Below, one piece after another: positions 1-53,731 of a DNA stretch of 53,731 bases (its first letter is position 1; each line of letters starts with the position of its first letter). The notes beneath the pieces are model-generated. The model was given only the letters and a program-made list of their open reading frames with translations, was not told the DNA's origin and ran no database searches. The position numbers and the translations under genes are program-made. The stretch comes from Pelagibacteraceae bacterium (GTDB taxonomy: Bacteria; Pseudomonadota; Alphaproteobacteria; HIMB59; GCA-002718135), in the NCBI GenBank assembly GCA_017639935.1, contig JAGFWP010000043.1, positions 1 through 53,731 of the forward strand, in the 5' to 3' direction.

Positions 1-143
1 TTAATTATGATAAAAACATTACACAATTAAAGGAAATAATAGAAATATTAAATAAAAATAATATTTCTTTTTATGAAATTAATACATATGAAAGCGATTT
101 AGAGGATGTTTTTATTAATCTAATAAAAAACCATGATAGATAG
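1..143 (+). CDS. ABC transporter ATP-binding protein, C-terminal fragment (partial)
   Basis: The window opens inside an open frame (codons from base 3) that stops at 141-143. The visible residues end with ESDLEDVFINLIKN, which matches the usual last helix of ABC-2 type exporter ATPases, where a (S)LEDVF(I/L) motif lies near the C-terminus. It overlaps the next gene by 11 bases, so the two are probably co-transcribed. In established families, such ATPases beside O-antigen ligase-like genes often take part in surface polysaccharide or lipid export. That role is inference here, because the nucleotide-binding motifs lie outside the window. Confidence 0.6.
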   Translation, partial: NYDKNITQLKEIIEILNKNNISFYEINTYESDLEDVFINLIKNHDR

Positions 144-1458
144 ATTAAATTACTTTTTTATTTTTTTCATTTTAATTTTACCTATAACTCTTATTACCGG
201 GCCAGCAATCCCAGATTTAACCGTAACTTTTTCAGTAATTTTTTTTTTATTTAGCATATTTATTCATAAATCCTACAAACATATTTATAATAATATTTTT
301 GTTAGATTTTCAATAATTTATTGGTTTTTTTTTTTATTTATAAGTTTATTTGCTGAAAATGTTTTCTTGGCTTATCGAGATTCTGTAATATTCGTGCGTT
401 ATTTAGCTCTACCCATTTTCTTAATTTTTTTAATTTTTAATAATAATAAGTATTTAAAAATTTCTACAGGCATAATATTTTTTTCTGTAACATTTGTTTG
501 TATAGATACCCTTTATCAATTTATAAATTATGATCCAGAATTTGGATTTGGAAAAGATTTACTTGGTTTCACTCCTGACTGGTATGGGAGATTAACAGGT
601 CCTTTTTATAAAGAATTAATCCCAGGTTCATACGTTTCTAAATTTGGTTTAATTGGTTTAGTTTATTTAATTGTTAATATAAAAAATAAAACAAAACAGA
701 GCATTGCTTCTATTACTTATTTAACAATGATTGGCATTGTAACATTTGCATCTGGAGAAAGGATGGCTTTTGCCACATTTTTACTTGGAATACTATTTTT
801 ACTAATTTTCTATCAAAAAAAGAGGGTGGTTTTTTTCCTATCCTTGTTGTTAATTTTTTTTATGGTTTTTTTAATAAATAAAATTCATCCAGTTTACAAT
901 GATTACAAGATATTAGAATCAACCCCTTATCATCTTGGACTAAAAATAGAAAAAGAATATATTTGCAATGATAGTAGCGAGATAAGATGTAAAAAAATTA
1001 TTAATTTACAGCCCCGTTTCATAGAAATAATAAAAAACTTCAAAGATTCACCATATGGCCAAATTTACAATGTTGGAATAAAGATGTTTAACGATCACAA
1101 GTTGCAAGGAGTCGGAATGAATAATTTTACATATCTATGTAAGAATGATGATAGATATAAAAACTTAATTAACAATTATGACTGTCCTAGCCATCCCCAT
1201 AATATTTATTTACAGTGGATGGTAGAAACAGGAATATTTGGCTTGATATTTTTCCTAGTTTATCTTTATTTTGTAATTAACAACATATTTACCAATAATT
1301 TTAACAATTACAGTCTAATTTCACTCTCAACATTATTGATATTGTTTTGGCCAATTATGTCTACTGGAAGTTTGTTAAAGAATTGGAATGGTATAAGCAC
1401 TTTTTTTATTATTGGCATTTGTTTGGCATTAAGCAACCTCAAACAAAAAAACGAATAA
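133..1458 (+). CDS. O-antigen ligase / Wzy-like polytopic membrane protein
   Basis: This 441-residue protein is strongly hydrophobic, with about ten to twelve predicted membrane segments. Near the C-terminus (about residue 355-375) it has a soluble stretch followed by HPHNIYLQWMVETGIFGL. This is the H-x-H-N ... E-x-G-x-x-G/A signature of the O-antigen ligase/polymerase (Wzy_C, WaaL-like) superfamily, whose members join or polymerise glycans at the periplasmic face of the inner membrane. The start overlaps the preceding ABC ATPase end, suggesting one surface-polysaccharide operon. The 3' end overlaps the convergent glycosyltransferase by 20 bases. Ligase and polymerase cannot be told apart from sequence alone. 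Confidence 0.75.
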   Translation: MIDRLNYFFIFFILILPITLITGPAIPDLTVTFSVIFFLFSIFIHKSYKHIYNNIFVRFSIIYWFFFLFISLFAENVFLAYRDSVIFVRYLALPIFLIFLIFNNNKYLKISTGIIFFSVTFVCIDTLYQFINYDPEFGFGKDLLGFTPDWYGRLTGPFYKELIPGSYVSKFGLIGLVYLIVNIKNKTKQSIASITYLTMIGIVTFASGERMAFATFLLGILFLLIFYQKKRVVFFLSLLLIFFMVFLINKIHPVYNDYKILESTPYHLGLKIEKEYICNDSSEIRCKKIINLQPRFIEIIKNFKDSPYGQIYNVGIKMFNDHKLQGVGMNNFTYLCKNDDRYKNLINNYDCPSHPHNIYLQWMVETGIFGLIFFLVYLYFVINNIFTNNFNNYSLISLSTLLILFWPIMSTGSLLKNWNGISTFFIIGICLALSNLKQKNE

Positions 1459-2461
1459 ATCTATTCGTTGTCGTTTTTTGAGTTAACGCGCTAATTTTTT
1501 TTGAGAGATAAAAACCAAGAATAAAACCTAAAACAACAGTGTATATTTTTCCATTTCCTTTACTAAAAAGACTTCCGATAAAACAAAATAAATAAACTAA
1601 GAAAGAGGATGCTATTTTTCTCCTTAATCCGACATAAAGCCCAATTATGCATGTAGTTAATATCATAAATAAAATTCCTATTCCCATACCAAAATGTGAT
1701 CCAACATACATCATATATGCAGAAGAAAATAATATTGAAACTTGTGTAGACAGATCATTATCAACAAACCTAATTTTAAATAAATAGTAATAAGTTTTTA
1801 TACCATCAATCCATGTTATTTTTTTCCCCTCTTCAGGCGACCGTGCAAAATAAGAGATTCCATATTCAAATATATCAAAATTATTTTTTGCTATTTGTGA
1901 AGAAAGATCAATTTCAAAACCAAAATCCTTAATTGATAAATTAATTTTTTTTATTACTTCTCTTGATATTATTTTTGCTCCACAATGTACATCGCTTAAG
2001 GATTGGAAAAATAAGATATTAAAAATAAAAGAATTAATTTTTCCCACAAATTCATTAAAATAATTTTTATTACTTTTTAATTTTCCTGTAAGATAACGAC
2101 TACCAAAAATACATTTTATTGTTTTATCATTTTTTAGGATTTGATACATTTCATACGAGTCTTTCGTGTCAAGTTCAAGATCAGAATCTTGAAAAAGGAT
2201 ATAATCACCTGTGAATATTTTTATTCCTTCATGGAGCGCATTACCTTTGCCTGTATTTTCTGTTAAATTGACAAATTTGTTATTTTTTTCTGGTTGTTTT
2301 TTTATATAATTTTCTAACCAACTTCCAGATCCATCATTAGATCCGTCATTAATAAATATATATTCAACATTTTCATTAACAAATGTATTTTTTAGATTAT
2401 TAGTAAATTCTTCAATATAATTAATTTCATTAAATACAGGAATTATAATAGAAAGTTTCAT
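1439..2461 (-). CDS. Family 2 glycosyltransferase with C-terminal membrane segments
   Basis: This 340-residue protein starts with MKLSIIIPVFNE, the GT-A nucleotide-sugar binding start of GT2 enzymes. It continues with NDGSNDGS and the D-x-D-like DSDLELD around residue 95, where metal and sugar nucleotide bind. It resembles dolichyl/undecaprenyl-phosphate sugar synthases such as DPM1-like enzymes. Residues about 240-320 contain several hydrophobic segments, so it is membrane-anchored and probably loads a polyprenyl phosphate with a sugar. It begins four bases after regA stops, so it shares the regB-regA transcript. The acceptor and sugar cannot be read from sequence. Confidence 0.8.
   Translation of the reverse strand: MKLSIIIPVFNEINYIEEFTNNLKNTFVNENVEYIFINDGSNDGSGSWLENYIKKQPEKNNKFVNLTENTGKGNALHEGIKIFTGDYILFQDSDLELDTKDSYEMYQILKNDKTIKCIFGSRYLTGKLKSNKNYFNEFVGKINSFIFNILFFQSLSDVHCGAKIISREVIKKINLSIKDFGFEIDLSSQIAKNNFDIFEYGISYFARSPEEGKKITWIDGIKTYYYLFKIRFVDNDLSTQVSILFSSAYMMYVGSHFGMGIGILFMILTTCIIGLYVGLRRKIASSFLVYLFCFIGSLFSKGNGKIYTVVLGFILGFYLSKKISALTQKTTTNRFIRFFV
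1450..1469. terminator. Bidirectional intrinsic terminator inside two overlapping gene ends
   Basis: AACGAATA (1450-1457), a four-base loop and TATTCGTT (1462-1469) form a perfect 8-bp stem. On the minus strand the stem runs straight into T-rich sequence (1450-1441). On the plus strand a run of six T follows after four bases (1474-1479). It overlaps the stop codon of the O-antigen ligase-like gene and the last codons of the convergent glycosyltransferase. Confidence 0.6.
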
Positions 2462-2465
2462 TCAG

Positions 2466-2993
2466 CTATTCTTTTGGAGCGCGTTTATTAAGAATTCTTT
2501 GAAGTGTTCTTCTGTGCATTCTAAGTTTTCTTGCGGTTTCAGATACGTTTCTCTTACATTGAACAAAAACTCTTTGTATGTGTTCCCATTTAACTCTATC
2601 AGCTGTCATTGGATTTAATGGAGGAGAAGGCAAATTATCTTTAGAAGAAATAAGGGATTCATATATTTGATCTATTTCTGCTGGTTTAGTTATATAATCA
2701 ACAGCGCCAAATTTAATTGCTGCAACTGCCGTAGCGATATTCCCATATCCAGTAAGAAGAAGAGATCTGGTGTTAGGATTAATCTTTTTTATTAATTTTA
2801 CCAATTCAAGACCAGATCCATTTTCTAATCTCATATCAACTATTGCATAATCAAATAATTTTTCTTTAATTCTTTCTTTTGATTTTTTGGCATCACCAAA
2901 AATTTCTACCCTGAAACCTCTTTTTTCCATAGATTTCGATAACCTATTTCTAAACGGAAGATCATCATCAATTATTATTAATTCTTTGTTCAT
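2466..2993 (-). CDS. regA: Redox response regulator RegA/ActR/PrrA family
   Basis: This 175-residue protein is close to the usual RegA length. It has a receiver domain (acidic cluster IDDD at 8-11, phospho-acceptor D53 in IVDMRL, Lys in YITKPAEID) and a C-terminal Fis-type helix-turn-helix with the family signature SETARKLRMHRRTLQRILNKRAP. RegA homologues control respiration, photosynthesis and carbon/nitrogen metabolism genes in response to redox state. It overlaps regB by ATGA (2990-2993), so translation is likely coupled to the partner kinase. The HTH signature is almost invariant across alphaproteobacterial RegA/ActR, which makes the call strong. Confidence 0.93.
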   Translation of the reverse strand: MNKELIIIDDDLPFRNRLSKSMEKRGFRVEIFGDAKKSKERIKEKLFDYAIVDMRLENGSGLELVKLIKKINPNTRSLLLTGYGNIATAVAAIKFGAVDYITKPAEIDQIYESLISSKDNLPSPPLNPMTADRVKWEHIQRVFVQCKRNVSETARKLRMHRRTLQRILNKRAPKE

Positions 2994-4252
2994 ATTTTTA
3001 AAATGCTTTTATTTAGCTTAATATTAACAACAGATCCATTTGCATTTACATTATTTTTGAAATACATTTTTCCACCAATATTTTCAATTAAGTTTTTTGC
3101 AATAAAAATACCTAAGCCAATACTATTTTTTTTAGTACTTAGAACATATGGGCTCCCTATTTTATCTAAAACCTCTTTTTTAAATCCATCACCATCATCA
3201 ATAATTTCAATATCTATATGTGAATTAGACCATAAAATATTTACCTTAATTTCTTTATTGCTGTGTTGGATTGCGTTTTGAATAATATTGCCTATGCCAT
3301 ACATTAATTCATCTTTAAATAAAATTTTTGGTTCAATATCTTTTTTTAAAATACTAATATTAAGTTTTATGTTTTTGTTATTAAACTTATCAAAATTTAT
3401 TTTTATAATATTTGACAACGTTGTTTCATTAAAAAAATCATCTTTTAAATTTTGTGGATTCTCTGATAATTTTAATAAAATATTTTTACATCTATCTGCT
3501 TGTGATTTTAATAAATCAACTTCTTTTTTAATTTTAGTACTTTTATACACAAACTCATTGCTACGAAAATCATTCAAAATTAAAAAAATTGTATTTAACG
3601 GAGTGCTTAATTCGTGAACAGCAGCTGCGCTTAGTGAATTAACTTCTGACAATTTTTTCTGATTAAATAAAGCAATTTGTGTTTGGTTTAAGGCTTTAGA
3701 AATATTTCTGGAAGAAGTAGCAAATATATAAACATAAACTGCAATAAATATTAGTGAAATAATTAAAGATAATAATAACCCATATGTAAATAAGTTCGGA
3801 ACAATAAAATCTCCAGGCCAGTCAATCTCAATAAAAAAAAAACTTATAAAAATCACTACCAAAATTGATGTTGCGGATAAAATTATTGAAAAAATGAAAT
3901 GTAAATATGATGCCGATATTATTAAGGGGGCTATAAGAAGCAATGAGAAAGGATTATATATGCCTCCAGTTAAATATAAAAGTATTGCTAATTGACAAGT
4001 ATCAAAAAATAGAAAAGAAAATGCCTCTTTATCTGTTAAATAATCATCACTTTTATTTAGAAAAAAACTTAAAATATTTACTAATGTTGATATTAATACA
4101 ACAAATAGACAAGGTATGATTAATATTTGAATTCTAAAATAAAAAAAAGTTAATAATATTGCAAAAAGTTGTCCAATAATTGCAATCCATCTAATTTTAA
4201 TAAGATTGTTCAATAATATATTATTACAAAGTGAATTTAGTAAACTAGTCAT
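2990..4252 (-). CDS. regB: Redox sensor histidine kinase RegB/ActS/PrrB family
   Basis: This 420-residue protein has six hydrophobic segments in residues about 18-178. The loop GGIYNPF (96-102) matches the GG-x-x-NPF motif assigned to quinone sensing in RegB. The H-box VHELSTPLNTI places the phosphorylated histidine at residue 213. C255, in the sequence RCKNIL, lies about 42 residues further on, where the redox-active cysteine of Rhodobacter RegB is found. The C-terminal ATPase domain shows N-box and DDGDGF and GLGIFI glycine motifs. It autophosphorylates under reducing conditions and passes phosphate to RegA, encoded just downstream with a four-base overlap. It follows gyrB by 13 bases, an unusual partner. 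Confidence 0.9.
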   Translation of the reverse strand: MTSLLNSLCNNILLNNLIKIRWIAIIGQLFAILLTFFYFRIQILIIPCLFVVLISTLVNILSFFLNKSDDYLTDKEAFSFLFFDTCQLAILLYLTGGIYNPFSLLLIAPLIISASYLHFIFSIILSATSILVVIFISFFFIEIDWPGDFIVPNLFTYGLLLSLIISLIFIAVYVYIFATSSRNISKALNQTQIALFNQKKLSEVNSLSAAAVHELSTPLNTIFLILNDFRSNEFVYKSTKIKKEVDLLKSQADRCKNILLKLSENPQNLKDDFFNETTLSNIIKINFDKFNNKNIKLNISILKKDIEPKILFKDELMYGIGNIIQNAIQHSNKEIKVNILWSNSHIDIEIIDDGDGFKKEVLDKIGSPYVLSTKKNSIGLGIFIAKNLIENIGGKMYFKNNVNANGSVVNIKLNKSILKI

Positions 4253-4265
4253 ATGTAATAAAATA

Positions 4266-7842
<3,577 letters not shown>

Positions 7843-7848
7843 AAAAAA

Positions 7849-8964
7849 TCAAACTCTCATTGGCATTAGAACATAAATCAGATCTGGACTTGATTGTTCT
7901 GTTGCAATTACAGGGGAAGAGGTGTCGTTAAAACTAAGGTTTATTTTATCATCTTCTAAATTATTTATCATTTCCAATATATATTTAGAATTAAAACCAA
8001 CCTCCATTTGATTGCCTGAATATTCAATTATAATATCTTCCGTTGCTAAACCACTTTCTGAATCAACTGATGATATATTCATTAAATTTTTTAATAACTT
8101 AAATTTAATTGCGGGTGATTTTTCATTGATAATAGTGCTTACTCTATCTACAGCCATAGAAAAAACATCTCGATCTACTTTTAAAATGTTAGTATTGTTG
8201 TTTGGAATTACTTTTTCATAATCTGGAAAATTTCCATCAATTAATTTAGATATTAAAACTGATTTATTTATAAAAAAAATAATTTTATTAGAGTCAAGAT
8301 TAATTTTAATTGTACCAGTAATATCAGATAATAATTTACATAGTTCATATACAGTTTTCCTAGGTATAATAACTCCTGGTATTTCGGGTAAGTTTTCCTT
8401 TAGAAGGTAATCAATTTTTGCAAGTCTGTGTCCATCAGTTGCGACCATTGACAAGTATTGTTTATTTTCTAAGCTTCTTTTATGAAAATAAATACCATTA
8501 AGAAAGTATCTGGTTTCTTCATTTGATATGGCAAAACGGGTTTTTTCAATCAACTTTAATAAAATTTGAGAATCTATTGAAAATTCTAAATTTAGTTTTC
8601 CTATTTCAATAATTGGAAATTCTTCCTTTGGAAGACATCCTAAAGAAAATCTTGATTTTCCCGATCTTATAGAAAACATTTTACCATCGTTTGATATAAA
8701 TTCAACTTCACTTCCGTCTGGCAATTTCCGAATAATATCATAAAGAGTATGGGCTGAAACTGTAACGGAACCTTCTTCAATTACATTACAATTAAGTGTT
8801 TCTGTAATTGATATGTCCATATCAGTCGCGGATAATACAATGGTATTATTTTTCGCTTCAATTAAGATATTTGATAAAACAGGAATAGTGTTTTTCTTTT
8901 CAACAATATTCTGAACATGTGAAAGAGATTTAAAAATAATATTTTTTTCAACTGAAATTTTCAT
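7849..8964 (-). CDS. dnaN: DNA polymerase III beta sliding clamp
   Basis: This 371-residue protein matches the usual clamp length of about 366-375. The three-fold repeat is recognisable by VLSNILIEA and LSATDMDISI near the N-terminus, FLNGIYFH and ATDGHRLA in the second domain, and the C-terminal YVLMPMRV (clamp consensus ...YVVMPMR). As a dimer it encircles DNA and tethers polymerase III and other clamp-binding proteins. It lies 27 bases after dnaA and six bases before recF on the same strand. Confidence 0.97.
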   Translation of the reverse strand: MKISVEKNIIFKSLSHVQNIVEKKNTIPVLSNILIEAKNNTIVLSATDMDISITETLNCNVIEEGSVTVSAHTLYDIIRKLPDGSEVEFISNDGKMFSIRSGKSRFSLGCLPKEEFPIIEIGKLNLEFSIDSQILLKLIEKTRFAISNEETRYFLNGIYFHKRSLENKQYLSMVATDGHRLAKIDYLLKENLPEIPGVIIPRKTVYELCKLLSDITGTIKINLDSNKIIFFINKSVLISKLIDGNFPDYEKVIPNNNTNILKVDRDVFSMAVDRVSTIINEKSPAIKFKLLKNLMNISSVDSESGLATEDIIIEYSGNQMEVGFNSKYILEMINNLEDDKINLSFNDTSSPVIATEQSSPDLIYVLMPMRV

Positions 8965-8991
8965 TTTAAGAAAATTATAACCATTAAAAGT

Positions 8992-10383
8992 TTAAGAATC
9001 TATTAATCTTTTTAATAGCTCTATGTCTTCATTAAAATTATTATCTTCTTGTTTTAATTCTTCAATTTTTTTAACTGCATGCATTACAGTTGTATGGTCT
9101 CTTCCACCAAATTTACGACCAATTTCAGGCAATGATCTCGAGGTAATTGATTTGGCTAAATACATTGCTATTTGACGAGGTCTGGCAACAGACCTGGATC
9201 GTCTTGGAGAATGCATATCAGTGAGTCTAATATTAAAATGCTCAGCTACCTTTTTTTGAATTTCTTCAATCGTTATTTTTCTATTATTTGATTTTAATAA
9301 ATCTTGTAAAACAACTTGAGCTGTTTCAACAGTTATAGACGTTCCTACTAAAGTTGCATGAGCAACCAATCTATTAAGAGCGCCTTCCATTTCTCTTACA
9401 TTTGAAACAATGCGATATGACAAAAATTCTAAAACTTTTGATGGAATTTCTACTCCTCGCTTTTGTGCTTTTTCAATTAGTATGCCCAATCTTAATTCGT
9501 ATGTGGTGGGATGAATATCCGCTACTAAACCGCATCCAAGTCTTGATTTTAATCTTTCTTGCACTCCGTCCAAATCAGAAGGTGATTTATCAGCTGAAAT
9601 TACAATTTGTCTATTTTGTTCAATCAAAGCATTAAAAGTATGAAAAAACTCTTCTTGAGTGTTATCTTTACCACTAATAAACTGAACATCATCAATCATT
9701 AAAATATCAATTGATCTAAATTGTTCTTTAAATGCAGATGTGTCTTTATATCTTAGCGCTCTGACAAACTGATACATAAACTTTTCTGCTGAGAGATAAA
9801 TAACTTTTCTATCAGGGCTTTTTTCTTTAATCTTCCAACCTATTGCATGCATTAAATGTGTTTTGCCAAGCCCTACACCGCCGTAAAGAAAAAGTGGATT
9901 AAATGTAACATCTTCTGATTCCGCTACCCTTTGAGACGCTGCGAAGGCAAGTTCATTAGGTTTGCCAACAACAAAATTATCAAAAGTAAATCTTGGATCT
10001 AATGGTGCACCAAATTCGTTAGAAGATGGTGATTGATTAGATCTAATATCTAAAGATCTTTTCCACTGATTATCGGTATTTTTTATTGTTCTGGCCGTGC
10101 CTGGCACAACCCTGCCTCCAACTGGTTTTACAACAAACTTAATAGCTTCTATATTTTTTATATAATTTTTGCACTGATTTTTAATTTTATCTGCATAATT
10201 ATTTACAACCCAATCTCTAAGAAATTTAGTTGGAACTGAAAAAGAAATTGTTTGGTCTTTAACAGATAAAAAGGTGAGTTGTTTTAACCAATTATTGTAG
10301 GCTGTATCACCTACAATTTTTTTAAGATCTTTTCTAAGATTTAGCCAATTTTTTTCATCAAAACCTAAAAAAGAATCTTCCAT
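8992..10383 (-). CDS. dnaA: Chromosomal replication initiator DnaA
   Basis: This 463-residue protein has an N-terminal domain I (1-85), a short linker and AAA+ domain III with Walker A GGVGLGKTHLM (168-178) and Walker B LMIDDVQFI. Domain IV ends with the DNA-binding helix containing GGRDHTTVMHA. It binds DnaA boxes at oriC and opens the origin. It heads the dnaA-dnaN-recF-gyrB run. The start is supported by a purine-rich GGTGGTGA just upstream on the minus strand. No convincing DnaA-box cluster is visible beside the gene, so the origin probably lies elsewhere. Confidence 0.98.
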   Translation of the reverse strand: MEDSFLGFDEKNWLNLRKDLKKIVGDTAYNNWLKQLTFLSVKDQTISFSVPTKFLRDWVVNNYADKIKNQCKNYIKNIEAIKFVVKPVGGRVVPGTARTIKNTDNQWKRSLDIRSNQSPSSNEFGAPLDPRFTFDNFVVGKPNELAFAASQRVAESEDVTFNPLFLYGGVGLGKTHLMHAIGWKIKEKSPDRKVIYLSAEKFMYQFVRALRYKDTSAFKEQFRSIDILMIDDVQFISGKDNTQEEFFHTFNALIEQNRQIVISADKSPSDLDGVQERLKSRLGCGLVADIHPTTYELRLGILIEKAQKRGVEIPSKVLEFLSYRIVSNVREMEGALNRLVAHATLVGTSITVETAQVVLQDLLKSNNRKITIEEIQKKVAEHFNIRLTDMHSPRRSRSVARPRQIAMYLAKSITSRSLPEIGRKFGGRDHTTVMHAVKKIEELKQEDNNFNEDIELLKRLIDS

Positions 10384-10523
10384 TCAATCACCACCGATCT
10401 TTATTCCTAAACTTTGATCGAAAGACCAAAAACCACAAAGTTTAAATCACCAATTATATTATGTAGACAACACTCTTTAGAGAAAATTAGCAAGAATAAA
10501 AGTAAAAAAAAAAGAAAAAAATA
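10384..10523 (-). promoter_or_regulatory. dnaA upstream region with candidate -10 element
   Basis: This 140-base gap lies between rpsT and dnaA. On the minus strand a perfect TATAAT occurs at 10458-10453, but the hexamer 17 bases upstream is poor. A TTGTCT at 10470-10465 with TTTAAA 18 bases on is an alternative. The part next to the rpsT stop is one long A/T tract without a convincing hairpin, so readthrough from rpsT into dnaA is possible. Confidence 0.35.
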
Positions 10524-10784
10524 TTATTTTTTATCAATAGTGCTTGATAGCGAGGATAACTTTCTGGACGCAAATTCTTTTTTAATTAAGCCTTTTTTCA
10601 CCGCCTTAGCCAAAGCTGAATTGACAGAGCTAAGGGATTTTTGTATTTCATCAACTTTTTTAGAGGAAACTAGGGAATGAAAAATATTAATATTATTTTT
10701 TATTTTACTTAACAATGACTTATTGACTTCATTACGTTTTATTGCTTGCTTGTATCGCTTTTTTGCAGATTTGTGATTTGCCAT
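10524..10784 (-). CDS. rpsT: 30S ribosomal protein S20
   Basis: This 86-residue basic protein begins MANHKSAKKRYKQA, the conserved S20 N-terminus, and carries the internal NSALAKAVKKGLI stretch of the family. I place the start at 10784. A frame extension to 10811 would add nine residues with no counterpart in known S20 proteins. S20 binds the 5' domain of 16S rRNA as a primary assembly protein. Its place just upstream of dnaA on the same strand is the usual alphaproteobacterial arrangement. Confidence 0.95.
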   Translation of the reverse strand: MANHKSAKKRYKQAIKRNEVNKSLLSKIKNNINIFHSLVSSKKVDEIQKSLSSVNSALAKAVKKGLIKKEFASRKLSSLSSTIDKK

Positions 10785-10841
10785 TTTACAACAACTTATA
10801 TTTAGTAACAAATTATTGTCAATAAAATTTACTTTTAAACT

Positions 10842-11673
10842 TTAAGTCTTTTTTTTTGATATTAATTGTATATCAGGACAGTAAAAAGTGGGTCTACCAT
10901 ATTGCATAATCCGCTTTATTTCATATCCTAATATTTTTTGCCCACCTCTATTATAAACTTTGAAGTTATTTTGAAAATTCCCTGCAGTTCCATCAACCAA
11001 TATATAATCTTTCAACGTTGAACCACCTGAATTTATTGCTATTCTCAATATTTTCTTAATTGATTTAATAATTTTTTTTATTTCTAAGATTGTTAATGAA
11101 CAGCCTTTCGTAAAAGGTGATATTTTGGCATCATAAAGTATTTCATTTGCATAAATGTTACCTATTCCTGCTATTATTCCTTGATTGAGTAATATTTGTT
11201 TTATAGGTACGATTGATTTGTAGGTTTTTTTTCTCAAATATCTTTCATTTAACTTCCTATCTAGTGCATCCAGTCCCAATCGTGATATATAATTTATTTT
11301 AAATATTTCTTTCGTTTTTAATAAATCAATAAAACCAAATTTTCTTGCGTCATTGAAAATTAATATATATTTTCTCGTCATCAGAATAAAATGGTCGTGC
11401 TTTTTTTTAATAAACTTCGATTGTTTCAGGTATTCTTAGCCTTCCTGACATTCCAAGATGAAAAATCAACGAGTAATGATTTTTTGAATTAACTACAATA
11501 TATTTCCCAATTCTATAAATCTTTACGATTTTGTTACTTTTAAGGATTTTTTGAATGTTTTTTGGGATTTCATACCTTAGTTTTATTGAATAAATTTTTA
11601 TATTGGTTATCTTTTTGTTTAATAGTATTTGTAAACCTTGCACAGTTGTTTGAACTTCAGGTAACTCAGGCAT
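10842..11673 (-). pseudogene. mutM: Formamidopyrimidine-DNA glycosylase (mutM/fpg), frame-broken
   Basis: Two adjacent frames together make one Fpg. Residues 1-88 (11673-11407) carry the catalytic MPELPEV start, the GKY lysine and HLGMSGRLRI. They end at a TAA at 11411-11409. The protein resumes in the next frame as KHDH, then NDARKFG, GNIYANE and GGSTLKDY, ending at 10842. One base too many lies upstream of the TAA, in the stretch following RIPETIE. Removing one T of the TTT there gives an uninterrupted protein. In addition, the C-terminal zinc finger is degenerate: the first Cys pair is gone and only one Cys of FYC-P-x-x remains, although the lesion-binding Arg of GRPTFYC is kept. Fpg removes 8-oxoguanine. 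This may be a decaying gene, a zincless variant with a sequencing error, or (less likely) a recoded gene. Confidence 0.75.
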
Positions 11674-11682
11674 ATTAATAAT

Positions 11683-12423
11683 ATGAATAATCTAAAAACT
11701 AATTTTGGCAAAAGAAAAATTAAAGTGGAAAAGAAAACTCCTTTAGTACAAAAATTATTTTCTGAAGTATCAAAAAAATATAACTTAATGAACGATATTA
11801 TGAGTTTTGGAACTCATCGAATTTGGAAAAAAAGATTGATTGAAATTATGAATATTAATTCTAATGAAAGAATTATTGATGTTGGATCGGGAACAGGTGA
11901 TTTATCTAAAATTATTTTAAAAGAAAATAAGAATGTATCCATCTATTCTGTTGATTTAAATCTAAAAATGTTGAATGAAGCAAAAAAGCAATTCAATGAT
12001 CAACAGAAAAAGAAGATTAAATTTATTAATGCCAACGCTGAAAATCTTCCTTTTGAAAATAATTTTTTTGACAAATATGTAATTTCTTTTTGTCTAAGAA
12101 ATGTTACATACATAGAAAAAGCATTGTATGAATCTTTTAGAGTTTTAAAGCCAGGTGGTATATTTTATTGTCTTGAGTTCAGTGCGCCTACCTCTAGTTT
12201 AGTAGATATAATGTATTCTAAATATAAGAACAAACTTGTTCCTTTCATTGGTGAAAAAGTTGCTAATAACAGAAATGCTTATAAATATTTAGAAGAAAGT
12301 ATTAGTCAATTTCCCAATCAAAAGATTTTGTTAGATAAAATAAATAATGTTGGTTTTGAAAAGACTAGTTATATTAATTTGTTTGATGGCATAGTAAGTA
12401 TTCATATAGGTTTTAAGATTTAA
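11683..12423 (+). CDS. ubiE: Ubiquinone/menaquinone C-methyltransferase UbiE
   Basis: This 246-residue class I SAM methyltransferase has both UbiE/COQ5 signatures: LFSEVSKKYNLMNDIMSFGTH followed by RIWK near residues 25-48, and the later FRVLKPGG ... CLEFS. The SAM-binding loop is IIDVGSGTGDLS. It performs the C-methylation step of ubiquinone synthesis. It is divergent from mutM with only nine bases between start codons, so its promoter must lie within mutM coding sequence. The usual neighbour ubiB is absent, and coaBC follows directly through a TAATG stop-start overlap. Confidence 0.95.
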   Translation: MNNLKTNFGKRKIKVEKKTPLVQKLFSEVSKKYNLMNDIMSFGTHRIWKKRLIEIMNINSNERIIDVGSGTGDLSKIILKENKNVSIYSVDLNLKMLNEAKKQFNDQQKKKIKFINANAENLPFENNFFDKYVISFCLRNVTYIEKALYESFRVLKPGGIFYCLEFSAPTSSLVDIMYSKYKNKLVPFIGEKVANNRNAYKYLEESISQFPNQKILLDKINNVGFEKTSYINLFDGIVSIHIGFKI

Positions 12424-13598
12424 TGAAATTACTTTTCATAATATCTGGATCAATAGCAGTTAAAAAATGTCCAATAATTTTAAAAAAATTATCTGATAAA
12501 AAAGTTCATATAAATTGCATTATCACAAATAGTGCAAAAAAAATGATCGATAAAAAAATTATTCAAAAATGCATTAAAGGAAAAATATTCGATGATTCTT
12601 CTGAAAGAGACAGAAAAATGCTTCATATTACATTAACAAGAAAATCTGACCTAGTAGTTGTTTGCCCTGCAACAGCAAACCTTATTGCAAAATTTGCACA
12701 TGGATATGCAGATGATTTAGCTAGTACATCTTTAATTGCCTCAAATAAACAAATATTATTTATGCCTGCAATGAATGTGGAAATGTGGAACAATAAAATT
12801 AATAAAAAAAATGTTACAAAGTTGCAAAAAACTGGTGTAGAATTTATTGGTCCTGATTATGGGTACTTATCTTGCGGAGAAATTGGTTTAGGAAGATTAT
12901 CTAGTGATAATACAATTTTACAGATTATTCTTAATTACTTAAAAAGATCTAAAAAACTTCAAAAAAAGAAATGTTTAGTAACAGCAGGGCCAACTTTAGA
13001 ACCAATTGATGCAGTTCGTTATATTTCAAATTACTCATCTGGAAAACAAGGTTTTGAAATAGCAAAACAATTAATGCTTGTTGGTGCTAATGTAACATTA
13101 ATTAGTGGACCAACAAATTTACAACCTCCTCCCAAAGTTAAATTTATTGAAGTTTTAACTGCAAAAGAAATGAATGAAGCTGTTAAAAAAAATTTAAAAA
13201 CAGATTTTGCAGTTTTCACTGCTGCTGTAAGTGATGTTTCTCCAAAAAAAACAACAACCAATAAAATAAAAAAAGAAAAACTTAAAAAAATCATATTAAA
13301 GAAAAATCCAGATATTCTAAAAAATATATCTTTAAATTCATCTATAAAACCAGAGTTTATCGTTGGATTTGCAGCTGAAACAAATAATTATATTAATAAT
13401 GCTAAAAAGAAGTTAATCACAAAAGATTGTAATTTAATTGTAGTAAATAAAATTAGTAAAAAAAATAATGTTTTTGGATCAGAATTTAATCAAGTTGCTA
13501 TAGTTGATCGCAATGAAGTAAATAAATTTGGAAGAATGACAAAGATTAATGTAGCTAAAATATTAGTAAATAAAATTATAAATAATTTTGAAAAATAA
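12423..13598 (+). CDS. coaBC: Bifunctional phosphopantothenoylcysteine decarboxylase / phosphopantothenate-cysteine ligase
   Basis: This 391-residue protein is close to the usual 390-410. The N-terminal flavoprotein half (CoaC) shows SGSIAVKK, VVCPATANLIAKFAHGYADDL and MPAMNVEMW. The C-terminal CoaB half begins near residue 180 with CLVTAGPTLEPIDAVRYISNYSSGKQG and later has FTAAVSDV. It makes 4'-phosphopantetheine in coenzyme A synthesis. The start shares one base with the ubiE stop. The usual downstream dut gene is replaced here by a ThiF-fold protein. Confidence 0.95.
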   Translation: MKLLFIISGSIAVKKCPIILKKLSDKKVHINCIITNSAKKMIDKKIIQKCIKGKIFDDSSERDRKMLHITLTRKSDLVVVCPATANLIAKFAHGYADDLASTSLIASNKQILFMPAMNVEMWNNKINKKNVTKLQKTGVEFIGPDYGYLSCGEIGLGRLSSDNTILQIILNYLKRSKKLQKKKCLVTAGPTLEPIDAVRYISNYSSGKQGFEIAKQLMLVGANVTLISGPTNLQPPPKVKFIEVLTAKEMNEAVKKNLKTDFAVFTAAVSDVSPKKTTTNKIKKEKLKKIILKKNPDILKNISLNSSIKPEFIVGFAAETNNYINNAKKKLITKDCNLIVVNKISKKNNVFGSEFNQVAIVDRNEVNKFGRMTKINVAKILVNKIINNFEK

Positions 13599-13616
13599 AT
13601 AAAAAAATTTTCTGAT

Positions 13617-14366
13617 ATGAATATTTCTGAACAAGAACTGCAAATATTTTCAAGACATCTTATTTTAAAAGAATTCAATGAAAAACTATTTAATGATTTG
13701 CAAAAGAAAAAAATCACAATAGTTGGTTTGGGCGGTATTGGATGTCCAGCCGCTCAATATTTAGTTGCTGCTGGTATTAAAATATTAAAATTAATTGACG
13801 GTGACCTAATTCAAAAGACTAATCTTAATAGACAAATACTTTACTCTGTTTATGATATAGGAAAATCAAAAGCAAAAACTGCTAAAAAAAAATTACATGG
13901 TACAAATCCTGAGTGTAAAATAGATACAATATCAACACATATAGATTCAAAAAATATTAATAAATATTTATACAATTCTTCTTTAGTTATTGATGCTACT
14001 GACAATTGGAAGTCAATGATTTTAATTAACCAGTATTGCGTTGATAAATCAATCCCACTTGTAAGTTCTTCCACTGTAGGCTTTGATAGTCAAATTACAT
14101 TATTTAACAATTTATCAACAGAGCATTTGTGCTTGCAATGTATATTCCCAAATAAAAAGGAACCAAACTTAGCAAGATGTGACTCTATTGGTGTCTTGGG
14201 AACTGCTACTGGTATGGCTGGTTTAATTGTAGCGCAAAAAACAATTAATTTCTTTTTAGAAAAAAAATTAGATAATATTATGACAATGATTAATGTTAAA
14301 ACTCTTAAAATTGATAATTTAAAAATAAAAAAGAATGTTAAGTGTCAATATCTTAAAAAAAAATAA
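13617..14366 (+). CDS. HesA/MoeB/ThiF family adenylyltransferase
   Basis: This 249-residue E1-like enzyme has the ATP loop GLGGIGCPAAQYL (about 37-49), LIDGD, NLNRQILY and DATDNW, all typical of ThiF/MoeB/HesA enzymes. These adenylate the C-terminal glycine of a ubiquitin-like sulphur carrier such as MoaD or ThiS. The first zinc pair is present (CLQC), but the expected second C-x-x-C near the C-terminus is reduced to a single Cys in KCQYLKKK, so the structural zinc site looks incomplete. There is no rhodanese extension. Whether it serves molybdopterin or thiamine sulphur transfer is not resolved; thiL at 40775 is the only nearby thiamine gene. Confidence 0.8.
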   Translation: MNISEQELQIFSRHLILKEFNEKLFNDLQKKKITIVGLGGIGCPAAQYLVAAGIKILKLIDGDLIQKTNLNRQILYSVYDIGKSKAKTAKKKLHGTNPECKIDTISTHIDSKNINKYLYNSSLVIDATDNWKSMILINQYCVDKSIPLVSSSTVGFDSQITLFNNLSTEHLCLQCIFPNKKEPNLARCDSIGVLGTATGMAGLIVAQKTINFFLEKKLDNIMTMINVKTLKIDNLKIKKNVKCQYLKKK

Positions 14367-14385
14367 TTAGACTGAAAAGATTTAA

Positions 14386-14413
14386 TTGATAATATCTCAC
14401 AAATATATATCAA
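14386..14413 (+). promoter_or_regulatory. Inverted repeat ahead of fabA, possible promoter/operator
   Basis: TTGATA (14386-14391) and TATCAA (14408-14413) form an inverted repeat separated by 16 bases in the 57-base gap before fabA. The arms can also be read as a -35/-10 pair, but the -10 is poor. It resembles a split FNR-type palindrome with wrong spacing, so I leave its role open. Confidence 0.25.
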
Positions 14414-14423
14414 TATTGAATAT

Positions 14424-14930
14424 ATGAAAAAAAGTTCTTTTAGTTATGATCAGCTCATTGAATGTGGCAGGGGCATATTATTTGGAAACGGCAATGCTCA
14501 ACTTCCTCTTCCTCCAATGTTAATGTTTGATAGAATAACTAATATTAATGAAAATGGTGGTAATTTTTCAAAAGGAGAAGTTGTGGCTGAACTGGATATT
14601 AAATCTGACTTATGGTTTTTCAAATGTCATTTTAAAAACGATCCGGTAATGCCTGGTTGTCTTGGTCTTGATGCAATGTGGCAACTTGTTGGTTTTTATT
14701 TGGGCTGGCTTGGTCAACCAGGAAAAGGAAGGGCTTTGGGGGTCGGTGAAGTAAAATTTACCGGACAAGTCCTTCAAACTGTAAAAAAAGTTAGCTATCA
14801 CATTTCATTAAAAAAACTAATTCTTCGAAAACTAATCATAGGTATTGCCGATGGCATAATGAAAGCTGATGAAAAACCTATTTATGAAGTTAAAGATATG
14901 AAAGTTGGCTTATTCACTTCAAGCGAATAA
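14424..14930 (+). CDS. fabA: 3-hydroxydecanoyl-ACP dehydratase/isomerase FabA
   Basis: This 168-residue protein matches the FabA length. The active site is unmistakable: [20 protein letters not shown], with catalytic His at residue 69 and Asp at 83, followed by [20 protein letters not shown]. FabA dehydrates 3-hydroxydecanoyl-ACP and isomerises the product to cis-3-decenoyl-ACP, the branch point of anaerobic unsaturated fatty acid synthesis. fabB follows after two bases and fabI then overlaps fabB, forming a tight unsaturated-fatty-acid operon as known in other alphaproteobacteria. Confidence 0.97.
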
Positions 14931-14932
14931 AT

Positions 14933-16150
14933 ATGAAACGTGTTGTTGTTACTGGACTTGGGATTGTTTCCTGTATTGGAAATACAAAAAAAGAGGTTGT
15001 TCATAATCTTAAAAACCTAAACTCAGGCATTATTAAAGCTCCAGAATATAAAGAGTTTTCTTTTCGCAGCCTTGTACATGGAAAACCCAACATTAATCTT
15101 GAGGAAAACATTGATCGACGAATACTTAGATTTATGGGTGATGGTGCAGCATTTAATTACATTGCGATGAAAGATGCGATTGAAGACTCTGGATTAGATG
15201 AAAATGATATTTCAAATGAAATGACAGGTATTATTGTTGGTTCAGGAGGACCTTCAACTCAAAATTTTTTAAATGCTTACGATTTAGCAAAATCTAAAGG
15301 TGCAAGAAAAGTCGGTCCCTATATGGTTCCCCGGACAATGTCTAGCACCAATACAGCAACATTAGCTACACCTTTTAAAATCAAAGGTGTGAATTATTCT
15401 ATTTCATCTGCTTGTTCTACAAGCAGTCATTGTATTGGAAATGCTTATGAATTGATTCAGATAGGAAAACAAAATATAATTTTTGCTGGTGGAGGGGAGG
15501 AATTACATTGGACAATGTCTGTATTATTTGATGCTATGGGGGCACTTTCTTCGAAATACAATGAAACTCCTCAAATAGCATCAAGAGCTTATGATTCTGA
15601 CCGTGATGGATTTGTAATAGCTGGAGGAGGTGGAACCATTGTGCTTGAAGAATATGAACATGCTAAATCAAGGGATGCAAAAATATATGCTGAAATAACT
15701 GGTTATGGCGCAACCTCAGATGGTTTTGACATGGTGCAACCCTCTGGGGAGGGAGCTCTAAGATGTATGAAACAAGCTTTAAAAACCGCAAATGGTAAAA
15801 TCGATTACATTAACACTCATGGAACAAGTACACCAATAGGGGATATTAAGGAGCTAGAAGCCATTAAAGAATTATTTAAAGATGAAATACCCTATCTCAG
15901 TTCAACTAAATCTTTAACTGGACATTCGCTTGGAGCAACCGGTGTCCATGAAGCAATTTATTGTTTATTGATGATGGAAAATAATTTTTTATGCGGTTCA
16001 GCAAATATAGATAACTTGGATGAAGCCGCGAAGAATCATAACATTCTTCAAAAAACTATGCAAAAAGACGATATTCAAAATATGATGTCAAACAGCTTTG
16101 GTTTTGGTGGAACTAATGCAACCTTATTATTTTCAAAATATAATGCTTAA
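14933..16150 (+). CDS. fabB: 3-oxoacyl-ACP synthase I FabB
   Basis: This 405-residue thiolase-fold condensing enzyme has the Cys-His-His triad: C161 in SACSTSSH, H296 in NTHGTSTP and H331 in TGHSLGATG. It elongates cis-3-decenoyl-ACP made by FabA, which fixes the double bond in the growing chain. The pairing with fabA directly upstream favours FabB over FabF. The last codons overlap the start of fabI as ATGCTTAA. Confidence 0.96.
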
Positions 16151-16913
16151 AGGTAAAAAAGGAATAATCTTTGGTATTGCAAACGATCATTCGATAGCTT
16201 GGGGAATATCTAAAAAACTCTCTGAATATGGTGCGGAACTAGCTTTAACATATCAAAATGATACTCTTTTAAAAAGAATTAAGCCATTATCTAAAGAAAT
16301 AAATAGTAAATTGTTAATTGAATGCGATTTTTCTCAATCAAACTCTATAAAAAAATGCTTCGATGATCTCAATCAAGAATGGAATAATATTGATTTCGTT
16401 GTCCATGCTGCTGCCTTCTCCAATAAGGATGAGCTTAATGGGCGTTATATAGATACTTCTTTAAGTAATTTTATTAATACATTAAATATTTCTTGTTATT
16501 CATTTACAGAAATATCAAAACTTGCTTCGTCAATGATGAATAATGGCGGAAGTTTACTTACATTAAGTTTTTATGGGGCAAACAAAGTTATGCCTAATTA
16601 TAACGTAATGGGAGTAGCTAAAGCAGCATTAGAAATGAGTGTTAAGTATCTTAGCGTTGATTTAGGAAAAAATAATATTCGCGTAAATGCAATTTCAGCT
16701 GGTCCTATGCGGACAATAGCAGGTGCAGCTATAGCCAAAGCAAGGGAAGTATATAAATATACAGAAAAAAACTCACCTCTTCACAGAAATGTTCGTTTAG
16801 ATGAATTAGGAAATACAGCTTTATATTTTGTCAGTGATTTATCTAAAGCAGTTTCTGGTGAAATACACTATGTGGACTGTGGATTTAATATAATTGGAAT
16901 GTCTCAATACTAA
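16143..16913 (+). CDS. fabI: Enoyl-ACP reductase FabI
   Basis: This 256-residue short-chain dehydrogenase begins [22 protein letters not shown], the FabI-type cofactor site. It carries Y144, Y153 and K160 in the Y-x6-K arrangement specific to FabI. It performs the last NAD(P)H-dependent reduction of each fatty acid elongation cycle. I take the start at 16143, overlapping the fabB stop by eight bases. A longer frame from 16098 would add 15 residues lying inside fabB and not seen in the family. Confidence 0.95.
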
Positions 16914-16916
16914 ATT

Positions 16917-17669
16917 TTACTCTAACATATTTTTGTAGGAGGTCGGATCATCAATAAAGATACTGTCTACTCCTAGATTCCAAAATTCTTCAGCTTCATA
17001 TTTTTCTATATTTTGTGATGAATAAACAGTTACTTGTATTCCATAATTCTTGCATGCTTTAATAATTTCATCAGAAATAATCGTTATGTTAAAACCACAA
17101 GAAAAAAAATTATGCTCATTACATTTGTTAAGCACTTTAGTAAAATTCCTTTTTTGATCAAAACCATCTATTAAAATTCCTATACGTGATTCAGGTAATA
17201 ATTTTCTTATTTTAATTAATGAATACCAGTCAAAGCTAGAGAAAAAATATTGACAATCAAATTTATGTTTCATTATTAGTTCTGTAATAGCTACTACATT
17301 CGCTTCTTCAAAACCCTTGTTAGGTTTTAATTCAATGTTTACACCAATATTTTTTTGTGAACAAAGATCTAAGACCTCTCTAAGGGTTGGTGGATATAAA
17401 TTTTTTTGTTTTTTGTCAAACCATGAACCAGCGTCTAATTTATATAATTCATTGTATTTATAATTAAGTGGACTTCCCTTTCCTGATGTTGTTCTTTCTA
17501 GGTTACTATCATGAAGTAAAAAAGGTATGCGGTCTTTTGAAATTTTAACATCAATCTCAACCCATTTAATATTGAGTTCAATAGCTTTTTTTATTGATTG
17601 AATAGTATTTTCTGGCGCTAAACCCCTAACCCCCCTATGACCTATAAGTTTTGGGAGGTTGATTGTCAT
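16917..17669 (-). CDS. ugpQ: Glycerophosphodiester phosphodiesterase
   Basis: This 250-residue TIM-barrel protein shows the GDPD signature GHRGVRGLAPENTIQS (HRG and PENT), then WVEIDVKISKD, LLHDSNLERTTSGKG (HD) and GVNIELKP (E-x-K). It hydrolyses glycerophosphodiesters from lipid turnover to glycerol-3-phosphate and an alcohol. No signal peptide is seen, so it is likely cytoplasmic like UgpQ. It follows pnp by six bases at the end of the minus-strand translation block and is convergent with fabI, with three bases between. Confidence 0.9.
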   Translation of the reverse strand: MTINLPKLIGHRGVRGLAPENTIQSIKKAIELNIKWVEIDVKISKDRIPFLLHDSNLERTTSGKGSPLNYKYNELYKLDAGSWFDKKQKNLYPPTLREVLDLCSQKNIGVNIELKPNKGFEEANVVAITELIMKHKFDCQYFFSSFDWYSLIKIRKLLPESRIGILIDGFDQKRNFTKVLNKCNEHNFFSCGFNITIISDEIIKACKNYGIQVTVYSSQNIEKYEAEEFWNLGVDSIFIDDPTSYKNMLE

Positions 17670-17675
17670 AATTAA

Positions 17676-19760
17676 TTATTCAATTTCTGCTTCTTTCATT
17701 GATAATTTTACTTTACCCCGAGAATCAATATCAAGAACCTTAACTTTCACAACATCGCCCTCATTGATGACATCGCTTACTTTTTCAACTCTTTCTTTTT
17801 TTAATTGGCTAATATGCACTAAGCCGTCTTTGGATCCCATGAAATTAACAAACGCTCCAAAATCCATCAATTTAACAACTTTTCCTTCATATATTTTGCC
17901 AATTTCTGGCTCTTCTACTATTCCATTAATCCAATCCACAGCTGCTTTTCCGGACTCACCATTCACAGCAGCAATGCTAACTAGACCTTCGTCATTGATT
18001 TCGATTTTTGCACCAGTCTTTTCTGTTATTTCTCTTATTACCGCTCCGCCTTTTCCAATAACTTCACGAATTTTATCCTTATGAACTTGTAAAGTGGTTA
18101 TTATTGGAGCATAATTAGAAATATTGTCTCTTGCCTTATCAAGAGCTTTGGACATTTCTCCTAAAATATGGATTCTTCCTTCCCTTGCTTGTGCAAGCGC
18201 TTCTTTCATTATCTCAGATGTTATGCTTGTAATCTTAATGTCCATTTGAAGAGATGTAATGCCATCTTTAGTGCCTGCAACTTTAAAGTCCATATCTCCT
18301 AAATGATCCTCATCTCCAAGAATATCAGAAAGTATTACATAATCTTCTTTTTCTTTAATTAAACCCATTGCAATACCAGCAACGGGTTTCTCAATCGGAA
18401 CTCCAGCATCCATTAAGGACAGGGACGCTCCGCAAACAGTGGCCATAGAGCTTGAGCCGTTTGATTCAGTAATTTCCGATACAATTCTAAAAGTATAGGG
18501 GAATTTTTCAGACAAAGGAAGTATGGGATGAATGGCTCTCCAGGCTAACTTGCCATGCCCGATTTCTCTTCGACTTGTGAAGCCCGCTCTTCCAACTTCG
18601 CCGACAGAGTATGGTGGAAAATTATAATGCAACATAAAATTTTCTTTATATTCTCCTTCGATTGCATCTATTCGTTGTTCATCCATTCCTGTTCCTAAAG
18701 TTGTTACAACCAAAGCCTGTGTTTCCCCTCTTGTAAATAAGGCTGAACCATGGGTTCTTTCCAAAACTCCAACTTCACACTTTATAGGTCTGACTGTTTT
18801 AGTGTCTCGACCATCTATTCGACTGCCTGATTTTAATAACTCTCCTCTAACAATATCTTTTTCTATACTTTTTATAGAATCACCCAAAACAACTTCAGAT
18901 ATAGTTTCGGATACATATTTTTCAGCTATTGATTCCCGTATTGATGTTAGTTCATCAGATCTTTTTTGTTTTTCTTGTATTTTATATGCTTCTTTAAATT
19001 TATCTCTGTATTCTGAATCTATTTTTGATGGTAAATTATTAATTTCATCATCTTTTTCTCCAATAATCCAAGGATCTTTAGCTGCTTTTTTTGCTAATTT
19101 AATTATTGAATCAATTACAATTTTATATGTTTCTTGGCCGAGGATAACGGCCTCTAACATTGTTTCTTCTGCCAATTGATGCGCTTCTGATTCAACCATC
19201 AGCACGCCTTCCTTAGTTCCTGCAACAACAAGATCAAGTTTGGATTCTTTAACTTCGCTTAGTGTTGGATTGGCAATTAGTTTATTATCTATCATGCCAA
19301 TTTTAGCCACGCCTAAGGGTCCCATGAACGGCAGACCTGAGATTGTTATCGCTGCACTTGCTGCAATCATAGCCACTATATCAGAATCATTTTCTTGATC
19401 ATGGGACAAAACCGTGCACGTAACTTGTGTTTCATTCTTAAAATCTTTATGAAACAAAGGTCTAATTGGTCTATCAATTAGCCTGCAAATTAAAGTTTCT
19501 TTTTCCGTTGGTCTTGCTTCTCTTTTAAAAAAACCACCTGGTATCTTCCCAACAGAATAAAATTTTTCCTGATAATTCACCGTTAATGGAAAAAAATCCA
19601 TATCAAGTTTAACTAATTTAGCTGCACATACATTTGCCATAACGGTTGTGCCGCCATAAGTTGCAACTACAGACGCATCTGCTTGTCTTGCAATTCTCCC
19701 GGTTTCTAAAGTTAATTTTCTTCCACACCAATCAATATCTACTTTATTCATTTCAAACAT
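17676..19760 (-). CDS. pnp: Polyribonucleotide nucleotidyltransferase (PNPase)
   Basis: This 694-residue protein has two RNase PH domains: N-terminal with [10 protein letters not shown] and [11 protein letters not shown], and the second with [15 protein letters not shown] and [14 protein letters not shown] domain follows ([17 protein letters not shown]), then an S1 domain ([15 protein letters not shown]). It degrades RNA 3' to 5' using phosphate and is a degradosome partner. The first ATG is preceded by AGGA at a good distance, supporting the start chosen. rpsO lies 44 bases upstream, the conserved rpsO-pnp pair. Confidence 0.98.
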
Positions 19761-19804
19761 TTTTTCCTACTTTTTCTTTATAAATTTATGTTAATTTTAT
19801 TTTA

Positions 19805-20074
19805 TCATCCTCGAATCTTAAGTTTTTTTATAATCTCAAGATATTTTGAACTATCCTTTTTTAATAAATAACTTAATAATTTTTTTCTTTTATTAACCAA
19901 TGCCAGCAATCCTCTCTTTGAATGACTGTCATGATTATGATTTTTAAAATGCTCTGTCAGATTTTTAATTCTTTCACTTATGACAGCTATTTGAACTTCT
20001 GCAGAACCAGTATCTTTTTTATTTATCGCAAACTCTGAAATAATTTTTTGTTTGCCTTCCTTTGTTATCGACAT
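19805..20074 (-). CDS. rpsO: 30S ribosomal protein S15
   Basis: This 89-residue protein has the S15 signature H-x-K-D/N-H-x-S-x-x-G-L in KNHNHDSHSKRGLLALVNKRKKLL. The frame offers two adjacent ATGs. A strong AGGAGG lies only one base before the first and four before the second, so I take the second (20074), which gives the usual 89 residues. The Shine-Dalgarno overlaps the truB stop codon, implying translational coupling. S15 organises the central domain of 16S rRNA. Confidence 0.95.
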   Translation of the reverse strand: MSITKEGKQKIISEFAINKKDTGSAEVQIAVISERIKNLTEHFKNHNHDSHSKRGLLALVNKRKKLLSYLLKKDSSKYLEIIKKLKIRG

Positions 20075-20082
20075 CATCCCTC

Positions 20083-20991
20083 CTATATCAAAACTTTTTG
20101 CGGTTTAAACAGACTTCCATCAAGTTCGCCAAATGAGAGAACATTTTTTTTATTTGTTAAAAAAACTGTTGATCTGCTACCCAAATTTAGAGAACTTTTT
20201 AATAAAAGACTGGTATCAATTTTAACAGACTTCCCTTGAGAAATTTCTTTAATTAGTTTCTCGTCATCTATTTCATAAGCCAAGATGTCGTCTAGCATAG
20301 ATACAGATGAGTGAATTTCTCTAAATCCTAAGCGCGTTTGTCCTATTTTTAATAAATCGTCCAGTAAAATCGAATTTTCTAAGCAAAATTTCCCAACTTT
20401 TGTTCTTTTCAATGAAAATACATGTCCTTTTGTGGCTAAATGATCAGCCAAATCTCTTACAAAACTCCGGATATAGAATCCTTTGCCGCATCTAATTTTT
20501 ATTTTAGTTAAGCTATTTTTTGTTGAATCAATAATATTGGATTCATATATGCGTACATATTTTTTTTTTACTTCAAATTCCTTGTTAGATCTGAACAGTT
20601 TATATGCTCTAACGCCATTGATCTTAATGGCTGACGCCTTGGGTGGAGCTTGAAGAATTGTCCCTGTAAGTTCTTTTAATTTTATATTTATATCTTTATC
20701 ATTAGGAATATTAAAAGATCTATCAATAACAGTCCCCTCTCCGTCATCAGTGGAAGTTTGTTCCCCCCATTTTATTTCAAATTCGTATTCTTTGATTTGA
20801 TTGCTGATAAACTGGATTAATTTAGTTGTTTTACCAATAGCAACTGGTAGAATTCCTTCAGCTAGAGGGTCAAGTGTTCCAGCGTGTCCAATTTTATTAA
20901 AAAAGAATTTTTTTTTAATTGTTTTTAAAACTCCAAATGAAGTTATATTAATTGGTTTATAAACATTTAACCATCCTGGCTGATCATTCAT
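20083..20991 (-). CDS. truB: tRNA pseudouridine(55) synthase TruB
   Basis: This 302-residue protein has the TruB core GWLNVYKPINITSF and the catalytic motif KIGHAGTLDPLAEGILPVAIGKTTKL, with the nucleophilic Asp in GTLDP, followed by RCGKGFYIRSFVRDLA. It makes pseudouridine 55 in the T loop of tRNAs. The start overlaps the rbfA stop by eight bases, and rpsO begins directly after it, the conserved infB-rbfA-truB-rpsO-pnp order. Confidence 0.96.
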   Translation of the reverse strand: MNDQPGWLNVYKPINITSFGVLKTIKKKFFFNKIGHAGTLDPLAEGILPVAIGKTTKLIQFISNQIKEYEFEIKWGEQTSTDDGEGTVIDRSFNIPNDKDINIKLKELTGTILQAPPKASAIKINGVRAYKLFRSNKEFEVKKKYVRIYESNIIDSTKNSLTKIKIRCGKGFYIRSFVRDLADHLATKGHVFSLKRTKVGKFCLENSILLDDLLKIGQTRLGFREIHSSVSMLDDILAYEIDDEKLIKEISQGKSVKIDTSLLLKSSLNLGSRSTVFLTNKKNVLSFGELDGSLFKPQKVLI

Positions 20992-21370
20992 TGTCCAGAT
21001 CTCGTAATACTTTTTGATCTAATAATAAGTTCTCTATTTTTTCTGCCTCGTCAAAAGAATCATCAATATAAAAATTTATTTTAGGGGTAAATTTGGATCT
21101 TAATTTAGCTTTAGAAATAGATTTTTGAAAAACATATTTATTGTTATTTAAAAATTGTAAAATTTGATTTTTATTTTTTCCTCCAAGAGGCATGAAGTAA
21201 ACTGAAGCAACTCTTAAATCTTTTGACATTTTTACAAAAGATACAGTGATTGTTGACATATCTATTTCAGTATTAATAAAATCTCCTCTGATTAAAAATT
21301 CACTTATAATTGATCTAATTACTTCTCCAAAACGTATCTGTCTTTGAGAAGAAATGCTTTTCAAATTCAT
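20984..21370 (-). CDS. rbfA: 30S ribosome-binding factor RbfA
   Basis: This 128-residue protein has the RbfA KH-fold pattern: SQRQIRFGEVIRSIISEFL at the N-terminus and TVSFVKMSKDLRVASVYFMPLG in the middle, with KLRSKFTPKINFYIDDSF near the end. It acts in late maturation of the 16S rRNA 5' end and in cold adaptation. It lies 12 bases after infB and overlaps truB. Confidence 0.92.
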   Translation of the reverse strand: MNLKSISSQRQIRFGEVIRSIISEFLIRGDFINTEIDMSTITVSFVKMSKDLRVASVYFMPLGGKNKNQILQFLNNNKYVFQKSISKAKLRSKFTPKINFYIDDSFDEAEKIENLLLDQKVLRDLDNE

Positions 21371-21382
21371 TTGTTTTAATGC

Positions 21383-23632
21383 TTAAAGTGTTCTTGCAGT
21401 TTCTATAACTTCAAAAGTCTCGATTATATCATTTATTTTAATATCCGAATAATTTTCAATCATCACGCCGCATTCATATCCATGTTTAACCTCTTTTACT
21501 TCTTCTTTAAATCTTTTAAGACTGTTAATTGTCCCAGTATGAATAACAACATTATCTCTAAGTAACCTAATTTTTGAATTACGTGAAATATTCCCTTCTT
21601 TTACGAAACAACCAGCTATTTTGCCAATTTTTGAGATAGAAAAAATCTCTCTTATTTCTATATTGCCAGTAATATTCTCTTTTAAATCAGGCTTTAATGA
21701 GCCGCTCATAAGGTTTTTAATATCGTCAATTAACTCATATATTATTGAATAATATTTAATATCTACGCCATCTCTTTTTGCAATCTCGCGGGCTTGGGGT
21801 ATGGCTCTAACATTAAAGCCAATGATAAATCCTTTGCTAGAATTTGCTAAAGCAACATCGCTCTCAGTAATCGCTCCAACTCCTTTAAAAACTACTCTTG
21901 TCTTTATCTCTTCAGTTGAAAGTTTTAAAATGGAACTTTCTATTGCTTCAGCTGACCCTTGAACATCTGCTTTTATTATTACATCAACAAACGTTTCTTC
22001 TCCTTTAGAAATTTGTTTAAACATTTCCTCTACATTAGTTTTAATAACTGTATTTTTTTTCTGTAATTTCTTTTTGGATCTATATTCAGCTATCTTTTTT
22101 GCTCCATTTTCATAATCAACTACAATAAAATCATCTCCGGCTAAAGGGTTGGCGTCAAAACCTAAAACTTCAACAGGTTGTGAAGGCGATGCTTCTTTTA
22201 ATTTTTCTCCGCGATCATTAATTAATGCTTTTACTTTTCCCCATTCAGATCCTGAAACAAAAATATTGCCAACTTTTAAAGTTCCTTTTTGAACTAAAAC
22301 CGTAGCTACCGATCCTCTTCCTTTTTCTAACTTTGATTCGATTACAACGCCTCTTGCACTTCTTTTGGGGTTCGCTGATAAATTTAATAAATCAGCTTGA
22401 AGATGGATAGCATTCTCCAATTTTTCTAAATTTGTTTTTTCTAATGCAGAAATCTCAACATCAAGAACATCTCCACTTAACTTTTCAACTATAATTTCAT
22501 AATTTAATAGCTCATTTCTAATTTTGTCTGGATCAGCAGCAGGCAAATCAATTTTATTAATAGCAAGTATTATAGGAACTTTTGCTGCTTTAGCGTGAGA
22601 GATGGATTCTATTGTTTGTGGTTTTAGTCCATCATCAGCTGCAACTACCAATATAATTATATCCGTTGTTTTCGATCCTCTTGCACGCATATTCGAAAAA
22701 GCTTCATGCCCAGGAGTATCAATAAAAGTAATTTTTTTATCATTTTTTTTTATTTGATATGCTCCAATATGCTGAGTAATTCTACCAGCTTCTTTAGACA
22801 CAACATTGGAATTTCGAAAAGCATCTAATATGGTCGTTTTTCCATGATCAACATGTCCCATAATTGTTACAACTGGTGCTCTTTTTATTAGATCATTTTC
22901 ATTATCTTTCTCATCTTCGATTTCTTTTAAAATATCACCTTCATTTACTAATTTTACATTATAACCTAATTCAGCAGCGACCAATGCGGCTGTATCAGCC
23001 TCTAAAGATTGAGCTACGTTTGCCATAACTCCCATCTTCATTAAAGTTTTTACAACAATTGCTGTTTTTTCAGCCATTCTATTGGCAAGTTCTTGAACAG
23101 TAATTATTTCCGGAATAATAATGTTTTTAATAATTTTTTCTTCTTCAACAATTTTTTCAGTTTTAATTCTTTCTTTTTCACTAGCTCTTTTCAGTTTTGC
23201 AAGACTCGGAAATTTGTCAAACTCCTGGTTTTCTTGGTCAATAATTTTAGTTAAGTTAAGTTTCCTTGATGCCTTACTTGTAGGTTTTAGTGTTGGTCGT
23301 TTTTGTTGATTTTTCTTTGAAGCAATTGTTGCTTTATTATTAGATTGAAAATTTTTTGTTGATTTATTAGAAAAATCATTTTTTGGAGAAAAATTTGATA
23401 AGTTTGATGTTCTAAAAGATGATGTTCTGAAAGATGAAGATCCTCTAAAATTAGATTGAGCTGTAGACGAACTTTTTTGTTGATTCTTTTTATTTTTAAA
23501 AACAATTTGAATTGTTTTTTTATTGCCTTGATTCTTGTTTGTTCCAGAAGGACCCAAATTTTTTCTTATCTGTAATCTACCGCTCACGGATAGTTTAAGA
23601 GGCTTTTTTTGATTATTTTTTTTATTTTCCAA
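21383..23632 (-). CDS. infB: Translation initiation factor IF-2
   Basis: This 749-residue protein is at the short end for proteobacterial IF-2. The N-terminal 150 residues are a low-complexity Lys/Asn/Ser/Gln region, followed by the IF2_N domain with [20 protein letters not shown]. The GTPase G1 motif is GHVDHGKTT, with DTPGHEAF (G3) and NKID (G4). Domains II to IV follow. It places initiator tRNA on the 30S subunit. It follows nusA by 24 bases. The usual alphaproteobacterial ylxR (DUF448) gene between nusA and infB is missing. Confidence 0.97.
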
Positions 23633-23656
23633 TTTTTTTCCAGTTAGTGCAATAAA

Positions 23657-25195
23657 TTATTGTTGTTGTTCGTCCTTAAACCATTTTTCTCGTGCTTTCA
23701 TAATCATACCATTTACAGTTTTTTCTTCTATATCTAACTTTCTAAATATTCCCTCATTCTTATCAAGAAGATCAAAAGTCGCAAGATTCGCAAAGTCGTC
23801 CAAAGTATAAATGCCATTAATTGCTAACAATGCTAACATTTTATTATTTATGTCATTTAAATTTAGTAATTCTTGATCAGAAATTTTTTCATTAATAATT
23901 TTAATATTTTCATCATCTTTTTCTTTTAAATAATTTATAGCTCTTGTAATTATTTCTTTGGACAAATCAGCATCAAAACCCTCAATTTTTTCCAAATTTT
24001 CAATATTTTCATTAGCTATACTATCAGCAGAAGTATATCCTTCTGTAACAAGTAATTGAGCAATTACATCCTCAACATCAAGATTCTCTATCAACATATT
24101 TGTTCTAGTTTTAAACTCAACTTGTCTTCTTTCTGCTTCTTCTTCCTCGGTTAATATATCAATTTCTAAATTAGTTAAGGTTGACGCAAGTTTTACATTT
24201 TGTCCTTTTCGACCAATAGCAAGGCTTAATTGCTCGTCAGGTATGACTACTTCAACTTTATTTCTTTCTTCATAAAGAAAAATTTTGCTTACCTCAGCAG
24301 GAGCTAAAGCATTTGCGAGATATGTGGCTTGATTTGTTGACCAAGTTACAATATCAATTTTTTCACCCTGAAGCTCATTAACTACTGCTTGTACTCTAGA
24401 TCCTCTCATTCCAACACAAGCGCCAACAGGATCTATAGTAGAATCTTCTGTAAAAACACTTATCTTCGCTCGAGATCCTGGATCCCTTGCGACACTTTTT
24501 ATTTCAATAATCCCTTCAAATATTTCAGGAACTTCTTGGTGAAATAATTTAGCTAAAAATTGAGGATGTGTTCTTGATAGAAAAACTTGATATCCTTTAG
24601 GATCCTCTTTTACATCATAAATATATGCTCTGACTCTATCACCATTCTTGAAAGCTTCTCTTGGAATGAGTTCTTCTCGTTTTATAATTGCTTCACTTTT
24701 TCCAAGATCAATGATTAAATTACCAAATTCAATTCTTTTTACAACGCCTACAACAACTTCTTCTTTTTTATCTTTATATTCTTCATATTGTCTTGATTTA
24801 TCAGCTTCTCTTATTTTTTGAATAATTACACCTTTTGCATTTTGTGCCGCTACTCTGCCAAAATCAAATGGTGGCAGTTCCTTAATAATAAATTCACCGT
24901 TTTGAATATCTGGACGTATTTTTTTTGCTTCCTCATAAAGTATTTGATTTTTTTGATCTTCTAATTCCAAAACATCGACAACTTTCAAATATGAATTAAG
25001 ACTAATATCTCCAGTTTCACGATTAATTTTAACACGAATATCTCTTTCTAAACCATATTTAACTCTAGTTGCTTTTTCTAAAGCAAGCTCCATCGCCTCA
25101 AAAACTTCTTCTTTTTCAATATTTTTTTCTCGAGCAACATTATTTGCAACTTGTAGCATTTCTTCTCTAATTACTTTTATTTTTTCTTTAACCAT
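23657..25195 (-). CDS. nusA: Transcription termination/antitermination factor NusA
   Basis: This 512-residue protein has the N-terminal RNA polymerase-binding domain, an S1 domain (VVGVVKRIEFGNLIIDLGKSEA), two KH domains (DPVGACVGMRGSRVQAV and SLAIGRKGQNVKLAS) and C-terminal helix-hairpin-helix acidic repeats. It modulates pausing, intrinsic termination and antitermination. The upstream partner rimP is absent; a promoter and a terminator hairpin occupy the short gap to trmB instead. No Shine-Dalgarno is seen before its ATG. Confidence 0.97.
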   Translation of the reverse strand: MVKEKIKVIREEMLQVANNVAREKNIEKEEVFEAMELALEKATRVKYGLERDIRVKINRETGDISLNSYLKVVDVLELEDQKNQILYEEAKKIRPDIQNGEFIIKELPPFDFGRVAAQNAKGVIIQKIREADKSRQYEEYKDKKEEVVVGVVKRIEFGNLIIDLGKSEAIIKREELIPREAFKNGDRVRAYIYDVKEDPKGYQVFLSRTHPQFLAKLFHQEVPEIFEGIIEIKSVARDPGSRAKISVFTEDSTIDPVGACVGMRGSRVQAVVNELQGEKIDIVTWSTNQATYLANALAPAEVSKIFLYEERNKVEVVIPDEQLSLAIGRKGQNVKLASTLTNLEIDILTEEEEAERRQVEFKTRTNMLIENLDVEDVIAQLLVTEGYTSADSIANENIENLEKIEGFDADLSKEIITRAINYLKEKDDENIKIINEKISDQELLNLNDINNKMLALLAINGIYTLDDFANLATFDLLDKNEGIFRKLDIEEKTVNGMIMKAREKWFKDEQQQ

Positions 25196-25206
25196 ATTTT
25201 TTTAAC

Positions 25207-25231
25207 AAAAAAAAGGCGGGAAATCCCACCT
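25207..25231 (-). terminator. Intrinsic terminator in the nusA leader, likely attenuator
   Basis: On the minus strand AGGTGGG (25231-25225), loop ATTT and CCCGCCT (25220-25214) form a 7-bp GC-rich stem with one G-U pair, followed at once by a run of T to 25207. The T run ends 12 bases before the nusA start codon, so no promoter fits between them. The hairpin must therefore lie in the nusA transcript, and it would also end transcripts coming from trmB. Confidence 0.8.
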
Positions 25232-25254
25232 CTAAAATAATCCAAATTTAGGGA

Positions 25255-25283
25255 CTTATAATTAAATATTACTCAAAACTCAA
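25255..25283 (-). promoter_or_regulatory. nusAp: Candidate nusA-infB operon promoter
   Basis: On the minus strand TTGAGT (25283-25278), a 17-base spacer and TATAAG (25260-25255) give a good sigma-70-type promoter, starting four bases after the trmB stop codon. Transcription would start near 25248 and pass the terminator hairpin before nusA. Confidence 0.6.
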
Positions 25284-25286
25284 GGA

Positions 25287-25946
25287 CTATATTTTTTCTA
25301 ATTCTATAAAAAATGAAGGTCTATATGAATTCTGAGCTTTTTTAAAAAACTTTGTATAAGGTAAATCTAGCATATCATAAATCCAATTTTGCGGTTTATT
25401 GTTTAGCCAATTGAATAAAGATTTTGTTTTATAAATACTATTCATAATTGATTTTAAATAAGAAGAAGAATCAGTTGCAATAAAGATCTTTCCATTTTTT
25501 TTTAAATAAGGATAAACTTTTGTAAAAAAATTATCATTTATTAATCGTCTTTTATAATGTTTTTTTTTTGGCCATGGATCAGGAAATAATATCCAAATTT
25601 CATTAAAATAATCATCCTTATTTAAATTATCAAATAATTTAAGTACATTATTTGAAAAAATTTTAACATTATATAATCTTAATTTTGATAGTTGTTTGCA
25701 TAAGTTAATATTTCCATCCCAAAATATTTCAGTTGCAATAATAAGTGCATCAGGATTTTTTTTGGCCAGAAATAATGTATTTTCACCTCTGCCAGACCCA
25801 ACATCAATAATATTCATTTTATTTTTTTTTATATCTGTCTCTAAGTTAATTCTACAATTTACAAAAAAATCCTTTTCAACTATATTAATTTTTTTTCTAC
25901 CTTTTTTTCTTCCATAAATTGTGTATTTATCTGATATTTTTTTCAT
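25287..25946 (-). CDS. trmB: tRNA (guanine-N7-)-methyltransferase TrmB
   Basis: This 219-residue SAM-dependent methyltransferase has the family motifs IIDVGSGRGENTLFLA (SAM loop), IWILFPDPWPKKKHYKRRL, characteristic of TrmB, and a final PYTKFFKKAQ close to the family's T-x-(F/Y)-E-x-x. It forms 7-methylguanosine at position 46 of tRNAs. It follows lnt by 11 bases. metK, which usually sits between lnt and trmB in alphaproteobacteria, is absent. Confidence 0.93.
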   Translation of the reverse strand: MKKISDKYTIYGRKKGRKKINIVEKDFFVNCRINLETDIKKNKMNIIDVGSGRGENTLFLAKKNPDALIIATEIFWDGNINLCKQLSKLRLYNVKIFSNNVLKLFDNLNKDDYFNEIWILFPDPWPKKKHYKRRLINDNFFTKVYPYLKKNGKIFIATDSSSYLKSIMNSIYKTKSLFNWLNNKPQNWIYDMLDLPYTKFFKKAQNSYRPSFFIELEKI

Positions 25947-25957
25947 TAGGAAAACTA

Positions 25958-27445
25958 TTAATTGTTATTTTTTTTATTAAATACGATAGCAAAAATAAAT
26001 AATATAAATAGCAATATTAATATTAATGAATGATAATTTTTTAAATTGGGTAGAGAATTTAGGTAAATAGGTATTTTAAATCTCTTAATTCCTTTTTTAT
26101 TAAGCGGAATATAATCAATAACTTTACCTTTGTTATTTATAACAGCTGATATACCGTTGCTTGACACTCTAATTAAAGTTTTATTAAACTCAGTTGCTCT
26201 CATTCTGCTTAAGTAAAAATGTTGATACGGTCCTGAAAAATCCCCAAACCATGAATCGTTAGTGATATTTATTAATATATCACTATTGTTATTATATTTA
26301 TTAAGTAAATTATTAAAAAAAATTATTTCATAACAAATTATTGGTATCATTTTTAAATTATTAGATGTTTTTATTAATCTAGTTTTTTTGCCAGAACTAA
26401 AATCATTGTTACCAACTATTTTATCGAAAAAATTTAAAAAAATTCTAAATGGCAAAAATTCACCAAATGGAACAAGAATAATCTTTTCAAAATCTTGAAT
26501 TTCATTCTTCTCTATAAAAAATAAAGTATTATAAAATTTAAAGTTTTCTTTTTTTATTCCACCAATAACAATTGATTGATTTTTATTCAATCCGTTTGTT
26601 ATGGAATCGAATTCTTTTAAGTTTGATACCAAGTAGGGATAATCATTTTCTGCAAACACCAGTAAGTCACTATTATTTTGGTTAATGATTTCCATAATTT
26701 GTTTATGTCTTATATTTGATTTATTATTATTTATTTTATCAATTAATGAAAAATTAAGTTGCGCCAAAGAAACATCAATTAACTTTTTTTCTAAGTTGTT
26801 TTCATTTTCTAAGCGAAAGTAAATAAAAATTATGCAAAACAATACAATCGATAATAAAACTGATAAGTATATTTTTAATAAAATTCTTTTTATATCTTTT
26901 TTATAAAATAGAATAATTACTACTGGCAGAAACAGAATAACGAGAGTAAAATAACTTAAGCCATATGTTCCAAAATAATATATCAGATTTAATATATAAC
27001 TATTCCCAGAACCGATTGATGCAAATGTTATCCATGGAAAACCATATCCTAAATGTTCTCTAAGTATTTCAATAACTACAAATAAAATTGGAATGAGTAT
27101 TAGTTTTGAAAAATTATTTTTAATAAAACTTAGTATTAAAAATGAAAGTCCGTAATAAATTGAGCAATAAAATGTCAATAAATAAGAAATGAAATAAAAA
27201 TTTCTAGTAGCTTGATCGATAAAAAATGGCTCTTTTATCCAAATTAAAATCACAAAGTTCATACTAATTCCATAACTTAATCCTGAAACAAAATGGAATG
27301 ATTTATTTTTATTTAGAAATTCTTTATCAATTAATAAATAAAACAGAAAAGGGAAAATTATAAATCCAATGGGTAAAATAAAAAAAGGAGGAAACAAAAG
27401 TGAAGATAAGAATCCAAGAATAACAAATTTAGATAATATTTTCAA
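25958..27445 (-). CDS. lnt: Apolipoprotein N-acyltransferase Lnt
   Basis: This 495-residue protein has about six to seven N-terminal membrane segments (to about residue 215), then a nitrilase-fold domain. The catalytic residues are recognisable: Glu in LLVFAENDYP, Lys in the GGIKKEN region, and Cys in MIPIICYEIIF. NITNDSWFGDFSGPYQH is typical of Lnt. A last hydrophobic segment ends the protein. It adds the third acyl chain to lipoproteins at the periplasmic face. It sits directly after the CorC-like gene. Confidence 0.95.
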   Translation of the reverse strand: MKILSKFVILGFLSSLLFPPFFILPIGFIIFPFLFYLLIDKEFLNKNKSFHFVSGLSYGISMNFVILIWIKEPFFIDQATRNFYFISYLLTFYCSIYYGLSFLILSFIKNNFSKLILIPILFVVIEILREHLGYGFPWITFASIGSGNSYILNLIYYFGTYGLSYFTLVILFLPVVIILFYKKDIKRILLKIYLSVLLSIVLFCIIFIYFRLENENNLEKKLIDVSLAQLNFSLIDKINNNKSNIRHKQIMEIINQNNSDLLVFAENDYPYLVSNLKEFDSITNGLNKNQSIVIGGIKKENFKFYNTLFFIEKNEIQDFEKIILVPFGEFLPFRIFLNFFDKIVGNNDFSSGKKTRLIKTSNNLKMIPIICYEIIFFNNLLNKYNNNSDILINITNDSWFGDFSGPYQHFYLSRMRATEFNKTLIRVSSNGISAVINNKGKVIDYIPLNKKGIKRFKIPIYLNSLPNLKNYHSLILILLFILFIFAIVFNKKNNN

Positions 27446-27446
27446 A

Positions 27447-28310
27447 TTATGTAATTTTTTTTATTTCTAAGGTGATAACTTTACGTTCATCAGCTTCTAA
27501 AATTTTAAATTTAAGTTGATTATTAAAAACAAACACTTCATTTGTATTTGGAACTTTACTAGCAACATAGGATACGAGACCACCTACTGTATCAATTTCC
27601 TCTTCTTTAGCTTCTTTAATCTTTAATTGAAATAAATCCTCAAGCTCAATAATTTTATATGCAGCATCAACTATAATAGTTCTGTCATTTATTCTTTTAA
27701 TTTTTACTTCGTCATCTTCTGCGTCATGTTCATCTTCTATTTCACCAACGATTTCTTCAACTAAATCTTCAATAGTCACTAATCCATCTACACCCCCAAA
27801 TTCATCTACAACTAATCCCATATGAATTCTAGAAGAACGCATTCTTTTCAAAAGGTCAAGTATCGGTGACTTAGGTGCTACATACAAAACATCTCGTAAA
27901 ATGTCATTTATTATAAAATTTTTATTATTAATATTTTTTATTACATCTTTTATATGAAGAAAACCCAATACATTATCAAGATTTTGATCATACACTGGCA
28001 TTCTGGAATGGGATTCATTTTTAATAACTGATAATATTTCTTTAATAGTTTTCTTTTTTTCAATTGATATTATTTCAGCTCTTGTAACCATTACATCTTC
28101 AACACTTTTTTCATTTAAATTAAGAATATTTTTGATTAAATTTTTTTCATTATTATCCTCAAATATCTGATTATCTTCAATAGATATTATTTCTTTTTCT
28201 TCTTTTGCAATAAAGTTTAATATATCTTCCTTGCTTGTTTCTTTAGTAAGAAGTTTTTTTATTAACCAATTTCTCCATGTAATTATTGTTTTAATATTTT
28301 TTTTTTGCAT
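27447..28310 (-). CDS. CorC/TlyC-type CBS-domain protein
   Basis: This 287-residue cytoplasmic protein has two CBS domains. The first contains VEDVMVTRAEIISIEK and SHSRMPVYDQNLDNVLGFLHIKD. The second contains RIHMGLVVDEFGGVDGLVTIEDLVEEIVGEIEDEHD. The C-terminal transporter-associated (CorC_HlyC) domain follows. It lacks the N-terminal DUF21 membrane domain, so it is of the short CorC/YbeX type linked to Mg2+/Co2+ resistance and ribosome-related functions. Its position between ybeY and lnt is the conserved phoH-ybeY-ybeX-lnt order. Confidence 0.9.
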   Translation of the reverse strand: MQKKNIKTIITWRNWLIKKLLTKETSKEDILNFIAKEEKEIISIEDNQIFEDNNEKNLIKNILNLNEKSVEDVMVTRAEIISIEKKKTIKEILSVIKNESHSRMPVYDQNLDNVLGFLHIKDVIKNINNKNFIINDILRDVLYVAPKSPILDLLKRMRSSRIHMGLVVDEFGGVDGLVTIEDLVEEIVGEIEDEHDAEDDEVKIKRINDRTIIVDAAYKIIELEDLFQLKIKEAKEEEIDTVGGLVSYVASKVPNTNEVFVFNNQLKFKILEADERKVITLEIKKIT

Positions 28311-28320
28311 AAATTATTTA

Positions 28321-28785
28321 TTAGTAAGGATTAACAATTCCTAATTTTTTTAATATATTTATTTCTATATTTTTCATAATCAAGTAATCCCTAATGTTAT
28401 TATGTAAAAAATCATTAATATGAAGAAAACAGTGGATTATAAGATGGGTTAAGTGATCATAAAAATTGACATTATTTTTTTTAACATCATTTAGTATTGT
28501 ATCTATTGAAAACACTAAGTCGCAATGTCTGTCTTCTTTTTTATTTTTTAAACTAAGTTTTGATACAAAAGTTAAAACATCTGTTGGTTGATTAACTTTC
28601 CTAAATTTTTTGTTTAGATCTTTAATAAATTTATCATTAGCTAAGATAAAATCACAATAATAATTAATGTTGTTAATAAATTTTAAATCTTTTTTGTAAG
28701 CTAATATTTGAATAATAATCTCATCAATCTTTCTAATGCGTTTTGTCCATTTATTAGTTGTGCTAGAAATAGTATAATTAATCAT
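28321..28785 (-). CDS. ybeY: Endoribonuclease YbeY
   Basis: This 154-residue metalloprotein has a histidine cluster HLIIHCFLHINDFLH near the C-terminus, which matches the H-x3-H-x3-H-x5-H pattern of YbeY. The typical GYDH end is altered to DFLH, and the Gly after the second His is Cys, so it is somewhat divergent. KKFRKVNQPTDVLTFVS (family: NKxFRxxDxPTDVLSF) supports the call. I take the start at 28785, where ATGATTAA overlaps the phoH stop; in-frame ATGs further upstream lie inside phoH. YbeY acts in 16S rRNA 3' end processing and ribosome quality control. Confidence 0.88.
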   Translation of the reverse strand: MINYTISSTTNKWTKRIRKIDEIIIQILAYKKDLKFINNINYYCDFILANDKFIKDLNKKFRKVNQPTDVLTFVSKLSLKNKKEDRHCDLVFSIDTILNDVKKNNVNFYDHLTHLIIHCFLHINDFLHNNIRDYLIMKNIEINILKKLGIVNPY

Positions 28786-29731
28786 TATTTTTTTCATATG
28801 AATTAATGATTTTTCTAACAAGCTCATGTCTTATAACGTCTTTGTCACTTAAATAAACAAAACCAATGTCTTTCACATTTTTTAGTTTAATTTCTACATC
28901 TAATAGTCCTGAATCGTGTTTAGCTACTAAATCAATTTGAGTTTTATCTCCAACTACTACCATTTTACTATTTTTACCAAACCGCGTTAAAAACATCTTC
29001 ATTTGAATTTTTGTAGAATTCTGTGCTTCATCCAAAATAATATAACATTCTTCAAGTGTTCTGCCTCTCATAAAAGCTATAGGAGCAATTTCGATAGTGC
29101 CATTTTCAATTTTTTTTTCTACTTGATCATATGGCATCATCTCATATAGCGCATCATAAATTGGTCTTAAAAAAGGATCTACTTTTTCCTTGAGGTCTCC
29201 CGGAAGATAGCCTAACTTTTCACCAGCTTCTACTGCTGGTCTAGATAATATAATTTTTTTTATCAAACCTTTTTGAAGACAAGATACTGCTTTTGCAACT
29301 GCCAGGAACGTTTTTCCAGTTCCTGCAGGCCCAATAGCAAAAACTATATTATTATTATTTAATAGTTCAAAATACTTTTTTTGATTTTGCGAGCGAGGTA
29401 TTATTTTTCTTTTTTTTGTTTGAATAAAAAAATCTTTTTTAAAATCATCATCAATATCTAATGTTAATAAACTTTTTACATCCTTAATTTTTTCTTCATC
29501 AATTTCAATGCCTTTTTTTGCTTCATCAAAAAGTTTTTCTAAAGATAGTTTTGTTTCTTGAATGGATAGTTTATTTCCACTAATTTTTACAACGTTTCCC
29601 CTATATTCAATTTTAACATTATATATTTTTTCTAATAACTGAATGTTGCTATCAAAGACGCCGAATAAGCTGCTTAAAACACTATTGTCATTAAATTCCA
29701 TATGAATTGATTCAGCTAATTGATTTTTCAT
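28778..29731 (-). CDS. phoH: PhoH family ATPase
   Basis: This 317-residue protein has a KH-like N-terminal part (residues 30-75) and a PhoH ATPase core with Walker A IGPAGTGKTFLAVA, SRPAVEAGEKLGYLPGDLKEKVDPFLRP, and the Walker B-like YIILDEAQNST. VVVGDKTQIDL is also typical. This is the PhoH-like (YbeZ) group, which works with YbeY in rRNA processing. It overlaps miaB by ATGA at its start and ybeY by eight bases at its end, so the three are translationally coupled. Confidence 0.95.
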   Translation of the reverse strand: MKNQLAESIHMEFNDNSVLSSLFGVFDSNIQLLEKIYNVKIEYRGNVVKISGNKLSIQETKLSLEKLFDEAKKGIEIDEEKIKDVKSLLTLDIDDDFKKDFFIQTKKRKIIPRSQNQKKYFELLNNNNIVFAIGPAGTGKTFLAVAKAVSCLQKGLIKKIILSRPAVEAGEKLGYLPGDLKEKVDPFLRPIYDALYEMMPYDQVEKKIENGTIEIAPIAFMRGRTLEECYIILDEAQNSTKIQMKMFLTRFGKNSKMVVVGDKTQIDLVAKHDSGLLDVEIKLKNVKDIGFVYLSDKDVIRHELVRKIINSYEKNND

Positions 29732-31032
29732 AATTCTCCTTCCAACGCAAAATCTGTTGATCTAACAATTTTAACATTCAACTTTTTTCCAATCAAATTT
29801 GACACAGAATTAACAAAAACGCTCTGATTGTAAATGGAACGTCCAATATATTGATCTTTATGTCTTCCCTTGCGATCAAATAATGTTTCTAATGCGCTAT
29901 TGACAAACGATTTATTATAATTTTTTTGTTGTTCCTTTAATAGTGATTGTAGTGCGCTTAACCTAGCTTTTTTAATAGACAAATCAACTTTTTTAAATTT
30001 AGATGCGGGTGTGCCTGGTCTAGAACTAAACATAAATGAATATGCTATTGCAAAATTTACATTATTAACAAATTTCATTGTTTGATCAAAATCTTCATTA
30101 GTTTCTTCAGGAAAACCTACGATAAAGTCTGAAGATAAAGCAATATCAGGTCTCCAAGATTTCAGCTTATCAATTATTTTATAATATTTTTTTACGTTAT
30201 GTTTTCTATTCATTTTTTTTAATATTTTATCAGATCCTGACTGTATGGGGAGATGAAGAAATGGCATTAGTTTAAAATTCTTTCCATGAGCTTCTATCAA
30301 TGAATTAGTCATATCGTTAGGGTGCGAAGTCATATATCTAATTCTTTCAATATTATCAAATTCAGAAATTTTATTAATTAAATAAGCAAGATCTGCGTGT
30401 TTCCCACTTTGACTATCGTCATAATACGCATTGACATTTTGGCCCAGTAAAACAACTTCTTTTATTCCATTATCTATATATTTTTTTATCTCTTCTTTAA
30501 TTTCATTTATTGGCCTTGAAAATTCAGAACCTCTTGTATAGGGAACCACACAAAAAGAGCAAAATTTATCACATCCTTCTTGTATTGAAACAAATTCAGA
30601 AACTGTATTAGAAGATTTAAAAAGTAATTTTTTAAATTTTTCATTTTGTAAAAAATCATTATTAATAAAACTATTATTATTTTCAATCATTGACGGAAGT
30701 TTATGATATGACTGTGGTCCAACTATATAATCTACAGAAGAGGCTCTTTTTTTTATTTCTTTTCCCTCTGCTTGAGCAACACACCCAGCTATTACAAGTT
30801 TATGTTTATTTTTTTTGATTTTTTTTATTCTTCCAATATCTGAATAAACTTTTTCTACTGCTTTTTCTCTTATGTGACAGGTGTTTAATACAATCAAATC
30901 TGCTTTTGTTAAATCACCTGTTTCAGAATACCCTTTGGGTTCAAATAAATTTTTTATTCTATTTGAGTCATACACATTCATTTGGCATCCATATGATTTA
31001 ATAAAAATTCTTTTTTTGGGAGTTTTATTCAT
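29728..31032 (-). CDS. miaB: tRNA-2-methylthio-N6-dimethylallyladenosine synthase MiaB
   Basis: This 434-residue radical-SAM methylthiotransferase has an N-terminal UPF0004 domain with three cysteines (YGCQMN, NTCHIR, AGCVAQ), the radical SAM cluster EGCDKFCSFCVVPYTRG (C-x3-C-x2-C) and a C-terminal TRAM domain. It adds the methylthio group to i6A37 in tRNAs. A strong promoter lies just upstream. It is followed by phoH with a four-base overlap. Confidence 0.96.
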   Translation of the reverse strand: MNKTPKKRIFIKSYGCQMNVYDSNRIKNLFEPKGYSETGDLTKADLIVLNTCHIREKAVEKVYSDIGRIKKIKKNKHKLVIAGCVAQAEGKEIKKRASSVDYIVGPQSYHKLPSMIENNNSFINNDFLQNEKFKKLLFKSSNTVSEFVSIQEGCDKFCSFCVVPYTRGSEFSRPINEIKEEIKKYIDNGIKEVVLLGQNVNAYYDDSQSGKHADLAYLINKISEFDNIERIRYMTSHPNDMTNSLIEAHGKNFKLMPFLHLPIQSGSDKILKKMNRKHNVKKYYKIIDKLKSWRPDIALSSDFIVGFPEETNEDFDQTMKFVNNVNFAIAYSFMFSSRPGTPASKFKKVDLSIKKARLSALQSLLKEQQKNYNKSFVNSALETLFDRKGRHKDQYIGRSIYNQSVFVNSVSNLIGKKLNVKIVRSTDFALEGEL

Positions 31033-31043
31033 TTATCAATTTG

Positions 31044-31072
31044 ATTAAATTTATTTTCAATATGAATGTCAA
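31044..31072 (-). promoter_or_regulatory. miaBp: miaB promoter with very short leader
   Basis: On the minus strand a perfect TTGACA (31072-31067), a 17-base spacer and TTTAAT (31049-31044) lie just upstream of miaB. The predicted start point near 31037 is about five bases before the ATG at 31032, so the mRNA would be almost leaderless. The promoter would serve miaB-phoH-ybeY-corC-lnt-trmB. Confidence 0.6.
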
Positions 31073-31142
31073 AACATTGCTTTTTAAAACTTCAAGAGTA
31101 ATTTTTTTCAACCGTTGTAAAAGTGAAGATGTTGTAAGTACA

Positions 31143-31781
31143 TTAATCAAATAATTTGTTTTCAGAAATATAAATAGGTTCAACAATAGATTTTACTGGC
31201 AATGATAATATATTTTTTAAATTAAATTTAACTATTTCACTGAAGTTTATTTGTTGAAAAATTTTTTTACCTAAAATGTTAACAATATGTGAAGGTAATT
31301 TAGAATTTGTGATACAATGACTATATTGACTATAATCAATTTTCATTGAATGTAGCTTGGCATCTATTTTCTTAATCAAATATTTATGACTTTTATTGGA
31401 TGAAATAGCAATAAAATTCTGATTATTGGAAGAGCAAATAATCATTAATGTTTTTTTCTCATATGATTTTGGTATTGTAAATTGTAAAAGATCAGCACAA
31501 GAAATACCTATGAGAGGTATTCTATTTGAAATACTGAGTCCGTACATAAATGCTATTCCAACTCGCAAAGCAGTAAAGGATCCGGGGCCTGTACACACTA
31601 TAAGTTTTTCAATTTTATCATTAACTTGTAGTTGATTTTGCAATGTAAAATATTTTGGTATAATACAATCACTGATTTTTTTACTATTTTTACTTAAAAT
31701 CTGTATAGATCTAATAACTTTATTTTCTTTAATAACTGAAAAAACCGGTAATGGTGAAACTGCATCTAAAAATAAAATCAT
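31143..31781 (-). CDS. tsaB: tRNA threonylcarbamoyladenosine synthesis protein TsaB
   Basis: This 212-residue ASKHA-fold protein is recognised by TGPGSFTALRVGIAFMYGLS (family: GPGSFTGLRIG). The N-terminal phosphate-binding loop is degenerate, as is usual in TsaB, which is a non-catalytic partner of TsaD in forming t6A37 in tRNA. It is divergent from the polysaccharide deacetylase gene with only three bases between starts. The commonly adjacent rimI is not present. Confidence 0.85.
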   Translation of the reverse strand: MILFLDAVSPLPVFSVIKENKVIRSIQILSKNSKKISDCIIPKYFTLQNQLQVNDKIEKLIVCTGPGSFTALRVGIAFMYGLSISNRIPLIGISCADLLQFTIPKSYEKKTLMIICSSNNQNFIAISSNKSHKYLIKKIDAKLHSMKIDYSQYSHCITNSKLPSHIVNILGKKIFQQINFSEIVKFNLKNILSLPVKSIVEPIYISENKLFD

Positions 31782-31784
31782 ACA

Positions 31785-32816
31785 ATGTTAGTTTTTAATA
31801 TTAAAATTAATCAATTATCTGTCTTCGCACTTTTTTTTATTATTTTAAGTAGCTCAGTTCAAGCTAATAATATTAAAAATTCTGCAGTAGTGTTTATGTA
31901 TCATAAGTTTGGTATTTCAAAATATCCCACAACCAATATTACTTTAGATCAATTTAATAAACATCTAGAGGAATTTTCACAACCAAAATATAATGTTAGG
32001 TCCCTTAATTACGTTCTTGATACAATAATTAATGATGGCGACCTGCCAAATAACACAATTGGCATAAGCGTTGATGATGCGGACAGATCTTTTCTTACTG
32101 CTGCCTGGCCTAAACTTAAAGAAAAAGGATTTCCTGTAACCTTATTTGTTACTACTTCAACTATTGTTGAAAATAATAAAAACTATTTAAATTGGGATGA
32201 AATTAGACAACTAAAAGCAGAGGGGGTTGAGATTGGCGCACATTCACACACTCATGAACATTCAGCTGATTATACTCTTGAAGAATTGCGTAAAGAAATT
32301 GAAAAATCAAATAAAATTTTTTTAAAAGAGATCGGAAAAACACCAGATTTGTATGCTTATCCCTATGGAGAAGCTGATGAGAAAATCTTCGATTTATTAA
32401 AAAAATATAAATATAAAGCTGCTTTTGGCCAACATTCTGGTGCTATCAATGAAACTTCTAATTTATATTATCTACCACGTTTTTCACTTAATGAAAGATA
32501 CGGAGAAATAAATAGAGTAAAATTTGCCGCAAACGTTAAAGGATTGGGTGTTTATGATTTTATCCCAACCAATCCACATATAATTGAAAATCCCCCATAC
32601 ATTGGTTTTTCTTTATTAGATCAATTACTCACAAAAGATATTGAATGCTTTGTGTTCGATAGTGATGGACGAGTTAAGAATGAAATATTTAAATTTAATG
32701 AAAGAATTGAGTTAAGATTATTGAGAAAACTTAATCAAGGAAGGTCTCGCTTAAACTGCACTGCAAGAGATAAAAAGGATAATTGGCGATGGTTTGGCCA
32801 TCAGTTTTTGTTATAA
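31785..32816 (+). CDS. Secreted polysaccharide deacetylase (NodB homology domain)
   Basis: This 343-residue protein has a signal peptide (hydrophobic residues 8-22, likely cut after SVQA, residue 27) and a carbohydrate esterase 4 domain. Its motifs are GISVDDADRSF (metal and catalytic Asp pair), EIGAHSHTHEHS (metal-binding His) and YAYPYGEADE. It probably removes acetyl groups from an N-acetylated glycan in the periplasm. The Thr of the usual T-F-D-D-G is replaced by Val-Asp-Asp-Ala. About 100 C-terminal residues beyond the NodB fold are not assigned. It converges on the glucosaminidase gene with one base between. Confidence 0.85.
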   Translation: MLVFNIKINQLSVFALFFIILSSSVQANNIKNSAVVFMYHKFGISKYPTTNITLDQFNKHLEEFSQPKYNVRSLNYVLDTIINDGDLPNNTIGISVDDADRSFLTAAWPKLKEKGFPVTLFVTTSTIVENNKNYLNWDEIRQLKAEGVEIGAHSHTHEHSADYTLEELRKEIEKSNKIFLKEIGKTPDLYAYPYGEADEKIFDLLKKYKYKAAFGQHSGAINETSNLYYLPRFSLNERYGEINRVKFAANVKGLGVYDFIPTNPHIIENPPYIGFSLLDQLLTKDIECFVFDSDGRVKNEIFKFNERIELRLLRKLNQGRSRLNCTARDKKDNWRWFGHQFLL

Positions 32817-32817
32817 T

Positions 32818-33888
32818 TTAAGATATAGTCAATAAAGATAGAATATTGTCATATTGGGTTAATTCATTATCGTGAATGATAGAAATTATAATATCAACAT
32901 ACTCATCATTTACAGCATACGCATCTAATTTATCTACTAACAAATCAACATTATTAAAGGAATTATTTTTATCTCTAATAATTTTTCTAAGTTTTCTAAA
33001 TTTATCATAAGCAAAATGAGTGTTAATATTTATAAAATATGATTCAACGCTCTTATCAATTGTTTTGAAGTATTTGACTAAATGTTTTTTTCCTTCTTCT
33101 CGTCGGGCTGGTATAATGCCATTATTGATATCATAGGTATACTCACCAAAAAGTGCGTTAAATTCAGTAGCAAAACGAGAAGATCCCCACCCGCTTTCAT
33201 TGGCCGCTTGGGCTAATACAATTGAATTAGGAATTATATCAATGTAAATAAGCAAATCATTGATAATATCAATTTTGTGTCTATTTTTTGCAGTAACAGA
33301 ATATTTGGTTGCTAAATTTTTAATAAAAACCTGATCAGTCTGACTGAGTGTTTTATTTTGAATTAAATAATTTTTTGTATCGATCAGCCTTTGGCGCAGT
33401 ACGATAATTTTTCGATTTTGATCAACTATTATGGGTAAGACAATATTAATAAAGTCTTTTTTTCTTTCGTTAATATTACTTGATAAATTAATTTTTTTGA
33501 ATGATGTCAATTTATTTGACAAACTATTATTATAATTCTGCATAGTTTCTTCAAATTTACTTATGCTATAATTGTCTTGAAAAAGTAACGAATTGTTAGT
33601 TTTTTTTATTTTAGCATCTAAGGCAGCGTCGCCGATTATATTATTATAAATTATTTCATCAGAAAAATTATTGAATTTATTAAGAGCAATTTTCGGTTCA
33701 TTATCCTTATTGTCTAATAATAAAAAATTTAAAAAAATAGTGAATATGAATGGCAAAAAAATAAGAAATAAGAAAAATAAAAAATTTTTTCCACTATCAT
33801 TAGTTTCACTACTAATATTGATTTTATTATATTTGCTCATATAGGCCTTGTGATATTCTTTGTTTTTACCCTTAATTATTCTTGTCAT
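32818..33888 (-). CDS. Membrane-anchored Bax-like glucosaminidase
   Basis: This 356-residue protein has one membrane segment (about residues 33-53) near the N-terminus, a coiled middle part and a C-terminal peptidoglycan hydrolase domain. That domain shows LAQAANESGWGSSRFATEFNALFGEY, with the catalytic Glu in NESGWG, as in the Bax/FlgJ/LytG glucosaminidase family. The residues GIIPARREEGKKHLVKYFKT and the FININTH stretch match Bax proteins. It would cut the glycan strand of peptidoglycan in the periplasm. Its upstream region carries an FNR/FixK box and a palindromic operator (33912-34020), unusual for a wall hydrolase and a hint of redox control. Confidence 0.85.
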   Translation of the reverse strand: MTRIIKGKNKEYHKAYMSKYNKINISSETNDSGKNFLFFLFLIFLPFIFTIFLNFLLLDNKDNEPKIALNKFNNFSDEIIYNNIIGDAALDAKIKKTNNSLLFQDNYSISKFEETMQNYNNSLSNKLTSFKKINLSSNINERKKDFINIVLPIIVDQNRKIIVLRQRLIDTKNYLIQNKTLSQTDQVFIKNLATKYSVTAKNRHKIDIINDLLIYIDIIPNSIVLAQAANESGWGSSRFATEFNALFGEYTYDINNGIIPARREEGKKHLVKYFKTIDKSVESYFININTHFAYDKFRKLRKIIRDKNNSFNNVDLLVDKLDAYAVNDEYVDIIISIIHDNELTQYDNILSLLTIS

Positions 33889-33911
33889 TTATAGTTATTA
33901 TAAATATGGGC

Positions 33912-33940
33912 ATTATATATTGCATTGCAATATAATTCAA
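33912..33940 (-). promoter_or_regulatory. Proximal promoter of the Bax-like gene
   Basis: On the minus strand TTGAAT (33940-33935), a 17-base spacer and a perfect TATAAT (33917-33912) precede the glucosaminidase start by about 24 bases. The spacer is almost entirely made of a palindrome (33916-33934), so a protein bound there would block RNA polymerase. Confidence 0.6.
33916..33934. promoter_or_regulatory. 19-bp perfect palindrome, probable repressor operator
   Basis: TATATTGCATTGCAATATA is a perfect inverted repeat with nine-base arms around one central base. It lies between the -35 and -10 of the proximal promoter. A weaker copy (TATTGCA-G-TGCAGCA, centre 33954) lies 29 bases away, close to three helical turns. 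I do not recognise the regulator that would bind it. Confidence 0.55.
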
Positions 33941-33978
33941 GAAAAATATTGCAGTGCAGCACATTTATCAATTTATTA

Positions 33979-34020
33979 ATTGTATGCTACCTAAGCTGAT
34001 TCTTTTTTGATCTACATCAA
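33979..34020 (-). promoter_or_regulatory. FNR/FixK box with class-II promoter geometry
   Basis: TTGATCTACATCAA (34007-34020) is a perfect TTGAT-N4-ATCAA FNR/FixK/Anr-type site. On the minus strand a TACAAT (33984-33979) follows. With a start point near 33972, the site is centred at about -41.5, exactly the spacing used by FNR-type class-II activators. The only downstream gene on that strand is the Bax-like glucosaminidase. Confidence 0.6.
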
Positions 34021-34118
34021 ATTTTATTAATTTTCTGTTTCCGAAGTGCTGAGTCAAAGGCATAAGTTTATATAAAATAATCAAATGAATTTTGAAATGT
34101 TATGTATCTAATTGAGTA

Positions 34119-34685
34119 TTATTCATTAACCGGCCTGACCTCTATTACTTCAGGAACATAATGCTTAAGCATATTTTCTATTCCTGTTTTGAGTGTTGCC
34201 GCTGAACTTGGACAACCTGAACAAGCGCCCTGCATTTGAAGATATACAATGCCTTTTTCAAATTTTTGATAAACTATGTCTCCTCCATCCATAGCTACAG
34301 CGGGCCTGACACGAGTATCTAGCAATTCTTTAATTTGTTTCACAATATCTGAATCATCTTGATTTTCATTTAATTCTTCGAATTTTTTTTGATTGAGAAC
34401 ATCTGCTACAGTCTCTTCCCCGGAATTATAATGGTCTGTTATGGCGCCAAGAACCATTGGTTTTAAAACTTGCCAATCCAAATCTTCATCTTTTGTGATT
34501 GTAATAAAATCACTTCCAAAAAAAACGCTGACAACGCCATCAACGGCAAACATTCTTTTAGCAAATGGTGAATTTGAAGCCTCGGATTCATTTTGATAAA
34601 ATATTGTCCCCTTCTTAGTTACAGTCCGGCCTGGGAGAAATTTTAGCGTAAGAGGATTGGGTGTTGGCTCAACTTGTATAAACAT
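34119..34685 (-). CDS. nfuA: Nfu-type iron-sulfur cluster scaffold/carrier
   Basis: This 188-residue protein combines an Nfu N-terminal domain (MFIQVEPTPNPLTLKFLPG; residues 1-90) with a NifU C-terminal domain. The latter contains VRPAVAMDGGDI and the cluster-binding GACSGCPSSAATLK (C-x-x-C). It delivers Fe-S clusters to target apoproteins. This domain pairing is the typical alphaproteobacterial NifU-like protein. It stands alone between trpS and the glucosaminidase gene. A TTGACA lies upstream, but no good -10 at the right distance is seen. Confidence 0.9.
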   Translation of the reverse strand: MFIQVEPTPNPLTLKFLPGRTVTKKGTIFYQNESEASNSPFAKRMFAVDGVVSVFFGSDFITITKDEDLDWQVLKPMVLGAITDHYNSGEETVADVLNQKKFEELNENQDDSDIVKQIKELLDTRVRPAVAMDGGDIVYQKFEKGIVYLQMQGACSGCPSSAATLKTGIENMLKHYVPEVIEVRPVNE

Positions 34686-34758
34686 AATGAACTATATATA
34701 GATTTTATTATGTCAATCGTATGAAAAAACTATGTATTCCTTTTATTTGTTGGGGATT

Positions 34759-35766
34759 TTAGGTTTTTGAGAAACCCACAACATCATAAACCTTGCTTAA
34801 AACCGAATCGGCTACATAAATTGCCTTTTCCTTGCCTTTCTTCATTATTCCATCAAGATATGGTTTATCATCGATTAACTTTTGCATTTCTTTTCCAATG
34901 GGGTCTATTTTATCCACAATTACATCAGCAAGGTCTTTTTTAAATGATGAGAATTCTTTTCCTGCATACTGTTCTACAACATCCTCTGTAGACTTGTTAT
35001 TAAACGAGGCAAAAATAGATAATAGATTAAATGCCTCTGGTCTTTTGTACGCTTCTTTCATATTAGCTGGCAATGTATGAGGATCCGTTTTTGCTTTTCT
35101 AATTTTTTGCACAATTTCATCAGCAGTATCATTTAACATAATGCGGGAATAATCAGAGGAATCCGATTTGCTCATTTTTTTTGTTCCATCACGCAGACTC
35201 ATTACTCTTGCTCCCTCCCCAAAGATAAGAGGTTCAGGAACAGGGAATAAATCAGTTTTAAAATCATTATTAAACTTTTGCGCAATGTCGCGTGTTAATT
35301 CCAAATGTTGTTTTTGATCTTCTCCCACAGGAACATGTGTTGCCAAATAAACTAAAATATCAGCAGCCATAAGTGTTGGGTAAGAAAACAAACCAACTGA
35401 GACATTTTCTTTATCTTTCCCCGCCTTATCTTTAAATTGTGTCATACGGTTCAGCCAACCCATTCTTGCCACACAACTAAAGATCCAAGCAAGTTGAGCG
35501 TGCTGGGGGACTTGCGATTGAGAAAATAAAACATTTTTATCTGAATCAATGCCCGATGCAATAAAAGCGGCTGTTACTTCGCGTGTCTTATGGGCTAGTT
35601 GCTGTGGATCTTGCCAAACGGTAATGGCGTGCAAGTCAACAACACAAAAAAAACATTCGTATTCCTTCTGCAATGAAACAAAATTTTTTATTGCTCCTAA
35701 ATAATTGCCTATATGTAAGTCGCCGGAAGGTTGAACGCCGGAAAAGATTCTTTTAGATTTGTTCAT
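34759..35766 (-). CDS. trpS: Tryptophan-tRNA ligase
   Basis: This 335-residue class I aminoacyl-tRNA synthetase has [20 protein letters not shown] (HIGH-type motif) and KKMSKSDSS (KMSKS). The central [16 protein letters not shown] is typical of TrpRS. I set the start at 35766 (MNKSKRIF), one base after the murJ stop, which matches the family N-terminus. The frame could extend 11 residues upstream, inside murJ. It charges tRNA-Trp with tryptophan. Confidence 0.96.
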
Positions 35767-35767
35767 G

Positions 35768-37315
35768 CTAGTTTTTGATAAATCCTTTAAGCTCATCAAT
35801 TGTGAGAACTTTTAGCATAAAAATCATAGTCATATAAATAATATTACAAGCCATAATAGCAATAATAAGAGCTGCCACATTATTAGTAGTGCTATGCATA
35901 TTCATATGAGGAAAGAGTGTTAAATTTAAATAATAACAAGCACCTCCCATTATAATCGAGCAGATAACAGTTTTAACACCATGGTTTATAAGCCGGGAAT
36001 CTAAAGTTATATTATCTTTCATTTTAAGTATGACATATAACAACAATGCGTTAACCCATGCGCTAATAGCGGTTGCCAGAGCAATGCCCGTCTCGCGCAT
36101 TGATTGAATGAATATAAGGGATAAAATGATATTTATTACAACGCTTGCAATAGAAACATATAGGGGTGTTTTAGTGTCTTCCCTTGCAAAAAAACAGGTT
36201 ACCAATACCTTTATTAATATGTAGGCAGGAAGACCTAGGGCAAACATGGATAAAACTTTTGCTGTATACAAAGTATCACTACTTAGAAATGCACCACGCT
36301 CGAATAAAATATAAATAATAGGTTTAGATAAAATATATAATCCGATAGCTGAAGGAATAGAAATGAGTATGCAAAATTCAAGAGATCTATTTTGTGTTGC
36401 TTGTACTTCTTTTTGATCATTTTGTTTAATTGCTTTGGAAAGAGATGGAAGCAAAACAATGCCCATTGCAATGCCAAAAATTGCTAAAGGTAATTGATTT
36501 AATCGGTCAGCATAATAAATGTGACTGATGGCGCCAATAGGAAGAAAGGATGCTATCACGGTACCAATAATAATATTGAGTTGAATAACGCCCGAGCCTA
36601 CAATGCCTGGAATAAATAACGTGAAGAATTTTTTCATACGGTCATTGATTTGAGGTAATTTAATGCGCGGGCGATAAAAAATAAGAACTGCGCGATACAT
36701 TAGAAGAAATTGGAACAGTCCTCCGATTAAGACACCGTACGATAAGGCATGTCCTGCGGAAGGAAGTTGCGGGGTCAATATAAAAAGAGAGAGGATAAAG
36801 CTAATATTCAGAATAGATGGAGCCAAAGATCCTGCGGCAAACTTGCCGTGCACATTCATAATAGATGTAAAATGCGCTACCAAGGAAATAAAAATGAGAT
36901 AAGGGAATATGATTTTTCCAAAATGCACCGCTAAATCAAAAGCCTCCTTGTTGGAAGTAAATCCAGGAGCCAATACCTGGATGATATATGGCATCCCAAA
37001 ATAAAATATAATCGTTAAGATTACCGTAACAAATAATAACAAAGACATTGTATTTTCAACAAAATCCGCAGCTTCATCATCATCTTTGGAATCTATCACC
37101 GCACCTGAAAATACAGGGATTAGTGCGGCGCTATATGCTCCTTCGGCCAATACGCGTCTAAAGAAATTAGGAAGACGGAAGGCAACAAAAAATGCATCAG
37201 CTGTTACGGTCGATCCTAAATATTTTGCAATAAAAATATCACGGATGAATCCTAAAATTCGGCTAAGCGCTGTATAGGAGCTAACCGTAAAAAATGATCG
37301 AAACAATCCGCGCAT
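35768..37315 (-). CDS. murJ: Lipid II flippase MurJ
   Basis: This 515-residue MOP-superfamily protein has about 13 to 14 membrane segments. It begins [34 protein letters not shown] and contains [30 protein letters not shown], both diagnostic of MurJ/MviN. It translocates lipid II across the inner membrane for peptidoglycan synthesis. trpS follows directly. The gene looks somewhat richer in GC than the ribosomal block. It is divergent from the PiT-like gene, sharing a 132-base intergenic region. Confidence 0.95.
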
Positions 37316-37447
37316 AAGCTAATTTTATAGTGTGATAACTGATTTGTATAAATGTATTTTAGGGCTTAATTGTGCCTAAAAAATTAAAAAAAAAAATTAA
37401 TCTAGTCGAATCGAATAATCAGAAATAGACATTATATGTAATCCTCG
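37316..37447. promoter_or_regulatory. Divergent promoter region murJ / PiT-like gene
   Basis: This is a 132-base gap. On the minus strand TATAAA lies close to the murJ start with a weak TTTATA 17 bases upstream. An imperfect inverted repeat, TTTAGG ... CCTAAA (37358-37380, 11-base spacing), sits between the two genes and could be an operator. An A-rich tract (about 37380-37400) follows. Nothing here is strong enough for a firm call. Confidence 0.3.
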
Positions 37448-38410
37448 ATGGATCTTACTCTTATATATACAATTACGGGTTTTGGGCTTGCGGCCTATTC
37501 AGTTATTGGCAACGATTCTATACAAACATTAGGTACATTCCTAGCATCAAACAAAGAGCGATTTAAATGGTACATATTATGGTTTGCCGCATCTGTAGCT
37601 ATGACATTTACTCTTGCATATGGATGGTATTTTTATGATGGCGACATTGCATATGAACGATTAACGCAAATACCGTATCAAGAAATAAAATGGTATCATG
37701 CTATGGCACCTGCGGTATTGCTATTGCTGACACGAATAGGCATTCCAGTTTCAACTACATTTCTTGTTTTATCAGCATTTGCTAGCACTGTTGTATTAGA
37801 AAAGATGCTTGTAAAATCAATGGTGGGCTACGGAGTTGCAGCGCTTTCAGCTTATCTTATTTGGGTAGTGTTAGAACGATTAATAGATGAGAAGAAAAAT
37901 AGAATTAGCAAAAGACGTAGACGAGTTTGGCGTGTAGCGCAGTGGGTTACAAGTGGCTGGTTATTTTTTGCTTGGTTGCAACATGATATGGCCAACATAG
38001 CAGTATTTCTTCCACGTCAATTATCATTTATTCAGTTTCTGATGGTATTGGGTGTAACTATTGGATTGCTTGGTTATATTTTTTATACCCAGGGCGGTAA
38101 GATACAAAGTGTTGTTCTTGATAAACAAGGAACAAGATATGTTCGTTCCGCTACAATAATCAATATTGTGTATATTGGAGTATTATATATTTTTAAAGAA
38201 TTAAACAATTTGCCGATGTCTACTACATGGGTATTTGTTGGACTGCTCGCAGGTCGTGAACTGGCAATATCAACGGTAATGTCAAATTATAAATTTGTAT
38301 ACGTGTTTCCAATCATTGCAAAAGATTTTGGGAAAATGATGCTTGGACTTGGCGTGTCAGTAGCAATAGTATTATCAATCCATTATGTTTTAATTCCATA
38401 CGGATTATAA
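37448..38410 (+). CDS. PiT-family-like membrane protein of unknown substrate
   Basis: This 320-residue polytopic protein has about eight to nine membrane segments. Its two halves each carry a degenerate phosphate-permease signature: YSVIGNDSIQTLGTF and GIPVSTTFLVLSAF in the first, NNLPMSTTWVFVGLLAGRELA in the second. These resemble the GANDxAN and G(L/I)PVSTTQA motifs of true PiT proteins (compare 39696-40748), but the Ala-Asn of the first motif is changed. It is therefore a PiT relative that may carry another anion or act as a sensor. It has no DUF47 partner of its own. It ends nine bases before the convergent SET gene. Confidence 0.7.
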   Translation: MDLTLIYTITGFGLAAYSVIGNDSIQTLGTFLASNKERFKWYILWFAASVAMTFTLAYGWYFYDGDIAYERLTQIPYQEIKWYHAMAPAVLLLLTRIGIPVSTTFLVLSAFASTVVLEKMLVKSMVGYGVAALSAYLIWVVLERLIDEKKNRISKRRRRVWRVAQWVTSGWLFFAWLQHDMANIAVFLPRQLSFIQFLMVLGVTIGLLGYIFYTQGGKIQSVVLDKQGTRYVRSATIINIVYIGVLYIFKELNNLPMSTTWVFVGLLAGRELAISTVMSNYKFVYVFPIIAKDFGKMMLGLGVSVAIVLSIHYVLIPYGL

Positions 38411-38419
38411 ATTGAAGAT

Positions 38420-38908
38420 TTAATTATCTTTCTTTTTTTTCGCTTTCTTTAATTTTGGCCAATAATCCTCGTCAAGGATGTAACCGACACATTTAGAAGA
38501 GCCGCATTTACATATATGATCGACATAATCCTCATCGTATGAATAGCCATAATTATATGAGAGCTCTTCGTTTCTTTTAATTTTTTTTATGGCCCATACC
38601 CAAATCTCACTATTGTCTATCTCCACTTCACAATTGGGATTGCACGAGTGATTAATATGTCTTGCATAATTATTCTTAACACTTCCATCGATATCATAGC
38701 GTTTATTTAATTCAAAAACATAGACCATTCCGTTATTTTTGTTTTTTTTTGCTTTTTTTATTTGAATATCCGCTCGTCTGTCACCCTCTTTTTTTGTGAC
38801 CTTATCTCCGACATATTCAATGACTTTAGATCCTTTTTTTATATTCTGAGATGCGAATAAACCGCTGCCATGTACGCCTGATTTTTTTTTATGCCAAATT
38901 TTATCCAT
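38420..38908 (-). CDS. SET-domain protein lysine methyltransferase
   Basis: This 162-residue protein consists only of a SET domain with a post-SET motif. HGSGLFA is the SAM-binding G-x-G, YARHINHSCNPNC holds the N-H-S-C core, ELSYNYGY holds the catalytic Tyr region, and CKCGSSKCVGY is the zinc-binding post-SET segment (C-x-C-x4-C). Such enzymes methylate lysines on proteins. Bacterial SET proteins are sporadic, and their targets are mostly unknown. No signal or membrane segment is seen. It is divergent from the phosphate permease pair, separated by 117 bases. Confidence 0.88.
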   Translation of the reverse strand: MDKIWHKKKSGVHGSGLFASQNIKKGSKVIEYVGDKVTKKEGDRRADIQIKKAKKNKNNGMVYVFELNKRYDIDGSVKNNYARHINHSCNPNCEVEIDNSEIWVWAIKKIKRNEELSYNYGYSYDEDYVDHICKCGSSKCVGYILDEDYWPKLKKAKKKKDN

Positions 38909-38988
38909 TGTTGTTCCAACAAACTAAGAAAATATAATCTTGCTGCTTGTAAATTATTTAGAGTAAATTTGAAGTATTATTGTATCGT

Positions 38989-39016
38989 TTGATTATTCGC
39001 CTTATTTAACTATAAG
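38989..39016 (+). promoter_or_regulatory. Promoter of the DUF47-pit-thiL run
   Basis: TTGATT (38989-38994), a 16-base spacer and TATAAG (39011-39016) precede the DUF47 gene. The expected start point (about 39023) is only a few bases before the ATG at 39026, implying a nearly leaderless mRNA. No Pho box (CTGTCAT repeats) is seen here. Confidence 0.45.
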
Positions 39017-39025
39017 CGTCGAATT

Positions 39026-39688
39026 ATGTTCGGCTTTAAAACAGAATCATTATTTGGACAAACAAAACAACTTGAGCGAGAAATTGACCAGTTTGTTGAT
39101 ATTCTCTCAGAAGTTGGTCTTGTATTTAAATCCATTGTTTCATTATATTTAAATAATGGCAACTCTGATAAATTTGACGGAATGGTCGAACAGGTGCGTG
39201 GAATGGAGAGCAAGGCTGATAAAATCACAAAAGAAGTGGAGCGCACATTATATGAGGAAACTTTAATTCCAGATGCGAGAAGTGACGTATTACGATTATT
39301 AGAACATATGGATGAACTGATAGGCATGTATCAAGGTAACTGCTATCATTTCTCTATTCAAAAACCTGATTTTCCAAAAGAGTTTCATAGAGATTTAATA
39401 AGTCTATGTGAAACGGTTGTTAATTGTGTAGAGTCTCTATGTTTAACTGTCAGGTCATTCTTTCGGGATACCAAGTCTGTGCGTGATGATGCCCATAAAG
39501 TCACTTTTTATGAAAAAGAATCTGATATTCAGTTTTCATCACTTGCGCGAAAAATTTTTGATTCCAAACTGCCTTTAGATCAAAAAATGCATCTTCGATA
39601 TTTTGTTGAAAAAATAGATCGTATTTGTGATCAGGCAGAAGATATTGCGGATGAAATTCAAATCTACGCTATTAAAAGATCAATCTAA
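39026..39688 (+). CDS. DUF47 / PhoU-like phosphate transport accessory protein
   Basis: This 220-residue, mostly helical protein begins MFGFKTESLFGQTKQLEREIDQFVDILSE. It contains VRGMESKADKITKEVERTLYEETLIPDARSDVLRLLEHMDEL, a DUF47 pattern (E-x-x-AD, three-helix bundles like PhoU). DUF47 genes typically sit next to pit permeases and are thought to control them. Here the PiT gene follows after seven bases, so the pair is surely co-transcribed. Confidence 0.85.
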   Translation: MFGFKTESLFGQTKQLEREIDQFVDILSEVGLVFKSIVSLYLNNGNSDKFDGMVEQVRGMESKADKITKEVERTLYEETLIPDARSDVLRLLEHMDELIGMYQGNCYHFSIQKPDFPKEFHRDLISLCETVVNCVESLCLTVRSFFRDTKSVRDDAHKVTFYEKESDIQFSSLARKIFDSKLPLDQKMHLRYFVEKIDRICDQAEDIADEIQIYAIKRSI

Positions 39689-39695
39689 TTAATCT

Positions 39696-40748
39696 ATGGA
39701 TTTAACAATTATTGTTTTTCTTCTAGGTGGATTGTTTTTAGGCTGGTCTCTTGGAGCCAATGATGCTGCCAATGTTTTTGGAACCGCTGTTGGTACTCGT
39801 ATGATCCGATTTCAAACAGCTGCTATAGTATGTGGCATCTTTGTTATATTGGGTGCAGTCATCAGCGGGGCTGGCACAACAGAAACACTAGGGAAGTTAG
39901 GATCTATTAATGCTCTGCCAGGTGCATTTGCCGCTTGTGTTGCTGCTGGACTGGCGGTTTACCTTATGACAAAATTTGGCTTACCCGTCTCTACAACACA
40001 AGCCATCGTTGGTGCTATTGTGGGATGGAATATTTACACAGGATCATCTACCAACATTCAAGTTCTCATTACTATTATTAGCACGTGGGTGTTGTGTCCT
40101 ATCATTGCTGGTTTAATTGCTATGTTTTTATTTACAATAACAAAAAGAATTTTACGCTATAACACGTTACATATTTTGCGCTTAGATGCTTACACAAGAC
40201 TTTTACTACTGCTCGCCGGTGCATTTGGAGCATACAGTCTTGGAGCAAATAACATTGCTAATGTGATGGGGGTATTTGTTCCTATCTCGCCTTTTACTGA
40301 CATTAACATTATGAATATTTTGTATTTATCATCCGCAGGTCAACTATTTTTATTAGGGGGAATAGCTATTGCGGTTGGCGTGGTTACATATTCTAAAAAG
40401 GTAATGTTAACAGTTGGAAGTGATCTTCTTCGATTATCTCCTGTGGCCGCCTTTATTGTAGTAATTTCTCATTCTATTGTACTATTTGTATTTGCCTCTC
40501 AGGGCATAAGTAATTTTTTAAATTCTATTAATTTGCCCTCAATACCTCTTGTGCCGGTATCAAGTTCCCAGGCAATTGTTGGTGCTATCATTGGCATTGG
40601 AATATTAAAGGGTGGTAAAGAAGTAAAATGGGGTATTGCTGGCAGAATTGCGCTGGGGTGGTTTATTCTTCCAGTCATTGCTGCTTTAATTGCTTTTCTA
40701 TCTCTTTTTGTATTACAAAACATTTTTAATCAAACAATTAGTTTTTAA
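39696..40748 (+). CDS. pit: Inorganic phosphate transporter, PiT family
   Basis: This 350-residue protein has about ten membrane segments and duplicated signatures: SLGANDAANVFGTAVG and GLPVSTTQAIVGAIVGW in the first half, SLGANNIANVMGVFV and VSSSQAIVGAIIGIG in the second. It is a cation-coupled, low-affinity phosphate importer of the inner membrane. With DUF47 upstream and thiL 26 bases downstream it forms one transcript. Its presence just before the phosphonate cluster groups two phosphorus sources together. Confidence 0.92.
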   Translation: MDLTIIVFLLGGLFLGWSLGANDAANVFGTAVGTRMIRFQTAAIVCGIFVILGAVISGAGTTETLGKLGSINALPGAFAACVAAGLAVYLMTKFGLPVSTTQAIVGAIVGWNIYTGSSTNIQVLITIISTWVLCPIIAGLIAMFLFTITKRILRYNTLHILRLDAYTRLLLLLAGAFGAYSLGANNIANVMGVFVPISPFTDINIMNILYLSSAGQLFLLGGIAIAVGVVTYSKKVMLTVGSDLLRLSPVAAFIVVISHSIVLFVFASQGISNFLNSINLPSIPLVPVSSSQAIVGAIIGIGILKGGKEVKWGIAGRIALGWFILPVIAALIAFLSLFVLQNIFNQTISF

Positions 40749-40774
40749 AATAAATCTAATTATAAATACAAACA

Positions 40775-41755
40775 ATGAAAGACAATGATCGGCAAACTTT
40801 ATCTGAAAGTTTCATTATTAATAATTACTTAAAAAAGTTAAATTTTAATAAGAAGGAATCCTTTAATTTTGAAAACGATGGTGCTTACTTAAGCATTTCA
40901 GAAAACAAGAAAATTGTTGTCAGCAATGACACCATTGTAGAAGGGGTAGATTTTTTTACTAATGACGACGCAGATTCAATTGCTAATAAAATTATTTGTT
41001 ACAATTTATCCGATATATCTTCCATGGGGGCTATGCCTTACTGTTTCAATCTTTCCCTTGGATTGCCAAAGAAAATTAGCAAAAAATGGCTGCGCTCTTT
41101 CTCTTCTAAGATTTTAAAACTTCAAAAAAAATATAAATTTTTTCTTTTGGGCGGAGACATTGCTCAAACCAAACACATTGTCATATCTGCAACTTTTTTT
41201 GGAAGAATAGCCAGCGGAAGGATTATTAGAAGGGACGGAGCTAAAATTAATGATGATATTTGGGTCACGGGAAATCTAGGGAATTCGTTTGCGGGATTAA
41301 TGTTTAAAAAAAATATAATAAAGACAAATGATTCAATTAAGAAATTTTTTATTAAAAAGTATCTTTATCCTGATCCTTGCATGATAGGTGACAAACTAAG
41401 ACTCATTGCAACTTCAGCCATTGATATTTCTGATGGCTTTTATGGAGATTTAAACAAGTTGTTACAACCTAATAATCTGGGCGCAAACATTGATGTAAAA
41501 TCGATTCCCATCCTACCTAAATTAAAAAATCTTATCCTCTCGCATAAATTTAAAATAAATAAATTACTATCAGCTGGTGATGATTATGAAATTTTGTTCA
41601 CATCTGATCCTAAAAAAAAATATTTAATAAATGCCCTATCAAAAAAAAATAAAATAAAGATCACAAAAATAGGAACCATTATAAATAAAAAAGGAATTTA
41701 TGCTGATGGAAAAATACTTAGTTTAAACAAAAAATCTTTTCAATATAATTTTTAA
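40775..41755 (+). CDS. thiL: Thiamine-monophosphate kinase
   Basis: This 326-residue PurM/ThiL-fold enzyme has NDTIVEGVDFF (metal and phosphate binding), NLSDISSMGAMP, LLGGDIAQTKH, VTGNLGNSFAG, TSAIDISDGF and SAGDDYEILF. All of these are ThiL landmarks. It phosphorylates thiamine monophosphate to the active diphosphate. Its leader and start (TAATTATAAATACAAACAATG, 40757-40777) recur almost exactly before the PbfA-like gene. No TPP riboswitch is visible. Confidence 0.93.
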   Translation: MKDNDRQTLSESFIINNYLKKLNFNKKESFNFENDGAYLSISENKKIVVSNDTIVEGVDFFTNDDADSIANKIICYNLSDISSMGAMPYCFNLSLGLPKKISKKWLRSFSSKILKLQKKYKFFLLGGDIAQTKHIVISATFFGRIASGRIIRRDGAKINDDIWVTGNLGNSFAGLMFKKNIIKTNDSIKKFFIKKYLYPDPCMIGDKLRLIATSAIDISDGFYGDLNKLLQPNNLGANIDVKSIPILPKLKNLILSHKFKINKLLSAGDDYEILFTSDPKKKYLINALSKKNKIKITKIGTIINKKGIYADGKILSLNKKSFQYNF

Positions 41756-41852
41756 ATTATTAAGATAGTGGCTTGTAATTAAGAACAAGTTCTTCTTTTT
41801 TTTGATTCAATTTTTACTTACATTAATAATATGAATATTTTTTACTTAGATA

Positions 41853-41893
41853 TATAATAATAAATACAAACAATGGAGAACGAATGGGCATAG
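41853..41893 (+). promoter_or_regulatory. Leader of the PbfA-like gene with six-codon upstream frame
   Basis: This lies at the end of the 128-base gap after thiL, which otherwise holds only a weak hairpin before a T run (about 41780-41810). A TATAAT at 41853-41858 is followed by a leader nearly identical to that of thiL. The leader's ATG (41873) opens a six-codon frame (MENEWA, stop at 41891-41893) that overlaps the downstream start codon out of frame. The -35 is poor. Confidence 0.4.
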
Positions 41894-43245
41894 TCAGAAG
41901 AACCTACAAACAATCTTCCAAACTCACCGAGGGCGATGTCAACCTCTCACCTCGGCGAAACGCGTGGATCAAGAAGAATATTGACAAAAGTACCGCTCAG
42001 ATGCTCACAGAAGACGAGCGTTACTTCCTGCATCAATCTCTGTCGACACCTTGTCTAAATGCAATCAGCGAGAGCAAAGGCATTTATTTACGAGATATGC
42101 AAGGCCGCCAAATTATGGATTTCCACGGTAACAGCGCACACCAGGTCGGTTATGGGAATGCGCGAGTTATTGAGATGATAAAAAAGCAGCTTGATGAGAT
42201 TCCATTTTGCCCGCGACGCTACACAAATCAGATGGCGATAGATCTTGCTCGGCGTCTGGCAGAACTAGCACCCGGCAACCTCAATAAATTACTTTTTGCG
42301 CCAAGTGGAACTAGTGCCATCGGTATGGCATTAAAACTCGCGCGCTACGCAACCAATCGGCATAAAACTATCTCGATGTGGGGTAGCTTTCACGGCGCAT
42401 CACTGGACGCGATTTCTATTAGCGGGGATAGTATGTTTCGAAAAGATGTAGGACCATTGTTGCCAGGTACAGAACACATACCGCCTCCTACGCGTGGTAA
42501 GTGTCATTTTAATTGCGTCGATGAAGAACATACAGGATGTATCAATTATCTCGACTACATACTCGAAAAGGAGGGTGATGTTGCAGCGATCATCGCGGAA
42601 CCGATGCGCTGGACAACAGCAGAATTACCCCCTAGAAATTATTGGCGAAGAGTGCGGGAAATTTGTGATCATCGCGGTGTGTTGTTAATATTTGATGAAA
42701 TTCCTTCGGCGATGGGACGCACTGGAAAAATGTTTGTTTGCGAGCATTTTGATGTAGTGCCCGATATGCTGGTGATTGGCAAAGGACTCGGTGGAGGTGT
42801 GTTTCCAATGGCGGCGTTGATCGCACGTGAAGAATTAGACATTGTCGGTGATCTCGCCCTAGGTCATTACACCCACGAAAAAAGCTCGGTGGGATGTGCT
42901 GCGGCACTAGCGACAATTAACTGTTTATACGAAGACGGTCTAATTGAAAACGCGATTACACTCGGTAAACACGCAATGCAGAGACTTATGAAAATGCAAT
43001 CACGTTTGCCACTGATTCATAAAGTGCGCGGTCTCGGTTTGTACTTGGGTATCGAATTACTTAAGGATGGCAAGCCTGCTAATGATGAAGCAGATACAGT
43101 TTTGTACCATTCACTATCACGTGGATTAAGTTACAAAGTCGGTGGGGGTTGTGTACTAACACTGTGTCCACCGATAACTATTACACCTGAGGAACTGAAT
43201 AAGGCGCTGGATATAATTGAGGAAGGGATCACATCTGTTTCGTAA
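41884..43245 (+). CDS. pbfA: PLP fold-type I enzyme, probable (R)-1-hydroxy-2-aminoethylphosphonate ammonia-lyase (PbfA)
   Basis: This 453-residue class III aminotransferase-like protein has PLP lysine K300 in VIGKGLGGG, D271 in LIFDEIPSAMGRTG and APSGTSAIGMALKLARYAT. The N-terminal TEGDVNLSPRR and DFHGNSAHQVGYG, with FCPRRYTN, fit the PbfA group that I know from phosphonate clusters. Those enzymes release ammonia from (R)-1-hydroxy-2-AEP to give phosphonoacetaldehyde, the PhnX substrate. Its composition is striking: 28 of the first 60 coding bases are G/C against 14 of 60 in thiL, with many CGC, GGC and CTC codons. This points to recent transfer. It is separated from the main operon and convergent with the transporter ATPase gene. 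A different aminotransferase activity is possible. Confidence 0.72.
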   Translation: MGIVRRTYKQSSKLTEGDVNLSPRRNAWIKKNIDKSTAQMLTEDERYFLHQSLSTPCLNAISESKGIYLRDMQGRQIMDFHGNSAHQVGYGNARVIEMIKKQLDEIPFCPRRYTNQMAIDLARRLAELAPGNLNKLLFAPSGTSAIGMALKLARYATNRHKTISMWGSFHGASLDAISISGDSMFRKDVGPLLPGTEHIPPPTRGKCHFNCVDEEHTGCINYLDYILEKEGDVAAIIAEPMRWTTAELPPRNYWRRVREICDHRGVLLIFDEIPSAMGRTGKMFVCEHFDVVPDMLVIGKGLGGGVFPMAALIAREELDIVGDLALGHYTHEKSSVGCAAALATINCLYEDGLIENAITLGKHAMQRLMKMQSRLPLIHKVRGLGLYLGIELLKDGKPANDEADTVLYHSLSRGLSYKVGGGCVLTLCPPITITPEELNKALDIIEEGITSVS

Positions 43246-43302
43246 AATACAAGAGTTTCTATACGAGATTAAGATGAAAAATAATTAGGAAAATGATTAA
43301 AA

Positions 43303-44382
43303 CTAATTTGGGTAAACTCGTATGTTTTCTGCTGGAAAATAAATATTCAATTTATCATTCAAGGCCATATTAATTTTTTGTGCATTAAAGTTTGGCACAT
43401 CTGCCATAATTAAGTCTTTAGTTACACCACTAGCTTCAAGATAAATTCGCTGAAAAGAACCTAGAAATTCTATTTCTTTAATTGTTACCTCTAAAACATT
43501 GTTATCCGATTTTTCAGCATTTAATTGAATATCCTCAGGTCTGATAGCAAGTTGTACGGATTGATTATTTTGAAAGTCTTGAGTATCACAATCAATGTTT
43601 ACACTAATACAATGTGCTTTATTGTTCTTAGCAATGGTTGCTGGGATAAAATTCATAACACCAATAAAATCAGCTATAAACGGTGAATTAGCTCTCTTAT
43701 ATATTTCAGTAGGAGTTCCAACTTGAATTATTTCACCATCTTTCATCACAAAAATTCTATCAGCCATTGTTTGTGCTTCTTCTTGATCATGTGTTACCAT
43801 AATAGTTGTGACACCAAGTTTTCGTTGAAGATTTTTAATTTGTTTCCTTAAAAAAACACGTACTTTTGCATCAAGAGCTGACAATGGCTCATCAAGTAAA
43901 AGTAATCCTGGTGATGTTGCAAGGGCTCTTGCTAAAGCAACTCGTTGTTGTTCTCCTCCGGATAGTTGATTTGGATATTTTTTGGAGTGCTCTCTTAAAC
44001 TAACTAAATTAAGTAATTCGCCTACTCTTTTAATTATATCATGCTTGTTCCATTTATTATTTGATAATCCATAAGCAATATTTGAAAAAACAGACAAATT
44101 TGGAAACAGTGCATAGGATTGAAAAACTATACCATAATCACGACTTGATGGTGGCAAGTTTGATATATCGATTTTTTTTTGAATTACAGATCCACTTGAC
44201 TGTATTTCCAATCCAGCAATGCATCGTAACAATGTTGTTTTACCACAACCTGAGGGACCAAGAAAACAAACGAATTCTCCCTCTTGAATATTAATTGAAA
44301 TATTCCGAATTGCTTCAAAAGCGCCAAATGACTTTGAGAGATTGTTAGTTACTAAATAAGATTCTTCTTTTTTTTCTAACAT
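43303..44382 (-). CDS. phnT: 2-aminoethylphosphonate ABC transporter, ATP-binding protein
   Basis: This 359-residue ATPase has Walker A GPSGCGKTTLLR, signature LSGGEQQRVALARALA, Walker B LLLLDEPLSALDAKVR, the H-loop TMVTHDQEEA and a C-terminal TOBE domain. It belongs to the FbpC/PotA/PhnT group that energises binding-protein uptake of anions and small molecules. It is the only ATPase in the cluster and faces away from the binding-protein and permease genes across a 170-base region, so the system has split transcription. The AEP assignment rests on the neighbours (PhnW, PhnX), not on the ATPase itself. Confidence 0.8.
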   Translation of the reverse strand: MLEKKEESYLVTNNLSKSFGAFEAIRNISINIQEGEFVCFLGPSGCGKTTLLRCIAGLEIQSSGSVIQKKIDISNLPPSSRDYGIVFQSYALFPNLSVFSNIAYGLSNNKWNKHDIIKRVGELLNLVSLREHSKKYPNQLSGGEQQRVALARALATSPGLLLLDEPLSALDAKVRVFLRKQIKNLQRKLGVTTIMVTHDQEEAQTMADRIFVMKDGEIIQVGTPTEIYKRANSPFIADFIGVMNFIPATIAKNNKAHCISVNIDCDTQDFQNNQSVQLAIRPEDIQLNAEKSDNNVLEVTIKEIEFLGSFQRIYLEASGVTKDLIMADVPNFNAQKINMALNDKLNIYFPAENIRVYPN

Positions 44383-44552
44383 ACAACAACTTACTATTAT
44401 CTACAAAATAAATAAATAAGAAATGCCACTATTACTATTTTTTTATTAATAATTAATAACAGGAGATTGTAAAGTTATCTGTTTTATTGCACATTATTAT
44501 TTGTTGCCTTAAGAGAGACTCTAACATAATTTTAAAAAAATTTATTATTAAA

Positions 44553-45395
44553 ATGAGCGAATCAAATATTTTTTTTTTAATTTTGTTTGCTGCCACATTA
44601 CATGCTGGTTGGAACTTAATAATTAAATCTTTCACCAATTCGCTGAGTGCCATAGGCTTTAAATTATTATTTCAAAGTATTATTTTTATTCCATTTATTT
44701 TCTTTGTTCCCTTGCCAACAGGTATCACATGGTTTTTTATAATTGGGTCAGTTGTGCTACATAATTATTATTTTATAAATCTGGGCATATCATACAACAA
44801 GGGGGATTTGTCTTATGTGTATCCAATTTCAAGAGGTTGTTCTCCAATATTTGTAACAATTCTGTCATCATTATTCTTACAAGACAAAGTGTCTTCAACA
44901 GGATGGATCGGGATTTTAATAGTAAGTTTTGGATTATTATTATTAACATTCACGGATATAAAAAATAAAATTAATTTAGATGTACTGAAACTAGCTCTGA
45001 TTATTTCATTTACAATTAGTTTATATACATTATGCGATGGTGCAGGCGTTCGTAGTGTAGATAATAATTTTTCATATATTGTTTGGCTGTTTGTCTTAGA
45101 TGGATGGCTAATTTTTGCCTACATTTATTATAAAAATAAAAATGATTTATTGAACATTCAACTAAAAGGATTTGGCTTAATTATTTTAGCCTCAATAATG
45201 TCTTGTAGCGCCTATGGTATAATTATCTGGTCAATGAATTATACTGAGGTTGGTTATGTATCTTCTATTCGAGGAGCGAGTATTATTATTGCAACTTTAT
45301 TTGGCTTTATTTTTTTAAAAGAAAAATTTAGCTTTTTACGTATAATTTCAGCAATAATATTCTTTCTGGGAATATCTGTTATTTATATAGCTTAA
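44553..45395 (+). CDS. EamA/DMT-family transporter
   Basis: This 280-residue protein has ten membrane segments and two EamA repeats. It starts MSESNIFFLILFAATLHAGWN and shows SYVYPISRGCSP, a typical EamA feature, plus a second repeat near residues 150-275 (YTEVGYVSSIRGASIIIATLFG). I prefer the start at 44553 over a longer frame from 44487, whose extra 22 residues are not family-like. EamA proteins export or import metabolites. It lies between the AEP transporter genes and is clearly paralogous to the gene starting at 53395. Substrate unknown. Confidence 0.8.
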   Translation: MSESNIFFLILFAATLHAGWNLIIKSFTNSLSAIGFKLLFQSIIFIPFIFFVPLPTGITWFFIIGSVVLHNYYFINLGISYNKGDLSYVYPISRGCSPIFVTILSSLFLQDKVSSTGWIGILIVSFGLLLLTFTDIKNKINLDVLKLALIISFTISLYTLCDGAGVRSVDNNFSYIVWLFVLDGWLIFAYIYYKNKNDLLNIQLKGFGLIILASIMSCSAYGIIIWSMNYTEVGYVSSIRGASIIIATLFGFIFLKEKFSFLRIISAIIFFLGISVIYIA

Positions 45396-45476
45396 TAATA
45401 TTTCAATAAATTCTTAACAATAAAGTAAAATGATGCTTAATATGTTCTTACTTTAATTAAAGGAGGAAAAATTCTC

Positions 45477-46511
45477 ATGAGTAAAATACATCGAGTAATA
45501 CTAAATGTAATAATTGGTTTCGTTACTTTTGTTGCCTTTTGTGGATCTTCATTTGCTAAAACGGATTTGCTTGTTTACACAGCGGTTGAAGCTGATGAGC
45601 TAGCCATGTTTAAGGCAGAATTTGAATCTGACTACCCAGATATTAATATCAGTTGGGTAAGGGATTCAACAGGAATCGTAACTGCAAAACTGCTAGCTGA
45701 AAAAGATAATCCACAAGCAGACATTGTTTGGGGTTTAGCGGCGACAAGTCTAGTGCTTTTGGCGAACGAAGGATATTTTCAAGGATATGCTCCTGTAGGC
45801 GTAGATGCGCTAGATCCACTTTTTGTTGACCCGGCAAATAACCCTCCACAATGGGTTGGTCAAAGAGCATGGATAGCAGCGGTATGCTACAATACAGTTG
45901 AAGCAGCAAAGCATAATCTTCCAGTGCCTAGTAGCTGGAGCGACTTAACTGATCCAGCATATGCTGGACATGTGATTATGCCAAATCCAAATTCATCTGG
46001 TACAGGATTTTTGGATGTATCCAGTTGGATACAAATATGGGGTGAAGAAAAGGCATGGGCGTTTATGGATGCATTGCATGAAAATATTTCACGCTATACT
46101 CATTCAGGATCCAAACCTTGTAAGCTTGCTGCTGCAGGAGAAACTCCGATCGGGATATCTTTTGCCTATCGTGGAGCTAAGTCCAAAAATGCGGGAGCGC
46201 CACTTGAAGTCATTGCACCGTCAGAAGGTGTAGGCTGGGAAGTGGAAGCTTTCGGTATTGTGCACAATACAAAAAATCTTGATGCAGCAAAAAAATTAGC
46301 TGATTGGTCTGTAACAAGAAAGTCCAATGAAATTTACAATCAAGAATATGCTGTTGTTGCTATGCCAGGCGTTGCAAAACCTGTTGAAAATTTTCCACCA
46401 GATATTGTTGAGAAAATGATTAATAATGATTTTGCATGGGCTGCAGCTAACAGAATGGCAATACTTGCGGAATGGCAAAAAAGATATGATTCCAAGTCAG
46501 ATCCTAAGTAA
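45477..46511 (+). CDS. phnS: 2-aminoethylphosphonate ABC transporter, periplasmic binding protein
   Basis: This 344-residue protein has a signal peptide (MSKIHRVILN..., cut after SSFA at residue 27) and an extracellular solute-binding fold of the iron/AEP type: LLVYTAVEADELAMFKAEFE, WVRDSTGIVTAKLLAEKDNPQADIVWG and MPNPNSSGTGF. It is the substrate receptor of the importer (PhnS/AepX type). A perfect AAAGGAGG ten bases before the ATG is one of the strongest ribosome binding sites in the window, fitting the high level needed for a binding protein. A terminator-like hairpin follows at 46542-46573. Confidence 0.85.
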   Translation: MSKIHRVILNVIIGFVTFVAFCGSSFAKTDLLVYTAVEADELAMFKAEFESDYPDINISWVRDSTGIVTAKLLAEKDNPQADIVWGLAATSLVLLANEGYFQGYAPVGVDALDPLFVDPANNPPQWVGQRAWIAAVCYNTVEAAKHNLPVPSSWSDLTDPAYAGHVIMPNPNSSGTGFLDVSSWIQIWGEEKAWAFMDALHENISRYTHSGSKPCKLAAAGETPIGISFAYRGAKSKNAGAPLEVIAPSEGVGWEVEAFGIVHNTKNLDAAKKLADWSVTRKSNEIYNQEYAVVAMPGVAKPVENFPPDIVEKMINNDFAWAAANRMAILAEWQKRYDSKSDPK

Positions 46512-46541
46512 ACGCTACTTAAGATAGTTATAAATACATTT

Positions 46542-46574
46542 AAAGCCGACTAATAATTTTTTTGGTCGGCTTTT
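46542..46574 (+). terminator. Terminator/processing hairpin between binding protein and permease
   Basis: AAAGCCGAC (46542-46550) and GTCGGCTTT (46565-46573) form a perfect 9-bp stem around a 14-base T-rich loop, followed by one more T. The weak U tract suggests partial termination or an mRNA-stabilising 3' end. Either would let the binding-protein message exceed that of the permease. Confidence 0.6.
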
Positions 46575-46629
46575 GCATATAGATATTGTTACTGTCTCAT
46601 CTTGAGTATAATTTATTTTATTATAAGCA

Positions 46630-48342
46630 ATGACCAATCAAAGCCTAGCATCTAATAATACTCCTAAACATAAAGTTACATTTAAAGCTAGTCGCGATGA
46701 TTTACAGATGCGTTTATTTATGGGAATCATTGCTCTTTATCTGATTATTGCTGTTGCCTTTCCCCTTTATGCCATGTTTTCAAAAAGTCTTGACAACAGA
46801 GATGGTGTTTTTGTCGGAATAGAAAACTACATTCATTATTTTTCAACGCCCGCTCTATTTTATTCAATATATAACAGTTTATTTGTTTCTATTATTACAA
46901 CTATTATCACTGTTTCCCTTGCTTTTACATTTGCTTATGCCCTAACAAGAAGTTGCATGGTTGGTAAAACTTTTTTTAAAACTATTGCAATGATACCAAT
47001 CTTGGTACCTTCGCTTCTTGCAGGTATTGCCCTTGTTTATCTTTTCGGTAATCAAGGTGTAATCAGATCGGCATTATTTGGACACTCAATATACGGCCCA
47101 ATTGGTATCATTATTGCAGAAACTTTTTATACTTTTCCTCATGCGCTACTAATTATTATGACTGCATTTTCTATTGCTGACGCACGAATGTATGAAGCTG
47201 CAATATCCTTGCGGGCAAGTCCATTAAAGATTTTCTTTAGTGTAACATTGCCTGGCATTCGCTATGGATTAATTAGTGCCGCCTTTGTTGTTTTTACTTT
47301 GGTAATCACTGATTTTGGTATTCCAAAAGTTATTGGAGGAAAATTTAATGTATTAGCAGTAGATATTTACAAACAAGTCATTGGACAACAAAATCTACAA
47401 ATGGGAGCTGTCGTCAGTGTCGTTCTTCTTATTCCTGCTATGTGCGCTTTTGTTGTTGATCGTTTTGTACAAAAAAAACAAGTTACACTTTTATCATCAA
47501 GAGCTGTTGTTTTTGAACCCAAGAAAAAAATTGGTTTTGATTTATCAATGTTTTTATACTGTTTTCTTGTATCAATTTTTATAGTTACTATCCTGGGTAT
47601 GTGCCAATTTGCTGCACTCGTAAAAATGTGGCCGTATAATATGTCCTTAAGCTTAAATAATTATCAGTTTGATCTCATGGATGGAGGGGGGTGGAAATCA
47701 TATTATAATTCTATACGATTAGGAGTTTACACAGCCCTCTTTGGTACCATTATTGTTTTTTGTGGCGCGTATCTTGTGGAAAAAGGCAGAGGAATGAATC
47801 TGGGCAGAAATATATTTCATTTTTTAGCAATGATGCCCATGGCAGTCCCTGGTATGACTTTGGGACTTGCGTATATTTTTTTCTTTAATAATCCAGCAAA
47901 TCCACTGCATTTCATTTATGGATCAATGTCCATTCTGGTAATTTGTACAATTGTACACTTCTATACTGTTTCCCATCTAACCGCAGTAACAGCCTTGAAA
48001 CAAATAGACAAAGAGTTTGAATCGGTGTCTGCTTCACTCAAGCAGCCATTTTATCGAACCTTTTTTCGTGTAACGACACCGATCTGCCTTCCGGCAATTT
48101 TTGAAATTAGCATTTATCTTTTTGTCAATGCAATGACCACAGTATCCGCAGTTGTCTTTTTATACAGTGCCAACACAAACCTGGCATCAGTAGCAATCTT
48201 AAACATGGATGATGCTGGTGACATAGCCCCTGCCGCGGCTATGGGTATGATGATTTTTTACACTAATGCATTCGTTAGAATTGTCTATATTATTTTAACC
48301 AAAAAAATACTCTTCAAGACACAAGCATGGCGTAAAAAATGA
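46630..48342 (+). CDS. phnU: 2-aminoethylphosphonate ABC transporter, fused double permease
   Basis: This 570-residue protein contains two complete permease domains of six membrane segments each. Each domain has the EAA loop: YEAAISLRASPLKIFFSVTLPGI in the first (about 190-215) and EFESVSASLKQPFYRTFFRVTTPI in the second (about 460-485). Iron and AEP importers of this subfamily typically carry such a double-length subunit. It forms the membrane channel with the ATPase at 43303-44382 and the binding protein upstream. A TATAAT lies upstream (about 46606-46611), so a second promoter is possible. Confidence 0.85.
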   Translation: MTNQSLASNNTPKHKVTFKASRDDLQMRLFMGIIALYLIIAVAFPLYAMFSKSLDNRDGVFVGIENYIHYFSTPALFYSIYNSLFVSIITTIITVSLAFTFAYALTRSCMVGKTFFKTIAMIPILVPSLLAGIALVYLFGNQGVIRSALFGHSIYGPIGIIIAETFYTFPHALLIIMTAFSIADARMYEAAISLRASPLKIFFSVTLPGIRYGLISAAFVVFTLVITDFGIPKVIGGKFNVLAVDIYKQVIGQQNLQMGAVVSVVLLIPAMCAFVVDRFVQKKQVTLLSSRAVVFEPKKKIGFDLSMFLYCFLVSIFIVTILGMCQFAALVKMWPYNMSLSLNNYQFDLMDGGGWKSYYNSIRLGVYTALFGTIIVFCGAYLVEKGRGMNLGRNIFHFLAMMPMAVPGMTLGLAYIFFFNNPANPLHFIYGSMSILVICTIVHFYTVSHLTAVTALKQIDKEFESVSASLKQPFYRTFFRVTTPICLPAIFEISIYLFVNAMTTVSAVVFLYSANTNLASVAILNMDDAGDIAPAAAMGMMIFYTNAFVRIVYIILTKKILFKTQAWRKK

Positions 48343-48366
48343 TATAAAATTTAGAATTGTAATTTC

Positions 48367-49773
48367 ATGACAACAATACTGCCATTTTGGTTTTCAGACG
48401 CTTTAAAAAAAGAGAAGAAAACTAAAATTAATAAATTAAAAAATAATCTTCATACTGATATTTGCATCGTGGGAGGGGGTTATACTGGTCTATGGACTGC
48501 AATTCAGTTAAAAAAAAAACAACCATCCTTAAATATTGCAATAATTGATAAGGGGTTGTGCGGAAGTGGCGCATCTGGACGCAATGGCGGATGTATGCTT
48601 CCTGTATCGCCGAAATTTTCTGCAATGAAAAAAATCGTAGGTGAAGCTGATGCCATTTTAATGGTAAAAGCAACCGAACAAGCGCTCTTTGAAATAAAAT
48701 ATTTTTGTAATGAAAATAATATTGATGCGCAAATTCGTTTGGATGGAAATCTATATACGGCAACTAATAAAGCGCAAATAGGGAGATTTGAAGCAGTAGT
48801 TAAGGATTTAGAAAGGAAGGGAATTAATAATTGGGAAAGATGGTCAAAGAAAAAGGTTCAAAAACATTCGGGGTCGCAAAAAAACATTGATGGTTATTTT
48901 TCTCCTCTCTCCGGCAGTCTTCATCCTGGTCTTCTGGTCCGCGGGTTAAAAAAGATAGCAGAAAAAAAGGGGGTGCAAATTTTTGAAAATACTCCCATGA
49001 TTAAGATTGAAGAAAATAAAAAAGTTGTTGTGCAAACAAAAAGGGGGGCAATCACATCAAATAAAGTTGTTATGGCTATTAATGTCTGGATGCCCCAATA
49101 TTTTCCATCTTTATCTCGCGCAGTTGTATTAGTTTCTTCTGATATGATCATCACTGATCCCATTCCTGAACAATTAGATCAAATTGGTTTTACAGATGGA
49201 AAAGTAATTTTAGACACGCGTTTATTTACACACTATTACCGCACGACGATTGACGGGCGGTTAATGTTGGGAAAAGGAGGCAATCTTTTTTCCTTTAATA
49301 ATAAAGTCATACAAGCCTATGATGAGGCAAGTCGGTATGAAGAATTATTAAAAAATTCCTTTGATCGATTTTTTCCTTCACTTTGTTCTGTTCCATTTAT
49401 GCAATCTTGGAATGGGCCGTCTGAGCGGACTAAAACAGGCTTTCCCTTTTTTGGTCGTTTAAAGGATAAATCTAATATTGTTTATGGTTTTGGTTATTCA
49501 GGTAACGGCATATTACCAACCTATGTGGGAGGAAAAATATTATCTTCTATGGTTTTGGATGAAGATAACGAATGGACGCGAAGTTCATTTTGTAAAGGTC
49601 CTCTTGGTTTGTTTCCTCCTGAACCTTTTAGATGGATTGGCGCCATAACTATTCGTAATGCCGTCATGCGAAAGGAAACAGCGGAGGATATGGGTTTGCG
49701 GCCCTGGTGGATTGATGCCAAACTCGCTCAACTTGCAACATCAGTTGGACGATTGGATAAATCTAGTTATTAA
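48367..49773 (+). CDS. FAD-dependent amine oxidoreductase (DAO family), possible PbfD-type enzyme
   Basis: This 468-residue protein has the dinucleotide-binding start CIVGGGYTGLWTAIQLKK (GxGxxG near residue 37), then IIDKGLCGSGASGRNGG, a hallmark of the DAO/PuuB/OrdL group, and a C-terminal YGFGYSGNGILPTYVGGKIL, the second FAD-binding stretch. Such enzymes oxidise primary or N-methylated amines to aldehydes. In an AEP cluster, the parsimonious reading is oxidation of AEP or N-methyl-AEP to phosphonoacetaldehyde, as described for PbfD-type proteins. It lies 24 bases after the permease and 20 before the kinase-like gene. The substrate is inferred from context only. Confidence 0.78.
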   Translation: MTTILPFWFSDALKKEKKTKINKLKNNLHTDICIVGGGYTGLWTAIQLKKKQPSLNIAIIDKGLCGSGASGRNGGCMLPVSPKFSAMKKIVGEADAILMVKATEQALFEIKYFCNENNIDAQIRLDGNLYTATNKAQIGRFEAVVKDLERKGINNWERWSKKKVQKHSGSQKNIDGYFSPLSGSLHPGLLVRGLKKIAEKKGVQIFENTPMIKIEENKKVVVQTKRGAITSNKVVMAINVWMPQYFPSLSRAVVLVSSDMIITDPIPEQLDQIGFTDGKVILDTRLFTHYYRTTIDGRLMLGKGGNLFSFNNKVIQAYDEASRYEELLKNSFDRFFPSLCSVPFMQSWNGPSERTKTGFPFFGRLKDKSNIVYGFGYSGNGILPTYVGGKILSSMVLDEDNEWTRSSFCKGPLGLFPPEPFRWIGAITIRNAVMRKETAEDMGLRPWWIDAKLAQLATSVGRLDKSSY

Positions 49774-49793
49774 TTACTCTTTATTATTTTTTT

Positions 49794-50666
49794 ATGAATA
49801 ATAGCATTGAAATATTAATCCGCTCATTGCCTGTCTGGAAAGGTGACATTAATATTAAAACCATTGATGGAGGAATCACTAATCAAAATTTTTTGGTTCA
49901 AGAAAAATCAAAAAAATTTTTTGTAAGATTGGGGAATGATATTCCCGAACACAACGTTTCACGATCTAATGAACTGATAACAAACAAGGCTGCCTATGAG
50001 GTTGGCGTGAGTCCCGCTGTTGTGTACAATTCAAAAGGTGTTTTAATTCTTGATTATATTGAAGGGGTTACTCTTTCAGCTGAGGAAATAAAGGGTAGGT
50101 TAGAATCAATTGTTCCTCTTCTTAAAAAAATACATTATGAAATTCCAAAAAAACTTTACGGACAATCACATATTTTTTGGGTTTTCCATATAATAAAAAA
50201 CTATGTAAAATTTTTAAAAGATCATAAAAGTTCATACACGCACTTGCTTCCAGATTTGTTATCCCAAGCAGACAAGCTAGAGATGAATTCCTCACCATAT
50301 GAGATAGTTTTTGGCCACAATGATTTACTTCCTGCTAATTTTCTGGATGATGGAACTCGCTTATGGATAATTGACTGGGAGTATGCCGGATTTAATACTC
50401 CGCTGTTTGACTTGGGTGGACTTGCATCCAACAGTAATTTTTCTGGAGAGGAGGAATCATATTTATTGGAAAATTATTTTGAAAAAAAAATAAATGAAGA
50501 ATTGTTGTCACAATACTATTCTTTAAAATGTGCTTCATTGCTTAGAGAAACAATGTGGAGCATGGTATCTGAATTAACCTCTAAAATTGATTTTAACTAT
50601 TCAAGATACACTCAAGAAAACTTAACTAAGTTTAACGATTCATATAAAAAACTATCACTTAAATAA
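49794..50666 (+). CDS. Choline-kinase/APH-like phosphotransferase
   Basis: This 290-residue protein kinase-like-fold enzyme has the N-terminal GGITNQNFLV (nucleotide loop, 26-35), the Brenner-type HNDLLPANFL (catalytic Asp 177) and IIDWEYAG (metal Asp 194), then LFDLGGLASN. These are the LicA/choline-ethanolamine kinase motifs. It would phosphorylate a hydroxyl on a small amine-bearing molecule. Inside a phosphonate operon, 8 bases before phnW, its substrate is not obvious. Candidates are ethanolamine, choline, or a hydroxylated AEP. No ChoP-transfer genes are near. Confidence 0.8.
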   Translation: MNNSIEILIRSLPVWKGDINIKTIDGGITNQNFLVQEKSKKFFVRLGNDIPEHNVSRSNELITNKAAYEVGVSPAVVYNSKGVLILDYIEGVTLSAEEIKGRLESIVPLLKKIHYEIPKKLYGQSHIFWVFHIIKNYVKFLKDHKSSYTHLLPDLLSQADKLEMNSSPYEIVFGHNDLLPANFLDDGTRLWIIDWEYAGFNTPLFDLGGLASNSNFSGEEESYLLENYFEKKINEELLSQYYSLKCASLLRETMWSMVSELTSKIDFNYSRYTQENLTKFNDSYKKLSLK

Positions 50667-50673
50667 ATGTAAA

Positions 50674-51792
50674 ATGATGCTAAGTTCTCTTATGGATAAA
50701 AAATTATTAACTCCGGGACCTCTTACAACATCTAAAACAACAAAAGAAGCAATGCTGCGTGATTGGGGTTCGCGTGATATCAATTTCATTGAATTAAATA
50801 AATCTATCCGAAAATCACTTATCGAACTCATTGACGGAGAAAATGTATTTGAATGTGTTCCTATGCAAGGTAGTGGAACCTTTGCTGTTGAAGCAATGAT
50901 TGGTTCTCTCACAGAAAAAAAATCAAAAATATTAATATTAATCAATGGCGCCTATGGACAACGAATGAAAAAAATATGTGAATACCATAATCGTCCTCAC
51001 ATTGTGTATGAAGTCGCTGAACACGAAATACATGACTTAATGGAAATAGAAAGTATTATTGATAGTAATAAAGATTTGACTCATGTTTTTGGTGTATACT
51101 GTGAAACAACATCAGGAATACTAAATCCGATTAAGGCCATAGCTGATTTAATTAATAAGAAAAAATTGTCTTTTTTCATTGATGCTATGAGTGCTTTTGG
51201 GGCATTGCCCTTAAGTGTAAAAAATTTATCATTTGATGCTGTGGCGGCCTCTTCAAACAAATGCTTAGAGGGAGTTCCTGGTGTGGGATTTGTTCTAATG
51301 AAAAAAACTATTATTGAAAATACTAAGGGTAATTGTCAATCTTTAAGCTTAGATCTATTTGATCAGTGGTATGCTATGGAGAAAAATGATCAGTGGCGCT
51401 TTACCCCTCCAACTCATGTTTTAGCTGCATTTTATCAAGCATTGAAAGAACATAATGCTGAAGGAGGCATAGAAGGCAGGCATCGTCGATACATACAAAA
51501 TTGTAATATTATATGTAAAGGAATGAAAGAAATGGGCTTTAAACAATTATTGCCTGATCATCTTCAGGCACCAATCATCATCACTTTCATACAACCTGAT
51601 GATCCAAATTTTAAATTTAATCATTTCTATGATTCTTTAAGCGAAAAAGGTTTTTTAATTTATCCAGGAAAACTGACAATTGCGAATACATTTAGGATTG
51701 GATGCATAGGACATTTAACCTCAAACGACATGTATAAAGCCCTTGAAGCTATTAACGAAACAATAGAAAAATTAAACATACAATTAAATTAA
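50674..51792 (+). CDS. phnW: 2-aminoethylphosphonate-pyruvate aminotransferase
   Basis: This 372-residue class V aminotransferase shows the PhnW start LLTPGPLTTS followed by AMLRDWGSRD, QGSGTFAVEAMIGSL, D170 in FFIDAMSAFGALP and the PLP lysine K196 in AASSNKCLEGVPG. It moves the amino group of AEP to pyruvate, giving phosphonoacetaldehyde and alanine. PhnX, 721 bases downstream, uses the product. The start could be the first ATG (50674) or the seventh codon (50692); neither has a clear Shine-Dalgarno. Confidence 0.95.
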   Translation: MMLSSLMDKKLLTPGPLTTSKTTKEAMLRDWGSRDINFIELNKSIRKSLIELIDGENVFECVPMQGSGTFAVEAMIGSLTEKKSKILILINGAYGQRMKKICEYHNRPHIVYEVAEHEIHDLMEIESIIDSNKDLTHVFGVYCETTSGILNPIKAIADLINKKKLSFFIDAMSAFGALPLSVKNLSFDAVAASSNKCLEGVPGVGFVLMKKTIIENTKGNCQSLSLDLFDQWYAMEKNDQWRFTPPTHVLAAFYQALKEHNAEGGIEGRHRRYIQNCNIICKGMKEMGFKQLLPDHLQAPIIITFIQPDDPNFKFNHFYDSLSEKGFLIYPGKLTIANTFRIGCIGHLTSNDMYKALEAINETIEKLNIQLN

Positions 51793-51797
51793 AGTTT

Positions 51798-52436
51798 ATG
51801 TCTTCTATTAATAATGTTGAAATTCCTATTATTGAAGCAACAAATGATAATCTTAAAGGTTATGGTTATTTGGTTGATGATTTCGACCAATGTGAAATTG
51901 AAATTGCAAAATGGCCTAAACAAGGATGGAGAGAAATTGATGAAGGTACGGGCAATGAAGGTGGAACGACTGAGGGACCGTTTGAGGCATGGTGGGATAA
52001 GGGTATTTTATATGGCAGAAATAATGCAGTGGAACATAAAAGTGAATACGATCAAGATGGAAAATACTTACTTGGCTATAGTTATGATCCAAACGAGCCT
52101 AATAAAAATTTAACTAAAGACGATCCTGAAAGAATATATATTTGGCATGTAAATTATCACCCTGATGGAGGTCAATTATTTTTTCCCAATGATAAAAAAT
52201 CATTTATTTCTCCACTTGCACTTCCGGGCGACGACATTCAGCCTAATAATTTTATAGCATTTTATTTTAATGGATCTCAAGGGTTATATATTCATCCTAA
52301 TATATGGCACGAAGGAATTTTCCCTACACAAGGAAGTGCAATATTTAAAGGAAAACAAGGAAAGGTTCACGGACGTGTGAGTATAGACCTGTTGAAAGAA
52401 TTTAATTCACTCCTTTATTTTAAAATATCTCCTTGA
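51798..52436 (+). CDS. AllA/ureidoglycolate lyase-like cupin protein
   Basis: This 212-residue protein has the pattern of the ureidoglycolate lyase (AllA) family: an N-terminal IIEATNDNLKGYGYLV, a central FISPLALPGDD, then GLYIHPNIWHEGIFP (the H-P-x-x-W-H core) and VHGRVSIDLLKEFNSLLYF at the end. It is longer than AllA (about 160) through an insertion around residues 45-120. It lies six bases after phnW and 77 before phnX. No other purine or allantoin genes are near, so classical ureidoglycolate cleavage is unlikely. An AEP-related hydrolase, lyase or chaperone role is my inference. Confidence 0.7.
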   Translation: MSSINNVEIPIIEATNDNLKGYGYLVDDFDQCEIEIAKWPKQGWREIDEGTGNEGGTTEGPFEAWWDKGILYGRNNAVEHKSEYDQDGKYLLGYSYDPNEPNKNLTKDDPERIYIWHVNYHPDGGQLFFPNDKKSFISPLALPGDDIQPNNFIAFYFNGSQGLYIHPNIWHEGIFPTQGSAIFKGKQGKVHGRVSIDLLKEFNSLLYFKISP

Positions 52437-52513
52437 GTATTGAATAGAAAAATATGATAGATTTAGATATAAAATAATTAGAAAAAATATCTTTTATTTA
52501 AGGAGAAAAATTA

Positions 52514-53353
52514 ATGAACAAATACGTTGAAGAAAAGAGATATCGGGGGAAAGTTCAGGCACTAATTCTTGACTGGAGTGGTACGACAGCTGATGCCTAT
52601 GTTGTTGCTCCAGCGGTTGTTTTTGTTGAAGTCTTTAAACGTCAAAATGTTGAAATTTCTATGGCCGAAGCTCGTGGTCCCATGGGTTTGCGAAAAGACC
52701 TTCACATTAAAGCACTAACAGAAGTTGATGAAATTAAAGAACGATGGAAAAATGTTCATAGCAAATATCCTGATCAAAGTGATGTTGATCGAATGTTTGC
52801 AGATTTTGTTCCTTTGCAACTTGATTGTTTGAGAAAATACACAACTCTCCTGCCGGGAGTTGCCGAGGTTACTCAACGTTTACAAAAAAAAGGCATCAAA
52901 ATCGGAAGCACAACGGGTTTTCTTCGTGCAATGGTTGATATACTGGAGGAAGATGCGGCTAAACAAGGTTATAAACCTGATGCTTCCGTTGCCGGAGATG
53001 AAGTGATTAATGGAGCGCGTCCTTCCCCTCATATGGTTTTTAAGAACTTGGATATGTTGAATATCACTCCTATTCACTCAGTGATCAAGGTTGATGATAC
53101 AGTTTCAGGCGTGGGTGAAGCTGTAAATGCTGGTTGCTGGGGAGTTGGTGTTACACGGTACTCAAACTATATGGACGTTGATACGCCCGAGGATGGAGAA
53201 AAACTCTCTGATGATGAAATTGCAAAACGACTAGCAAAAACAAAAGACATGCTTGAAAAGGCCGGGTCTCACTATGTGATAGACAGCATCGCCGATATTG
53301 AACCTGTTGTCGAAGATGTGAACCAGCGTCTAGCTCGAGGAGAAAGACCATAA
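52514..53353 (+). CDS. phnX: Phosphonoacetaldehyde hydrolase
   Basis: This 279-residue HAD-superfamily protein has nucleophile D20 in LILDWSGTTADA and K61 in GPMGLRKDLHI. The 41-residue spacing between them is the same as in characterised PhnX (Asp12, Lys53), where the lysine forms the Schiff base. It cleaves phosphonoacetaldehyde to acetaldehyde and phosphate. A good AAGGAG lies eight bases before the ATG. Codon use is a little richer in GC than the ribosomal block. It is the convergence point of the PhnW and PbfA routes. Confidence 0.95.
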   Translation: MNKYVEEKRYRGKVQALILDWSGTTADAYVVAPAVVFVEVFKRQNVEISMAEARGPMGLRKDLHIKALTEVDEIKERWKNVHSKYPDQSDVDRMFADFVPLQLDCLRKYTTLLPGVAEVTQRLQKKGIKIGSTTGFLRAMVDILEEDAAKQGYKPDASVAGDEVINGARPSPHMVFKNLDMLNITPIHSVIKVDDTVSGVGEAVNAGCWGVGVTRYSNYMDVDTPEDGEKLSDDEIAKRLAKTKDMLEKAGSHYVIDSIADIEPVVEDVNQRLARGERP

Positions 53354-53394
53354 ATTTTGTATCTTAATTATTAAAAAATTTACAACTTAATAAT

Positions 53395-53731
53395 TTGAAC
53401 ACTTCAATTGTTTTTTTATTAATTTTATTTGCAGCCTTGTGCCATGCCGGATGGAGCACAATAGTCAAGCACCACAATTCTTTTAGCATTATGGGAATGA
53501 CCTGCATTGTTGAAATTATTGTTTTCACACCTCTGGTTTTTTTTGTCCCCTTTCCTCCCTTAGAAATTTGGTATTTTATTATTGCAAGTGTCATACTGCA
53601 TGGATTTTACCGACTGGGTGTAATTTACTCTTATAAGTTTGGTGATTTGTCCTTTGTTTATCCTATTGCGAGAGGGGGGTCCTCATTGCTAATTGCGATT
53701 TTAACGTTGATTGTTTTACAAGAATACATTT
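53395..53731 (+). CDS. EamA/DMT-family transporter, N-terminal part (partial, TTG start)
   Basis: An open frame runs from a TTG at 53395 to the end of the window, with an in-frame stop upstream at 53365-53367 and no ATG before the conserved region. It reads SIVFLLILFAALCHAGWSTIVK and then YSYKFGDLSFVYPIARGGSS, aligning end to end with the first EamA repeat of the 44553 gene (HAGW, FFVP, GDLS-VYPI-RG). It is therefore a paralogue. TTG is the likely start. It follows phnX by 41 bases, so it is probably the last known gene of the AEP operon. Confidence 0.8.
   Translation, partial: MNTSIVFLLILFAALCHAGWSTIVKHHNSFSIMGMTCIVEIIVFTPLVFFVPFPPLEIWYFIIASVILHGFYRLGVIYSYKFGDLSFVYPIARGGSSLLIAILTLIVLQEYI

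Follow-up and report, generated by a model that had tools for sequence, protein, structure and literature searches.

2-Aminoethylphosphonate (AEP) is described as the commonest phosphonate of biological origin and as an important phosphorus source for marine bacteria (PMC8154272, PMC8316502), and according to a statement quoted in PMC10734472, AEGEAN-169/HIMB59-type bacteria, to which the DNA studied here apparently belongs, judging by the names of its relatives, are mostly phosphonate consumers. The transaminase PhnW has several recurrent, dispensable partners (PbfA, PbfB/C/D and PbfF), which occur in genomes with either the PhnWX or the PhnWYA route and are PLP, FAD and NAD enzymes. The PhnW partner described here shows the same pattern of association, but is a cupin. 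Our literature search found no paper linking phnW to this cupin, and the papers defining the Pbf enzymes do not mention it. The closest characterised relative of this protein is AllA (EC 4.3.2.3; PF04115; PDB 1xsq, 1yqc, 2bdr), whose substrate is ureidoglycolate, a glyoxylate hemiaminal from which it frees urea (PMC3793230). A second precedent is DUF4867 (SftX/SqvB), an AllA-related cupin of sulfoquinovose degradation, where as here such a protein is attached to a pathway, in that case for an organosulfonate, with no obvious missing step (PMC11968277); the authors of that work note that AllA, KdgF and sugar ring-opening involve the same bond-making and bond-breaking steps (PMC11968277).

The window, by which we mean the whole stretch of 53,731 nucleotides analysed (contig JAGFWP010000043.1 of the Pelagibacteraceae assembly GCA_017639935.1), holds a 212-codon ORF with an ATG start at 51798-52436 on the + strand. 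The original prediction of an AllA-type cupin of undescribed role inside an AEP operon, between phnW and phnX, was borne out. The phnW gene (2-aminoethylphosphonate--pyruvate transaminase, 50674-51792, +; TIGR02326 475 bits, NF010006 515 bits, both over cut-off) stops 5 bp before the cupin gene, and phnX (phosphonoacetaldehyde hydrolase, 52514-53353, +; TIGR01422 297 bits, cut-off 220) begins 77 bp after it. Upstream on the same strand are genes for an AEP substrate-binding protein, phnS2 (45477-46511; TIGR03261 494 bits, over cut-off), an AEP ABC transporter permease, phnU2 (46630-48342; TIGR03262 799 bits, over cut-off), an FAD-dependent aminophosphonate oxidoreductase of the Phn_aa_oxid type (48367-49773; TIGR03329 672 bits, cut-off 632.8) and a choline-kinase/APH-like kinase (49794-50666; PF01633 84.8 bits), with the AEP transporter ATPase gene phnT2 divergent from them (43303-44382, -; TIGR03265 494 bits, over cut-off). 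We considered whether phnW could instead encode a ureidoglycine-glyoxylate aminotransferase, and rejected this because two PhnW equivalog cut-offs are passed and AEP transport genes lie alongside.

The cupin ORF is a genuine gene rather than a chance reading frame, since relatives at 62-79% identity occupy the same place, on the same strand, in dozens of genomes. Its product scores 34 bits with Pfam PF04115 (Ureidogly_lyase; gathering score 23), through residues 117-179 only (63 residues, profile positions 72-134 of 162), and reaches 32.5 bits against the cut-off of 275 for the NCBIfam ureidoglycolate-lyase equivalog. All 23 members of our family alignment (A3) match PF04115, and a Pfam search with them at E 0.1 returned nothing further, the DUF4867 model included. 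Two AlphaFold models gave pLDDT values of 82 and 87, the latter for an AF2 model with pTM 0.86. The top five Foldseek matches are AllA chains (E about 1e-7, TM 0.69-0.73 over the AllA length), with DUF4867 (PDB 9gyy) a weaker match at E 1.8e-3. As modelled, the protein has an AllA-type cupin fold.

Within this predicted common fold, alignment of the new family with canonical AllA identifies shared residues H121, P122, Q126, F128, P130, W170 and H171, corresponding to the HP-x3-Q-x-F-x-P and W-H motifs. The two groups differ in the E-x-H-P motif, where all eight canonical AllA sequences have E and all 26 members of the new family have N (N119), and the DF-x-x-DR motif of canonical AllA was not found in the 26 aligned members. 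The new family has conserved blocks of its own, W39-P40-x-x-G43-x-R45, N75-x-A77-V78 and Q187-G188-x-V190-H191-x-R193, within which W39, P40, R45, N75 and H191 are new invariants. The motifs named in the original prediction fared differently from one another: H-P-x-x-W-H is present at H166-H171, and its W-H part is common to AllA, while VHxRVS is confined to the new family and does not belong to the motifs of AllA. A single insertion of about 70 residues had also been predicted, but the alignment instead gives about 45-50 residues more than AllA, distributed over several blocks, mainly 37-54 and about 73-88. By analogy with the E/H/E/H site of DUF4867, N119, H121, Q126 and H171 are putative metal-site positions. 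The 2His-2Glu site itself is not kept, DUF4867 has no Pfam sequence match to the family, and its pathway and taxa are different.

The only characterised family matched is that of ureidoglycolate lyase, and one rival reading is that the protein retains this canonical function and sits in a phosphonate operon by chance. In a tree of 26 family members and eight canonical AllA sequences, of which the E. coli sequence was confirmed in its middle part only, the two groups split with 100/100 support, and the equivalog cut-offs are widely missed by the new family, in which N invariably replaces E in the first cupin motif. Over 43-53.7 kb of the window, the part that was inspected, no ureide genes were seen near the cupin, as the original prediction had stated; this does not extend to the genome, in which another contig (locus L216, contig C16) carries a full-length canonical AllA (137.8 bits) beside an allantoicase that passes the Pfam cut-off, in a cluster with ORFs that read as xanthine dehydrogenase-like, HIU hydrolase-like, allantoinase-like and OHCU decarboxylase-like. 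On finding this AllA and its ureide cluster, we rejected the cupin as the ureidoglycolate lyase of the source organism. Allantoicase does occur in 12 of 23 cupin-positive genomes, which might be taken to favour the canonical function, but in all 12 a further gene, for a full-length canonical AllA, stands next to that for allantoicase, and the remaining 11 have no allantoicase. The family is thus not found mainly beside allantoin genes; it is linked to phnW, and the canonical paralogue occupies the place beside allantoicase. One cupin locus (L126:6608-7843) has a gene of the hydantoinase/allantoate-amidohydrolase type immediately before the cupin, again as the canonical function might lead one to expect, and a close homologue lies 7 kb from the cupin in another (L026). 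A tie to this gene was considered and set aside, the two being adjacent in one locus only. In view of the 12 separate AllA genes and the 11 genomes without allantoicase, the canonical function of ureidoglycolate lyase is very improbable for this protein. It belongs to a distinct paralogous family, separate from true AllA.

In close relatives the cupin is consistently paired with phnW. Eighty loci were fetched from named genomes of relatives. Both genes are present in 75, and every one of these has the cupin immediately after phnW, in the same orientation, at a gap of -17 to +11 bp. What surrounds the pair varies, with six downstream arrangements among the 75 loci; upstream, 70 loci have a divergent gene for a Phn-HD oxygenase and others the FAD oxidase or the kinase. 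The oxygenase, for example at L011:6220-6795 (-), scores 201 bits with TIGR03276 (cut-off 215), and this gene, common in relatives, was not found in the source genome. The FAD oxidase and kinase are missing from most loci of the window's family, where phnW and the cupin stay. A special tie to phnX, as the original prediction had implied, did not hold up: phnX adjoins the pair in the window only, and relatives have PhnY and PhnA encoded nearby. The conserved unit is therefore phnW with the cupin, and the phnX neighbour is peculiar to the source genome.

The window phnX was probably acquired recently, as indicated by its GC content of 0.42 in contrast to 0.32-0.34 in neighbouring genes. A horizontal origin, with replacement of phnA-phnY, is suggested by its 75% identity to the PhnX at L200, from a different alphaproteobacterial family, and by its being the sole PhnX among 22 genomes searched of the window's bacterial family. 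The phnW-cupin pair was in that case probably retained through a switch of downstream route, and this points to a function at PhnW or at phosphonoacetaldehyde (PAA). It could be proposed instead that the cupin is an alternative C-P bond-cleaving enzyme which replaces PhnX, as the 21 further genomes searched of the window's family have no phnX and yet keep the cupin beside phnW. However, genes for PhnY and PhnA lie nearby in those 21, the window phnX itself adjoins the cupin, and we found no positive locus with the cupin as its sole candidate for this step, so that we consider replacement of PhnX extremely improbable. As the cupin is found with both the PhnX and the PhnY-PhnA routes, it is not the C-P-cleaving step.

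The association with PhnW extends to distant genomes, and the scoring of co-occurrence envisaged by the original prediction gave a strong result. Among 385 alphaproteobacterial genomes sampled, of which 23 are cupin-positive (21 outside the window's family) and 362 negative, PhnW passes its cut-off in 20/23 positives and in 53/362 negatives (p = 3.8e-13), by Fisher statistics that ignore the tree and treat kin genomes, which are non-independent, as separate observations. With the window's family left out, PhnW is present in 18 of 21 positives (p = 8e-12), or 19 if a PhnW truncated at a contig end (G288) is counted. Counted by family, the figures are 10/12 cupin-positive against 26/162 negative families (p = 2e-6). 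In one genus (that of G336; 65 genomes), PhnW occurs in 51 of 54 positives but in only 4 of 11 negatives (p = 5e-5), the 51 including one (G852) whose PhnW spans two contigs; high-quality assemblies give 35/36 against 1/8 (p = 2e-6), and of the three positives without PhnW, two are only 60-74% complete. Taken without tree correction, these figures indicate a co-occurrence of the cupin with phnW beyond shared ancestry. It was also found in seven Paraburkholderia replicons, and a phylum-wide sample added one more positive, a non-alphaproteobacterial genome with PhnW. Neither PhnW nor PhnA was found in two cupin-positive genomes of a single genus (G251 and G343).

This co-occurrence is not a matter of gene order outside the lineage of the window. 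In none of 22 distant loci examined does a phn gene adjoin the cupin, which was never seen beside phnW outside the window's family and near kin, and in the well-assembled G413 and G805 of the G336 genus the two genes are about 1 Mb apart. A LysR gene is divergent from the cupin in six of the 22 distant loci, from three families. Four of these regulators were scored, and the best model for them is that of the AEP-associated subfamily TIGR03339 (phn_lysR) at 259-269 bits, the next model reaching 145-150; they miss its cut-off of 341, but so, at 320-340 bits, do the LysRs that these lineages have next to phnW. Among 20 phnW loci of cupin-positive genomes, phnA-phnY adjoins phnW in 15 and phnX in two, and adjacency of phnA-phnY is commoner with the cupin than without it (15/20 against 4/20, p = 0.001). 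A tie to the PhnY-PhnA route alone was rejected nonetheless, as the window and two other positives have phnX. Only 20 of 73 PhnW genomes have the cupin, and it is therefore dispensable. On the evidence of co-occurrence and pairing, we consider it very probable that the cupin belongs to AEP/PhnW catabolism. Association alone cannot name its substrate.

That neither the PhnWX nor the PhnWYA route has a missing step, together with the dispensability of the cupin, its strict pairing with phnW in one lineage and the non-catalytic nature of many cupins, could indicate a regulatory protein that senses a metal or substrate, or binds PhnW, without catalysis. In contrast, H121, Q126 and H171 are invariant across 26 divergent members, which suggests a working active site and leaves a purely regulatory role improbable. 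We tentatively propose, with slightly less than even confidence, that the cupin represents a distinct, previously undescribed family of AllA fold with an accessory enzymatic role in the phosphonate catabolism that PhnW initiates.

As to what such an enzyme might do, AllA converts a hemiaminal of the form R-CH(OH)-NHR' to an aldehyde and an amine-type leaving group. In cells with PhnW, the amine AEP and the aldehyde PAA coexist, and by general chemistry such a pair forms hemiaminals and imines. The cupin would act on PAA, the PhnW product that the two routes share, or on a compound that equilibrates with it; most likely it would break the hemiaminal bond between PAA and an amine such as AEP, or dehydrate PAA hydrate. 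PAA would thereby be held as the free aldehyde, the form needed by PhnX and PhnY. Such an activity would be useful yet dispensable and would serve PhnX and PhnY alike, which fits its presence in 20 of the 73 PhnW genomes. The chemistry itself, either splitting of PAA hemiaminals or a reaction of the hydrate, is by analogy with AllA possible but unlikely, and a shade less probable again is the full proposal of a new enzyme class, a cupin lyase that would split PAA hemiaminals, hydrates or a similar adduct and so keep the aldehyde available to PhnX or PhnY. Dehydration of PAA or hemiaminal exchange may need no enzyme, and our literature search found no information on PAA hydration.

The main rival to action on a PAA adduct is that the cupin provides a side entry, converting another natural phosphonate, such as a stereoisomer or a hydroxylated or N-substituted form of AEP, to AEP or PAA. 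Ancillary enzymes which feed PAA or AEP are common in such clusters, for example PbfA, PbfC/D and PbfF (PMC8154272, PMC10590968, PMC12366243), and like the cupin they accompany both PhnWX and PhnWYA; the window operon also has the FAD aminophosphonate oxidase and the kinase. However, it is phnW and the cupin that persist in the family of the window where these two are mostly absent, and the known substrates of side-entry enzymes fit hemiaminal-type chemistry in no obvious way. We regard such a side entry as possible but unlikely, to the same degree as the PAA hemiaminal or hydrate chemistry.

Judged by sequence, what is new here is a family of AllA fold that is associated with a different pathway and has an apparently altered active site. 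If the accessory-enzyme role is true, the annotation 'ureidoglycolate lyase' would be corrected in hundreds of genomes, false inference of ureide use from it would stop, and there would be a concrete test case for the fate of free PAA in PhnW-dependent cells. If the cupin is indeed a lyase of PAA adducts, the PhnW routes would have their first assigned cupin and the AllA fold a second pathway role. Given the parallel with the AllA-related DUF4867 in sulfosugar degradation, solving one may explain the other.

Two further features of the source genome deserve mention. The purine-to-glyoxylate cluster (L216) is kept, together with a BMP-type ABC transporter, in a streamlined marine genome of 1.3 Mb. 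The best NCBIfam model for the kinase at 49794-50666 is the guanitoxin kinase GntI (NF041256), with 148.8 bits far under its cut-off of 357; this kinase may be another undescribed enzyme of AEP clusters, as a homologue with 51% identity is found near phnW in a different family (L181).
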